From assembly GCA_963920635.1 (NCBI GenBank), contig OY987298.1:2666001-2730000 (forward strand): a stretch of 64,000 bases of DNA, written 5' to 3'. The position numbers were made by a program, and so were the translations under genes. The notes under the pieces were generated by a model, which did no database searches, was not told the origin of the DNA, and worked only from the letters and a program-made list of their open reading frames with translations. The stretch is from Pseudeuparius sepicola (lineage: Eukaryota; Arthropoda; Insecta; Coleoptera; Anthribidae). Shown piece after piece: positions 1 through 64,000 of this stretch (its first letter is position 1; every line of letters begins with the position of its first letter).

Positions 1-1651
1 TCATTTTAAATACACTTTACCCTATACTTTATTTTTATTATTTATTTAGAATACATTATGACAGGAAGGAGGTGTGCTGTTTATGGTTGTAATATAACTT
101 ACGCTTTAAAAAAAGCAGGCGAAAATATTATGTTCCATACCTTCCCCAAGTCAAAAGATATGGTTTCACAAACGATTAGGAGAGCATGGGTGGCAAGATG
201 TAAAAGAATGGACAGTTTCAACCGAGGTTTCAACCCTAACAACAGTCATATTTGTTCTCGTCATTTTACGGAAAATAACTATGAAAGAGATTTACAGAGT
301 GAACTGCTAGGTACCTAAAAGAGTTTAACCTTTCCATCTTCATCCAAAGCTTTTTTAACTACAGATTAAATCTGGCAAGAAGAGTAGTTGAAAATGCATT
401 TGGCATTTTAGCCAAACGATTTAGAGTTTTTGACTAAAATTAATTTGAATGTGGAAAAAGTGCAAACCATAACATTGGCATGTTGCACATTACATAATTT
501 TTGAGACCCGAATGTCCTACTTCCATCCTAGAAGAGCTTGATAAAGACTATATATTTCAATTTGGACTTTCTTACCAAACATGCTCACCAAGACATGCTT
601 GCGTTGCTGCCCAAGAGGAGTTTTGTGATTATTTCGTGAATGAGGGAGCTGTGCCTTGGCAGCGGAATACATGAATAAAACATATTGTAACATTTCACAC
701 ACTTTTTATCTAAGTATATTATCTCTAAAGCTATGTACTCTCCTCTTTCTCGTCTAATGCCTCAAACAAAACTAGTATCAAAATATAACCTTCCTTGTGT
801 TCAAATTTTCAATGTTAGTACCTACTCCTGAAGATCACGCAAAACTTGACGGAAAATAGGACATGCTCTAATTCGTGAAGTAACTTCATGAAGAAATTCA
901 TGAATTAATTCATGAAGAAATTGCCAGTGTAATACACGACTTTTTATAATAATTTGCCCTTGAAGTGACTTCATGAATTAATTCATGAAGAAATTGTCAA
1001 TATAAAACAAGCATCACAGAGTGTGTACCAGTACAGGTGCAATAAAACCAAATGTCAAGTCCTATAAGCGCCTTTTATCGAACCTTTTGTGAAACATAAT
1101 TTTCATAGTGTTTATTAAGAGTATTATAGTCGTAATAAATTGAAACTAAAATTTGGCATACATTATTTTTAATATTAATTTATAAAATAATATCGCAAAA
1201 GATTAGTATCATACTTACCGTCTTTCAAACGTTCAAAATACTTTGTATAATAATAATATTTTATATTTGCCTCAGCCAGAGGCCTCGGCAACTAAATTCC
1301 ACATGAGTCGTAAAAAGTTGAACTTCAGTGCCTTGGTAGGTACATAAATAACTATTTTCGAATTTTTCTTCAGTATGCAATTATTCCATATATTGGCAAT
1401 TTTATAAATTAATCCCTTAGCCTTGATACATTCTAAGTAAAAAATAAAAGTTCTCTGTACTCTTAATAGTGTATAAAAATCAAAGGATTGGCAAAAGTAG
1501 CTCAAAAACACAGAACATCCACAGAAAACCCACCCTTTCTATATTTTGAACGGTAGCTCCCGGCGCGCTTAGCAGATAGCAGTCTAGCGGTGACGTCACG
1601 CCGGCGGAGAGATTTGCCCGATCGAGCAATCCTGTGCGTCTACCGTTCTTG
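1..1651 (+). mobile_element. THAP/Harbinger-like DNA transposon, copy 1 (left end outside window)
   Basis: Nearly identical over its whole length to the element at 25029-26925, with small indels. By comparison with that copy about 300 bp of the left end lies outside the window. The right terminus is seen: the inverted-repeat end CTACCGTTCTTG finishes at 1651. It contains the remnants of a THAP domain and of a Harbinger-type transposase C-terminus (see 58-674). It also contains part of a small palindromic repeat (about 1270-1345) found free at 40030-40145. The presumed target duplication next to the right end cannot be checked because the left flank is missing. Confidence 0.85.
58..674 (+). 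pseudogene. THAP domain plus Harbinger-type transposase C-terminus, internally deleted
   Basis: The first ORF (58-318) is an N-terminal THAP zinc finger of the C2CH type. It has CAVYGC near the start, an FHTFPK block, a central Trp (RRAWVARC) and the closing CSRHF. It stops soon after. From about 355, in other frames, comes [18 protein letters not shown], then a frame change, then CCTLHNF. A final stretch ends EGAVPWQ before the stop at 674. These are typical of the C-terminal part of PIF/Harbinger (DDE_4) transposases. The catalytic core between the two parts is gone, so no active transposase can be made. The family assignment rests on motif recognition. Confidence 0.8.
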
Positions 1652-2020
1652 GGTGAGACGACAATAATTGGTCAAACTGGTCAAACTAGAGATGGGCGAT
1701 ACTGTATCGATATTTTAAAATATCGATATTTTCTCCAAGAAATATTGATAATTGTATCGATATTAGAAGTTAGGATATTGTTAAATATCGATATATATTT
1801 TCAAATATCGCTGCTACAAGATCTATTAAAAAAGATTTTAAAAAATGCAATTTTAACATTTAACGCAAATTACATTTTGTATCAGTTTTGTTAAAAATCA
1901 AAAGTCGTAATTAATAAGCATTAAAAAATAGAAAAAAAACGATATTTTAATCCCAAACTCGCCTACAGAGAAACTGAGGTTAGATTTCGTATTTTTTAAG
2001 TTGTATCAGAGCATATAAAA

Positions 2021-4406
2021 CGTAGCGTAGCTAGGGGTCTTGGGGCCCCGGTGCAGAATTCTGCATCGGGGCCCTCTCTTTTGTAGTCCAGTAACGATAT
2101 AATTTTTCAAATGAAAAAATTGCGGGAAAGTAATTTTTTAAGGTTACTCATTGTTTTCTGAGTACCTATTCAACCAAAAAGATCACACTTAGACCCTCAT
2201 CGTTATAGACCTCGCAATAGGAATGGTTTCTTACTTATTTCTAACAAAAAAAAAACACTGATAAAAATTGTAGATAAAACAGTTGTCTGCAACCTTGCTT
2301 TATGAATTTATTTTATAACTTTGTTATTTTACAAGTTATGGTTTCATTAACGTTTTCTTCTATAATTCGTAAAATAAAAAAGTTACAAATAAAAATAAGA
2401 AAAACTGTAGGGAATCAAATTACCTATAGCTGCGGCTTTTGTCAACATATTTTTTTGTTAACATATAAATACCAAACCACTTCTATTGCATTCGTCATTA
2501 CGGGATTTTGAGTATCATCGCAGTGCCGGTTTAGCCAAACTTCGGGCCCTGGGCACTATAGATTTAGAGCCCCTTTTAATAGACTGTCGTCGACCACTCT
2601 TTTAATTGAAACAAGCATGTGGTTGCTTCTGGGGTACTCCTAGTTTGGAGTATTGTGAGGGTGAGAATTATTATTATTATTATTATAAACCAAATTCGGT
2701 TTTCACTTTTTATTACAAAATAGAAAATAAAAATATAAATGTGCATGCAGATTATATTTGCAAAACTGATGAAATAAATTGCATGGTTTTTATTTTCCCA
2801 GTAGATATTATTATTGATATCATTTTTGATTCTACATATCGAAACACGCATGCAATAGCATTGCAAGTGGAATTTTTGGGATTTTCACTTTTTCGCTTTT
2901 CTCGGGTCTAGTTACGGGATAATTTTGGATAAAAATACAAAACTATTAAATTTTGCATTATTTTCCCAAAATTTTTGATGCGTCGTCCCATTGTATCTGA
3001 CAAAATGGACGTTTTCAGCGGTAAAAACATAGTAAAGGTAATTACAATTCCAACAGTCGTTGTAAAGACAGTTACAATTTTGGATTTCCATTAGTTCCAC
3101 TGTTAAAACATTCTAACGCTATATTTTTGGTCTGGAAAAACCACAAGTTTTTTAAAGGTAATGGCATTTACAATGTTCTTACGAAGTTTTATTGATACAC
3201 GATACGTTTACAATTATAATACTTGTCTTATTATAGACTAAAAGAAGTAAATTTTTCCATTTTTACCTGTTTTACAATTATTTGCTGCAGCCATTTAATT
3301 TTTTCATCTGTATGTTAAATCAAACGAATATGGTCTGTTTTAAGAAAGCCACAAAAACCGTGCAAAAACATTGTAACACCTTGTGTTACAATGTGCAAAA
3401 ACATTGTAACACCTTGTGTTACAATGTTTTTTCACCGAAATTGTTTAAAATCAAATACATTGTTACTTCCAACATTTAAAATTGTACCATGGAAAAATAT
3501 TGTAAAGGACTGTGCAATGTTTTTACCGTAAAATTGATGACATTTTTGGAATTGGAAGTACAAAAAAAAGTAGAAAAACTCTCTTGTTCGAAAAAGTAAC
3601 TATAATATAGTAGTATAATAGTAGTTAATACCAACTCATCTAAAAACCTTCTATTGAAAAAAATACAAAAAATATCCATTAGTTAAAAATATATAGGATT
3701 AGGGGGCCCCTAAACCCGCGGGGCCCCGGGGCGACTGTTAAAACATTCTAACGCTATATTTTTGGTCTGGAAAAACCACAAGTTTTTTAAAGGTAATGGC
3801 ATTTACAATGTTCTTACGAAGTTTTATTGAGACACGATACGTTTACAATTATAATACTTGTCTTATTATAGACTAAAAGAAGTAAATTTTTCCATTTTTA
3901 CCTGTTTTACAATTATTTGCTGCAGCCATTTAATTTTTTCATCTGTATGTTAAATCAAACGAATATGGTCTGTTTTAAGAAAGCCACAAAAACCGTGCAA
4001 AAACATTGTGTTACAATGTTTTTTCATTGTAACACCTTGTGTTACAATGTGCAAAAACACCTTGTGTTACAATGTTTTTTCACCGAAATTGTTTAAAATC
4101 AAATACATTGTTACTTCTAATATTTAAAATTGTACCATGGAAAAATATTGTAAAGGACTGTGCAATGTTTTTACCGTAAAATTGATGACATTTTTGGTAC
4201 AAAAAAAAAAGTAGAAAAACTCTCTTGTTCGAAAAAGTAACTATAATATAGTAGTATAATAGTAGTAGTATAATAGTAGTTAATACCCACTCATCTAAAA
4301 GCCTTCTATTGAAAAAAATACAAAAAATATCCATTAGTTAAAAATATATAGGATTAGGGGGCCCCGGGGCGCAGCCCCGAATTGCCCTAGCATAGCTACG
4401 CCACTG
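2021..4406. mobile_element. hAT-like element with GGCGTAGCTA ends, nested in the MITE
   Basis: The left end GTAGCGTAGCTAGGG and the right end (read inward) CAGTGGCGTAGCTATG are related inverted ends, followed by GGGGCCCC-rich sub-terminal DNA. The 8-bp target duplication ATATAAAA is perfect (2013-2020 and 4407-4414). No open transposase frame is visible. Much of the interior is a tandem duplication (see 3098-4365). Confidence 0.8.
3098..4365. repeat. Tandem duplication of about 635 bp inside the 2021-4406 element
   Basis: The block starting CTGTTAAAACATTCTAACG near 3098 and ending in the GGATTAGGGGGCCCC motif near 3710 is repeated from about 3734 to 4365. Most bases are identical, with a few short indels. 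Each unit carries the small palindrome ACACCTTGTGT, in extra copies around 3365-3430 and 4005-4075. Confidence 0.85.
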
Positions 4407-5308
4407 ATATAAAACAACCAGCAGTATAACTTACTCTTGAGAAATCATCCGCAAATTCAATGACCTTGAGCCATATTGGGGGAATAGAAGTCAGAGGTGT
4501 AGTCGGGAAAATCAATTCAGAAATACAGAGTAGTATTAGTAAAGTATAATAGTGTGTGGTAAGCACAAGCAGCTTTGACTCCTTCCTGGGATTATTTATT
4601 TAAAGATACTAGCACAAAGCACAATTTACAAAAAACCCACTCCACGGCACTGTAATATCTCTCATATAGCCAAAAAAGAACTGCCCAATCGCCCCGACAC
4701 TGCATCCATTTGACAGAATCTATTCCCAAATGGCGGCTGCGCGAACAGGTGCGCAGAATTTTCCCGCCATGGGGAGTTATACTGCTGGTTGTTTTATATG
4801 ATCTGGTTGTATAGCATAAAATCTAATAACAATAACATTTCACCTGGCATAAATTTAGTACAAACATTTCTGTCTTCATTTTAATCATAAGATCTGAGAA
4901 GAATATGCACTGGAATTATTATTTTCCCCAAGATTTTCATAACCTATGAAACAAAACACTGCTTATAAGATCTTATGATTCAAATTAAGACAAAAATGTT
5001 TGTTCTAAATTTTTGCCAGGTAAAATGTCTTAAGATTTTATGCTATACAACTTAAAAAAATACGAAATCTAACCTCACTTCTCTGTTGGCAACCCCCTCT
5101 TTACTTTTTATTTAAGATGAACAAATTGCGGAAAAAGAAATTTAAAACTTAAGTTTCTCAAAACGACACAGACCAATAATTAAAAAAAAATCTTTCTGTA
5201 TCGATATTTAACAGCCGATATTTAGTGATATCGATAGAAAAAATTCGATACAGTATCGATTCAGAATATCGATATAATTTTTAAAAAGGCCCATCACTAA
5301 GTCAAACC

Positions 5309-5339
5309 CAAGAACGTTAAACCAGACTTAAGGTTCTTG
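5309..5339. mobile_element. 31-bp remnant of the THAP/Harbinger-like family
   Basis: It consists of CAAGAACG, a short middle, and GTTCTTG: the terminal bases of the family at 25029-26925 with the interior missing. The flanks AGTCAAACC (5300-5308) and GGTCAAACC (5340-5348) match at 8 of 9 bases. The mismatching base is also the first base of the hAT target duplication, so the hAT at 1687 was inserted into this flank. Confidence 0.6.
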
Positions 5340-5348
5340 GGTCAAACC

Positions 5349-6392
5349 CACAAAATATATAGGTTAGTCAAACCTGTACCAACACTACATTAAAGACCTG
5401 TGCATAGCCCATTAAAGACCTGTTGTTGTTGCAGGATTCTTTATAAAATAAAAGCATGCAAACGAGTTTTACAACGAATGTAACTTCCAAAATAAAATGA
5501 AATGCTTGTTTGTTATGTTCTTTAAATTTGACAAGCTTATACATTGGCATACATTCATAAATTTTAATAAGAAAAGCCAGTCTAAAAAGCAAGCAAGAGT
5601 ATTTTGGTACCTTTTGATTTGAAATAAAGTCCATGGTTGATGGCTATAGTTTTAGTGTAAGTAAGTATAGAAAGCATATTTTTTTATTTTCTTCTCTTCT
5701 TATAGTGGACCAGTGGTTCGCTTTGGGGCTATAAACAACATATTTTTTTATTTTCATTCTGCATACGTTATACTCTTGTAATATCCAGAATTCTAGCTTC
5801 TTCAACTGGTTGAACAGATCATCCCTTAACTCCAAAATAGTGATTCTTCTGCAATTCATATAATGGTCTGCGCATACAATTTTCTTCATGAGCATGAAAA
5901 TTTCATGTTATCACAAACAAATCTACATATAAAAGTTCTGGTAATATGATAAAACTGCGAAATATTGACGCAAAGAGAATTCGTGATCGTAAAAAGGACG
6001 GAAATGGTAATAAAGCTAGACATTTAAAATATGGGACATTGAAAATGTCAGAAACTGACGTTACTTATAACCACAGAATAGCCGTTATGACCTCAGACTA
6101 TTATTTATTAGTCTGAGGTTATAACCTATAATAAGGCGCCATTTTTTTCGTCGTGTAGCGCCACCCCAGTTCGCAAACAACAATGAAATATGACGTGATG
6201 CTCGGGTCTTTCATATAGTCTCGGTCCAGATCAAACAAACCCAGACAAATTTGAAGGAGTCAAAGCTCTACATCGTGGGCCAAATTAAATTGGAACCCTT
6301 TTTAATGCGTAATATACAGGGTGTTTCTAAATTATGATGCCAATGTAATATGACAGATAGGAAATGTCATTTTGAACAAAAAGTTTCCTATA
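5349..6392. other. Repeat-poor stretch without a recognisable gene
   Basis: I see no credible exon here. There is a short perfect hairpin around 6088-6120 (arms ACCTCAGACTA) and a TACAGGGTGTTTC sequence near 6317 that looks like the end of a fold-back element. Confidence 0.4.
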
Positions 6393-7183
6393 AACTATAG
6401 TTCCTGGAACCCTACTATAAACATGGGTCCTAAAATTCATAATAAGAAAGTTACAGAGTGTAAAGTACAGTTTGAAGAACATATTTTTGGCAATAACTTC
6501 TACCTACAGAAATTGTACAATTGAAATGAATCTTAGTGCAGTCCTTTAGTAACTGAAATGCAACAATTTTGTGTAAAAACAATTTATTCCCATCGGCCAG
6601 AGGCGGAGGGGCGTGGTAGCACAATATGGGTGTCAAAATTTTGTCGAACTCAATCCGTTCCATTTTGAAAGCGAACATTTTTTGGTACAATGTTCATAAG
6701 GAATTTTTTGTCGCTTTAAATGGTACAATTATACTGTAAAATTGGAAAGCGGTAGTTGAAAATTTTATTTTGTGAACTTTGGAGTCAACAGGTGTTTTGG
6801 AGAACATTTTGCCAATTTCAACGCAAACGGTTGATTTTATCGAAATGGAACAAGAGTACCTACACTTTTGTTGCAAAATGAAAATATGCACTAAAGCGAT
6901 GAACCTGCAAGACCAAAAAGATAACCTCAAAAAAGTTATGAGTATAAAACCCATTGAGCTACACCCCCCTCCCCGCCTCTGCGCGATGGAAACAAATTGC
7001 TTTTACACGAAATTGTTGCACTTCAGCGACCAAAGGACTGCACCAAGTTTCATTTACATTGCATAACTTCTGTAGAAGTTTTTGCGAAAATTATGTTTTT
7101 CAAACTGTACTTTTATCACCCTGTAACTTTTTTATTATGCATTTCCCATGTTTATAGGAAACTTTTTGTATTTTTCAAATCCA
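6393..7183. repeat. Fold-back (long inverted repeat) element, core about 790 bp
   Basis: The left arm (6393 to about 6640) and the right arm (about 6940-7183) are inverted copies of each other. Both start from GTTTCCTATAAAC and run through AAAGTTACAG and TACAGTTTGAA. The outer limits are uncertain: TACAGGGTGTTTC at 6317 or the CGTACGCCACTG near 7258 may be true ends. Confidence 0.75.
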
Positions 7184-8342
7184 ATGTATTTTATATTGTT
7201 TCAAAAATCAGCCAAATGAAATAAAAATGAAAAAATGGGCAATAATCCGTACGCCACTGAAATAGACTTATTTAAACTCAGTAAAACTTAAACTTAAATT
7301 TCTAATACTAAAAAGCACACAGTTAAAATTTTACAATTATTGTGCCAACGATTAATTTGTTTCTCGAAAAATATGAAACTATAACTTTCCAGTTTCGGTT
7401 GTAAAACATTAAAGACTCATTTAAAGATTTTATTAAAACTTTATCTTCGTTTGTAAGGACAGCCATATTTATAAAAATATTCTTTGATTAATTTACAAAC
7501 ATCAGTGTCATGCAAGCTAAGATAAAATAATTATTGTTTCATGGCTACTTGATAAAAAAAAAACTTTTAAAATAACATAAATTATTACGCATCAATTTAA
7601 ATTCACCCACAAGACATGGTATCAATTTTAATTTTGTTTCCATTGGCCAATATTCGAAACCCTTTCAAATCTTTTTGACCATTTTTACATTTTCTAATAA
7701 TCATATAATCTAATAAAAAACTATTCCGTTTTTGAGAAATTCACTTTTATTCCTTGTAATTATTTTAGCAGAATAAAATCAAAGTAGGTCTAGACCTTTT
7801 AAGTAATTTTTCACAGACCCAATAAGATGATTCAGATAAACTATGAAGTAGACTGCATTCTTCATTTATTATAGAATAATTTAAAACCCTCTGTATTATG
7901 GTCTTATCTGTGCCTTTATATGTAGGTTTTACGGCAAAATGTTATTAAGGAAACTTGTTCAGAATTAAAAACTCAGGTGTGCAAAATGTTGAAAGCCTAG
8001 ACGTACCTTGATTTTCATCCGCTAAACGAACAAAAGTGAATTTTTCAAAAATGGTAAATACATTTTTAGAAAAAAAGTTAAAAATAGTTTTTTTAGATTT
8101 AATTAGGAAATTTAGTGTAGGAAAAAAGTTACTTTTCCAGTGGCGTACGATTTTTTATTAAAAAATATAATGGTTGACTCCCGTGTCTCTGTCACTGGCG
8201 GAAGTAGATGGGCTGAATTATTTGTAATTTATAGTACTTAATGAGTTTTACCAAATGTTTGCCTTAACTGTCTTATTTTAAAAGAAAACTAAAAAAAAAA
8301 ACTTTGATGCCCCTTTCAACGAAAACTGTTAGGATTTAGATA
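7184..8342. other. Intergenic DNA without a recognisable gene
   Basis: No supported exon. Two hAT-like end sequences occur, CGTACGCCACTG near 7258 and CAGTGGCGTACG near 8146. They face away from each other and cannot be paired into one element. Confidence 0.35.
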
Positions 8343-9753
8343 TACAGGGTGACCGTATTTCGAGTCTATGCATGGGGATCTTGGTTATCTTAAGAGATAC
8401 GAGGTCGGTTAAATTGGAGCAAAGTTGCGGAATTTGATGCCGAGTAACATCGTAAAAAGAAATTTTGCCTGGCCCTTTTCGTTTTGAAAATAATGCGAAA
8501 AAACTGAAAATTGTCGTTCTCGTTTTTATTTTTTTAAACGAAAACGAATGGCGCTGGAGATTTCTAAGTTATTTTTTACAAGGAATCTAAATATGTCCTC
8601 GCATTTTTTTCTCGCCTCCTTGGACAAAGATATAACGATCAACTTTTATTTTTCTTATGGGCGCCATATTGGATTTTTCAATTTTTGAAGAGGATTTTTT
8701 CCTGGTCAAAATGATATGTCACACATAATGCTTTACTTTGTTTTTCTTGCCGTACTACCAAATTAATCGTTTTTGCATAGAGTGCCTTGGAAGCGTAAGC
8801 CCCATAATGTTTGGCGTTTTTGAGTAGAGTGCCTTGGAAGCATAAGCCAAGTTACAAATTGTTGCGAAGTGTGCTTTGGAATATTGTTTAACGGTTCAGT
8901 AAAAATTCAGTTAATGTTAAATTTATTGATTAAATAAATCATAAACGTACCACGAGAGTATGATCTGAGACCTTGTTATTTATTCGTCATTTGCCATATA
9001 GGTAACACATTAACACTAAACGAGTCAAACTGGAAACACAAGAACAGCAAAAGTCTAAACGAATAGACAATCCTATTTTACAATAAATGTTCAATTTGTC
9101 CTCCTTGTTCCTCAAGACACAATGCAGCACGTTTCCTTAATTTATATTTGAGGAATAGTAAATTTGAATCATGTCACGCTTTTCTTCATGTGAAAATGAA
9201 ATTTTTTCAGTAAAATAAAGTATCCGTGACACTTAAAATTGTACTAAACTGTCAAAAGTTATAATGGGGCTTATGTTTCCAAGGCATTCTATGCTAAAAT
9301 GTCAAACATTATGGGACTTACGTTTCCAAGGCACTCTATGCAAAAACGATTAATTTGATATTACGGCAAGAAAAACAAAGTAAAGCATAATGTGTGACAT
9401 ATCATTTTAACCAGAAAAAAATCCCCATAAGGAAAAAAAGTTGATCGTCATATCATTGTCCGGAGACGCGAGAAAAAAAATGCGAGGTCACATTTAGATT
9501 CCTTGTAAAAAAGTGCCTTAATAATGTTTACTTAGAAATGTCCAGCGTCATTCGTTTTCGTTTAAAAAAATAAAAACAAAAACGACAATTTTCAGTTTTT
9601 TGGCATTTTTTCAAAACGAAAAAGACCAGCCAAAATTTCTTTTTACCACATTACTCGGCATCAAATTCTGCAACTTTGCCCCAATCTAACCGACCTCGTA
9701 TCTCTTAAGATAACCAAGATCCCCATGCATACTCGAAATACGGTCACCCTGTA
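8343..9753. mobile_element. Fold-back element of 1.4 kb with TACAGGGTGACC ends
   Basis: The terminal inverted repeats start TACAGGGTGACCGTATTTCG at 8343 and end in the reverse complement at 9753. They are flanked by TA on both sides. The arms extend about 500 bp each. The spacer (about 8860-9260) holds a relic of a mariner-like transposase (see 9078-9193). Confidence 0.85.
9078..9193 (-). pseudogene. Relic of a mariner-like transposase, N- and C-terminal scraps
   Basis: On the minus strand the sequence reads SHEEKRDMIQIYY. After a frame change it reads RKRAALCLEEQGGQIEHLL followed by a stop. The first resembles the start of insect DUF4817 or mariner-type proteins. The second resembles their common C-terminus, which ends with a His-Leu-Leu-like tail. 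If this is right, the fold-back is a deletion derivative of a mariner-like element. The match is from memory of the family, so confidence is modest. Confidence 0.4.
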
Positions 9754-10381
9754 TAAGAAAAACTTCTCTACTTATTTTGACGTTTTCTATCACTTCCTAA
9801 AGTTTTTTCACTAAAAGTTGGACCACCCTGTATTATGTAGGTGTACAGGGTGATTCACTTTCTAGTTTAGGAAACTTAAAACTCTTGCAATCTAAGTATC
9901 TTTGCAAATTTCACTTTAGAATAAAGACAAAAAATTAGCAGATATGAGAAAAGGTTAGGAGTATTTTTTGTAAAAAATAATAAATATTTTGATATGCGCA
10001 AAAATAAATTAACAACCAAACCTTTTTGTTGTTTACGTGTTAGCTGCCCAAGTAAACATTTTTTATGTACTTTACAAATTGCCTGGACTCAATTATACGC
10101 CCCATTTAATTTGTAAAGTGGCCTGCTATTTGCGTCAAAAACTAATTAGAAAAGACCCATGTAAACACCTGTACAACAAACATCGTCCCACATATTTTAC
10201 ACCACAATTTCATCGCAGGAATTCTACAGCGAAATTTGACGGTCCTAGCTAAAGACAAATATAGCCTTACATTGGCTCCAATATGAACTTCCAAAATGAG
10301 TCTTCCTCTTTCCTAAACCTCAAATTTTCGCCAACGGAGATATCGTAACGATAGACTTTTTCCGAGCTTTTTTCTTTCCAG

Positions 10382-10623
10382 AACGACAGAAACAACTACC
10401 GTCGACTGACGACGATCTCTCCGACCTAACCTCAAATTCGAACACCACCCCACCAACGTTTATCATATCGCCACTCACATCCTCGACCGTCGAAACTGAA
10501 GACGCCCTCGAAGAAGACATTAGTTTGACATACGAAGATAGCATGCCAAACCAGGAGCTTCAGAGTTTGGATTTTATCAAGAAACTGATGAAACTCAGAG
10601 GCACATTCAACGAGAACGACTAG
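10382..10623 (+). CDS. Terminal coding exon of an unidentified plus-strand gene
   Basis: A strong acceptor (pyrimidine tract then CAG at 10379-10381) opens an exon that takes two bases of a split codon. It encodes 79 residues to the TAG at 10621-10623. The peptide is rich in Ser, Thr, Asp and Glu (PSTDDDLSDL, TTPPTFIISPLTSS, ALEEDISLTYEDS) and ends in a basic, helix-like FIKKLMKLRG. Codon usage is more GC-rich than the surroundings. A poly(A) signal AATAAA at 10930-10935 fits a 3'UTR of about 330 bp. I found no matching upstream exon in the window, so the rest of the gene probably lies to the left, beyond the repeats. The same frame also stays open upstream of the acceptor to about 10298, so a longer exon is possible. 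I do not recognise the family. Confidence 0.6.
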
Positions 10624-11266
10624 TCGCGTGCTATTTTATATTGTAAGATTAAAAGACTGCCGAATAGAGATTAGGAACGCATTTTTATAACAATTTGATC
10701 TTGATAGGTTTAGGCAAAGAAATCCGTAAGTGAGAACATAAACGGTTCTAAAATATAATATAATTTCAAAGTAAAAATTTTCAACCTATCAAAGTAAATT
10801 GAAATATAAGCCATGAGCTTAAAATAAAATGTAGGTATGTAAGCATTTATAGTAGTTACCCTTGATTGTGTATACTATAAAAAACTTTTTTTTGATAGCA
10901 ACGTAAACATTACACTGGGTATGAGTGTGAATAAAATAAATATTTTCTAAAATTTATTTGTGGCATAAACAGATCCATTGAATTTTAATTGGGTTTTTCG
11001 TCACCAAACTGGTTAAAAGACAACTTTTTCAAGTTGCCTGGAAAATTAATAAATTCTTAACAGTAAATGAACTAAATTTTGAACTTGTAACTCAAAAAAT
11101 ATCTTCAACAAATTTGTTTCCTGAGCTTTCGGAGAATAGATCTTCCTCCTTTCTCAAAGACCATGTAATGTCAAAGTGAAATGACAGATTAATAAATATC
11201 AGGTTATAATGTCATGACAACAGAAACAATAGCCTAACCTGTCTGATATTGTACCCTGTGTTCTAC

Positions 11267-11545
11267 CTAATTATTTATACTAACTTCTCTTTGAATAAGA
11301 GGCAATAATATTTTTTCCACTGAACATTCAGCAACACAGTTGCCTGTATTTCCTAGAATAAATGCTGATTCTTTAATTTTTCTTCTATTTCCTACTTATT
11401 CTTTGAGAATTGGTTTGGAACTATCCCACAAAATCCTATGATTGTTATTAAAAGAGTGTTCACATATTTTTGACTTCAAAATTTGATTTTGCCGGATATA
11501 ATTTTTATGTTCTTTTAAACGAAGGTTAAATGGCCTAATAATAGA
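11267..11545 (-). pseudogene. Penelope-like C-terminus, left inverted copy
   Basis: On the minus strand this encodes the same C-terminal sequence as the right copy, through RPFNLRLKEHKNYIR, ILWDSSKPILKE, RRKIKESAFILGNTGN and LIQREVSINN, then a stop. One in-frame stop interrupts it after ILKE. The GIY-YIG core itself falls in the single-copy spacer and is missing here. Confidence 0.7.
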
Positions 11546-11619
11546 ATTAGAGAAATAAATCTGGTAGACCGACCAGTTAATTTAATTATTCCTTACATTC
11601 CTGGATTCCTGGACTATCA

Positions 11620-12069
11620 GATAAGCTAAAACGCATAGGCAATCGTTTTAATGTCAGAACAGTATTTAAAACCAAAAATACATTAAAATCGATGATAGTT
11701 AAAACGAAACCATTTAATGCGGTACAAAGTCCAAAAAATAGCATTTAGAAAATTCCTTGCGAATGTGGAAAGTTCTATGTTGGGGAGACTTGAAGGCCAT
11801 TTAACGTTCGCTTAAAAGAACATAAAAATTATATCAGGCAAAATCAAATCTCGAAGTCAAAAATATGTGAACATTCTTTTAATAACAATGATAGGATTTT
11901 GTGGGATAGTTCCAAACCAATTCTCAAAGAAGAAGTAGGAAATAGACGAAAAATTAAAGAATCAGCATTTATTCTAGGAAATACAGACAACTGTGTTGCT
12001 GAATATTCAGTGGAATTCAGTAAAATATTATTACCACTTATTCAAAGGGAAGTTAGTATAAATAATTAG
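11620..12069 (+). pseudogene. Penelope-like retroelement, GIY-YIG endonuclease C-terminal part
   Basis: The frame reads DKLKRIGNRFNVRTVFKTKN, then a stop, then KIPCECGKFYVGET, a stop, and RPFNVRLKEHKNYIR. It continues through the C-terminus to the stop at 12067-12069. The CECGKFYVGET and RPFNVRLKEHK motifs are the hallmark of the GIY-YIG endonuclease of Penelope-like elements, and the preceding block is the linker after the reverse transcriptase. Two in-frame stops and loss of the reverse transcriptase make it inactive. Confidence 0.85.
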
Positions 12070-12548
12070 GTAGAACACAGGGTGCAATATCAGACAGGTG
12101 GCTAGGCTATTGTTTCTGTTGTCATGACATTTTAACCTGAAATTTATTAATCTGTCATTTCACTTTGACGTGACTCCCTATATATAAATCCTTAATCTAT
12201 GGACGTGACATGGTCTTTGAGAAAGGAGGAAGATCTATTCTCCGAAAGCTCAGGAAATAAATATGTTGAAGAAATTTTTTGAGTTGCAAGTTCAAAGTTT
12301 AGTTCATTTACTGTTAAGAATTTATTAATTTTCCAGGCAACTTGAAAAAGTTGTCTTTTAACCAGTTTGGTGGCGAAAAACCCAATTAAAATTCAATGAA
12401 TAAAATAATTTATATTATGCATATAATATATTTCTCGCACTGTAAGAAACAATTTACAAATTATATTATTATACAGACTTTTGATATTATGACAAAACAT
12501 ATTTTTAACTTTAAACATGAAGGATAGATTTTGAAAAATATACACATA

Positions 12549-14093
12549 CGAGCCCTGTCTCAGTTAAGTTGGACCAAACTAATAAAAATATGTTTTTTTT
12601 GACGAAATTTATCGCGTTAACAGAAAATTTATTAAAATCAACACATTTTTCTAATTATATAGGAAACGTTTATTCACTTTTGGCATATAATTAAACTATA
12701 TTTTAAGTAACAAAGATTTTTTTTAAAGAAATTCCTAATATTGACAATAAACAGAAAATTAAATAGAAAATTACCACTGCATTACATCGCCTTTTCGACT
12801 TATTACTGCCACGATACGTCTCAACAGTGTTAACTAATGTTTAGCAATCAGCTGGAGTGAAACTATTCCAAATTTCTTGAAGACGAGCACGCAACTTAAT
12901 GTTTCAATCGGCGAAAGATCCCGACTGCTAGCCGTCCATTTTAAATGCGAAATATTGTTTTTAACATCCAAACTTTCACTTTTTTAGCCATATGGCAAGA
13001 GGCGCCATCTTATTGGAAGATACAATCGATATTTTGCAAACGCAATTTTTCAATTTTTAGTTTCAAATTATTTTGAAGGACGTTAATGTATTTCTCAGCG
13101 ATCATGATGCCATCTACAAAGTGTAATTTTCCAACCCCTCTAGCTGACATGGATCCCCAAATCATCACGAAGGACGGAAACTTAACTTTCTTCTTAAGGC
13201 AGTCCGTGTGATACACTTCTCCTTTAGTTCTAATGACTCGGCTTTGAGTATCACCAACACAAACTTCAAATCTAGCCTCATCACTCCATATAATTGAGTT
13301 CCATTGATGCTGAGACCAAGCTCCGTGCTCTTCTGCCTACAAAAGCCTATTTTTCTTCTGCCTCTTTGTTAGTAAAGCCTTTTCCTTTGCCTACAGATTG
13401 TAAAATTGAAAACTGGAAAAAATCCGAAACAGTTTGGGCTTACTTTGTACGTTTTAAACCCTAGTTTTCGGGCACCTTATTCCATAAAACTCTCAATTTA
13501 CCATAATTAGCCTGACGATTTTGCACCATAATCCTTCTCAGAGCCCTTAAATTTGTATTAGAATAATGCGGCCGACTTCCATTTCTCTGCTTCTGAGCAG
13601 CGGATCCAGTAGTTTTGTAAAGTTTAATAATATTTTGCACTGTATATCGTGATAAATTAACAATTAACGGCAGACTTGCCTTTTGAATGCAAGTGAAATA
13701 TAACATTCCTTATTTCTTCAGAAACAGCTTTACCACGAGACATTTTTATTTGTCAACAACAATGAATGCACAAGTATGTTGTGAAATGTTACCAACGCCT
13801 TGTTTAAACCATCGAATTGATAAGTACAATGTCAATTCAATGGTTTAAACTTATTGAAATGTCAAATATTGTGATTTATTTCAGAGCCGCCTACTAAACT
13901 TGTAGAAACAGACTATCTAACTTAAGCTGTTTTCGTCATGTATTTTGTTACAATCAAATTATTATACAAAACAGCCAGCTTAAATATTCTCTAAAACCTG
14001 TAAGGAAATAAAAAAAGAGCACATTTTCAAAAACGTCTGCTTCGACATGCTATAAATTCATAAATTTGATATTGAGAACTGAGACAGGGCTTG
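12549..14093 (-). mobile_element. Tc1-type DNA transposon, 1545 bp
   Basis: The ends are CGAGCCCTGTCTCAGTT (from 12549) and its inverted partner finishing at 14093 (read inward CAAGCCCTGTCTCAGTT). The element is flanked by TA (12547-12548 and 14094-14095), the standard Tc1/mariner target duplication. The length and the single minus-strand transposase gene fit the Tc1 group. Confidence 0.85.
12780..13743 (-). pseudogene. Tc1-type transposase, degraded
   Basis: The start codon is at 13743 (MSRGKAVSEE). After a frameshift, an N-terminal helix-turn-helix part follows at 13461-13700 (SRYTVQNIIKLYKTTGSAA and RRIMVQNRQANYGKLR). The DDE part reads FPSFVMIWGSMSARG and ends near 13010. Further frameshifted remains of the typical WPASSRDLSPIE motif lie near 12900. 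Several stops and frameshifts make it non-functional. It shows no sign of domestication. Confidence 0.8.
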
Positions 14094-14640
14094 TACAGTA
14101 TTTATTTATATTTATCAATAGCTTTGTTACATCACACAGTTCTGAACCAGTTCTAGCGAATCAAACCCAATATTGTATATATGAAAAATATCGTACAGAG
14201 TTTAGAATACTCGGGCAATATATACATTTAAGTAAAAAAATTATAAGTATGTATAATAAAATAACCATAATTATTCAGGATTTACATACTTTTATTCCTT
14301 GTCAAAACATGAAGTTTTGAAAAAAAAACAAGTTAAATAAAAGCTTGTAAAAAAACAATAAAGGTCTAACTATACCGATTTTGCATTTAATATTTTTATG
14401 ATTATTATTCTATGGGCAAACCCAGACCAGTAGTGTGATTAGTCTAGTCGATTGTGAATGTAACCAAAGAAAAGAGATTACTTAGATTCTAAATGTATAT
14501 TATATACACCTTTTTATTAATATTTACAGTATAAGGCCACTACCAAACAATAAAAAACATTAAACTAATACATTACTTTCATTTTGTATCATAATACTTA
14601 GCTTATCAATGCCAAGGTTAGATTTCGATAAATGCCATTT
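14094..14640. other. AT-rich intergenic DNA downstream of UTP25
   Basis: No exon recognised. TTTATT near 14513 could serve as a minus-strand poly(A) signal for UTP25, which would give a 3'UTR of about 350 bp. Confidence 0.35.
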
Positions 14641-14644
14641 ATTT

Positions 14645-14885
14645 AAATGTCATATCTCACAGTTCAATGTAAAAAAACAATATTCCAAGGCCTTCTAGAT
14701 TATTTAATCTGACCCAGTGACCATCATTGTATTTGACAGTTCACTGTAAAAAAACATTATTCCAAGGCCTTCTAGATTTCTGTTATTTAATATGACCCGG
14801 TGTCATGTGTTTGACAGTTCATTGTAAAAAAAAAAACAATATTCCAAGGCCCTCTAGATTTCTATTAATCTGCCTCGGTGACCAT
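14645..14885. repeat. Three tandem copies of an 85-90 bp unit overlapping the UTP25 stop codon
   Basis: The unit carries CAGTTCAYTGTAAAAAAACA, then ATTCCAAGGCCTTCTAGAT, then a TAATCTGACCCGGTGACCAT block. It occurs at about 14660-14730, 14735-14808 and 14815-14885. The last block of the third copy includes the stop codon and final codons of UTP25 (minus strand, stop at 14865-14867). The 3'UTR repeats therefore appear to derive from duplication across the coding end. Confidence 0.8.
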
Positions 14886-17800
14886 CATGTGCACTTTTCT
14901 GTCGGATTGTGACATTTTTGCGGCTCGTTCAGTGCCTACTACTGCCGCCAATTGCAAAATATCGTATTTCGAATATATCACCGTTACGGTCATGTTTGAG
15001 TTGCTGCCAACCTTTCGGTTCATGTTCGACTCCTGAAAATCGTTGTGAAATAGGCAATGCGCTTTTTTTTTTAAAAAAACCTTGAATGTTACGAAAAAAC
15101 TACAAGACGTGAGAATAATTATTGTAAACTTACCTGCATCAAGTTGCACATTTCATAATAAAAATGCGGAAAATTCGGAGGTTGATAGAACACCAAATGT
15201 CTAATCCCTTTTACTCGAATTCTATTGTAGAAATGAAATCTTTCTGTGTATAAGAGAAAATGGGCGTCTCCGTGAAAAAACATATCCCTCGCTCTTGCCA
15301 CTTTGGCTTCCTGAAGGTGTAGAAAAAATCGAAAATAAATTTATTCGTTTCTGAAAATTTTCATTTTATTTACCTTGGTGTATTCACATATCTGCACGAA
15401 ATTTATGTCCTCCTTTTTAAAATGGTTTCTCATTTTAACGTAGTCGAAATAACTGGGAACGAATATCATAGTTTGCTTCATCATAGGATCCTTTTGTTGT
15501 GGCAATATTTTGCTTAGAAAAAAATCAAATCTCGCATCGATAGCTTGTGCAGGATTTTGGGCGTCAAATCTTCAAAATAGTTATTAATATCAATATCTGA
15601 CCAATAACAGGACAAGCTGCGGAACCCTCCGTATATTCCGTACCTGTGGAAAACATGTGGCAACTGAACGAAAACTCTACTGATACAACCGAGCACGGGA
15701 TTGGAAACTTTCACTTTTCCAGCATAGTTGTTACATCTCTTGTTGAATATGGAATTTATTTCCGGCAAAACCACAGACGAGAATATCAGCGTTTGGCGAT
15801 AGTACCTCGCCCAAAAATTGAGGCTCCACTGCCTTACTCTAGAAACATCGGTACCTATAAATTGGAATTTTCTGCTATGCAAACATTTCTTGTACAGGGT
15901 GGTCAGAGATAAGAATGCAAAGTGCTGTATCTCGGAAACTATTCGTCGTAGAGACTTGCGGTAAAAATTTTTTAGAATAAAGTGGCCAAGAGAAAAACCT
16001 GGAAATTATTTTCAGATTTCCAAGATAGTCACCAGGGGGCGCAACCGCCATCCTAAACTTTCAAAGTGATTTTTCACTGAAGTCCACCTAGTAATGTTAC
16101 CAAAATAATATATGCTTTTTAAAGGTAAGCTTTATTCGAGTAATTTTTGTTTAACACTTTTTGACATATCTATTAAAATAAAGTGGTGGGGAGTGATTAA
16201 ATGTTTTTTAAATAAACAGCTTTTAGATTTTAACAAACTTAGTCTCGTTGGAAAAAGCATTTATTGGTCCATCAAACCCATCTTACCCGTGATATGTCTA
16301 AGTTTCACTGATGCCGCTAGATCGCGTTTTTTGATATAATAACAGAAAATTGTAAAATTCTCGAAAAAATTAAATGCAATATTACTTTTTTTCATAAAAA
16401 TGTAGTGAAATGATACCTAAATAGGCTAGTGAAAACCGTATCTCGATATCCTATTCCTAGCTGAAAATATCAAAGAAAGAAAATTTAGTTTTATCATAAA
16501 ATTTTAAAAATACGCTGTTACACCGGTATTTATTCTTATTTGTCTTTTTTTAAGATTTAATGATAAACTTTCCTAATTTTATCATTTTTTAATTATAAAA
16601 GTATACTTAGTTCAAAAAATTAAAAAAAAAGTGTAGGGGCATAGTAATCAATGCATTTAATATGCAAGTGCAAGGTAGGCAAAATACGAAGAGTAGGCCA
16701 TGGAGGAAAACCAAATGCCTAAAATCAACTTGTCAACAAATATTAAAATCCTATTAATAACTGAAAATGTTTTTTTAATAAAACTAATGCTTCCTTAAAT
16801 GCTTGAACTGTCTTCCATCACACTCAATGCATTGTTGACAAGTTGATTCAATGCATTTGTTTTTCCTCCATGGCCTACTCTTCATATTTTGCCTACCTTG
16901 CACTAGAGGCCCTGTATGACACGAAAAGTGACAGTTATTCGTTTTAACAGAGGTTGGACAACAGATTTTGGCAGATCTAGTAACATTGTTTTTATTATAT
17001 TCTTATCTTGGCGGGTGCCAGTTTGTCAACAAACTGTCGACAAATTATTGAGCGTGCTCAATTTCTTTTGCAAAAAGGAATGTTAACAGTTAAAAATAAC
17101 ATCTTGTGTAATAAGAAACTGCAAGAATTCTGAGCGGGATGCATTTTTCTTAACACCATTTCCAAAAAGCGCAGAAGAACGAGCACGATGGTGCAAATGA
17201 AATACCCTAACATGAGAGTTGGAAATGATACGAAAATTTGCGAGGTAAGTAAATTTAATTACATAAGAATCTCTAGTTCCGTTTTATTTTTTGTTCGATC
17301 TGTGATTTTAATCTGCAGAATAATTTTCTTAATCTGCATCAGCAACATAACATAAGATACCTAAATTGCAATTAGAAAATTCTTCCTATCGTGAAATTTG
17401 GAAAGAGAGTGTAATATGTAATTCGTAAATACTTGTTCTAATACATTTTTTTGAAACCTCCTATAGAAAAAAACGCCACGAATAAATAGTAATAAAATAC
17501 TTACAAAATCTTACTTCTAAGGATATTTTAGAATTTATAATAACTGTTAGAGAGAGGCAGTTTTGAAGGAGCTTTATTTTACACCAAGACCAACAAAATC
17601 GGACAAAAAAGAAGTTAACACGGGTGGGAATATAAAGAACCCTTTTTGTGTAGTCAGTTAAATGTGTGAGCTTATATTCCTTTACAAATTTCTTGCTGAT
17701 AAAAAAATAGCATTTGATGGCAGCGTTTTATTATGTTTAGGTAGCTTAAATTTATAGTTCTTTAAGTTTCACAGGTTCACTTCTCCGACATGGATTTTGA

Positions 17801-20800
17801 GTGTCAGGTTGTGCTGAAGAAAGGATCATCTCCTGCAACGTTTGATGAACATGACTTTAGCAAGAAAGAACCATTATTAAATATGTATAAATTTGTGAGA
17901 ACTTGTACTAGTTTGATATTTTTCCTATTTACTTGCAATATATCTTTGAAAACAAAAATACTGTTGTCTTCTTTATTGAAATGTAGATGATCTCTCTTGC
18001 ATTAAAAATTTATTAACTTTTATTTTACAAAAAAAAAAGAATGAGAGACTAATATATCGATATTACATACCTAGGTACTATTTTTTTTATTCAGCCTAAT
18101 TCCTATTATTAGTGGTTGATTCATATTACCAAAACAAACTTTCCAACTTTTTGTTATGTACAAATTTTAGTATTAATTGTCTTAAAATTATGATGGTACG
18201 AATAAGAAGAGAGTTTGAAGAAACGAAACCATACCATAAAACCATTTGAAAGACCTTTTTTATTTTTAAATAAAAGTAATAAAAATTATTATTGCAGCTA
18301 CGATTCCTATTGAAATATTCGAAAGTTTGGTTAGTTGGTATGCTAGAGCCTTGTTTAATTTTATGTACATACCTATCTACATTACCTACCACCCTCCTAC
18401 AAAAATTTAATAAATGTTTTTATCCTGATATCCTAAAATTGCTGTTTTTTTGGAACAAATTATATGTTTCTTCACTTTTCCATTCAAACTTCAATAATTA
18501 TTATTAGTGAAGCATTGCAACTAACATACTACCATTGATTAAGGTATTCCTTATTCAATGATACTACACTACCTAACCTATTTACCTATTTATTGGTTTT
18601 ATCTATATTTTTATACATTTTAAACTGTGCCCTCATCTACCTACGCTTATGGCAGTTAACTGTCGTTAGCTTAACCTTAAAATCACATTTTGATACATCA
18701 TGCTGCTAGGGGAATGCTAGAAAGAGCGAAAAAATATATGTCTGTTGCACAAAATGAATTTCATAGGGAAAATAAGACCCTCGCCAGAGAGAGAGATCCG
18801 ATCGTTGTCCAACCTCTGTTAAAACGAATAACTGTCACTTTTTGTGTCATACAGGGCCTCTACCTTGCACTTGCATATTATATTAATTAATTTTCTTTCT
18901 TTGATATTTTCAGCTAGGAATAGGATATCGAGATACGGTTTTCACTAGCCTATTTAGGTATCATTTCACTACGTTTTTATAAAAAAAGTAATATTATTGC
19001 ATTTAATTTTTTCGAGAATTTTGCAATTTTCTGTTATTATATCAAAAAACGCGATCTAGCGGCATCACTGAGACTTGGCCATATCACGGGTAAGATGGGT
19101 TTGATGGACCAATAACTGCGTTTTCCAACGAGACCAAGTTTGTTAAAATCCGTTCAGTCAGAGTAACAGCTGTTTATTTAAAAAAACATCGAATCACTCC
19201 CCACCACTTTTTTAATAGATATGTCAAAAAGTGTTAAACAAAAATTACTCGAATAAAGCTTACCTTTAAAAAGCATATATTATTTTGGTAACATTACTAG
19301 GTGGATTTCAGTGAAAAATCACTTTAAAATGAAGTGACAGATTTAAAAGTTTAAGATGGCGGTTACGCCCCCTGGTGACTATCTTGGAAATCTGAAAATA
19401 ATTTCCAGGTTTTTCTCTTGGCCACTTTATTCTAAAAAATTTTTACCGCAAGTCTCTACGACGAATAGTTTCCGAGATACAGCACTTTGCATTCTTATCT
19501 GACCACCCTGTACACATCATAAATAAATTATAACATCGCAACAATTTCTCTATAAATTTTATAATGATAAGAAGAGTTGAATCATTTTTTCTGTCGTCAA
19601 ACCACAAGTAGTTAAACGAGATAAAGAAGTTTGAGATTGTCTTGACAAAAGCGCAACATTATAAAAGAAAATAAATATATTTAGATTGGCTCACCGTGAA
19701 GGTCCTTGGGCTTCAAATGCAAATGATTCAAAGTGTGCAAAACATGATCCCAATTCTGTACCACAAACATTTCCATCTGATCGAAAATCAACAATTCGAC
19801 CGAAGCGAGAAAATCAAAATCCCTCTCGTCTTCTCCTTCGGCACCTATGATCGTCCTCAGGCCTAAAGGCGATGCTATTATTATGTCCGACGAGTAAAAA
19901 TCTGCATATAACTATGACAAAAGTTGAAAAACAGGATGATTCCACAAAACTTCAAGAACATTTTTCAATATTCTACCAATTCTAGAAGTTTATCCATTTA
20001 AAATTATATTTTTTTACCTTTATACTTTTCTTGGTGACCGATATCCCCATTTTAAAATCATCGGCGGTATTCCCCGTAAAAGTCTGTTCATAATCGTCAG
20101 GTTTGGGATTTTTCTTAGGCAAATATAGTTCGTTTCCAGTGTAGTCTTCTTGGAACCTATTCCTATTTATCACATTTCCTTTGTCCTCTGGTAAGATTAT
20201 GTTAACGATCGTTTGAACTATTTTATATGCAGAGTCTTTGAAAGGAACTACCATCAATATCTGTAGAAAAACCATTTTCAATGTTAAATCGTTGAAAATG
20301 AAAATTTACCCAAGTCCCAAGTACTTAGTTCATTCTCAAATTAGATTGGGCAAATTACGCAAAAAGGTATTTGATCGTTTTTAGAAGTAACTTGATGCTA
20401 TTTATTTATTTAAATTTATTTATTTATTTAAATTATATCCTCAGCAATCAGTAGATTATTACAAGGAATTAGACTAAATACTATTTTTCCAGAAATAATT
20501 TTTTAACTTCATTTTAAATCTAGTGGTACCTATTTATTACAATCTTGATTTCTTTATTATATAACAAAACATCATCATAGAGAATCGATTTTTTCCCAAA
20601 ACTACATTTAAATTTTTGAATCTGAAAATTCTATTTTATCTTGAAATTTTGGTATAATCTCTTTGAAAAGAATATTTTTCTTTTAACATAATTGAATTAA
20701 TCAAAATGGATACTTTTTATATACCAACTCTGAACGAATGTGTACACCTTTTTCGCATAAAAACTTCAGAGCAAATAGTCATTTGTCAGGAAAAATAATA

Positions 20801-21983
20801 CACCTATACTACGGAGTGCTTATAGCGCTCCATAACCTATACCCAAAAAAGTTACAGCATTTTAAATGACGTGTAATGCCGTAATTTTGAAACCACGAAT
20901 GAATATAACAAAAATAAAAACACAGTACAGTTAAAAAATACTCACTTTTGGCCTAACTAAACCCTGATCTCTAAACTCTTCTGGAACTTCGTCTTTTTTG
21001 GACAACTTCGCATTGTGATGGATAACTTTTATCCTTGTTTTCATTATATGATTAACGGCGTGCAAGCAATAAACAAACCTTACAGCTTCTGCATTGTCAA
21101 ACGTTCTCTCTGGATAATACAAATCTTGATAATTATTGATTATTGAAAATAACTCATTTTGAAATGACGTTAGAAATTGCTTCTTCCCTTCTATTAAGCT
21201 TTTGTTAGCTTTGTGTACATTCTTCGCAATTTGACTTTTGATAAATAAAGTCTGAGGCGTTACTTTTTTAATTTCGTTTATCTTAGGGACTTCGCCAGGT
21301 GGTGCATATACAATTTTTTCGTTTATCAAACTATTTTCTTCGTTACTAAACTTGTCACATTTAGGTATTTGAACGATCAAATTTCCTAAATTCGGCCACG
21401 ATTCGATGTAAGTATTCAAACTAATTGGGTTACTTTCAAGGGATTCAAGTAAACTTCTATGTAGATCATGGCAAATATGTTTAACAAATGGGTCGCTGGA
21501 GTTTTCTAAATCTTCTTCTTCTTTTTCGGTTTCGACGTCTATTTCGCTTTCTTCAGGGAGTTCTTTAACAGTCTCGTCTTCTGATTCGACATCTTCACCA
21601 CTACCGTCGTCAGATTGTTCATTTTCGACAACTTGTGCTTCTTCCCCCGATTCACTTTCGCTGTCTATCGCAAAAGATCTTTTATCTTCTAAGCTACCAC
21701 CAAAAGTTTGCCGTAGCTGTTGTAAGGGGTCATCCTCCACTTCACTCTCAGAAGATTCTACAATTTCTTCTTGTTTTTCTTCAACTCTAGGTTTCTTTGG
21801 AATTGATTCTTCAAACTTACGGTTGTCGTGCTTTCTTTTAGGTTTTCCCTGATCCGGTTTATATAAACTGTATGTTTTTCTTGGAGGTTTCTTCTTTTGC
21901 TGATTATTTTTACCAGAAGGCTTTCCAGAGGACTTACCACTACCTTTTACTACATCTTTATATTTTAATTTTTTTCTGCCCAT
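14865..21983 (-). CDS. UTP25: UTP25 / digestive organ expansion factor homologue
   Basis: U3 snoRNA-associated ribosome-biogenesis factor of the nucleolar SSU processome, with a degenerate DEAD-helicase-like fold. Coding exons on the minus strand: 21983-20946, 20260-20018, 19911-19695, 15854-15644, 15569-15374, 15310-15134 and 15032-14865. All junctions are GT-AG and in phase, giving 749 residues, close to the vertebrate length of about 750. Exon 1 holds a Lys-rich N-terminus and a long acidic region. Family signatures follow: [49 protein letters not shown] [35 protein letters not shown] and the end [20 protein letters not shown]. The start is the first ATG of the Lys-rich ORF. Intron 3 (3840 bp) is almost filled by a palindromic insertion. 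The stop lies in a tandem repeat. The gene is divergent with the SVOP-like gene and looks intact. Confidence 0.95.
16904..18862 (+). mobile_element. THAP-carrying element with 8-bp target duplication (P-superfamily candidate)
   Basis: The terminal inverted repeats are over 50 bp long and nearly perfect, starting TAGAGGCCCTGTATGACAC at 16904 and ending with the inverse at 18862. The target duplication CCTTGCAC is perfect (16896-16903 and 18863-18870). The interior carries an intron-split THAP domain (see 17105-17990). A THAP domain with an 8-bp duplication fits the P superfamily, but the TAGAG start also fits hAT. No catalytic domain remains to decide. Confidence 0.75.
17105..17990 (+). pseudogene. 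THAP domain split by an intron, frameshifted
   Basis: Exon part 1 (17105-17244) reads [19 protein letters not shown] then [12 protein letters not shown]. After a frame slip it reads [16 protein letters not shown] up to a GTAAGT donor. Exon part 2 starts after the acceptor at 17774 with [19 protein letters not shown] and runs open to 17990. The C-x4-C, Trp, Cys and His of the THAP C2CH finger are all recognisable across the splice. The frameshift beside RWCK and the absence of a catalytic part indicate a dead gene. Confidence 0.75.
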
Positions 21984-22189
21984 ATTCTACGCTTTATGTT
22001 TGCAATTTATTTCAGAAATATGAAAGATGACTTATTACTAGTTTTAAAGTTTAAAGATAATTTATTTTCTACATCACAACAGAGCTCAGAAAAATACACA
22101 GCATGTTAATTTCAGATTTGAGGTTTGAGGTTATGTTGTGATAAGGACGAAGTTAGCAACAAAAGATTAGGCAAATTGTGAGGCCAACC

Positions 22190-22217
22190 CAAGAACGGTA
22201 GACGCACACCGTTCTTG
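22190..22217. mobile_element. 28-bp remnant of the THAP/Harbinger-like family between UTP25 and SVOP
   Basis: It begins CAAGAACGGTAGACGCAC and ends ACCGTTCTTG, which are the two termini of the family at 25029-26925 joined without an interior. It is flanked by a perfect 9-bp duplication AGGCCAACC (22181-22189 and 22218-22226). It lies about 210 bp upstream of the UTP25 start codon and 320 bp upstream of the SVOP start codon, in their shared promoter interval. Confidence 0.8.
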
Positions 22218-22536
22218 AGGCCAACCAACCAGTTATACTGGACAAAAAAATTCACAAGAAACAACTTTTTTTCTGTGTCTGCATCATAATATGTAATTTA
22301 GTAACAATACTGCGATTTCGTAATTATTATTGACTTAAAGACGTTGATTCCATCGACGCTTAAAGACCATTTGAATTCTCGTAGGTAGTAGCTAAGACCA
22401 AATTCGGGCTGTCGAAGAAGTAGCAAAGTTTGTGACGTACGTCACCTGTTGAGTGAGGTTATGCGCACCATCCACGTAAACAAAACTGGAATATTTACCT
22501 TAAAAATTACCGTTTAAAGTTAAACAACCCCACGAA

Positions 22537-25500
22537 ATGGTTCTGAGGCGCTCCAAAGGTTACCAAGACATCGAGGGCAATTCTCCGGGCCAAAATTCGG
22601 CTAGAAATGAGCTGCCAGACCCTGACATTTCCGCTGTTCCCCAGGAGATCGAAATGGCTTCGGTTTCAGTCGTTCCTGACGGTGAAAATTATAGAATGTT
22701 GTATGAAAAGTCAGTGGGAATATTTTCGAATGTTTTTTTGCAGATACTTTTACGGTGACGCAAGCCGTGAACGCACTCGGATTCGGATGGTTCCAAGTCA
22801 AACTGTCTTTGTGGACGGGGCTCTGTTGGATGGCCGACAGTATGGAGATGACGATTTTGTCGATATTGTCACCAGCGTTGCATTGTGACTGGCAAATCAC
22901 GAGGTATGCACGTAAATCGGGAAAAATTTTGGGTACCTATAAAATAAACAAATTTTAGATACCAGCAAGCATTAACTACGACAATAGTGTTCCTCGGAAT
23001 GATGCTCTCGTCGACTTTCTGGGGAAATTTAAGTGATAGATATGGAAGAAAGCATGTAACTAATGTATAAAATTTGGTCGATTTCTTTAAAAAATATATT
23101 ATTTTTTAGGCATTATCGTTATGCGCTGTATTACTATTTTATTATGGGTTGCTTAGCGCGCTAGCGCCAAGCTTTATGTGGATACTGTTACTGAGAGGTT
23201 TAGTAGGGTTCGCTATAGGTTGTACCCCGCAATCGTAAGTATAAAATTTTATTTTTTTTGCTTTTGCATGTGATTTAGATTTTTTTATTTTTTCTGTCAT
23301 GGCAAGACAACACTAGTGTGATATCTTGAGGGTGATAAGGTTTTATCGTTGACTGACTGCTCACGGCTGTCATGTTTGACAGTTCTCTGGCTCACCATGC
23401 GCTTCCCGGAGACAAAATACAATGCAAAATACATTGTTGATCATAGGCGCCATCTACTTTTCAGAATATGAAGCTGTAGCCGTGAGAAGTCTTATTAATA
23501 CGTCAGTCAACGGTTTTATTCTGAGAGACTTTAACATTTATTGTGCAATTTTAAACTGCCAAAGCAGTCAGTTTTCCTAGAAATGATGTCAATGCTGTCC
23601 AATTTCAGTCTTTTTTTAACCAACTTCAAAAAAGGAGGAGGTCATTAATTCGGTTGTATGTTTTTTTGTTAACCTCAGAACTCCGTCATTTATAAACCGA
23701 TTTGGACAATCCCTTTTTTATTTGAAAGGGTATACCTACAGAATGGTCCCATTTAAATTAGAAGAAAAAATTCCACCCCTAAGGGGGGGGCAAATAGGGA
23801 TGAAATTTCATATTGAACCGATTTCGATGATTCTTTTTTTATTAGAAAGGGAGTACCTTAGAGGTGGTCCCATTTTAATTTGGAGAAAAAATTCCACCCC
23901 TAAGGGTGAAAAAATAGGGGATGAAATTTCATATTGGACCAATTTCGATGATTCTCTTTTCATTAGAAAGGGATTACTTTAGGAGTGGCCCCATTTAAAT
24001 TTGAAGAAAAAATTCCACCCGTAAGGGTACAAAATAGGGGATGAAATTTCATATTGGACCGATTTCGATGATTCTTTCTATATTGGGGTACCTTAGGTGT
24101 GGTCCCATTTAAATTTAAAGAAAAAATTACACTCCTAAGGGTAGATAAATAGGGGATGAAGGTATATTGGACCGATTTGGATGATTCTTATTTTATTAGA
24201 AAGGGGTTATCTTAGGGTTGGTCACATTTAAATTTGAAGAGAAAAATTCCAATCCTAAGGGTGGACAAATAGGGGATGGAATTTAATATTGGACCGATTT
24301 CGATAATTCTTAATAATTGACTAAAAAATAAGAAAAAAAATTAACAAAAAAATTAAAACCGACTTTAAAAATTAAAAAAAAAATAAAAAATAACATCGAC
24401 TTCACAAATTTGCCTGTATGCACGTTTCAACGAAAATTTTAGAAATATTTTTCTCTTTCTAAATTGAGTTATCTATCATATATCCCGATTACCTACTGTA
24501 GGAAGTCACGATTTTGTCAGATGACATTCTCCACAAAATCTCTAAGAATTTTCTGTTAACAATGGGTATAACATTGATATATGTGTCTCAACCAGTTAAT
24601 GACGTAACTCATTGATTTATGATGTGAAAAGTTACCCAAGTGATACGAAAAAAAGAACATAATAAAATAAAAACCCTATTGCAATCACGATTATACCGCT
24701 ATAAATAAAAATAACTATTACTACAACTCATTTTAATAATAATTTAAAACATCATGAAAACACTTTCATTTTAGTATTTTGGTATAATCAGCTACTTGCG
24801 GCTGCGTCTATGGTGCATACTCAGGCAAATTCTATTTCGGTGTTGTGACAGTGACAGTGAAAGTTTTTCGGTTCATTCAAAAAGGTTCAAACTTTGGCCA
24901 GTGAAAATATTTGCGGCTTTTGTACGTTTCATGTGTTTTACCTTTATCTGTGTTGTTCTTGTTCATGTTATTAGTAGTTATTCATTGTGCAAATGGGCTC
25001 ATTACTGACCTGGACTTATGACCCGGTTCAAGAATGGTCGACGCACAGGATTGCTCGATCTCGTAAGCGTAATGTTCGCCAGTCGGCAGATGGGTGTGAC
25101 GTCAGCGCTAGACTAACGGTGTTATTTGTACATCAGCGGTGCAGGTTTTGACGCGGGTTTTGACTGTGTTTTCTTTATTTTATGTAACCTGTTTTTAGTT
25201 TTCAATCTATTATTGAATATTTATACTAAATTAGTACCATCTTGCATAGTATTAAAAACGTAAGAACTAAATATATTTTGTCAAATTATCTCTCTAATAT
25301 CGAATGTTTTGTGCCATTATAGGTACTTATATTTTATCATTTTAAATACACTTTACCCTATACTTTATTTTTATTATTTATTTAGAATACATTATGACAG
25401 GAACGAGGTGTGCTGTTTATGGTTGTAATACAACTTATGCTTTAAAAAAAGCAGGCGAAAATATTATGTTCCATACCTTCCCCAAGTCAAAAGATATGGT

Positions 25501-28500
25501 TTCACAAACGATTAGGAGAGCATGGGTGGCAAGATGTAAAAGAATGGACAGTTTCAACCCTAACAACAGTCATATTTGTTCTCGTCATTTTACGGAAAAT
25601 GACTATGAAAGAGATTTACAGAGTGAACTGCTAGGTAAAAGAGTTTAACCTTTCCATCTTCATCCAAAGCTTCTTTAACTACAGATTAAATCTGGCAAGA
25701 AGAGTAGTTGAAAATGCATTTGGCATTTTAGCCAAACGATTTAGAGTTTTTTGACTAAAATTAATTTGAATGTGGAAAAAGTGCAAACCGTAACATTGGC
25801 ATGTTGCACATTACATAATTTTTGAGACCCGAATGTCCTACTTCCAACCTAGAAGAGCTTGATAAAGACTATATATTTCAATTTGGACTTTCTTACCAAA
25901 CATGCTCACCAAGACATGCTTGCGTTGCTGCCCAAGAGGAGTTTTGTGATTATTTCGTGAATGAGGGAGCTGTGCCTTGGCAGCGGAGTACATAAATAAA
26001 ACATATTGTAACATTTCACACACTTTTTATCTAAGTATATTATCTTTAAAACTATGTACTCTCCTCTTTCTCGTCTAATGCCTCAAACAAAACTAGTATC
26101 AAAATATAACCTTCCTTGTGTTCAAATTTTCAATGTTAGTACTCCTGAAGTTCATGCAAAACTTGACGGAAAATAGGACATTAATTCATGAAGAAATTGC
26201 CAGTGTAATACACGTCTTTTTATAATAATGTGCCCTTGAAGTGACTTCATGAATTAATTCATGAAGAAATTGTCAATGTAAAACAGGCATCACAGAGTGT
26301 GTACCAGTACAGGTGCAATAAAACTAAATGTCAAGTCCTATAAACGCCTTTTATCGAACCTTTTGTGAAACATAATTTTCATAGTGTTTAATAAGAGTAT
26401 TATACTCGTAATAAATTGAAACTAAAATTTGGCATACATTATTTTTAATATTAATTTATAAAATAATATCGCAAAAGATTAGTATCATACTTAATTACCA
26501 TCTTTCAAACGTTCAAAATACTTTGTATAATAATAATATTTTATATTTGCCTCAGCCAGAGGCCTCGGCAACTAAATTCCACATGAGTCATAAAAAATTG
26601 AACTTCAGTGCCTTGGTACATAAATAACTATTTTCGAAATTTTCTTCTATGCAATTATTCCATATATTGGCAATTTTATAAATTAATCCCTTAGTCTTGA
26701 TACATTCTAAGTAAAAAATAAAAGTTCTCTGTACTCTTAATAGTGTATAAAAATCAAAGGATTGGCAAAAGTAGCTCAAAAACACAGAACATCCACAGAA
26801 AGCCCACCCTTTCTATATTTCAAACGGTAGCTCCCGGCGCGCTTAGCAGATAGCAGTCTAGCGGTGACGTCATGCCAGCGGAGAGATTTGCCCGATCGAG
26901 CAATCCTGTGCGTCTACCGTTCTTGGACCCGGTTGCATTTTTTTCTGCATTGATGCCAACTTAGGATGGCGAAATTACCAGTTGACAGTCCCAGTAAGGA
27001 AGGAAATACTTCTAAAATCTTAGTTGAAATGTGCATACGGGCAAATTTGTGAAGTCGGTGTTATTTTTGGTTATATATTTTTTTAAATTTTTAGTGGAGT
27101 GTGTATACGGGCAAATTTTTGAAGTCGGTTTTAATTTTTTTGTTAATTTTTCTTTGTTTTATAATACGACATTGTAACATTCATCATTGCATACTGTGTA
27201 CTAAATATCCTTTGAATATTTTTAACAGCTGGAAACATTTTTGAATATTTAAGCATAATGTATTTCGAAAATGATGCCGCTCTGGTAAAAAGTTGTATCA
27301 CAAAATAGTCATACCCTTTGTTGAGGTCTCCTGGAATAAAGTGAATCTCTATGTGGTAGGATGATCTAGCACTAGTGTGGTCTCTATAGCACCAATTTTG
27401 TTTGTAGTGTGACACTGTATGCTGAATTTTTACCAACGAAGCAAAGGGCGAAATGTGTCGTGTTGCTTGATGTAAGTTTTATGTTTTTTTTTGGGGTATT
27501 CATTGTAGACAAATAAAAAAAAGCAAAATATAACATTTAGGATTTAAGTAAAAGTCGTAGTTACCGCTGTCATGTTGACAACTTGACAGTCACGAACTCG
27601 TCTATCAATCTCCGAACAATGTGATATTTTGGACTTTTTTCATTGCTGGCATGTTGCGAGTTTCGTGTCATTTCGTTCGATTTTGCAGTGTTTTTGGGCG
27701 TTGGGTGCATGCTTTGAGGTCGCGTTAGCACTTATAGTGATGCCGACGTTAGGTTGGCACTGGCTGCTGGCGTTGTCCACGGGGCCACTACTGGCGTTTG
27801 CCTTGGTTTGCCCGGTAAGTCAAAATTTTCGACAGGGAAAACAGAATTTATTTTTTTCTCTATACTGTTGCCACTTTTTTAACAAATTACTATACCCCCC
27901 TTCAAGTTTGTCTTATTGTCTTTGAACTAATGCTCTCTATAAACTACATGTACTCTGGTTCCCAAGTAACATTTAAAGTTTCATAAAAAAACTTGAAGAC
28001 GTTGTTGCGACCAATAATACAACTTGTCTATAGGCATATCGTCCTTTTTGGAAACAGGTTTTCATGACTTTTCATACAACTTTTATCTGACTTAATTGGA
28101 TATGATATTTATAAGTCCATTAGGTCGTGTAAATTCAAAGATACCTTAATGTCATAAAGAAGTGGCTCTAAAGTTGTGAAGATCTCTATTAAGACCTTCA
28201 TATTACCAATTAGTCATAAATATGGAACGTATAGTGTTATACCAACAATCCAATATGACTAAATACAATGGTCTGATTTAATTTGACATAATGCGAAATC
28301 ATATTGTGCAGTGTTTGCTTGTAATACGAAGACATTTAATTCTGTCTCAGCCGTAAGTGGTAAAAACGAAATTATACGTTGGTGATATTATGCAATATAG
28401 CATCTCGGTTTTTGACGATTGTACTCAACGGAATCTATTGCGAATTTTTATTTACTGCGAAAATTAGAAATTTTGAACGTGCTTTAAATTAAAATTTAAA

Positions 28501-31500
28501 GTGTTACAGTTGTACAGGATCGTTCGATATGTTGAAAATACATGTTTTCCACTCAAATTTCTATGATTTGTGCCCACAAATTAAATTCGAAGTTTTGCCA
28601 CTTTCGTAAGACAAACATGGTTGTCCTATTTAACTGAATTTCTGATGGCAAACATTGCCGACGGTGCTTATATGACTTAGTAGTTGTAAAACTTAACTAC
28701 TAAGAGGTCATAAATAGTTCTAAAACTGTCAAACGACTACTAAGAGGTTATAAAGCGACTAAAACTAAAATCCAAATTACAGAATAAGTATTTACATGCG
28801 CATGCGCTTGGAAGGCTGTCTTTAGAAATTTCTGCAGTCCGGGGTAGGTGCCTCGTCAAGTTCGTAGTAGTGCTAGTAGTAGTAATATTAAAAATAAAGA
28901 TTTGTATGACAAAACTGATTTAATTCCAAATTTTTGTAACTGCTTAGTGCTCGTCTATAACTTGCTGAGCATTTGTATTTTTCCCAGTCTTTTGTAAAAC
29001 TCATAGTAATTTTTAACAGATGCTAATATGCTTTTGCTATCTTATTACTGCTTTACATTTACTGTATGACAATGACATATGGCACATCATATGATACAAT
29101 AAATTATGTCTCACTTTTACTAATGACCCTATGAAAGTCGTATAAAGGTTTTTATTAAAATTACCACTTACAAGGGGTCATATTGAGGTTGAAATTAATA
29201 TTAACGCGCATGTGCACTGCTTTCTTACCGTCGTACAACTATATTTCTAAAGTCGTAAAAGTTGTTGTATTCTCAACGACGGAGACCTCTTTACAACCTT
29301 ATAATAACCTTTGAGAGACTATATAATGTGGACGTTAAAGTAACCATGTTATGCCTGTTATAAGACTTTTATAGGACAATTACTTTCACGATTCGAGTAA
29401 ATAACATCATAACAACTACTATAAGACCTATAGTTATTTTATCTACCCTAAACGACAATTTTATAACCCTAATAGAACTATTTGGACATTAAGATAAATA
29501 ATTATAACTTAAAATGTTACTTGGGTTGTTACAAAAGTAGGTCATCTATAAATTTGGCTTCCGACTATTAAACGACCGTTAAAATTATATTTTCGATTCA
29601 GTGGTTGCCCGAATCGGCGAGGTATCACGTGGCGAGTGGCCAAACTGAAAAGGCATTGGAAACGCTGGAGAAAATCGCAAAGGACAACGGGAAACCCATG
29701 TTACTTGGCAGGCTTGTGGTCGATGATGCCACTACGTCCGCGCCCCATAGAGGAAGGTTTAGAGACTTGCTTGTACCTTCTCTGAGGCTCACGTCTTTAC
29801 TTTTGTGGTTTATATGGTATGTCGAAAGACCTGACATAAAAGTTTTTTCATAGCGATGACCGGCCCACTTGTAGTTACTGACATTTTTAGAAGAAGAAAG
29901 TATTTACATAATACAAGGATACAAACAATGTCTTTTTTCTAGCAATCCCCTCCCCGTTTGTAAAGTCAGCAATAGGGTACTTGACAATATTTTTAATTGC
30001 TCTAAAATTGTACTCTGTTTACAGTAGATGCACAACATAACACGTAATAAATGAAACAACGGCTTTTAACCCTTATTTATTTATGATAATTAAAGATGAA
30101 ATTGCACAGTTTTGTTCGGGCTGAAATCTACAGTTTCGTCCTTCTATTGTCCAGAACGCCAAACGTGGCAACTCTGTGCCTCTCAGAAGAAACGGAACTG
30201 TAACGTTGCCGGTGCCCGATTGCAATATTTCGTGGAACAAGGGCAAATTGCAGTTTTCTATTCAAGTATCTCCAGCTTGCCTATGAATATCTGTTACTTA
30301 ATGTATTGAAGCCTTTGAGCTTTAACTAACGCAATTGCACACACAAATTTTGTCACATAAAGACTTTTTATTACGAATATGTCCCGTATATTGACTCCTC
30401 TATATCAAAATGGTGTCTGTTTATGCTGCACATGCTGGAAACTATATCCTTCATCTCTGCCACGTAACACTTTTGTTAAAATATATACGGAACATACTAT
30501 AAATATTCAGGTACCAATAATAGGGGAAATATTCGCGTATTTGGCAACGTTACCCACCCACCTAGGCATCTATATAGCCATATTCATATATCCACATGTC
30601 ATCTAACACGTAGGGTTTTCTGATCGGCAGATGACATCCCGTGATGCCAACTGTCATTCCGTATCTCGCTAAATCAAAATATTAGTAGATAATATCTGTG
30701 CCATTTATTATAGTTTGTTATTGATATGTACAATTACCAGAAAAGGTGATAATGGGCAAACACTCAAAGTTAACAAAAAGAAAAAACTAGTAAATAAATA
30801 AATAAATAATAAATAGGGGATGTGCTGACTGAAGCTGCAAATGTGCTGTTGGCTCCTGCCTGGACTTCATTTGTTGCTTCCCAAATCATGCCTATCTTTT
30901 GATTTGGTTAATGTTACACCGTACTGATGATTGCCAAATAGCATGAAACACGTGTATGCGGTTACTAGTTTTTTCTTTTTGTTAACTTTGAGTGTTTGCC
31001 CATTATCACCTTTTCTTGTAATTGTTACATTTACACTCGCTAATCTTACATCCTGTACTATTACCTATATATTGTTTGCGGACCTAGTTATCGTGTTGTT
31101 AGATGTGTAAGGTAAGGTATCATGGACATGGACCCTGAAAGGACAATCCGTAATTTGCCGAAATTGGATGCTGTTAGCATCTGCCAAAATCCATGGGATA
31201 AAACTGCAAAGGTTTGTACCTACGTTGTAGTAAGAATACAGTATTATGAGTTATTAATAAAGAGAGAACCTCGGCCTAGGGACCATCTTGAAGGCGCGTT
31301 TATGAAGACGCCATAGTGCTTAGAAGTACCTACTGAGCCCGAATTCCGGACTTTAGGCCAACCTATCCAAAAAAAAAATTACAAAAAAACTATTGAATCA
31401 GTATTTACGAAAAACACCCTTCTTGACTAAAATCGTCGATGGAGGAATCAATCAATGCTAAAAGTGGTTTCACGGGGCATCATATAAGTCTAGAATTTTG

Positions 31501-34500
31501 AGGTTAGAATTTTGAAATTTCAACTTTCCTTGCAACTTTCACTGCCGAATAAGGTTATGTCTCAGAACACTTCAGTGGTATCGCTATGTTGCCAAATTGC
31601 CGTTATAAAACACTTGTGACGTCATAAGTGTTTCCCGCCAAATTTCAAAGAAAGTCTAATCTTGCTAATTTCGTAAATATATATTTTTTAAATAATCGTA
31701 GTGTCTTAGGCAAGTGTCCACGAATTGTTTTATCAAGTTTGTAAAATTTCGTCAAGTACCCTATTAGGAGTGGGTTGGCAGGCCCGAAAAACCTTCCCAC
31801 GCTAAGATGTGCCGTAAAATATGAACTGTAAAATTTCTAGGATGGCTTGCGCGTTTTGCTACTATGGTCTGGTACTGATGACAACCGAGCTATTTGAAAC
31901 GTCCAGTTTCTTGTGTTCGGCAAAATCGGAACAGGCGCAAGATTTGGATTCTTGCGCTGCAGATTGCAGACAGTTGCAAACTACAGATTACATGGATTTG
32001 TTATGGACAACCTTAGCCGAATTTCCTGGTAAGTTCAGAAAAGTGTGATTAAGAAATTTTGTGTTTTAAAGGATGTTAGTCTTAATTTTAGAGATGGGTT
32101 TACACCGGGTTTTTTCATTTTTGGAAAGGGTGTCAAGGTTTCCACCATTTTTGGTACCGGGTGTCAAATTATGACACTAGTTTTTGGCATATTTTGATTG
32201 GTGACATCTAGACTTTCAATTTAATACCAAATACTCATATCTAAAAACTATAAACAACAAAAACATTGCAAGAAAATATAAAAAGTAAAAAAATATATTG
32301 CAGGCGAATTAGAACTTTAGTCGTTTATCTATTACATTATCCTAAATTAAAATAACGATGATTAAATATTAAATAAACGAATAAATGTATTCTAGGGCAT
32401 ACAAAAACAAGATTCATCCTGCATTATTAACTTTAATAAACTAGTGAATGAGAAATAAAAAAAAATGTCATCAGTATAATAATATATGTATGTGTATTAT
32501 ACAATATTAAAATATTATATATTTATATTATTATTGCATGGAGTATTTTCTTTCAATTCATTTGCTCCACTTTCTCATCTAAAAGCCATATACATATAGC
32601 GTTGACTGACGGCTATAGCTTCATATTCTGAAAAGTAGATGGCGCCTATGGTCAACAATGTATTTTGCATTGTATTTTGTCTCCGGGAAGCGCATGGTGA
32701 GCCAGAGAACTGTCAAACATGACAGCCGTGAGCAGTCTTTATTAATACGTCAGTCAATGGCGTCACCCATATAGGGTTTATTATTCCATTTATATTTCTG
32801 ATATTTGACATATTTACAAAATATAATAGTTAGGTTTCATTGACAGAAAAAAACAAACAAAAATCGCGTTTCTTCTTTGCTCCAAATCCAGTGGCTTTGC
32901 TTCCCTTCAAAAATTCCATCCATTCCAGGATATATTTTGGCTTTTGGTGACATTGAAAACACCCATTTTTGGGTGTCATTAGTTTACACCCTTTGAATCC
33001 ACCCTTTATTTTAAAAATGAAAACACCGTATGGGTGTCAAAGGTTGGCACCCATAAAGGGTTTAAACCCATCGATGGGTGTAAACCCAAAACCCATCTCT
33101 ACTTAATTTTATTTAACTAGATTTGTAACCATTAAACTAGTGCCACTCTAGGCAATGCTAAAAACTTTAGAACAATTTAAAATCATCGAAGTTTTTCCTT
33201 TGCTATCCGACGTTGCTGTTGACATCACTAACAAATTGACTTGTTGAAATTTCTTAGACTATTTCTCTCGTCTTAATTTCCACCAATCACAAAAGCGCAA
33301 TTTTAAATTACAAATGGTCTAGATGGAAAAACCGTATGGCAGCACCTGTCAGCAGTTTTTTCGAGTTTACCCGCGACAAAACTTGACAGCTGTTGTATAA
33401 TAGGTAGTATGTTTTGTAAGCTATGTGTATGCAGAATAATCCGTTACTCATGAAATAATCTTGTCAAATACCATTCGGGCATTTAATTTTTCCTGTGGAA
33501 AAAAAAACGCAATGCTAAGTAACATTTTTTAACAAAATGCATTCGTGCAGGTGCAAAAATCCTCGTCTTCGACTCGGATTTTTGTTGTCACCAGCACTCA
33601 TGCTTCTTGTTAAAATATTACCTAGCAACGTGTTTTTTCGATTTTTTCGGAAAAATTAGATGCCCTTATGATATTACGTACGAATTACGAATAAAACCGA
33701 ATTGAATTCTACATAAATATAATAAAAAATCGCTTTTCAGGTATTTTCATCACAATTTTCATCATCGAAAGATTTGGTAGGAAGAAAACTATGGCGGTGC
33801 AATTCGTGGCTTATGCAATTTGCTGTTGCTTCTTGGTCGTGTGCACGGAAAAGTAAGTTATTAATGTCGGGTATTTTTCTGTCACTGTTTTCTTAAATTT
33901 CTCTTAATGCTCCCCGAAGGTTATCTAAAGCTTTTCAAGAGAATCCTGTCTTGAAAATACTAGTTTCGAGGTAAGACTTAGTTATCACATTTTTTATTGT
34001 TTATTCATGTTTTTTTCTCCCTGTATTTGCCATTTTAGTCTACCCTCTGTTCATAGATGCAGTAGCTCGATAGTAATAATTTTTGTTTTTAAAGTAGTTC
34101 AAATGCACAGAGCTGGGCAGATCTATTTAAAAAAGCTCGTTTTAAAGATCTAAGATCGCGATCTTGATCTTAGATCTAGATATTTTTTGGTTCACTACAG
34201 AACAATCTTTTTTAAAAAGGTCGTTTCAAAAAGATCTGATCTTTGATCTTAATTTGACGATTAAGACTGTTTTAAAGATCTAAGTTCTTTAAAAGGATCT
34301 AAGATCGTAATAACGATCTAAGATCTTTTCCTCATTTGTTCATTTTTGAAATGTTTCTGTGATTGTTTTATACAATGTAGGTAGAAAGGTAGGTATATAT
34401 TTTTTAGAAGAATGAATAGTTTTGTACTAAGGATTTTTCTTTTTATACATATAATCTACATATTATTTCTAAAATATATGTAGGTATTACGAATTCAGTT

Positions 34501-35590
34501 ACTTACGTTACTAACGAGCGTTAATTTAACGCAGTTTACCTCAGGAGATCTCTAGGTCTCAGCTAAAGTGCAAATTGTCAGAATTCGCGAAAAATGAGAA
34601 ATAATATAAACAAACTGACATACATTTTACCTACAACTACAAGAACCTATTTTGAGGTCAAATTTAAATAAATTCTTTATGTTAATTTGTATTTTATTTT
34701 CAATTATCTAGTTCTCAAAATTCTGAATTTTATAACATAAGTTATAAAATTATAAATTGCATAAATAATCGGTGAACACGTTTTTACAAGAAAAGTCTAA
34801 TTCTCCATAGGTACCTATATCAACTGATTGATTACGTAACCAGTTCAGTTAGAGTAGTAACTTTACGTAACTAGTTACGTAAAATTTTACTTTACACAAC
34901 TAGTTACGCAAAACTGGACGTATCATCACTTGCTCAGGTTTTGAAAGATGTCACTGTATACTATGGCAAAATTAGGAAAAGTATTTAAAAACGATCTGAT
35001 CTATGATCTAGATCTTTTTTGGCACGATCTTTCCCAGCTCTGATTGTGCACTACTTTACCAGGCAATTGAACTACATAATATTGTGTCCTTTATATAAAC
35101 TACTGCCACTTTGACCATGCAAACTTTTAGGACATTTGAACTACTGCCGCTTTGACTACCCTTTACAGCATAATTTTCTCTAATTTAGGAGGGCATTTCT
35201 GACGGTAATGCTGTTCTTTGCGAGGGGCATAATAGCAGGAGTTTTTCAAGCGGCGTACGTGTATACTCCCGAAGTTTACCCGACTTCTCTCAGGGCCGTA
35301 GGGGTTGGATCCTGCAGCGCTATGGCTAGGTTAGGTGCTATGGTTACTCCGTACGTGGCTCAGGTAAGTCTCGATTTCTAGCCAACGTTTTACGGGGCGC
35401 CAAATGTTGCCGTAACGAGAGAGATATTCCGCAGGTCCTGCTGAAATCGTCGATATTTTTCGCGACGAGCATCTACACGACGGCAGCCCTTTTGGCGGCC
35501 ATAGCGTGCCTTCTCCTGCCGATAGAGACGGTGGGGAAAGAACTGACGGAAAATGTGCAGCAGCACGCGAATGCTAACGCCAAAAAGTAA
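22537..35590 (+). CDS. SVOP: Synaptic vesicle 2-related protein (SVOP-like) transporter
   Basis: Twelve-helix major facilitator superfamily protein of the SV2/SVOP group, expected in vesicle membranes; its substrate is not established. Coding exons: 22537-22681, 22744-22903, 22959-23055, 23110-23234, 27408-27471, 27689-27814, 29602-29816, 31841-32028, 33741-33852, 35189-35363 and 35435-35590. All junctions are GT-AG and in phase, giving 520 residues (human SVOP is about 548). Family signatures are [38 protein letters not shown], the loop motif [89 protein letters not shown] and the end [12 protein letters not shown]. Exon 5 has only 64 bp and is isolated between large repeat-filled introns. 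The start ATG opens a polar N-terminus before the DTFTV motif. The gene appears intact. Confidence 0.95.
23347..23512. mobile_element. 166-bp MITE with CGTTGACTGAC ends, copy A
   Basis: The ends CGTTGACTGAC and GTCAGTCAACG are inverted. The flanks share GTTTTAT. A second copy in inverse orientation lies at 32600-32759. Both are in introns of the SVOP-like gene. Confidence 0.8.
23690..24310. repeat. Minisatellite, about five units of 120 bp, in SVOP intron 4
   Basis: The motif TTCCACCCCTAAGGG recurs at about 23770, 23892, 24013, 24128 and 24250. Each time it is followed by AATAGGGGATGAAATTTCAT and GGACCGATTTCGATGATTC. It begins next to a CAACTTCAAAAAAGGAGGAG sequence and ends beside the element at 24345, whose end also contains CCGACTT. 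Confidence 0.85.
25029..26925 (+). mobile_element. THAP/Harbinger-like DNA transposon, complete copy 2
   Basis: The ends are CAAGAATGGTCGACGCACAG (25029) and its inverted partner CTACCGTTCTTG finishing at 26925; the inverted repeat is about 40 bp with three mismatches. It is flanked by GACCCGGTT on both sides (25020-25028 and 26926-26934). The same repeat at 47445-48060 has a single GACCCGGTT (as its complement, 47518-47526) and no insertion, which confirms the borders. It carries the same truncated transposase as copy 1. Confidence 0.9.
25394..25995 (+). pseudogene. THAP domain plus Harbinger-type transposase C-terminus, copy 2
   Basis: The THAP ORF (25394-25648) has [20 protein letters not shown] and CSRHF. 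It is followed after a stop by [18 protein letters not shown], then in another frame [19 protein letters not shown]-terminal segment ends [19 protein letters not shown] before the stop at 25995. Compared with copy 1 it lacks a short insertion in the THAP finger and differs by one base in the poly-T frame-shift site. The catalytic core is deleted. Confidence 0.8.
27961..29525. mobile_element. 1.57-kb element with CCCAAGTAACATTT ends in SVOP intron 6
   Basis: The termini CCCAAGTAACATTT (27961) and AAATGTTACTTGGG (ending 29525) are inverted. The interior is rich in short related motifs such as AGAGGTCATAA and TATAAGACTTTTATA. No coding region is found. The target duplication cannot be defined. 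Confidence 0.65.
29817..30730. other. First part of SVOP intron 7, nothing recognised
   Basis: No exon-like or repeat-like structure that I can support. An ORF farther on in the same intron (31122-31316) is discussed under rejected items. Confidence 0.3.
30731..31025. repeat. 295-bp hairpin repeat in SVOP intron 7
   Basis: The arm at 30731-30793 (AATGGGCAAACACTCAAAG) is inverted at 30961-31025 with few mismatches. The loop is about 165 bp. It looks like a MITE with no coding content. Confidence 0.75.
32089..33101. mobile_element. Non-autonomous hAT element, 1013 bp, in SVOP intron 8
   Basis: The ends are TAGAGATGGGTTTACACC (32089) and AACCCATCTCTA (ending 33101). The target duplication CTTAATTT is perfect (32081-32088 and 33102-33109). 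GGGTGTCAAA-type motifs repeat near both ends. A second MITE (32600-32759) is inserted inside. Confidence 0.9.
32600..32759. mobile_element. 160-bp MITE with CGTTGACTGAC ends, copy B
   Basis: Inverse-orientation copy of the MITE at 23347-23512, nested in the hAT element at 32089-33101. Both ends and most of the middle are conserved. Confidence 0.8.
34107..35042. mobile_element. Non-autonomous hAT element, 936 bp, in SVOP intron 9
   Basis: The inverted ends are CAGAGCTGGGCAGATC (34107) and GATCTTTCCCAGCTCTG (ending 35042). The interior near both ends is a dense run of AGATCT and AAGATC motifs, typical sub-terminal repeats. A target duplication is not clear. Confidence 0.75.
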
Positions 35591-36347
35591 ACTGTCGGAC
35601 CACTCGTAAGACTGCTATTTACAGTATTATTGACGATTTTGACGAACAAATCGAAATGTGAAACGAACGATATTTTCTAGTCTGTATTAGGATGTTTTTC
35701 TCTCTCGAACTACCGACCAGTAGTAGGTATTATATTCTCACTAAGTTAAGGAGCAGTTTGGGAAATGTAAGATTATTACCGATGCCTGTGAACTCTTTTT
35801 TATATTTTTTTTAATGGGAAACTACTGAAAAACTTACAAGTATATTATTATTTTATACATGGTACATTTGAACTACTTTTGAGATACCATTAGTTTGAAA
35901 GACTACATGTCAAGTGAAGCATTTATAGAGGAGCCACGGTTGTCAAGTTGGGTATATATTTTTTTCATAATTTTTAACTTAGTTTTCCAGTTGATTTGAC
36001 ACTAATGACAAAAAACATCAGAAATGACTAATTTAAATAATTTTTACATTTTAAATATTTAACGGGCATTTTTCAAAAGACAAAATAATTATATAGGTAG
36101 ATATAGATAATTTTCTCGCTTCAGTTTAGTTAAAAAAGTTATTAATTTATTTACAAATTAAAAACCAAAGTACTTAAGCTAATTGTTATATTATAGCGCG
36201 CACAGTTTACCACATTAATTTATGATCTATTTATTGTTAATTTATTTTTAACTTGTGATATTTTCTATAACATGGTGCTGGTTTAATTTAATTTTTTATA
36301 ATATACAATTTTATTTATATTATAGCTGTATAGGTAACTAAACTAAA

Positions 36348-36384
36348 AATAAAACATTTTGGAAAAGTAAGAATGTGTTTTATT
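36348..36384. promoter_or_regulatory. Interleaved poly(A) signals of the convergent SVOP-like and GST genes
   Basis: AATAAA on the plus strand at 36348-36353 would end the SVOP transcript (3'UTR about 770 bp). TTTATT at 36379-36384 is AATAAA on the minus strand and would end the GST transcript about 25 bp after its stop codon. Cleavage sites 15-30 bp downstream of each would make the two 3' ends overlap. Confidence 0.55.
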
Positions 36385-36406
36385 TTATAAAAAAAAATTG
36401 ATTCGA

Positions 36407-39400
36407 TTAATATTTAGATTTATTTGACAACTGTCCTGGCGCCAATTTACTTTTGACAGCTTGTCCAAATTGTTCGGCACCTTTTTGATTGGCCTCTTCA
36501 TAATCGGGAATAGCCGAGGCACATCTAGATACCCAGGCATGAACATTTGAATATGGAGTTATATCCCAGCCTACTGCCTTTAAAAAAAAACGAGAATTAT
36601 TGATTTCTATTTATAATTAAAAAAAAATTCGAGGCAATAAGATTTTTGAAACAAAATAAAGTATCTTTTTGTATTTATAACCATTGAGTAAAGGATATAT
36701 ATTCATATAGAAAGGATAAAACATAACCTTTACAGGATATTTTGCGGAAATAAGTTTTGTGGATACCGGACAATGAAAAACAAATTAAATGTGCCTATGT
36801 AGGTACTTACTACAATGCTGGAAACTGATGAAACGAGGCTACAATCGGCGATGGTGAGATTATTTCCCGTTACGAAATCATTGCCTTCTAAAAATACGTC
36901 CAAGAAGCCTAGGGCTTCCTCGAGCGGCCCCTTTCGCTCGTCTAGTATTTGGTCCTCGCCCAAAAATAATATGGGAAACTGAAAATTTGCAATGTCGTAA
37001 ATAGCTTTAGAAAAATCGAGAAAAAAAGCTAAAATTGTCAAATAATTGTGATTATTTCTATATAAAACTTGCAAGAAGTTCAATTCCACCATTTTTAACT
37101 CAAAATGACCTTGATTTTTAAATCAAATTTGACACCTACTTAACCTAATTTATATGGCATCACCTCTAGCAATAGTTATTTACATTGCCAGATGCGTAAG
37201 TGCACTTTTTTGGCCGAGGAGGTTGTTTAAAGCGTTGCCTCGGTCATTAAAAGTACCTCCGAGGCCAAAAAAGAGCTTACGCATCGTGCAATGTATTACA
37301 TTTTTCCTGCTACCGACAATTTCAGGTTATAGGTACTTTGAATAAGGCTCTAAATACATATGGAGTGGATTGTGAGTAATAATGATCTTCAAAATAACCT
37401 TTGTTCAATTACTAAAAATGATAATCAGTGATAAATATAAGAGCAGAATGCAGTGATAATAAAAAATAAAAATAAAATAAAAAAATGTTGAGCTTTGTGT
37501 GGGATTTGAACTATGGATCTACGAATTACTAATCGCGTACTCTCGCCCTGTCGGTAGCGAGGTGCCTGTCAAATTTGTTCTGTTATGCGGCTCTTATTTC
37601 ACGCCAGAGAAACATTGAAATTATTAATTTTTCTTTGGCATAATTCGTGTTCTTTATGATCAAAACCAGTTTGTAAAACGATTGTTGTGTAACCTATTAA
37701 AATTGACGCAAGATTTGCGTTGCTACATATACTTTATTAATTGTTTTAAGGTCCTTGCTGCGTAAGGGTTGCTAAGCAATACTTTTTCTACCTAGCAACC
37801 ACTTTCGCAGCTAGCAACCAAAATAACAGGGCACCTCGAATATTTGACTTTCGCATTCGGGCCTGTTGGCGAGTATGTAAAGTGTACTTATGGGCGAGAG
37901 AGTAGGAAAAAAGTATTGCCTAGCAATGATGCAATGATTATGCAGCAAGGACCTTAAAACCATTAATAAAATATATGTAGCAACTTTAAACTGGCATCAA
38001 ATTTAATATGTTTCACATCGATGGTTTTATAAACTGGTTTTGATCAAAAAGAATACGAATTATGACAAAGGAAAATTAAGAATGTGGATATATTTTTCAG
38101 TGTCAACTAATGTGGCTCATAGCAAAATCAAGCAGCGGTGAACGTAGCGCTGGGTTAAAGGCATCCGGATAGTAAACCCTAGGTCACGGGTTCGAGTCCC
38201 ATACAAAAGCCAATTTTTTTTTTATTATCGCAGCATTCTACTTATATTTATTACTGATTTTAATTTTTAGTAATTGAGCAATGGTTATTTTGAATATTAT
38301 TACTCACAATCTACTCCATAGCTCTTAATTAAAGTTACCTATATCTTTTTTTTATAATATGAACTTGTCGGAAGCAGGAAAAATATAATACATTGCACGA
38401 TGCGTAAGCTCTTTTTTGGCCTCGCCCAAAAATGTGGTTACGCATCTTCCAATGTAAATAACTATTACTGGGTCAAAATGAGTATGAACCAATGACATCA
38501 AAACCTATAGACGTGGTGCCCCATTGTTAAAATGCCCTTTATTTTGACTCCAAGATTAAATATATCCATATTACTCCAAAAACATGCTACAAACAAAGAC
38601 AGAAAGTCAACCATCAACCAACTATACACCCGGTGATTCCCGGTTATAGTTCCTCCAGAATCACACTTAGATATCGCATGTTTTTTCTTGTTCGGGGGCG
38701 CCGGAAGCATCGGAACCTCACCTGAAGACTCGGGGGATGGTCTAACGATGCCAGCCTCCGAGGCCAGAGTCGAAACAAGTTCACTACGGCTCGACAAAAA
38801 GAGGCAATTTCTGACAATCTCTCGACATTTTCGGCGCATAGATTGTGATTAGTTCTGGGCGTCAAGCGTTTATCAAAACAAACCTGTCTATAGGTTCTGA
38901 CGTCATTGGTATGAATTAAGCAAATAGACATTTTAAATTTAAATCAACTGTCATTTGGCTTCTTCGTTGGTCTGAGTTTGGACCAGGTGACAACCTCAAA
39001 ATCAGCTGAGGGACAAGTAAACAAAATAAACTAGTCACAACATCTTCATTAAACAGTAAGAATTATAGCAATACAAATAATATTAATTTAGAGTTATAAT
39101 AACATAAATTACGTTCGAAAATCTGACTAGAATACCTGAAAAATAGCTTTAACAGATTGGTTATAGTGTTTTGAACTTCATCTAAAAAAGTACCACATCT
39201 GATGACACCTCTCCACGTGACAGATATCAAAATATTGTGTCAAAACTTGGTTACTACACATGGCGATTTCCGTCTCACGTATTTTATAATACCCATAGAG
39301 CTTCGACTTCACACTTATTAAATGGTCTATTTCCATATGAAGCCAACTTTTTTATTGGTGCCATAATAAAATGGTATATTTCATTACGAGTATGGAAATA

Positions 39401-41201
39401 AAGATTTTTCCGTGCGCGCGTGACAAATTCCCGTGTGAGGCACAGCCGAACACGGGAAGTCATGCAAGCACAGAAAAATCTATTTCTGGACGTGTAATGA
39501 ACGATATTTTTTATTACACTTCTTTGAAAACGGAAACTTAAAACATTTTTCTTGAAATCGGCATTAAAATGTCCCAAAATCGTCATTAAAAGCACAGAAA
39601 TCGTACAATAATGTAGCCCATTATTGTACGATTTTTTCAATAAGTAGGCCTTGGCGAGATGTAAACATCAAACGTCAGACGCGGAGAAATCGCCCGTCAA
39701 AAGTGACCAAATATGCAAAACCCGGCCGATGAAGGCTCATTTAACTTTTCGTACACATTGCAAAATTGTTTCCTATAGAAGCGCAATCCTTCAGTATACA
39801 TATTTTAGTAAATTTTAAAATCAATAGATTTGTTGTGTAGGCTGCACAAGAAGCAGTAGTTTGGTTTTTCTGTCAGAAGGTGCCGTACATCATTATACTT
39901 GTCCTAGGTAGAGCGATCGGTAAAGTCAAGCAACGCCGCGCGTAGTCGGTTCGTGGACGGGTGATCCCTTATTATTATTTTCTTGCCTAATAAAACATTT
40001 TTTTTCCGATTTCAAGAAAAATATAATATGTACCTCGGCACTGAAGTTCTTTTTATGACTCATGTGGTTTATTTGCCTCGGCCAGAGGCCTCAGCAACTA
40101 AACTCCACATGAGTCATAAAAAGTTGAACTTCAGTGCCTTGGTACATAAATAACTATTATCGGCATATTATAATAAATTTAATTGACAAAAAATAAACAA
40201 TGCAGACAATATAGTGTTTGGTATGTATGATGCGTTTCCATGGTTACTCTCAAATTATTTCAAAGGTGCTTTGTTGTAAATTAGTTATTGTCAGATAAGG
40301 TGAATAAATCGTCAAAAATATTACAGAAATGTATCTAAATATTAAAACACTTTCGAATTAAAATACAAAAGAGGTGTATGTTAAATATCAGAAAGCATAT
40401 AGAGTTTCTTAAATTTAGTTTACTTTGCTGTATATTTCTATTTTAAAGCCATATACAATTCGGTATTTTTTATCAGCGCACGGAAAGTTTTTCCATGCGC
40501 TGTTTCCGTCCGTGCGCTAGCCCGAAAAACCCCATCTTTCATTATTGCTAAAACAGATGAAAATAAGGTGTTTTCAAAGAAGTATAATAAAAATATTATT
40601 ACACAATATTGCACAACTATGCACAATTAAAGGAGAAATTTCAAATTTAGGAATGTTTCCGGGAACTTTGGGAGTTTTAAGGAAAACTTTGTTTTAATTT
40701 TCCAAGAATCTTGGGAACCAACCCCGTATTTCTAAAAGATAAACCACCTATCGACATAACCCCAGAACACCTGTATTTTAGTTTCAACTGTTAACTTACG
40801 CATATTGCCCTAATTCTCGGATACAAAGTTCCGCAATCGAAATACAGTCGTTGATCGACTTTCGCTCTTTGCTTCGGATCTTTTGGGTACAGCGTGTCAT
40901 TTTTGGCATACACCGCTGCCAGATATGTCCCGATTGCGTGGCTGTCCCATACAGTTAGGTCACCATCTACTAGAGTTGGTACAGTATGCTGAGGATTTAC
41001 CTACAATGCAATGTGGTTTAGATAGTGTTATCGTTATCGTTAATATTTTCTTTATCTTACCTTTAAAAAATCCTCTTTAAGCTGTTCTTTTTTAAACAAA
41101 TCAACAATCTGCACGTCGACATCAACACCGACTGCCTTAGCTGCCAATAGGGCTGCTCTCGAAGGGCCGCTTGGTGGAAAATGGTACAAAGTCACACCCA
41201 T
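36407..41201 (-). CDS. Cytosolic glutathione S-transferase, delta/epsilon type
   Basis: Conjugates glutathione to electrophiles in the cytosol, usually in detoxification. Coding exons on the minus strand: 41201-41061, 41000-40800, 36978-36811 and 36577-36407. All junctions are GT-AG and fall between codons, giving 226 residues, the normal length. The N-terminal thioredoxin-like domain has the SGPSRAAL segment with the likely catalytic Ser, the [11 protein letters not shown] cis-Pro loop, and the glutathione-contacting WDSHAI. The C-terminal helical domain includes [20 protein letters not shown], with the N-capping Asp, and HAWVSRC near the end. The sequence resembles epsilon-class enzymes more than delta, but I cannot settle the class by eye. 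Intron 2 is about 3.8 kb and carries several repeats. The gene is tail to tail with the SVOP-like gene. Confidence 0.93.
37171..38467. mobile_element. 1.3-kb fold-back element in GST intron 2 with tRNA-like arms
   Basis: The left end AATAGTTATTTACATTG and the right end CAATGTAAATAACTATT are inverted. Long arms follow, carrying GATGCGTAAG, GGCCAAAAAAGAGCTTACGC, GATTGTGAGTAATAATGAT and AAACCAGTTTGTAAAACGAT on the left, with inverted counterparts on the right. tRNA-like B-box motifs occur once in each arm, in opposite orientation (37501-37511 and 38189-38199). Confidence 0.75.
38134..38212 (+). repeat. tRNA-derived (SINE-like) segment
   Basis: It contains GTAGCGCTGGGTTAAAGG, resembling an A-box region. 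At the usual distance comes GGTTCGAGTCC (38189-38199), a perfect polymerase III B box, preceded by GGTCACG as in tRNA-derived SINEs. I could not fold a clean anticodon stem, so this is not called as a functional tRNA. A diverged inverted partner lies at about 37498-37575. Confidence 0.5.
38468..39911. other. Middle of GST intron 2, no clear structure
   Basis: Two overlapping minus-strand ORFs (38498-38931) and one at 39284-39640 show no family motif that I know and lie inside an intron. They read as chance ORFs or unclassified repeat. Nothing else is supported. Confidence 0.35.
39912..39967 (+). repeat. 5S-rRNA-like segment (possible 5S-derived SINE head)
   Basis: The run CGATCGGTAAAGTCAAGC, AACGCCGCGCGTAGTCGG and TTCGTGGACGGGTGATCC follows the order and spacing of the 5S rRNA internal promoter (A box, intermediate element, C box). 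It is diverged, roughly three quarters of bases agreeing by eye with the animal 5S consensus I remember. The 5' third of 5S is not convincing, so it is not a functional 5S gene. Confidence 0.5.
40030..40145. repeat. 116-bp palindromic MITE, also present inside the THAP/Harbinger elements
   Basis: GTACCTCGGCACTGAAGTTC and TTATGACTCATGTGG pair with their inverted copies at 40102-40145. Half of the same palindrome is found at about 1270-1345 and 26540-26615 inside the two large THAP/Harbinger copies. Confidence 0.8.
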
Positions 41202-43287
41202 ATTTTATCTTCTAGTTATAATAAACAAGGACGAAACGATAACAATAATAATTGTTGTTGAGTATTTAAATATTTAAAAATCAAAATATTATCTGTGGTG
41301 ACCCCCAAACCCACTCACAAAAACAGTTTAAAAATTACAAGAAAATTGAGGTTAAGGTTCGGCATTCGGAAACTGTCTTCTGACAGCGTTGCCAGACCGT
41401 TTCGTGTATAAATTCAAGTTCGATCTTAAAGAATATAAAATCATATAACAGGTGTCTGTTTCTGTTTAACAGAAAAAAATAATGAAAAATATGGTGTATC
41501 CATCAAATAAATTAACTGAAATCTTAATTGTTTGCTTGCAAAATTTTTCCCTATAAATCTTTAGATTTGAGAATAAATATGTCAAGATGGCAACGTTGCG
41601 TCGAATCGCTTATATTTGATGAGCAGGCAACTAACAATACACCGGCTTGTATAGTTAGTTGCAAACTAATAGGAAGCGAAAAGTGTTCAATAAATGGTTC
41701 AATACTAGGACTTTATTTTTTTTACTTAACTAAAATAAAAGTTTTTGTAATATTCTTGGTTGTTTTTTTTATTAAATGATCTAATTTGTAGGGTAAGAGT
41801 AGTAGCTTGGTTTATTTTAAATATGAATAAAGATAAAAGCAGATTATCGAGCTTAATGCGCATGTAGTGATAGGGATTGGAGCAGAGAGCAGAGATAATC
41901 CTAATAAAATAGGAATAGGAATCCGTGTTGAAATTCGAATGGGGAAGGAAGTAGCCTGGGTAGCTGGGTAGGCTCGAGTTGAATGAAAATTGTTTAATAA
42001 ATTGTGTGATATGATTAAGGTGTTTATATTTGTGAATTATTTTTATTATGGTAAGTTAGTAGGTACCTAATTACATCCTATATCCTATATCTTTCTAGGC
42101 TGTTAGCAGCACGGCCCTCGTACGTCGTTGTTAGCAAGTTATCCTCTTCTTCTTGCGCACTATTTTATTGCAGATAGATACCTATTCATAATTTTTTTAT
42201 TTGAAGTATCTTTTACTGTAGGTACCTACTTAGTTTCTATACCGGAAAATTTTCCAGTTTTGGAAAAAAATCCGCTAAAAATATACTTTTAAACCGACAA
42301 AAACATGTTTTTATCAAATATTTGAAATATTTTCCATTTTTGCAAAAAATCCAGCTAAAAATAACAGACAAAAGTCGCGCCAGTTTTAGATGATTTTGAT
42401 AAACATATTTATGACCACTTATTCACTGCAAAATGGCTATAACGTGATTCTGCTTGAAAAAAAAAAACAGAGCTAATAAAGTTCCATTTTTTATTTTTAT
42501 CTTTTATGATTTCTATATATAATGCCTATTATTATGTCCATATTATGCCGATGATATTTTTCATAGATGATATTTATTTGTTTTTTAATTAACATTAATT
42601 AAACCATATTTGTACAAATTAAGTTAGGTTTTTTAATTACTTTTTAATTATTTTTGTGATAAAAAATAAATAATATACCTTAGCGTTATGTATAATAAAT
42701 TCCCTAAAAATATAAAATCTATTCTCAAAAGCTGTATTTTACCAGAAATTTATGGAGGTACATTTGTTAAAATAAAAATAAAATCTTGGTAATTACATGT
42801 AAAAATATTTTTTTGCGATTTTTTTTAGAATTTTTTTCGGAAAATATCTGCTAAAGCTAAAAATTCTAAAAAATATTTTTGGCGTACTTTATTTTTAGCA
42901 AATACCATAATTTTCTCTGTACCTATAATTTCTAAGTATCTACATAATATGCTCTTTAAAAAGTTGTTTTTCCATGAAAACCTTGCCTTTTATTATTAAA
43001 TTATAAAAAATCACTTTTGCCATGAATCTTTGACAGATATACTTATTGTTCTGCATCAAAAAATATATATAGATAACAGATAGATGATAGATAAATAATG
43101 AAAGAAGAAAATGCGGCATTTATAAAAATGCTTCAAAGGAAAATATCTCTTAATATAAACAAATTGAGTCGTAACTCATCATTAAAAGGTCAGAAATCGT
43201 CGCTAAAGTTAATTATTATTGTTATCATTATGATCCTTATTTATTCATTCCAATAAATAAATGTACTTTTTAATAAATATTTACATA
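41202..43287. other. Intergenic DNA upstream of GST, AT-rich, no gene recognised
   Basis: The GST promoter must lie in the first few hundred bases; no clear TATA or initiator stands out. The rest contains related AT-rich blocks (for example AAAATCCAGCTAAAAATA near 42290 and 42345) but no supported exon. Confidence 0.35.
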
Positions 43288-43866
43288 CAGTGGATTGAGT
43301 TCACAATGTGTAAATAACAAAAAAGTTTTCGAGTTGAAATTTGAGCTTCTGGGGCTCAGCCCTGCTGATAATTTTTGTTTGGAAAGATCACGTGTCGACT
43401 TCGATTTTTTTTCTGCTAAAAAATTAAAACGCGCAAAAATCACAGTAGACCTAATAAGGCTTTTAAAATTTTCACACCTCTACTGTTTTTCATTGTGAAT
43501 AAGTTTTCTTAATAACATTTTGCCGTAAAACCTACAAAAAGGGCACTTTCATAAAAAAAGTGAGAAAAAGGCCAAAAAATCAAAAGTAAGCCTAGACTTT
43601 CGAAATTTCGCAAACCTACTCAGCTTTTTATTCTGATTTTGAACAAGTTTTCTTAACATTTTGTCGTAAAATCTACAAAAAGGGCACTTTACTGATGTGG
43701 AAATTTGGTTTATTCATAATTTCTAAGGCATACGTGATTTTTTGAAACTAAAATTATGTCACAACTTAGTTTCAAACCAAGCAGAGCTGATCCCCAGAAG
43801 CTCAAATTTCAACTAGATTGTTTTTTGTTATTTACACTTTATGTGAACTCAATCCGGGGCACACTG
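43288..43866. mobile_element. 579-bp fold-back element
   Basis: The left end CAGTGGATTGAGTTCACA and the right end (inverse) CAGTGTGCCCCGGATTGAG pair up. The arms run through GTAAATAACAAAAAA and GTTGAAATTTGAGCTTCTGG. The middle also repeats CGTAAAACCTACAAAAAGGG in direct orientation (near 43525 and 43665). No coding content. Confidence 0.8.
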
Positions 43867-44177
43867 CATGTAGATGTAAAATAGAGAAAAATATTTTCTA
43901 AGCCTTATTAAGATTATCGCCACTTTGTATTATGGGATGTTGCGTTCTTTCTTTTACCTGGATGTCCTTTCTGGCGCTTTTATTTCAAGCCTCAATGCCC
44001 ACTTTGATCGACTATCAGCGCGTGAGGACCTGTAAATAGATTTATATATATATAGAAGGACCCTCAGTTTAATACCAACCACACTGAATACTGAATGGAT
44101 CTTGTCAACAACTTGTTACATATATTTACCGTTTTTGTCCCCAAACAGGCGCTCTATGAATTTCAGTTGAATATTTG

Positions 44178-45480
44178 GGGCAACCTGGGTAACAGTGAGA
44201 CACACATTTTTTTCTTTCTACAATAATTCGAAATTCAATGAATTTTTTAAAATTATTTTTTTAGCATTTTGTTTCCAAATGATTTCCAAACCTATGCGAA
44301 ATACAGCATAGTCACACTACTGTCTTCTAAAAGTCTAAAGTAAATTGAAACTACATTTGACATTTGTCTCACTGTTACCCAGGTCTTGGGAACACTGGAG
44401 ACACTACCTATATGAAAGTACCTGTTTACTTTTAGTTGAAGAGATATAGGTAATTATACACAGAATGTATGCAATTTTATGGGTTTATATCTGAAACTAA
44501 ATTGAAAACCTCTTTAAGTTTTGGTACATTGTAAGTATACAAAAATGTAAACAATATTTATCTATTGTATAGGGACCACTGAGACATACCTATGGGTAAT
44601 AATACGTCTCACTGTTCCCCTCTTAAAATTGTCACACTGTTACCCATGGCACTGCGATATGAAAACCTGATAACAATACTAATCTCAAATATTATTTTTG
44701 AATTTTAACTGTGCCAAACACCGTTCAACACTATAGGATACAGCCCCTATGTAATAAAAAAACCGTAGCAGTTTATGACAGTTCCTGCAGAAGCTCAATC
44801 TAACCGTTAAAAAATTAGAATTAAAATACAATACTATTAATACATTAATATTCTTAGTTTCGTTCAGTTCCGTTCCGCTGTCCCAGTTCCGCTCTACTCG
44901 TAGTAATAGAATAGAACAACTGTGAACGTGAACTGTCGATCGGTGAAGGCGGTGACTGGACCCGTGTTCTGTGCCGGGCCCTTTCCCAATCCCATTGCGT
45001 TCACCAAATTTTTAAATTTGTACTATAAAAACTATTTAGCGTACCCTCTTTATAAACGGAAGCAATATTTATCAATGATTTAATATTCAATAATAATAGT
45101 TACTTTGCAACCTTCACGCCCACATAATCTCAAAATGGCATGTTCCTGTCAGCGCATTTATAACCGGTCCGAAGCGAGTTGTCAGCGAGTGAATCAAATC
45201 GACAGCGCGGTTCGGACCACGGCCTTAGAAGACTAGAAGTCGTAGAAGTTAATAATATTGGAACTGGAACAGGTTTTTTAAGAACAGGTATTGCCTGGAA
45301 CTGGAACAGGTTGTACCTGTTCCAAGAAAACGCAGTTCCACACCATCTCTAATTGCCAGACATATTTTTTAAGTGCCTACCTTACGGTAGGCCAGGGGGG
45401 GGGCTATAGAACCTGTAGCCCCCCCATAGATCCGCTACTGCTCACTGTTACCTAAGTCTCACTTTTATCTAGGTTACCCT
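44178..45480. mobile_element. Probable 1.3-kb element with GGGYAACCTRG ends
   Basis: GGGCAACCTGGGTAACAGTG at the left and, inverted, AGGGTAACCTAGATAAAAGT at the right form imperfect terminal repeats. The motif GTAACAGTGAGAC recurs in both orientations inside (near 44190, 44375, 44640 and 45440). The interior holds a small GGTCCGAA palindrome (about 45165-45230), GGAACTGGAACAGG repeats (about 45260-45310) and a poly-G/poly-C hairpin (about 45395-45428). The border call is tentative. Confidence 0.5.
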
Positions 45481-45899
45481 ACTCATGGGATTGCAGCACT
45501 CCCTTACGGCTAGGACTTCGAGAAAAATATCTTATTCTTTTTACTGAATTTAATCCATTAAAAGTTACATTATAAATGGAGGCATGAATTTGTTTCCATG
45601 TAGCCATTATGTAGGATAGGTTCATTTTCAAGTAAATTATTCTAATATGATATTTATTGGTGCAGGAACATAAGGATCAAACTCAAACACTGCAAAAGGT
45701 TAACGGGTGCTGCTGCCTCAAATTTAGGATTGATCTTTTTTGCCAATGAATAAAATATGGGGGTCGAGATTAGTACATCCAACTTTGTTTTTCGGTGATA
45801 AATAGAACAAAAACATGGATTATAAATACCTAAAGAACCTAATATAATGATTTTTTTACACAAAATTAAAATTTATTTCCAGCGTAACCTCTTTCCAAG

Positions 45900-48800
45900 A
45901 TGAGCTTTATGTTGCTTTTAAAATTCCTAATCCTACACAACAGTGTTTGGTGTCTTTATATTTTTTGTTTTTCTACAGGATGATCACATTTTCAACTTTC
46001 CTCTCTTATAGTTCTCGAAGTGCTTTCGATCCAAATCAACTATGTCAAGGTGCCAAACGCAGTCCAAAACAACTCTAACAAACCAGCCATATTAGACTGT
46101 GACTATTCTGTACGTCCTGACGACGTGGACTTGGTAGTAAAATGGTTTTTAAACGGCGAGGTGGTCTACCAATGGATACCGCCTCAGAAACCTCAAAGCA
46201 TGGGCTTACTCAAGGCAGATAACAAATGTTTTTACTTCCGGTCATCCCGGAAGTGAAACTGCTCCGGTAAACCCGGAAGTGGGATTACTTCCGGTCAAGC
46301 CGGAAGTTAACTTTTCATTTCCGGAAGTGAACTTTTTCATATTTTTCAGGGTAGAGTAGATTTGGACTACAAAGCGACCGATGATCCGACAACTGTGTAC
46401 AGATCAATGAAAATCAATAATCCTACAAATGATATTGAAGGGGAATATAAATGTTTTGTGTCCACATTTGCGAACGAAGATTCTTCTACAAAGAATATGA
46501 TCGTTTTCGGTAAACTGTTAAATTGTTAATCGAAAACAAATTACAGGATATTTTTTTAGAACCGGAAAATAAGTTCTACATTTTGAAAAACGAGTCCAAC
46601 GGAATAGTCAATTTTACTTGTTTTGCTATAGAATTGTACCCTGAACCAAAGTTAGCGCTGTACAATGAAATCGATGGGGATTTTTATCATAAGTAAGATA
46701 TTAAAAAATCAACCCTGACTTTTTGGAAAACGATCTTTCATTTTTTAGGAACAGGATACCAACGGTAGAGTGGGATATTAAAAAGTTGCCAACCGAAAGG
46801 TTTTCGATGTTCATAGTGGCTTCGATAGATCAAGAAAAGTTAGAACCTGGGACATTAATACATTGTGAACTTAGAATTCCTGGCACGGGATATGTGAAAA
46901 TAAAGAGCTTGCTCTTTTATCCTGATGGTAAGAAGATTAGAAATATTTTTTAGTGAAACACATCGACAAAAATCAAAATCGTTTATTTGCTAAATATACA
47001 ATAAAGTAAAACAGTAGATTCATGTTCATATATATAATGTTAAAGGTCTAATCATACCAAATAAATTTTTTTATGCAGTAGGTACGTTCCTAATTATTTA
47101 TTTTTTATTTTCTCTACAAATGTCCTCTGACCTTTAACTTTTTAACCATTTAAAAAACCGTTTCATTTGACCTTCCTACTATTTTCAAAATGCAAGATTC
47201 AAATCTGACACCACAGCGTTAATCAGGACACCCCAAAACCTCCATATACTAAAGTTGAACAAAAAATATGCAGGGAGTTTCATTCTACAAGTTGTCAAAG
47301 TTGAGCAAGATAGGAATTTCAAAGGCATCTGGCGAGTCAAGTACCTATGCCATGGAATACCCTCAAAACAGTTGAATGGTCAACAGCACCATTCAAAGTG
47401 TTGCTGAGCAAAGGATTCAATACAATCATATACTCAAATTATTTTAAGAAGTCCTTACTGGGACTGTCAATTGGTAATTTCGATATCCTAAGTTGGCACC
47501 AATGCAGCAAAAACTGCAACCGGGTCATAAGTTCAGGTCAGTAACTAGCCCATTTGCACTAATAACACGAAAAGTAACACGAACAAGAACAACACAGATG
47601 ACGGTAAAACTCACGAAACGTAGAAAACCCGCGAATATTTTCATTGCCGAATGTTTGAACCAGTTTGAACGATCTGAAAAACCTTCACTGTCACTTTGAC
47701 AGACCGAAGCTAAATTTGCCTGAGTCCGGCCATAGACGCTGCCAAAAGCAGCTGATTATTACAAAATACCAAAATGAAAAGTGTTTCCATGACGTTTGAA
47801 ATTATTATTAAAATGAGTTGTAGTCATAGTTATTGTTATTTACAGCGGTATAATCGTGATTGCAATGGGGTTTTTATTTTATTTTGCTCTTTTTTTCGTA
47901 TCACTTGGGTAACTTTTCACATCATAAATCAATGAGTGACGTCATTAACTGGTTGAGACACATACCAATGTTATACCCATGGTTAACAGAAAATTCCTGG
48001 GGATTTTGTGGAAAATGTCATCTGACAAAATCGGGACTTCTTACAGTAATCGGGGTATATACAGGGTATTTTTCTGTGGGTCATCTTTTAATATGATGAA
48101 TTTTATAAAACTTTATATGGGTCAAGAGCGTTCTAGAATTATTGAAAAAAAATATTAATAAACACAAAAGTAATTTATTTATTTACAAAATGCCTACCAA
48201 CAAAAAAAAAATTTTGGATCTCCCCCAACAAAGTTACTGTCTAAGATTATACATTTTCTGTTACCTTTCCTGTTGTGGCACACCATATAGCCACAACTGG
48301 AGCTACTGACTGGCAGGCTTATGTATTTATTATTATTTATTTCGTTTATATAGTGTCTATGGCAGTTTTTATATCTACATTTATGACCATTATAAAGTTC
48401 CAAAAAATTCAGTACCTTGAGATGCCACAGAGAAAAACACCTTGTATATCTTGTAATGGATCTTTGCACACCAACACTTTAATGGCCCTGTTGACCATGC
48501 AACTGTTCTGAAGGGATTCCATGGCACACTTGACTCGTCAGATGCCTTTAAAATTCCTGATTTTTTGTTAAACTGTGACAACCTAAAATCTTAAATAAAA
48601 CAATCTCTAAATGGTTTTCGGGGGTTTAAAATTGTCGTAGCCGGCCCTGGATTTGATTTTTAAAAATGTCAAAAAAGTTTAAGATTATCTCCAAAAATAA
48701 AGATTTTATTTATTTGTAGATGTAGGTTTAAAAGTAGACACCCTGAATATTTTTATATACAGAGTGTCTCACTTAAGAGTGATACAATTTAACTTCTTTA

Positions 48801-49670
48801 ATTTTTAACCGACCAAAACGAAATTTTTACCAAAGGTAGATGGCATTGTGGCCTACCTACTTATTTCCAAAAAATTAGTTGCCTACTCCAAAGTCAAAGC
48901 CACCTGCCAAGTCACAATCAAGGGTAAAAATCCGAAAATCGTATTAGGCATTTTCCTTTCAAAAAATTTACTAAAAGAAGTTGGACCCTAAATCAAAATT
49001 TTTTCAAAATCAAAAAATATTAAATAAAAAAAGTCCAAAAATAGCAATTTAAGAATTTTCTGCGTTAAAAAAGTGTACCATGGAAGTTTTGAAGGCAAGT
49101 TGTTTTCAAAAAGTAATCATTTTAAAATAAAATTAAAAGCTACAATTTTTTTTATTTATTTTTTGAATTTTTAATTAATTTTTACTATTTAGTTTTGTTT
49201 GATTTTGACAAAATTTTGGATTTAGGGTTCTGGATCGATTCCGAACAACTTTTTTAGTACATTTTTTTGAAAAAGAAAGCCTAATATGACTTTTGGATTT
49301 TTAGCTTCGATTGTGGCATCGCAGGTGGCTTTGGCTTTGGAGTAGGCAACTAATTTTTTGGAAATAAGTAGTCAACAATGCCATCTACCTTTGGTAAAAA
49401 TTTCGTTCTGGTCGGTTAAAAATTAAAGAAGTTATAAGGTTGTTTCACTCTTAAGCGAGACACTCTGTAAAATGATGCATAATAATTATTATCATACTAT
49501 TGCTTTATTTCAGAGTATATGAAGGCTACTGGTAGGTCAAATATAATAAAATAATTAGAATTGATTTTTCTATATGGAAACATTTTATTGTAGGTGTGAA
49601 ATTGTTTAAAAATATTGATTATTATTTAATGTTTTATTTCACAGTTTGTATAGTACTATTGTTAATATAA
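45900..49670 (+). CDS. Beaten-path (Beat)-type two-immunoglobulin-domain protein
   Basis: Secreted or membrane-attached cell-surface protein of the arthropod Beat family, which binds Side receptors in axon guidance. Proposed exons: 45900-45951 (signal peptide, MSFMLLLKFLILHNSVW), 46012-46214, 46350-46509, 46560-46692, 46749-46927, 49514-49531 and 49594-49670; the total is about 273 residues, in phase throughout. The first Ig domain has Cys in ILDCDYSV, Trp in VVKWFLNG, the Beat hallmark VYQWIPP, and Cys in EGEYKCFVSTF. The second has NFTCFAIELYPEPKLALY and IHCELRI. The second intron would use a GC donor. The last two exons (18 bp and 77 bp) are less certain; they give a hydrophobic tail ending in IVLLLI that could be a membrane or GPI-attachment segment. 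The first-intron donor is ambiguous (after 45943 or 45951). A poly(A) signal is at 49738. Confidence 0.8.
46232..46330. repeat. Four ACTTCCGG/CCGGAAGT hairpins filling a small intron
   Basis: Inside the 135-bp intron 46215-46349 four near-palindromes follow one another: ACTTCCGGTCATCCCGGAAG, CTCCGGTAAACCCGGAAGT, ACTTCCGGTCAAGCCGGAAG and TTTCCGGAAGT. The half-site CCGGAAGT equals the ETS-factor consensus. The block is much more GC-rich than the rest of the gene. Confidence 0.9.
47150..48746. mobile_element. Degraded fold-back in the Beat gene, same family as 55498-56687
   Basis: The left part (about 47150-47410) and right part (about 48390-48746) are inverted relatives. They share GAATTTTAAAGGCATCTG-like and GGCCCTGGATTTG-like blocks with the better preserved copy at 55498-56687. 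The left terminus is eroded; the right end ACACCCTGA is near 48746. A MITE-like element (47445-48060) is nested inside. Confidence 0.65.
47445..48060. mobile_element. Inverted, uninterrupted copy of the 24345-27148 element
   Basis: Read on the minus strand it matches 24490-25028 and then, without a gap, 26926-27000. It carries a single GACCCGGTT (complement at 47518-47526) where the other copy holds the 1897-bp THAP/Harbinger insertion. It thus serves as an empty site. Confidence 0.85.
48758..49469. mobile_element. 712-bp fold-back with TACAGAGTGTCTC ends in the Beat gene
   Basis: The left end TACAGAGTGTCTCACTTAAG and the right inverse finishing at 49469 pair with about 200-bp arms (CCAAAGGTAGATGGCA and GTTGCCTACTCCAAAG). 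The right end lies 44 bp upstream of the proposed 18-bp exon. Confidence 0.85.
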
Positions 49671-50860
49671 AGTTTTATAAGAAACCTAGAGATATAATAT
49701 TGAATGTAACCTTACAAAGAAAACTATTCTAATGTTGAATAAAATAACATATTTAATTAAAACTTTGTACCCAATTATTATTATATTATTAATATGCTTT
49801 CTTGCACGCTGCCCCAGGGAAAGTTTATCAAAATAAGTGAAAAGTGGATTTTGAATCTAAATATTAATTCTTCGGTGTTTTAATAAACAGAATATTAATG
49901 ATTTCCTGGGTATTTCTTAAAAATCCTTAATAATTTCTAAATCTGATATTTAAAAACCGGTCTATTATATAATTACGAAATATAAGCTGCAATTATTAGA
50001 ATATAGCATAGGCAGATATATCTTATACTAGATGCTAATCATATAATATAATAAATAAATAGTTCCTATTATGTTTCATAATACTTACCTATTTTACACA
50101 ACAATAATACTACAGGTATTATAGGGACCGCATTCCTTGCATATCTTAGGAAAGAAAGTGTAATATATAACCAGTAGGTACGTATAAAGATACCAAAATA
50201 AGAAGTAGGTATACCCTATTGTATTTTACTTACCATAAAAATTTTTAAAATGAGATATAGTTATAGTATTTCTAAAGTCACTTGAAACAGCATAAAAACT
50301 GTAGGTAATTGGCGTCACAAAAAGAATATAGGACATAAGCGTCACGCAGTTTTCAAAAATATACATATTCTACAAAAGCAACATAATATTTCACTTTTAA
50401 GGTTTTTTTAAGGTTGTCGTCAAACACAACGTAAGGGTTAATGCACCATATAATATTGTCAAAAGGTCTCTAAAAAGCCATATCGATTACAACTATTTAC
50501 GCAAGTATATCCTAAAATCTGTGAAATTATCGCACGCCTATCCACCGCATTTTGCTGTAAAAGTGGCCACCCGTCGAACAGTGTAACCCATGCAAGTATT
50601 GGTGATATTATATTAGGCGACCATGCAGTCACTTGTTTTTGCTACAATATCTATCTTCTCTGTCTCCTTCATCTCTTTTTACTACTAATACCAGGTTCGA
50701 TTTAATATGGTTAAAAAAGTGTTTTGTCTCGTATTTTATTGCCTGTTCTCGAACTACCCTGGTAAAGTATAAATGAACTCACTTGGAACAACATTCATCA
50801 TATCATTTACCACGCTCTGCTTCTGGTAAAAATACCAGACTTATCAGCAGAAATCACCCG
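49671..50860. other. Beat 3' end and intergenic DNA
   Basis: The poly(A) signal AATAAA at 49738-49743 lies 68 bp after the stop codon. Beyond it I recognise no gene or repeat. Confidence 0.4.
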
Positions 50861-50869
50861 TATAAAATT

Positions 50870-51600
50870 CAAAGGTTTTTATGCGGTCGACGTCGACCTA
50901 GTCAAGGAGGCAGCCAATAAGAAAGCGAGCGTAGCGATTTGATTTGTCGGCGTTTCGGAGATCCACGGAGCAGGTGTCGACGTGGGCCAGTTAGGCCAGT
51001 ACAACCAGTGCCGTGCACGGAAATAAGGATTGCGCTTTATTTTACGGATTTTGGTTTTGTGTACAGATTTTTGCGTGGTGTTTATTTTATTCTTTTTTAG
51101 AGCATTTAATTAAAATTTTTATGCTGTTCCAAGTGACCTACAAAAGATAAAAGTCTCTGCATACCATTTTTGACATTTTGGAAAGCTAAAATTATTAGAT
51201 TTTATGAAAATATAAATTGTTTAATTTGCATTCTTTGCCATCTCTGCATTCTTATACAAACATCTCAAACAACGAAAGCATACAAAGTCACTTACCTATA
51301 CCAGGTACTCAATAAATTAACTTTAGCGAAAATACCTCCAATTTCCTAAAATACTAATTCCAATTTTCAATTTTCTACCGGACGTACACATAAATCAAGT
51401 GTGCGTAGCGCGGCGCAAATCGACGGATCAGAAATCAGGTCGGCCGGGCAGCGCCGGCACCTGTCAATCAGTCCCGCGGGCGGACGTTGCCGACGATGGC
51501 CGAACATGTCCGAAGGCAACAGGTGTGCGGGGCTGGTCAGAAGGCGAGAGCCGAGTTGCGAGGTTGCCGGATTTTGCGTATGATGGTAGACACTACGGTT
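50870..51600. promoter_or_regulatory. Two GC-rich, CpG-containing blocks, possible promoter or non-coding first exon
   Basis: The blocks 50880-51030 and 51395-51590 are rich in CG dinucleotides (GTCGACGTCGACC, GTGCGTAGCGCGGCGC, GGCCGGGCAGCGCCGGC) in an otherwise AT-rich region. Several overlapping ORFs here are a by-product of base composition. CAACAG followed by GTGTGC at 51513-51524 could be a weak donor. Strand is not determined. Confidence 0.35.
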
Positions 51601-52189
51601 TTTACAGAGGAGATTGTTTGCTATAACCTTTCTGTTTGTGAATATCTTCGATTTCGGCTCATTTTAAGTAGAATAATCCATTGGTGTAGGGAAATATTTT
51701 CTTTGCTTGGCGGTTTTAGAGAAAAAACTTTAGAAAAAAAAAAACACTTACGTTGAGAGAAAAAAAATTGCAAAAGCAATAATTGTGTGCGTTTTGTTTT
51801 ACTTTTTTTTACATTTTAAGGGACTAGGTATTTTTGGGATCTGACAAACCGCCTATAAATTGATGAAAAAAACAAATAATTGCAAAACATTCAAAAACTA
51901 TAAAAAAAACAATATAACTCTGATATAGTAAATTGTAGGTATTGAACAGAATCGTGTCGAATAATTAAAAAGTGGTCCTTACATATGAAATACAAAAGTT
52001 ATGGCATCTTCCCAAATAACAAAAGATGACGAACACTCTGTATAGCCAAATTAAACTTCGGCTGCACCATACTTATAGGGGGTACTAATACCTAGTTATC
52101 AACATATAATTCAACTTAGAAAAGTATGTAGCAGAAAGATCCAATAACAACCAACATAGTGTATAAATAAAAAATTTTTTTAACAAACA
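51601..52189. other. Intergenic DNA, nothing recognised
   Basis: AT-rich sequence with no supported exon or repeat. Confidence 0.3.
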
Positions 52190-52445
52190 AATTAAAACCG
52201 ACTTCAAAAATTTGCCCGTATGCACACTCCACTAAAAATTAAAAAAAAAAAACAAACACCGACTTTACAAATTTGCCCGTATGCACATTTCAACTAAAAT
52301 TTTAGAAATATTTTTCTCTTTCTAAATTGAGTTATCTTTGGAGTCGGTGACAGTAACTTTTGATGTATGTAGGATATGATGTATTCATATTTAAATAGAT
52401 TTAAATTTCTTGCCTTGACTGTCACCGACTCCAAAGATAACTCAA
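52190..52445. repeat. Terminal fragment of the CCGACTT element fused to a short palindrome
   Basis: 52190-52340 repeats the left end of the 24345-27148 element, with AAAACCGACTTC and GCCCGTATGCACA present twice. It runs into a palindrome (about 52326-52444) with arms TTGAGTTATCTTTGGAGTCG and the inverse, CGACTCCAAAGATAACTCAA. Confidence 0.75.
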
Positions 52446-52944
52446 TTCCACTTCACCAGAGAATACGAGCCTCAAGAATGCGAGTAAAAAATTTCGAATG
52501 TTGCCAAACTTCCAAATATAATTCTCTTTAGGAAATATAATAAACCAAAGCCATGACGCTAGTGCACCAGAATTGTACAGGTTTTTTTGCGATCCGGCAA
52601 CGCCTAGCAAGCCCAGTAAAGATTCATCCTGCAATCAGTTTTCCAAGCTGAATATTTCTTAGAGCGACTGGCGGTCGTAGATATTACGACGCCTGTGGCG
52701 GCAGCAATTTTATGGCCTATTCCCGCGTTTTTTATTTTACTTCCCCTCTGCGTCTCTAGCTTTCTCTCCTATGTTTTACTATAAGTGGCGTCATACCAGA
52801 GAACAATTATTGTTCTCTGGTCATACTAAATCCAATATAGCGGATGTCCCAAGATGGTGGACTAAATTTCTTTACCACCCTCCTGATATGGGAATCAAAT
52901 AAGTAGGTACTAAAAACACAAAATAAAATAAAAGGTAAAAAAAC

Positions 52945-53325
52945 TTTGTAAAAACAAGCTTTTATTTAAACCATATACTAAAACGAATAAAATAATATGA
53001 AATAAATCTAGGTTTTCGGTAGATAATTCAATGCCAAATTGCGTTTTTGTAAATCAAAAAGCATGTCGGGCGAGATGTTCATTAAAGTATAGGTACCAAT
53101 TAATTTTATTGGACAGTGATTGGTTGATAAGCGCAAGTACCTATTTGCCAAAGTATGTATTTTCTTTACAATTCGCTCGAAAAGCTTTTAGATTTATAAA
53201 AACTTATAAAAAATAAAAACGCAATTTGGCATTGAATTATCTTAACGAAAACCTAGACTTATTTTATTTTATTCATTTTAGTACATGGCACATGGCTTAA
53301 ATAATAGCTTGTTTTTAAAAAGTAC
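52945..53325. repeat. About 380-bp palindromic repeat
   Basis: Around 53010, CTAGGTTTTCGGTAGATAAT and ATGCCAAATTGCGTTTTT pair with their inverses at 53218-53262. The pairing continues outward through CGAATAAAATAA and ACAAGCTTTTATTTAA. No coding content. Confidence 0.75.
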
Positions 53326-54880
53326 ATTTTATTTTTTTAGATGTTATTTATGTTTTGTTTGTATTAATGATAGGACAGTGCATACAATAAGTTGTTTTAT
53401 TTTGGAAGTGTTTTTTTGACAGTGACAGTACAAGTTTTTTTTATTTCGGAAGTATTTTTTTTTTGTTTCATGTATTATTTGTCTCGCCGGTTTATTAAAA
53501 ATATGAAAATAAACGAGTAATTGTTTTGCTTTACCATTTTTGTTTCAGGTAAACTAAAATTGCGATAAAAAAATATTGTCTTGAGAAAAAAATTTTAAGG
53601 TGCCCCCCTGCTGCCCTGTAAAGTCACCTAACTGCGGTGTCAAATTACACAGTGGTATAAAAATGGATAAAATTCAAAGTAGGACTGTATGAATGGAGAC
53701 TTTACACATTTTGTAAATTTTAAAAAGTGTGTCGACCCGAAACATTTATTTAATAAAAAAAACTGCAAATTTTAACAAATGTAAAAGTTTAATTCTTGTA
53801 AGACATAAGATATCAATATAGAAAACTTAAAAAAGACGTTCTAAAAACGAAAAAAGTATAAATAAGTAATATTCAGTCTTAGAAATTGTACTTTGTCGTG
53901 TCTATTAGTTGGAATGAATATATCCCTCTCTTCACATTTTGAGGTTTTAAATGTTTAATAATATCGTCTTCACTTTGTTGCCCAGTTTCCTTTTATATAC
54001 GCGGCCCATATTGTAAACTGAAACAAAAAGTTCATATTTACCGAGATATTTACCAACTTTATAAATCCAAACTTATGTGTAAAGTAACCCTAAAGTACAA
54101 AAAACAACATAACTTTCTAAGGGAATATTACATTTATTTAAAATTGTGAATACACAGTCTTCATAAACCACCTTATGTTGTATATAGCCAAACAATGTCA
54201 AAACAGTTACCAAATTAAGGCAGGTGCCCTTAGCACATACCTGTTGTTGAAACGGCCAAAATTCCGCGCCACTACAAGCGGCCACCACGTTGTCTCACAA
54301 CAGACTAAAAATCGTTCCCTTATTGTAAAGCTCCAGCCATCATGTGGCCTTGACGAATGCTCAGTTGATTTATTGCAACTTTGCCATATTTCATCAAAAT
54401 TTAATTTTTAGAGGGAACATGCCTGTCTGTGTAAAGTGACCAATAAGTTGCAAAGTAACACCGCGCTACGGTATCATAATCTTTGACAAAACTCCCATTC
54501 TCCTAAATTATCCAAATCTAAAGTACATAGTAAATAAATTCAGTACCTTTTCTTCATAATGGAATACTTTTAGATATCATTTTCAAATTAATTGTGATCT
54601 AATAAAATAATACATATATTATGTACTTATACATATAATATATTACATTCCCAAATTTATCCTACCAAACAATATTCCAAAATACGGGCCTGTGGGATTG
54701 ACCAATCAGGATATTATATGTCCGATTACTAACAACTACTTGGCCGACCACTGGCAAATACTGTCCGACCATCAGCAAAATAGCCTTTTTTCTCTAATAA
54801 AGACAAATAATGAAACTACATCTTGGAAAGGTTTCAGTCGCATTAACGGGGTGCATATAATTTTAACTGAAAATTTAAAT
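53326..54880. other. Intergenic DNA, no gene recognised
   Basis: AT-rich with no supported exon. A plus-strand frame opens at 54692, but its convincing part is only the GC-rich island that follows. Confidence 0.3.
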
Positions 54881-54884
54881 TTCG

Positions 54885-55320
54885 TTGTGCCTAAAGTGTC
54901 CGACCACCGGCGAATTGACCCGACTCCTTCCCCGCCGCACCCGGCAACGCCGCGGACCGCAACACGGCTGCGCCGAGCCGCCGCCAGCGCCGCGCGCCAG
55001 TCCCGCACCTCGCGCGCTGTCGTCGACGCGCGGTCCCAACGCACGCCGCGGTCCCGCCACCCGTATGACATTCGCAGCGGGCCCCGCGCCGTCCGCGATT
55101 TCGGACTGACGCCCCCCCCGTCCGGGAAACTGCCCGCAGGTAAGCCACACGGCGCCGCCGCGCGCGCGCCCGCCGAACGACGGCATCCAACATCCCCGCG
55201 TCGTTCCGTGACGTCGCGGGGTACCCGCCGCGATTTCGACGGCGGCGCAGCGGGGTAACCCGATCGGGGAGACCGAGTCGGGAGGTTAGGTGGGCAACCC
55301 GCGGTTTACGTGCCAAAATA
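54885..55320 (+). promoter_or_regulatory. CpG-rich island with a consensus splice donor, probable non-coding first exon
   Basis: About 380 bp with very dense CG dinucleotides (GCCGCCAGCGCCGCGCGCC, GTCGTCGACGCGCGG) sit in an AT-rich surround. ORFs are open in several frames on both strands, which reflects lack of AT rather than coding. CCCGCAG followed by GTAAGCC at 55133-55146 is a near-perfect donor on the plus strand, so transcription to the right from a start within 54885-55130 is plausible. Downstream coding exons would be outside the window. Confidence 0.45.
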
Positions 55321-55497
55321 GTAAGAGATCGAAGTGTGCGTGTGGCTACAGTGGAACGCTTGTTTCTGTGACGTATGTTACGTGGTGTGTAGAACAGACT
55401 GGGATTATTGTTATTGTGGCCCAAATAAGCCGATTTTCATTGCGAGCGACAGTAACTTTGGAGCCTCTCAAAACAAATTGATACGCGGATGAGTACC

Positions 55498-56687
55498 TAC
55501 AGGGTGTCCAACTTTATAACTGTGCAAATCCGTAAAATCTTCATTTTTTGAGACAAAAGCCTGAACTTTTTTTGTTTGAAAGGCCTTCTAAAACCGCTTC
55601 TTCTGACCTTCCTTTCATTTTCAAAATGCAAATCCAGGGCCGGCTCTGATTTTTTCATACCCCCGATTTTCACCAAAACCATTTAGCGATTTTTTTATTT
55701 AAAATCTGACCCAACAGCGTTAATCAAAACCCCTATATACTAAATTTGATTAACAAATATACAGGGAGTTCCATTCAGCAGGGTGTCAAAGTTGAGCAAA
55801 ATTGGAATTTTAAAGGCATCTGCCAAGTCAAGTGTGCCATGGAATCCCCTCAAAACAGTTGAATGGTCAATAGAACCACTCTGGGGGTACAAAGGTCCAA
55901 TACACAGAGTATTCTTATTTGTGCCATCTCAAATTACTGAATTTTTGGGACTTTATACTTACGGGTCAAAAATCGAGTACATCAAAGCCGCAACACACAC
56001 TATAAACGAACTAAATCTAAAAAATACAGAAGCCTGTCAGTCAATAAGTCCATATCAGTTAAGGTGGCTGGTGTGCCACAACAGGAAACGCACAGAAAAT
56101 GAATCATCTTAGACAGTGAATCTGTTGAGACAAGGTCCAATAATTTAAATTGTTTTTATTTGTTAGTTGGCATTTTGTAAAGAAATGCATTACTTTTGGG
56201 TTTATCAATATTTTTTCAACGATTCCAGAGTACTCTCTTGATCCGTATAAGTTTCATAAAATTTCAGAATTTTTAGATGGCTCAGCGAAAAATAGCCTGT
56301 ACATTTTTGTGGTAAATATTTTCACACCAACATTTTGAGTGGTCCTGTTGACCATTCGACTGTTTTGAAGGGATTCCATGGCCCACTTGACTCGCCAGAT
56401 GTCTTTAAAATTCCTATTTTGCTCAACTTTGACATATGGGGTTTTTTGGGTGTTCTGATTAACGGCTATGGGGTCAGATTTTAAATAAAAAATCGCTAAA
56501 TGGTTTTCGTGAAAATCGGGGGTGTAAAAAAATCGCAGCCGACCCTGGATTTGCATTTTGAAAATGGCAGGAAGGTCAAAAGACGCGATTTTTGAAGGCC
56601 TTTCAAACAAAAACAAGTTTAGGCGAATATCTCCAAAAATGAAGATTTTACGGAATTGTATACAGTTTTAAAGTTGGACATCCTGTA
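55498..56687. mobile_element. 1.19-kb fold-back with TACAGGGTGTCCAAC ends
   Basis: The left end TACAGGGTGTCCAACTTTAT (55498) pairs with the inverse finishing at 56687. The arms extend about 350 bp, sharing AAGGCCTTTCAAACAAA-like, GGGCCGGCTCTGATTT-like and ATCGCTAAATGGTTTTC-like blocks. Both arms keep ORFs (55783-56112 plus, 56254-56616 minus). These are inverted versions of related sequence and match no family I know. Confidence 0.85.
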
Positions 56688-56694
56688 GGTATAG

Positions 56695-57352
56695 CACGGG
56701 CGTAGCCAGGATTTAGTTTTGGGGGGAGTTTAGTTTGAGAAGTAAATAAAACAACAAAAATATACTTACATGAAATTTAATATCTATATATTCATCCGAA
56801 AAACTACGACATATTTATAAAGTTGTTAACTTTAAATGAAATGGATAAATTAATTTCGTTCCTCTGCACTAAATCTAAAACCATTAAAGAAGAAATCTTC
56901 GGCTTTAATATATCCACTACTTCATCTGCATGAATTTCTGTTCCATAGTGAATGTTCATTAGAGCCAAACCATTAAGTCTGTTTTTACTTGTAGTGTTTC
57001 GTAAATAGTTTTTCAGTCTCCTTAGGCTCGACAAAGACCTTTCTGGGGTAGCAGTGGACATACAGGAATGGTAGCCAAGATTTGTAGTAATGTGTAAACA
57101 TTAGGATAAAGGTTTTTATCGCACATATCTAGGCATTCCAAACTAGATTTCGGGGTAGGCAAGTTCGGCTGCAACTGCGTCTGCCTCTCGTCAAAAGATG
57201 GCGCTAGGCGCTACTATTACTACATATATTCAAACGTAATAATAATTTAACTCTTCACTCCTCGTATTTTTAGGTAATATTTTGCTTATTTCGGGGGGGG
57301 GGGGGGGGTTTGAACCCCCGAAACCCCCCCCCCCCCCTTGGCTACGCCCGTG
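56695..57352 (-). mobile_element. Non-autonomous hAT element, 658 bp, GGCGTAGCC type
   Basis: The ends CACGGGCGTAGCCAGGATTT (56695) and GGCTACGCCCGTG (ending 57352) are inverted. The target duplication AGGTATAG is perfect (56687-56694 and 57353-57360). The right side contains a long poly-G/poly-C hairpin. It is a deletion relative of the copy at 60814-61945. Confidence 0.9.
56804..57061 (-). pseudogene. hAT transposase C-terminal dimerisation region
   Basis: It reads STATPERSLSSLRRLKNYLR then RLNGLALMNIHYG. The ATPERSFS block and the LRR-K-YLR-T helix are the conserved hAT C-terminal dimerisation motif. Everything upstream of this region is deleted, so no function is possible. Confidence 0.85.
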
Positions 57353-57364
57353 AGGTATAGGTTA

Positions 57365-59904
57365 TACAGGGTGTTCCGCATAAGAACCGACACAGAGCAG
57401 GAGCATACCTACAGGGGAGCCCAAAATATGTTGATTTAACGCAACTTACCTTTATACTAAGTTGTACCCCTGCGAAGAATACAGTGTCCCCCAAAAAGTT
57501 CGCACCATACAGGGGGGAAATTTCTAATTAATGTTTTATTTTGAAACTTAATTCTGGGGTTACCTTTTGCTTCAAAAAAGATGTTAAATGACCCACTCAA
57601 ACGCGGTCATGTGACTTTCGTTGTCTGTCAAAAATGACATTTAAAAAAATATATCGCCAAACATATGGGTTATCAAAAAGTTTTACTTGAAAAAGTTGTT
57701 TCTTTTTTAATTTTACGTAAGTGTACCAAATTTGAACGCTCTAATAAAAGATTTAGTTTTTTGGCAATTTTTAATATTTACCTAAGTATGAAATATCTGA
57801 AAATTTTAAAAACTTGTAACTTCGTAAAAACTTTTTTATATCGCTAGATTTATCATTCTATTAACTTTTTATTAATAATTTCGATAAGAATAGGTATTTT
57901 TCAAAAGAAAATGATATGAATACTTTAAAATTCTGTTAAGTTTGCTGCAAAGTTGATGTACCTTCTAGCATTTAGGGTATAAATTTAGTTACATTGCGTT
58001 TTCCAGTTCTAAATTGATGCCAAAATAATAATAAATTAAATTAAACTATTTTACGTATCCAAGCAAAATTTTCGACTTTTGTGGAACGAATAATAATTAT
58101 TATCTACCTTTAAGTTTAATTTCATATTAATCAATATTGATAAGTAGGCCATGGAGAGAATTGAAGCAATTGTTTTTATTTGACAGTTTAATTAATGCGG
58201 AGAATGGTAAAAATAATTGCTTCAATTCTCTCCATGGCTTACTCATCAATATCGATTAATGTGAAATTTAACTTAAAGGTAATAATTATTTGTTCCATAA
58301 AAGTCAAGAATTTTGCTTAGATACGTAAAATAGTTAGATGATAATTTAATTTATTATTATTTTGGCATCAATTTAGAACTGGAAAACGTAATATAACAAA
58401 ATTTGTAGGTACCCTAAAGCTGCTAGACGGTACATCAACTTGGCACCAAACAGAATTTTAAAGCGTTAATATGATTTTCTTTCCAAAAATACCTATTCTT
58501 ATCTGTAATTAGTATCTAATAAAAAGGTAATGGAATGATAAAGCTAGTGATATAAATTTTTTTTACAAAGTTACAAGTTTTTAAAATTTTCAGAATATTC
58601 ATAAATATGAAAAATTGGCAAAAAACTAAATCTCTTATTAGAGCGTTCAAATTTGGTACACTTACGTAGAATTGAAAAATAAACAACTTTTTCAAGTAAA
58701 ACTTTTTGATATTTTAACAAATAAACCCATTTTTAACGATATATATTTTTTTAAATGTCATTTTTGACATATAAAGAAAGTCACACGACCACATTTGAGT
58801 GAGTGATTTTAAATCTTTTTTTGAAGCAATAGGTAACCCCCAAATTAAATTTCAAAATAAAACATTAAATAAAAATTTCCCCCCTATGGTGCGAACTTTT
58901 TGGAGGACACTGTATATCAGTTATTTTTTAACTTGGAAAAACCAAATTTGGTACACGTTGCGGGTGTACCAAGGGCATCAATCGACAGAAAACATAGTTA
59001 AAATGTACCAAATTGAAGGGTTGATACCGAGTGATACAGAGTGATGCACCCAAAAATGTGACAGAACTTTTTTGTCCGTTGGCGGACTTACAAAATTGTT
59101 ACTTTGTGTTAGGGAGAATTTAATTTAAAAACTTTTTTACTCTCGTTATTTTTCGAAAAACTTTATCGCTTTCGCCAAAAACGCGAATAACTGAAATATA
59201 CGTATTGCAGATGTGATATTTAAAATCTTTGAAAATTCAAAAGTTGGCTATGAAATTAAACGTCAAACTTGAATAACAATCATTTAATAGAAAAAGAATC
59301 TAAACAACAGGAATAACAATATAATTTCCACTGAAGAGTTATTTTAGAAATTGTTGAAAATGATCACCATTTTATTATTATATTATTCCTGTTTCTTTTT
59401 AATTTTTTGATTATTTTTCCATTATATGGTTGTTATTCAAGTTTTACGTTTAATTTCATAGCCAACTTTTGATTTTTCAAAGATTTTAAATATCACATCT
59501 GCAATAATATGAGTTTTCAGTTATTCGCATTTTTGGCGAAAGCGATACAGTGTTTCGAAAAATATCAAGAGTAAAAAAAGTTTTAGAAGGAAATTCTTCA
59601 TACCAAAAAGTATCTAATTTGTAAGTTCGCCAACGGACAAAAAAGTTCTGTCACATTTTTAGGGTGCATCACTCTGTATCAACCCCTTAAAATGGTACAA
59701 TTGAACTATGTGTACCAAATTTGGTTTTTCCAAGTTAAAAAATAAATGAGATATTGATTTTTTTCGAAATTTCAAAGCCTACTTTCAATCAAGGCCTATA
59801 ACTTCTCCAACTTAGTACAGAGGTAAGTAGTTGCGTTAAATCACCTTATTTTGGGGTCCCCTGTATGCTCCTGCTGTGTCGGTTCTTATGCGCAACTCCC
59901 TGTA
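57365..59904. mobile_element. 2.5-kb fold-back with a second fold-back nested in it
   Basis: The outer ends TACAGGGTGTTCCGCATAAG (57365) and the inverse finishing at 59904 pair, with outer arms of about 115 bp on the left. A separate palindrome about 59100-59690 includes GTCCGTTGGCGAACTTAC-like arms. The second fold-back, 57480-58914, sits inside. No coding content is recognised. Confidence 0.8.
57480..58914. mobile_element. Inner 1.4-kb fold-back with TACAGTGTCCCCCAAAAAG ends
   Basis: The ends TACAGTGTCC (57480) and GGACACTGTA (ending 58914) are inverted, and the arms extend almost to the centre. Near the centre (58140-58248) lies a hairpin with GTAGGCCATGGAGAGAATTG arms, a third nested repeat related to the MITE at 16658. 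A truncated left end of the same family is at 59905-60090. Confidence 0.8.
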
Positions 59905-60090
59905 GGTATACAATGTCTCCCAAAAAGTTTGTACTATAGGGGAAAATTTTTTTTAATGATTTATTTTTAAATTCTACTTTGCTTTGAAAAATATGATAAA
60001 TGACTCGCTCAAACGTGGTAACGTGACATAGGTATGCTATCTGTCAAAAATGATATGTATGTATATTTTCGACAAATAATATGGTAAATT
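59905..60090. repeat. Truncated end of the 57480-58914 fold-back family
   Basis: GTCTCCCAAAAAGTTTGTAC, then ATGATTTATTTTTAAATTCT and GACTCGCTCAAACGTGG follow the left arm of the inner fold-back in order, with about 75-80 percent agreement by eye. Confidence 0.65.
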
Positions 60091-60813
60091 TGGGCAAATA
60101 GAGGGGACTACATTTTGTTGTAAGTGAATTTTTGTGAGAATTTTTCGCAAAATGCTCCATCAGGCAAATGATGATTACCCATCTTCCCTTATGGTTAAAT
60201 TTTCATAAAAATACAAACAAAAAGCGGACAGAGAACAGCATGTTGTGAAGGAGAGTAATCTCTTCTGATTGAAATGGCAGTTTAGGGTCAATTTCATAAT
60301 ACATTCACCCCTTCAAGGATTCAACTAAATTATTTTTTGACTTTAACGTTAGGTAAAGAAACTTTTGCAACAATACTAAACAATGGTTGGATTGTTAGAA
60401 AGCTACTTTAATTTTAAAGGGTATAGGTACTTTAGTTTGTCTATGCAATTGGCCCTTAATAATTTCATTCTTAAATTTTCGTCCTTTGGAAAGCCAAAAA
60501 CGAATACAAGTTGACCGCTTGCCGTCAAGCAAAGAAAACCCTGGTACTTCAAGTTATTATTACGATTTGATTTACATCCAGGTATATAACTAAGTTCTAG
60601 CTTCCCTCGACGGTTCTAGGCATCTTGAGGCTTGAAATTGTAAAGGAACGATTCTTCACTTCGAACTTTTAGAGAAATGTTTCATTTTTTTCACAAACAC
60701 AACGAATTTATAAGAAACCTGTCGCCAGCACTTCGGGCTGTCTGTTTCCACCCAGGGACACACTGCCTCGTCGTAGTAATGCAATCTGGCGACGATAGCA
60801 CTACCCGTACTAC
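60091..60813. other. Intergenic DNA, nothing recognised
   Basis: No supported exon. 60720-60800 is less AT-rich than its surroundings but shows no known motif. Confidence 0.3.
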
Positions 60814-61094
60814 CACGGGCGTAGCCAGGATTTAGTTTTTTTTGGGGGGGGCGGGGTTTAGTTTGAGAAGTAAATAAAACAACAAAAATATACTTACATG
60901 AAATTTAATATCTATATATTCATCCGAAAAACTACGACATATTTATAAACTTCTTAACTTTAAATGAAATGGATAAATTAATTTCGTTCCTCTGCGCTAA
61001 ATCTAAAACCATTAAAGAAGAAATCTTCGGCTTTTTCTTTTAAGTATATCCACTACTTCATCTGCATGATTTTCTGTTCCATAGTGAATGTTCA

Positions 61095-61437
61095 TTAACC
61101 ATTAAGTCTGTTTTCACTTGTAGTGTTTCGTAAATAGTTTTTCAGTCTCCTTAGGCTCGAGAAAGACCTTTCTGGGGTAGCAGTGGATACAGGAATGGTA
61201 GCCAAGATTTGTAGTAATGTGTAAATATTAGGATAAAGGTTTTTATCGCACATATCTAGGCATTCCAAACTAGATTTCGGGGTAGGCAGTCTTCTTATCA
61301 GCATGCAAGGTAGCTGAAGCTTTGATAGCTAAATCCAAATTTGTTTCTTTATTAGAAACCCCTTGACCTTGACTACACCACTTTTTCCAGTAGTCCATAT
61401 CTTTAGGTTTATCACCCTTCCTTGTCTTCCCCTCCAT
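61095..61437 (-). pseudogene. hAT transposase: N-terminal ORF joined out of frame to the C-terminal dimerisation region
   Basis: An ATG at 61437 opens MEGKTRKGDKPKDMDYWKK and runs to a stop at 61270-61272. In the next frame, overlapping at 61304, the hAT C-terminus follows: LPTPKSSLECLDMCDKNLYP, then STATPERSFSSLRRLKNYLR, ending at 61095. The central catalytic part is absent. I do not recognise the N-terminal part as any hAT domain; it may be a true transposase N-terminus or captured sequence. Confidence 0.65.
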
Positions 61438-61625
61438 TTTTCGACAGTAATAATGATTCACGTATCTATCCTTAACAAGGTCATCGAATAACAGTGCACT
61501 AAAATTACTCACTTACACGGTACACTTAATTCTCTTCACTATTCGTTCACCACTTTTCACTTTTATTCGCTTCGAGTTCGCATGGAACAATACTGCCGTA
61601 AGCGCGGTCACGCGCCGCGGCGCCG

Positions 61626-61681
61626 CTTATATAGCAGCCCAGTAGCCGTCCAGAAACTTCCACGAACTTTCACAAAGTTCC
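61626..61681 (-). promoter_or_regulatory. TATA box with three heat-shock-type elements
   Basis: On the minus strand three dyads stand in a row: GGAACTTTGT, TGAAAGTTCG and GGAAGTTTCT. Two match nGAAnnTTCn exactly and one has a single change. They are followed about 20 bp on by CTATATAAGC (61626-61635). A start of transcription would fall near 61600, giving a leader of about 160 bases before the ATG at 61437. The leader is A-rich (for example GAATAAAAGTGAAAAGTGG), as insect heat-shock leaders are. Confidence 0.6.
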
Positions 61682-61953
61682 GCTCATTTCGACCGAGGGG
61701 CGTGGCGAATACTCGAGAAACAACGCAAAGTGTCCCTACAATACAAAATAGTTCGGCTGCAACTGCGTCTGCCTCTCGTCAAAAGATGGCGCTAGGCGCT
61801 ACTATTACTACATATATTCAAACGTAATAATAATTTAACTCTTCACTCCTCGTATTTTTTCGGTATAATATTAGGTAATATTTTGCTTATTTCGGGGGGG
61901 GGGGGGTTTGAACCCCCGAAACCCCCCCCCTTGGCTACGCCCGTGCGTACTAC

Positions 61954-62880
61954 ACAAATTAATTCTGGTAAATTTCTTGTAAAATCAACTGACAGGGAGT
62001 GACAGGCCACGCCGCGCAGACCCGCAAGCCATGTTGCCAGCTTTCTCAACGTCAGGGCTTTCCTAGAGTCGACTGTAGTACCTTTAAGTACCTACTGGTT
62101 TGAAGTAAAATTAGGCAAAGCTGTGGTATATAATATCCTTAGATACAGAATCTATAATGGATATTTCCTAATGATAAAAATGTAAATCTAAAATTCATGC
62201 ATTAATACCTATATGCAACTGCCTGGGTTTACAAAAAGTAAATGGAACAGGAAATACACCAGACTATATTACAACCATTTTCTGCAATATTAATATTATT
62301 AATTTCTCCATAAACGATTACATGTCAGCGAAATGGATCTGTATAATATCTACCTACATATAGTTATGCAGTTTAAATTGCCTTTTAAAAAAAGTGTTAC
62401 GTTAATAACTCACCAACTCTTAATGATATCCGTTCTAACAAATCTAACACATGGGTTGCGTAAACTTCTCGACGTTGTGTAGCTTGAATTTTTAAAAAAA
62501 TCTCACGCACAAACGATGTTGGCGTAACCTTATAAACACCGACATAACAATTTTCACCCACAGACGATCCAAAAATGGACGTGACTCGGATTCACATTTG
62601 GATTAGTCAAACTAAAATGTAATAAAAAAGGATATCGAAAGGTTGCTGAATTCTGCGCTCCCAAAATGGCACATGGTTTTCCGAGGAATTTTCTATTTTG
62701 AACTTCATTATAAAATACATCGCAGCCTGACTAAAATTATATCAAGACCTGACCTGACCCCTGACCTTATTATTGTGAGAATATACGCAACATAATGCCC
62801 TTTGAAAGGCATAGCCGAACGAGGCATATACTGAGTAAAATCACGTCAAAACATCTGTCACTATCTCCCGGTCTACGGTC
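61954..62880. other. Intergenic DNA, nothing recognised
   Basis: AT-rich, with no exon or repeat that I can support. Confidence 0.3.
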
Positions 62881-64000
62881 TACAGGGTGTCTCATTTTGA
62901 TCTGGAACACCCCTGTAAAATTTGAACTGGCTTACGGATTTTAATGATTTTTTTTTGTATGTAGGGCCCTCCTAGACATACTTATCAAACACATTTCAAT
63001 GTCCGTACTACTATTCCAGGGCCGGATTAAAAAAAATTTGACCCAGTTTTGCATCACAATTGCAAGAAATCAAAATTTCAATTTGAGTTCGGCTATGGAA
63101 ACAAGTGAAAATGGTAAAAAGAGGTCCACAGGGGACAATAGTAATAAACCTGATCGGAAACTGTACTCGGTTTCTCTTTTCAGTATTGGTGTACAGTACA
63201 AATTAATGTTATGCCGTTTGAGAGCCAAGAGAGCTCGCTGCCGTCGCAGGCAGCCGTGGAAAATCAATGGCTTAGAGAAATGTCAGTTTATGCATTTACA
63301 ACAAATGTTATTCAGGGGTTGATGTTGCTAAAATAATTTAGTGGGTATAAAATGTAATTTCTAATCGATTCGTCAATACATTTCTGTCATTTAAAATATT
63401 ACTGCTTTTAATTACATTCTTCAAATACGTACTTTGCAGTGTATAATCTTATACTTTAATATTTGTAACAAAAAAATGTAAAAATCAACGTTTCTCAAAG
63501 TGTTTGCACTTGCACGACTGCCTGCGACGACAGCGATCTCTCTTGCGTCTCAAATGGTATAACATTTTTTGTATACTGTACAGCAATACCAAAAAGATAA
63601 ACCGAGTACAATTTCCGATTAGGTTTATTACTATTGTCCCCTGGGGACCTCTTTTTACCATTTTCACTTGTTTTCACAGCCACCTTAATAGCTGAAATCA
63701 AATTGAAATTTTGATTTTTGCAATTGTGATGCAGTGTAAAAAGTATAATTTGTGGGAATAAGTTCTTAAAATTTCGAATCTGGGGGTTTTCAGGGGCGCT
63801 GATTAACGCCACGTTATCAGATTTCCGATAAAAAAAAATCGCTGATACCTTAACTCGAAAATTTGGGTAAAATAATTTTTTTAATCCGGCCCTGGAATAA
63901 TCGTATGGTCATTGAAAAGTGTTCGATAGGTACGTCTAGGAGGGCCTTATATACAAAAAAACATTCGTTAAAATCCGTAAGCCAGATCAAAATGAGACAC
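62881..64000. mobile_element. Fold-back element with TACAGGGTGTCTCATTTTG end, cut by the window end
   Basis: The left end TACAGGGTGTCTCATTTTGA (62881) is matched by the inverse GATCAAAATGAGACAC at the very end of the window, so only a few terminal bases are missing. Both arms contain CCAGGGCCGGATTAAAAAAA-like sequence and an ORF carrying TSENGKKRS and GDNSNKP. One copy reads on the plus strand (62999-63322), the other on the minus strand (63495-63812). No known family is recognised. Confidence 0.85.

Follow-up and report, generated by a model that had tools for sequence, protein, structure and literature searches.

A probable non-autonomous relative of P elements with 9-bp target site duplications in the genome of the beetle Pseudeuparius sepicola

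The length of the target site duplication is one of the criteria used to sort transposons into superfamilies. In the published descriptions drawn on here, the duplications of P-class elements are 8 bp for P, Anopheles P, zebrafish Pdre2 and Izanagi, and 7 bp for Galileo, three copies of which have 8-bp duplications in D. willistoni (PMC4168063). The fly P element is cut from its donor 17 nt inside the end and makes an 8-bp duplication (PMC7776569). Izanagi was placed in the P superfamily on the basis of a THAP domain and an end motif, and the same source gives the P terminal consensus as 5'-YARNG (PMC2820524). For PIF/Harbinger elements, 3-bp duplications are described, and none for Spy (PMC9179366).

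The window examined here, a stretch of 64,000 nucleotides from the anthribid beetle Pseudeuparius sepicola (assembly GCA_963920635.1, contig OY987298.1, positions 2,666,001 to 2,730,000), contains an element of 1,897 bp, designated A, at 25029..26925 on the plus strand, which was recognized from its ends, its copies in the genome and a P-type relative. Its terminal inverted repeats are 32 bp long with 2 mismatches, start with CAAGAA, and lie at 25029..25060 (left, plus strand, CAAGAATGGTCGACGCACAGGATTGCTCGATC) and 26894..26925 (right, reading CAAGAACGGTAGACGCACAGGATTGCTCGATC on the minus strand). The exact ends of A are CAAGAACGGT; the family end pattern CAAGAACGGTNGACGCACAGGATTGCTC matched the genome 225 times in the forward and 238 times in the reverse orientation, and the control gave 0 matches. 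The motif TGACGTCA is found near both ends, at 25097..25104 (offset 68) and at 26865..26872, and is a candidate transposase-binding site. An 84-aa ORF with a stop codon (25394..25648, plus strand) matches the Pfam THAP domain (E=2.8e-13) and represents exon 1 of a P-type transposase, the exon probably ending at 25634 with a putative splice donor GT at 25635–25636 (AG/GTAAAA, read by eye). A second long A copy crosses the left edge of the window, with its right part at 1..1651 (plus strand) and its left end beyond the window (G000:C1:2665697).

The original prediction for this DNA had placed an exact 9-bp duplication of GACCCGGTT at the two edges of the span 25020..26934 and a single copy of the target in an empty host repeat at 47445–48060, and both are present. 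The duplication flanks A at 25020..25028 and 26926..26934 (plus strand). The paralogous host repeat, at approximately 47445–48060 on the minus strand, aligns across the insertion point with 85 % identity and includes a single, unduplicated GACCCGGTT at 47518..47526 (minus strand), the empty-site evidence being from this one locus. When the window was scanned for exact 9-bp matches with an adjacent inverted repeat (at least 10 of 12 bases), three places, including 22190 and 25029, were found, and the same scan of five shuffled windows found 0. Across the genome, 30 of 40 long A copies, the window copy included, have an exact 9-bp duplication when their ends are paired as well as possible, allowing up to 2 mismatches (27 in a stricter count with one fixed model of the ends). 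The remaining ten include two that match at 8 of 9 positions, one with exactly 8 bp and seven with no duplication, three of which are missing an end and four of which have both. These counts confirm that the 9-bp duplication of the A family, and with it the 9-bp staggered cut that had been proposed, is real and above chance, and the genome-wide survey returned 9 bp rather than 2–3 bp with variable extra bases. A length of 9 bp differs from the 7–8 bp of the P superfamily (exactly 8 bp being seen in the one copy of 40), from the 3-bp TWA duplications of PIF/Harbinger elements and from the 2-bp AT duplications of ISL2EU elements, in which a second ORF encodes a YqaJ exonuclease domain.

No intact transposase gene turned up between ends exactly like those of A, and a full-length P-type relative was found in the same genome. 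Two candidates for an autonomous copy were rejected, a 4,465-bp A copy (L079) that is swollen by other sequence and has a longest open frame of 162 aa, and a 10.2-kb copy (L093/L094) in which A is split by a large insertion, the longest open frame is 110 aa and the 9-bp duplication is exact. The relative (L095) is 5,086 bp long, has ends beginning CAAGAATAGTAGACAGGTAGGATTG that are homologous to those of A, and is flanked by an exact 9-bp duplication, GTGCACGTT; a second copy of 5.2 kb has the exact duplication GCGTTTGGG. Its terminal inverted repeats are 32 bp with 3 mismatches (counted by eye), its left end matches that of the A family at 19 of 25 positions, and TGACGTCA is nearly where A has it (offset 67). 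The THAP exons of A and L095 share 65 % identity over 82 aa (E=8e-37), and that of L095 has AG/GTAAGT at the same place as the A splice donor (read by eye). The 529-aa transposase exon of L095 matches Pfam PF21787, PF12017, PF12596 and PF21789, with only P-transposase families found at E up to 0.01, and it matches the Drosophila P transposase structure 6p5a with E=7.8e-69. DEMKV, SD and the E of the ENFF/EHFF segment are aligned between the two, and we take these to be the catalytic D, D and E of P transposase. Transposition in the P superfamily is GTP-dependent; the Pfam GTP-binding domain PF21788 gave no score in the L095 exon and is reported in P0057, a homologue with 68 % identity. Homologous proteins are listed from beetle, aphid, psyllid, ant, mosquito, cockroach, stick-insect and spider. 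In a protein database search scored on the THAP exon of A alone, one of 115 candidates was returned, with a P-type RNase H domain, the candidates being limited by length such that other THAP carriers may be missed.

A THAP domain combined with a P-type RNase H transposase is present in the full-length relative, and the window copy has the THAP exon only. Terminal inverted repeats that start with CA are a feature of the P class, where they are about 31 bp long, and both A and L095 have this start and a length of 32 bp. The fifth base of their CAAGA departs from 5'-YARNG, a soft motif that is no strict criterion. We regard the P class of A as settled because L095 has homologous ends, a 9-bp duplication, a THAP exon of 65 % identity and a transposase exon matching 6p5a. 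On sequence grounds L095 is a sister family of A and not a proven mobiliser, because only 19 of 25 left-end positions and 65 % of the THAP residues are shared. The prediction of a 9-bp stagger, a length unusual for the lineage concerned, stands, but that lineage is the P superfamily and not Harbinger, and it is not one already credited with 9 bp in the descriptions cited here, which give 7–8 bp. With 9 bp, the P superfamily gains a third duplication length beside 7 and 8. A further P element with a 9-bp duplication (L087, one copy) has the end CAAGG, which fits 5'-YARNG, and is more distant from A. It was rejected as a direct parent of A, as its ends are unlike those of A past CAAG and a 100/100 split separates it from L095. 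L087 and L095 are widely separated branches of the P superfamily, both with 9-bp duplications.

Short scars, identified by 10 exact bases at both ends, number 142 in the genome, and the reversed control gave 1. An exact 9-bp duplication flanks 13 of 18 sampled scars, and among the five without it one has exactly 8 bp. The scars are pieces of 20–36 bp, and among the 50 listed of the 142 no end is kept for more than 18 nt, except for one ambiguous base, with one end kept to 18 nt (or 19 with the one ambiguous base) in 30. Lengths of 28 bp (17 of the 50 listed) and 30 bp (13 of 50) recur, 28-bp scars made up of 18–19 nt plus 10 nt account for 13 of 50, and those listed differ in their junction, filler and 1–2-nt overlap. 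In the window, the scar at 22181..22226 consists of 28 bp (18 nt from one end and 10 nt from the other) between two copies of AGGCCAACC. It had been taken for a second member of the family at 22190–22217 and, while its 9-bp duplication is exact, at 28 bp it is too short and belongs to the genome-wide scar class. Similarly, the supposed third member (5309–5339) does have a duplication matching at 8 of 9 positions, but its 31 bp are again too few, and by sequence inspection 5300..5348 may be what excision left of an element from a related family with CAAGAACGTT ends. The window also has 7- and 8-bp scar candidates.

The scars seem to fit P-type excision and would imply cuts 18 nt inside the ends, similar to the P donor cut at about 17 nt. 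That the 20–36-bp pieces are instead tiny transposed elements is unlikely, though the full 9-bp duplications on most sampled pieces and the few recurring length classes would suit this. Such classes would also be expected when two identical overhangs join by micro-overlap, and among the 50 listed the pieces end at 18 nt of either end, lack the subterminal motifs and vary in junction, filler and overlap; they also agree with the published donor cut 17 nt inside the P end (PMC7776569). We conclude, with a probability of roughly 0.9, that A is a shortened relative of P-superfamily elements that makes 9-bp duplications and leaves P-type excision scars, apparently from a cut at 18 nt.

The original prediction included a Harbinger-like (DDE_4) C-terminus as part of the element. 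This portion is a separate element lodged in A, namely B, a 5'-truncated, decayed PIF/Harbinger element at 25646..26289 (plus strand, left edge approximate) that retains a DDE_4 C-terminus and a right end finishing in GTAAAACAGGCA. The C-terminus is broken into more than one frame and appears to resemble that of PF13359 loci in this genome. It is very unlikely that A is a PIF/Harbinger-type transposon of a distinct lineage with a THAP finger and a 9-bp target stagger. The DDE_4-type C-terminus does come right after the THAP ORF in the copies fetched, and ISL2EU elements have THAP-plus-DDE transposases (PMC4482050). However, the truncated B starts at about the stop of the THAP ORF, is found without surrounding A sequence at five other loci (L081–L084 and L086), in two of which (L081 and L083) it has its own two ends and TTA flanks, and had no match in the full-length L095, whose ends are homologous to those of A; in two copies with A-type ends (L090 and L091), there is no match to the THAP part or to the DDE_4 part. 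The 30 PF13359 loci fetched from the genome as possible autonomous Harbinger partners of A include none with an A-type end, and the three nearest to the C-terminus of B (L024, L025 and L030), whose ends are unrelated and which showed no 9-bp duplication when scanned, were rejected as relatives.

It is also most improbable that A belongs to the P superfamily but truly duplicates 8 bp and owes the ninth base to a flanking preference beside the ends. The published P length is 8 bp, C occupies the final position of the duplication, adjoining the left end, in 16 of 30 copies, and exactly 8 bp is seen in one of 40 copies and one of 18 scars. Against this, the duplicated 9-mers differ in base content between copies, yet all nine positions match in 30 of 40, all nine bases are present once in the empty site, and two copies of L095 also have 9 bp. 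A Mutator-like origin, for which only the duplication length speaks (9 bp being typical of that superfamily, as in maize Mu, and foldback elements with 8–10 bp having been put in Mutator on length; Tetris, PMC4079207), can practically be dismissed, as A agrees in its THAP exon, its ends and its subterminal motifs with an element that has a P-type transposase, the L095 exon gave no Pfam match at E up to 0.01 outside the P-transposase families, and the scars listed keep at most 18 nt of the ends.

As a P-superfamily element, A is most probably an internally deleted, non-autonomous family member that kept both ends, the TGACGTCA motifs and the THAP exon up to the splice donor; its catalytic exons are missing, with the truncated Harbinger element in their position. 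It is probably mobilised in trans by a P-type transposase, which would join the ends to the target 9 bp apart, giving the duplications observed. To judge from the anatomy of the scars, which in the listed set and the fetched sample hold no more than 18 nt per end, mostly between two 9-bp duplications, excision would involve cuts at the 3' ends of A and, at its 5' ends, 18 nt into the element, and the 18-nt 3' overhangs of end sequence would be trimmed and joined by repair. As a tentative and somewhat doubtful extension, P-type transposases might be able to move their geometry by 1 bp at both steps (9 versus 8 bp at the target and 18 versus 17 nt at the donor), with one structural register setting both cut distances and the 9-bp spacing found in both the L095 and L087 branches.

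Sorted by duplication length, the 9 bp of A would mislead to Mutator and the stray fragment B to Harbinger, whereas the evidence points to a P element. The large natural set of scars would map a P-type donor cut at single-base resolution and, because the structure of the fly enzyme has been solved, the determinant of cut spacing can be tested by comparing two related enzymes that are one base apart.

Among known systems, the P element of Drosophila melanogaster resembles the A family in having a THAP-first transposase and a P-type RNase H exon (L095 versus 6p5a, E=7.8e-69), terminal inverted repeats of 31 bp compared to 32 bp that likewise begin with CA, and, to judge from the scars, a donor cut well within the end. 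It differs in having 8 bp and 17 nt where the A family has 9 bp and, as its scars indicate, 18 nt (PMC7776569). The P elements and P-MITEs of Anopheles gambiae share P-type ends and many non-autonomous copies with A but have 8-bp duplications (PMC1562414). Galileo, a P-superfamily member with a THAP transposase, also has a duplication length that is usually not 8 bp, though its duplications are of 7 bp with the consensus GTANTAC and its ends are long (PMC4168063). Izanagi of medaka is, like A, non-autonomous, with THAP-encoding exons and no transposase gene, and differs in its 8-bp duplications (PMC2820524). The PIF/Harbinger elements and their kin, to which fragment B belongs, make duplications of 2–3 bp (possibly 5 bp in NuwaII) compared to the 9 bp of A (PMC4482050).

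Element A, the non-autonomous transposon at 25029–26925, has 32 bp terminal inverted repeats (CAAGAATGGTCGACGCACAGGATTGCTCGATC and CAAGAACGGTAGACGCACAGGATTGCTCGATC) with GACCCGGTT on either flank, and a paralogue of the host repeat that aligns across the insertion point represents the empty site and includes a single GACCCGGTT. The pattern CAAGAACGGTNGACGCACAGGATTGCTC, which describes the ends of this family, occurs 225 + 238 times in the genome (769 Mb) versus 0 for the reversed control. Duplication length was surveyed in 40 long copies, one locus each and including the window copy, that were the best 40 of 2,177 candidates from a DNA search. Using a single fixed end model, 27 of the 40 had an exact 9 bp duplication (counted from the rows), and a second count, tolerating at most 2 mismatches among the terminal 10 bases and taking the best end pairing, gave 30 with exactly 9 bp, two with 8 of 9, one with exactly 8 and seven with none, three of which are missing an end. 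The duplicated 9-mers vary between sites. Among additional copies chosen for their odd length, the duplication was an exact 9 bp in L079, L090, L092 and L093/L094, and not exact in L091. Hence, the 9 bp duplication in the original prediction is real, being exact in 30/40 long copies and present once at the empty site.

The element had also been classed as Harbinger-type, and this assignment does not hold. The Harbinger piece (B) lies between approximately 25646, about the stop of the THAP ORF, and its right end at approximately 26289. Six loci were fetched after a genome search with the DDE_4-type C-terminus (best 150 of 2,042 candidates scored); one (L085) is a copy of element A, and in the other five (L081–L084 and L086) B is found without adjoining element A sequence within the stretch fetched. 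Both B ends, AGCCTGTTTTACATTG.../...CAATGTAAAACAGGC with small differences, were seen in L081 and L083, flanked (by eye) by TTA as in ordinary PIF/Harbinger elements. Neither the THAP part nor the B part has a match in L090 and L091, which have the ends of element A. The Harbinger piece is thus foreign. In L090, ends of this type surround approximately 0.9 kb of other sequence (approximately 312–1190) with a foldback-like look by eye, and such ends may be able to mobilise unrelated cargo.

When 115 database candidates were scored with only the THAP exon, a single protein was returned, from Dryococelus australis, and it has a P-type RNase H domain. With this protein as query (best 112 of 1,256 candidates scored), adjacent THAP and P RNase H pieces were found at several places in the genome, including a 5,086 bp element (L098+L097+L095+L096) on contig C11 with ends CAAGAATAGTAGACAGGTAGGATTGATAGATC and CAAGAATAGTAGACAGATAGGATTGCCAGATC and an exact duplication, GTGCACGTT. 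Its catalytic exon matches four P-transposase Pfam families and the Drosophila P transposase structure (E=7.8e-69). The THAP exons of this relative and element A share 65 % identity over 82 aa, start at element positions 457 and 366, respectively, and both end at an AG|GT donor. TGACGTCA is at offset 67 in the relative and 68 in element A, and both elements have it again close to their right ends. The end pattern of the relative occurs five times at three loci, and a 5.2 kb copy on contig C2 has an exact duplication (GCGTTTGGG) and includes THAP and RNase H pieces. Judged by sequence, the ends and THAP exon of element A are kin to those of a P-type element, and a P-type transposase would move it in trans. 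Of 1,302 genome-wide candidates for the P-type RNase H domain PF21787, at least 150 passed the cut-off. Many of these have similar scores and frame lengths, and the genome looks rich in P elements. One P-type transposase in the database (P0051) is labelled Spiroplasma ixodetis, perhaps due to host contamination or misbinning.

The 28 bp at 22190–22217, originally taken for a second member, consist of 18 nt of one end and 10 nt of the other with perfect 9 bp duplications outside, and are one of 142 such places in the genome matching CAAGAACGGT-N(0-30)-ACCGTTCTTG, versus 1 in the control. In 50 listed scars, the longer retained end was 18 nt, or 19 nt with one base assignable to either side, in 30 and shorter in 20. 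None of the 50 retained more, even with a repeat of 32 bp and a pattern wide enough for 50 bp overall; the longest were two of 36 bp, one 18 + 18 with one changed base and the other with filler. The listed scars therefore hold no more than 18 nt per end. Eighteen scars, taken in list order but skipping the one in the window and one that lies close to another scar, had exact 9 bp duplications in 13 cases, exactly 8 bp in one and none in four. In the published P mechanism, the target spacing is 8 bp and the 5′ strand is cut 17 nt inward from each end (PMC7776569). We therefore read the scars as P-type excision with a probable donor cut at 18 nt. The two one-base shifts (9 versus 8 bp and 18 versus 17 nt) may be linked.

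The mean pairwise difference among 34 near-full-length copies of element A is only 2.0 % (gaps ignored), indicating a recent burst, and the uninterrupted THAP frame in 23/40 copies is consequently uninformative on selection. These non-autonomous copies retain only the THAP exon and its splice donor (ORF 25394–25648 in the window), resembling in this the truncated P repressor proteins.

A more distant P element, L087, has an 851 aa open frame with THAP, PF21787 and PF21788, ends (CAAGGCCTACTATAAAGACAGGCCA) identical across the 25 bases shown and an exact 9 bp duplication (ATAGATCAC) based on a single copy. In a 36-row tree, a 100/100 split separates it from the relative of element A (L095); on the L095 side are the fly P row (8 bp), which is partial (40 % filled) and long-branched, and Anopheles rows from species other than the A. 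gambiae of the 8 bp report, the drawn root being arbitrary. Should the duplication in this one copy be borne out, the 9 bp length either has two separate origins or predates 8 bp.

According to the portions available of each source, duplications are 8 bp for P (PMC7776569), zebrafish Pdre2 (PMC10983969), A. gambiae P (PMC1562414) and Izanagi (PMC2820524), and 7 bp, rarely 8, for Galileo (PMC4168063). No P-superfamily element with 9 bp duplications was recognised in the portions of the literature searched, which lay outside Repbase and most subscription journals, and a prior record is possible. Three further pieces in the window can be compared with these systems. The 33 bp at 13810–13842 (CATCGAATTGATAAGTA/CAATGTCAATTCAATG), with a perfect copy of the 8 bp GTTTAAAC, itself palindromic, on each side, appear to be a scar from a different P family, one in which the duplication is 8 bp and approximately 17 nt are retained. 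The inverted-repeat pieces of 28 bp at 18533–18560 and 23 bp at 52797–52819, with perfect 7 bp copies outside (ATACTAC and GTCATAC, respectively), resemble scars of Galileo-type P elements, which make 7 bp duplications.
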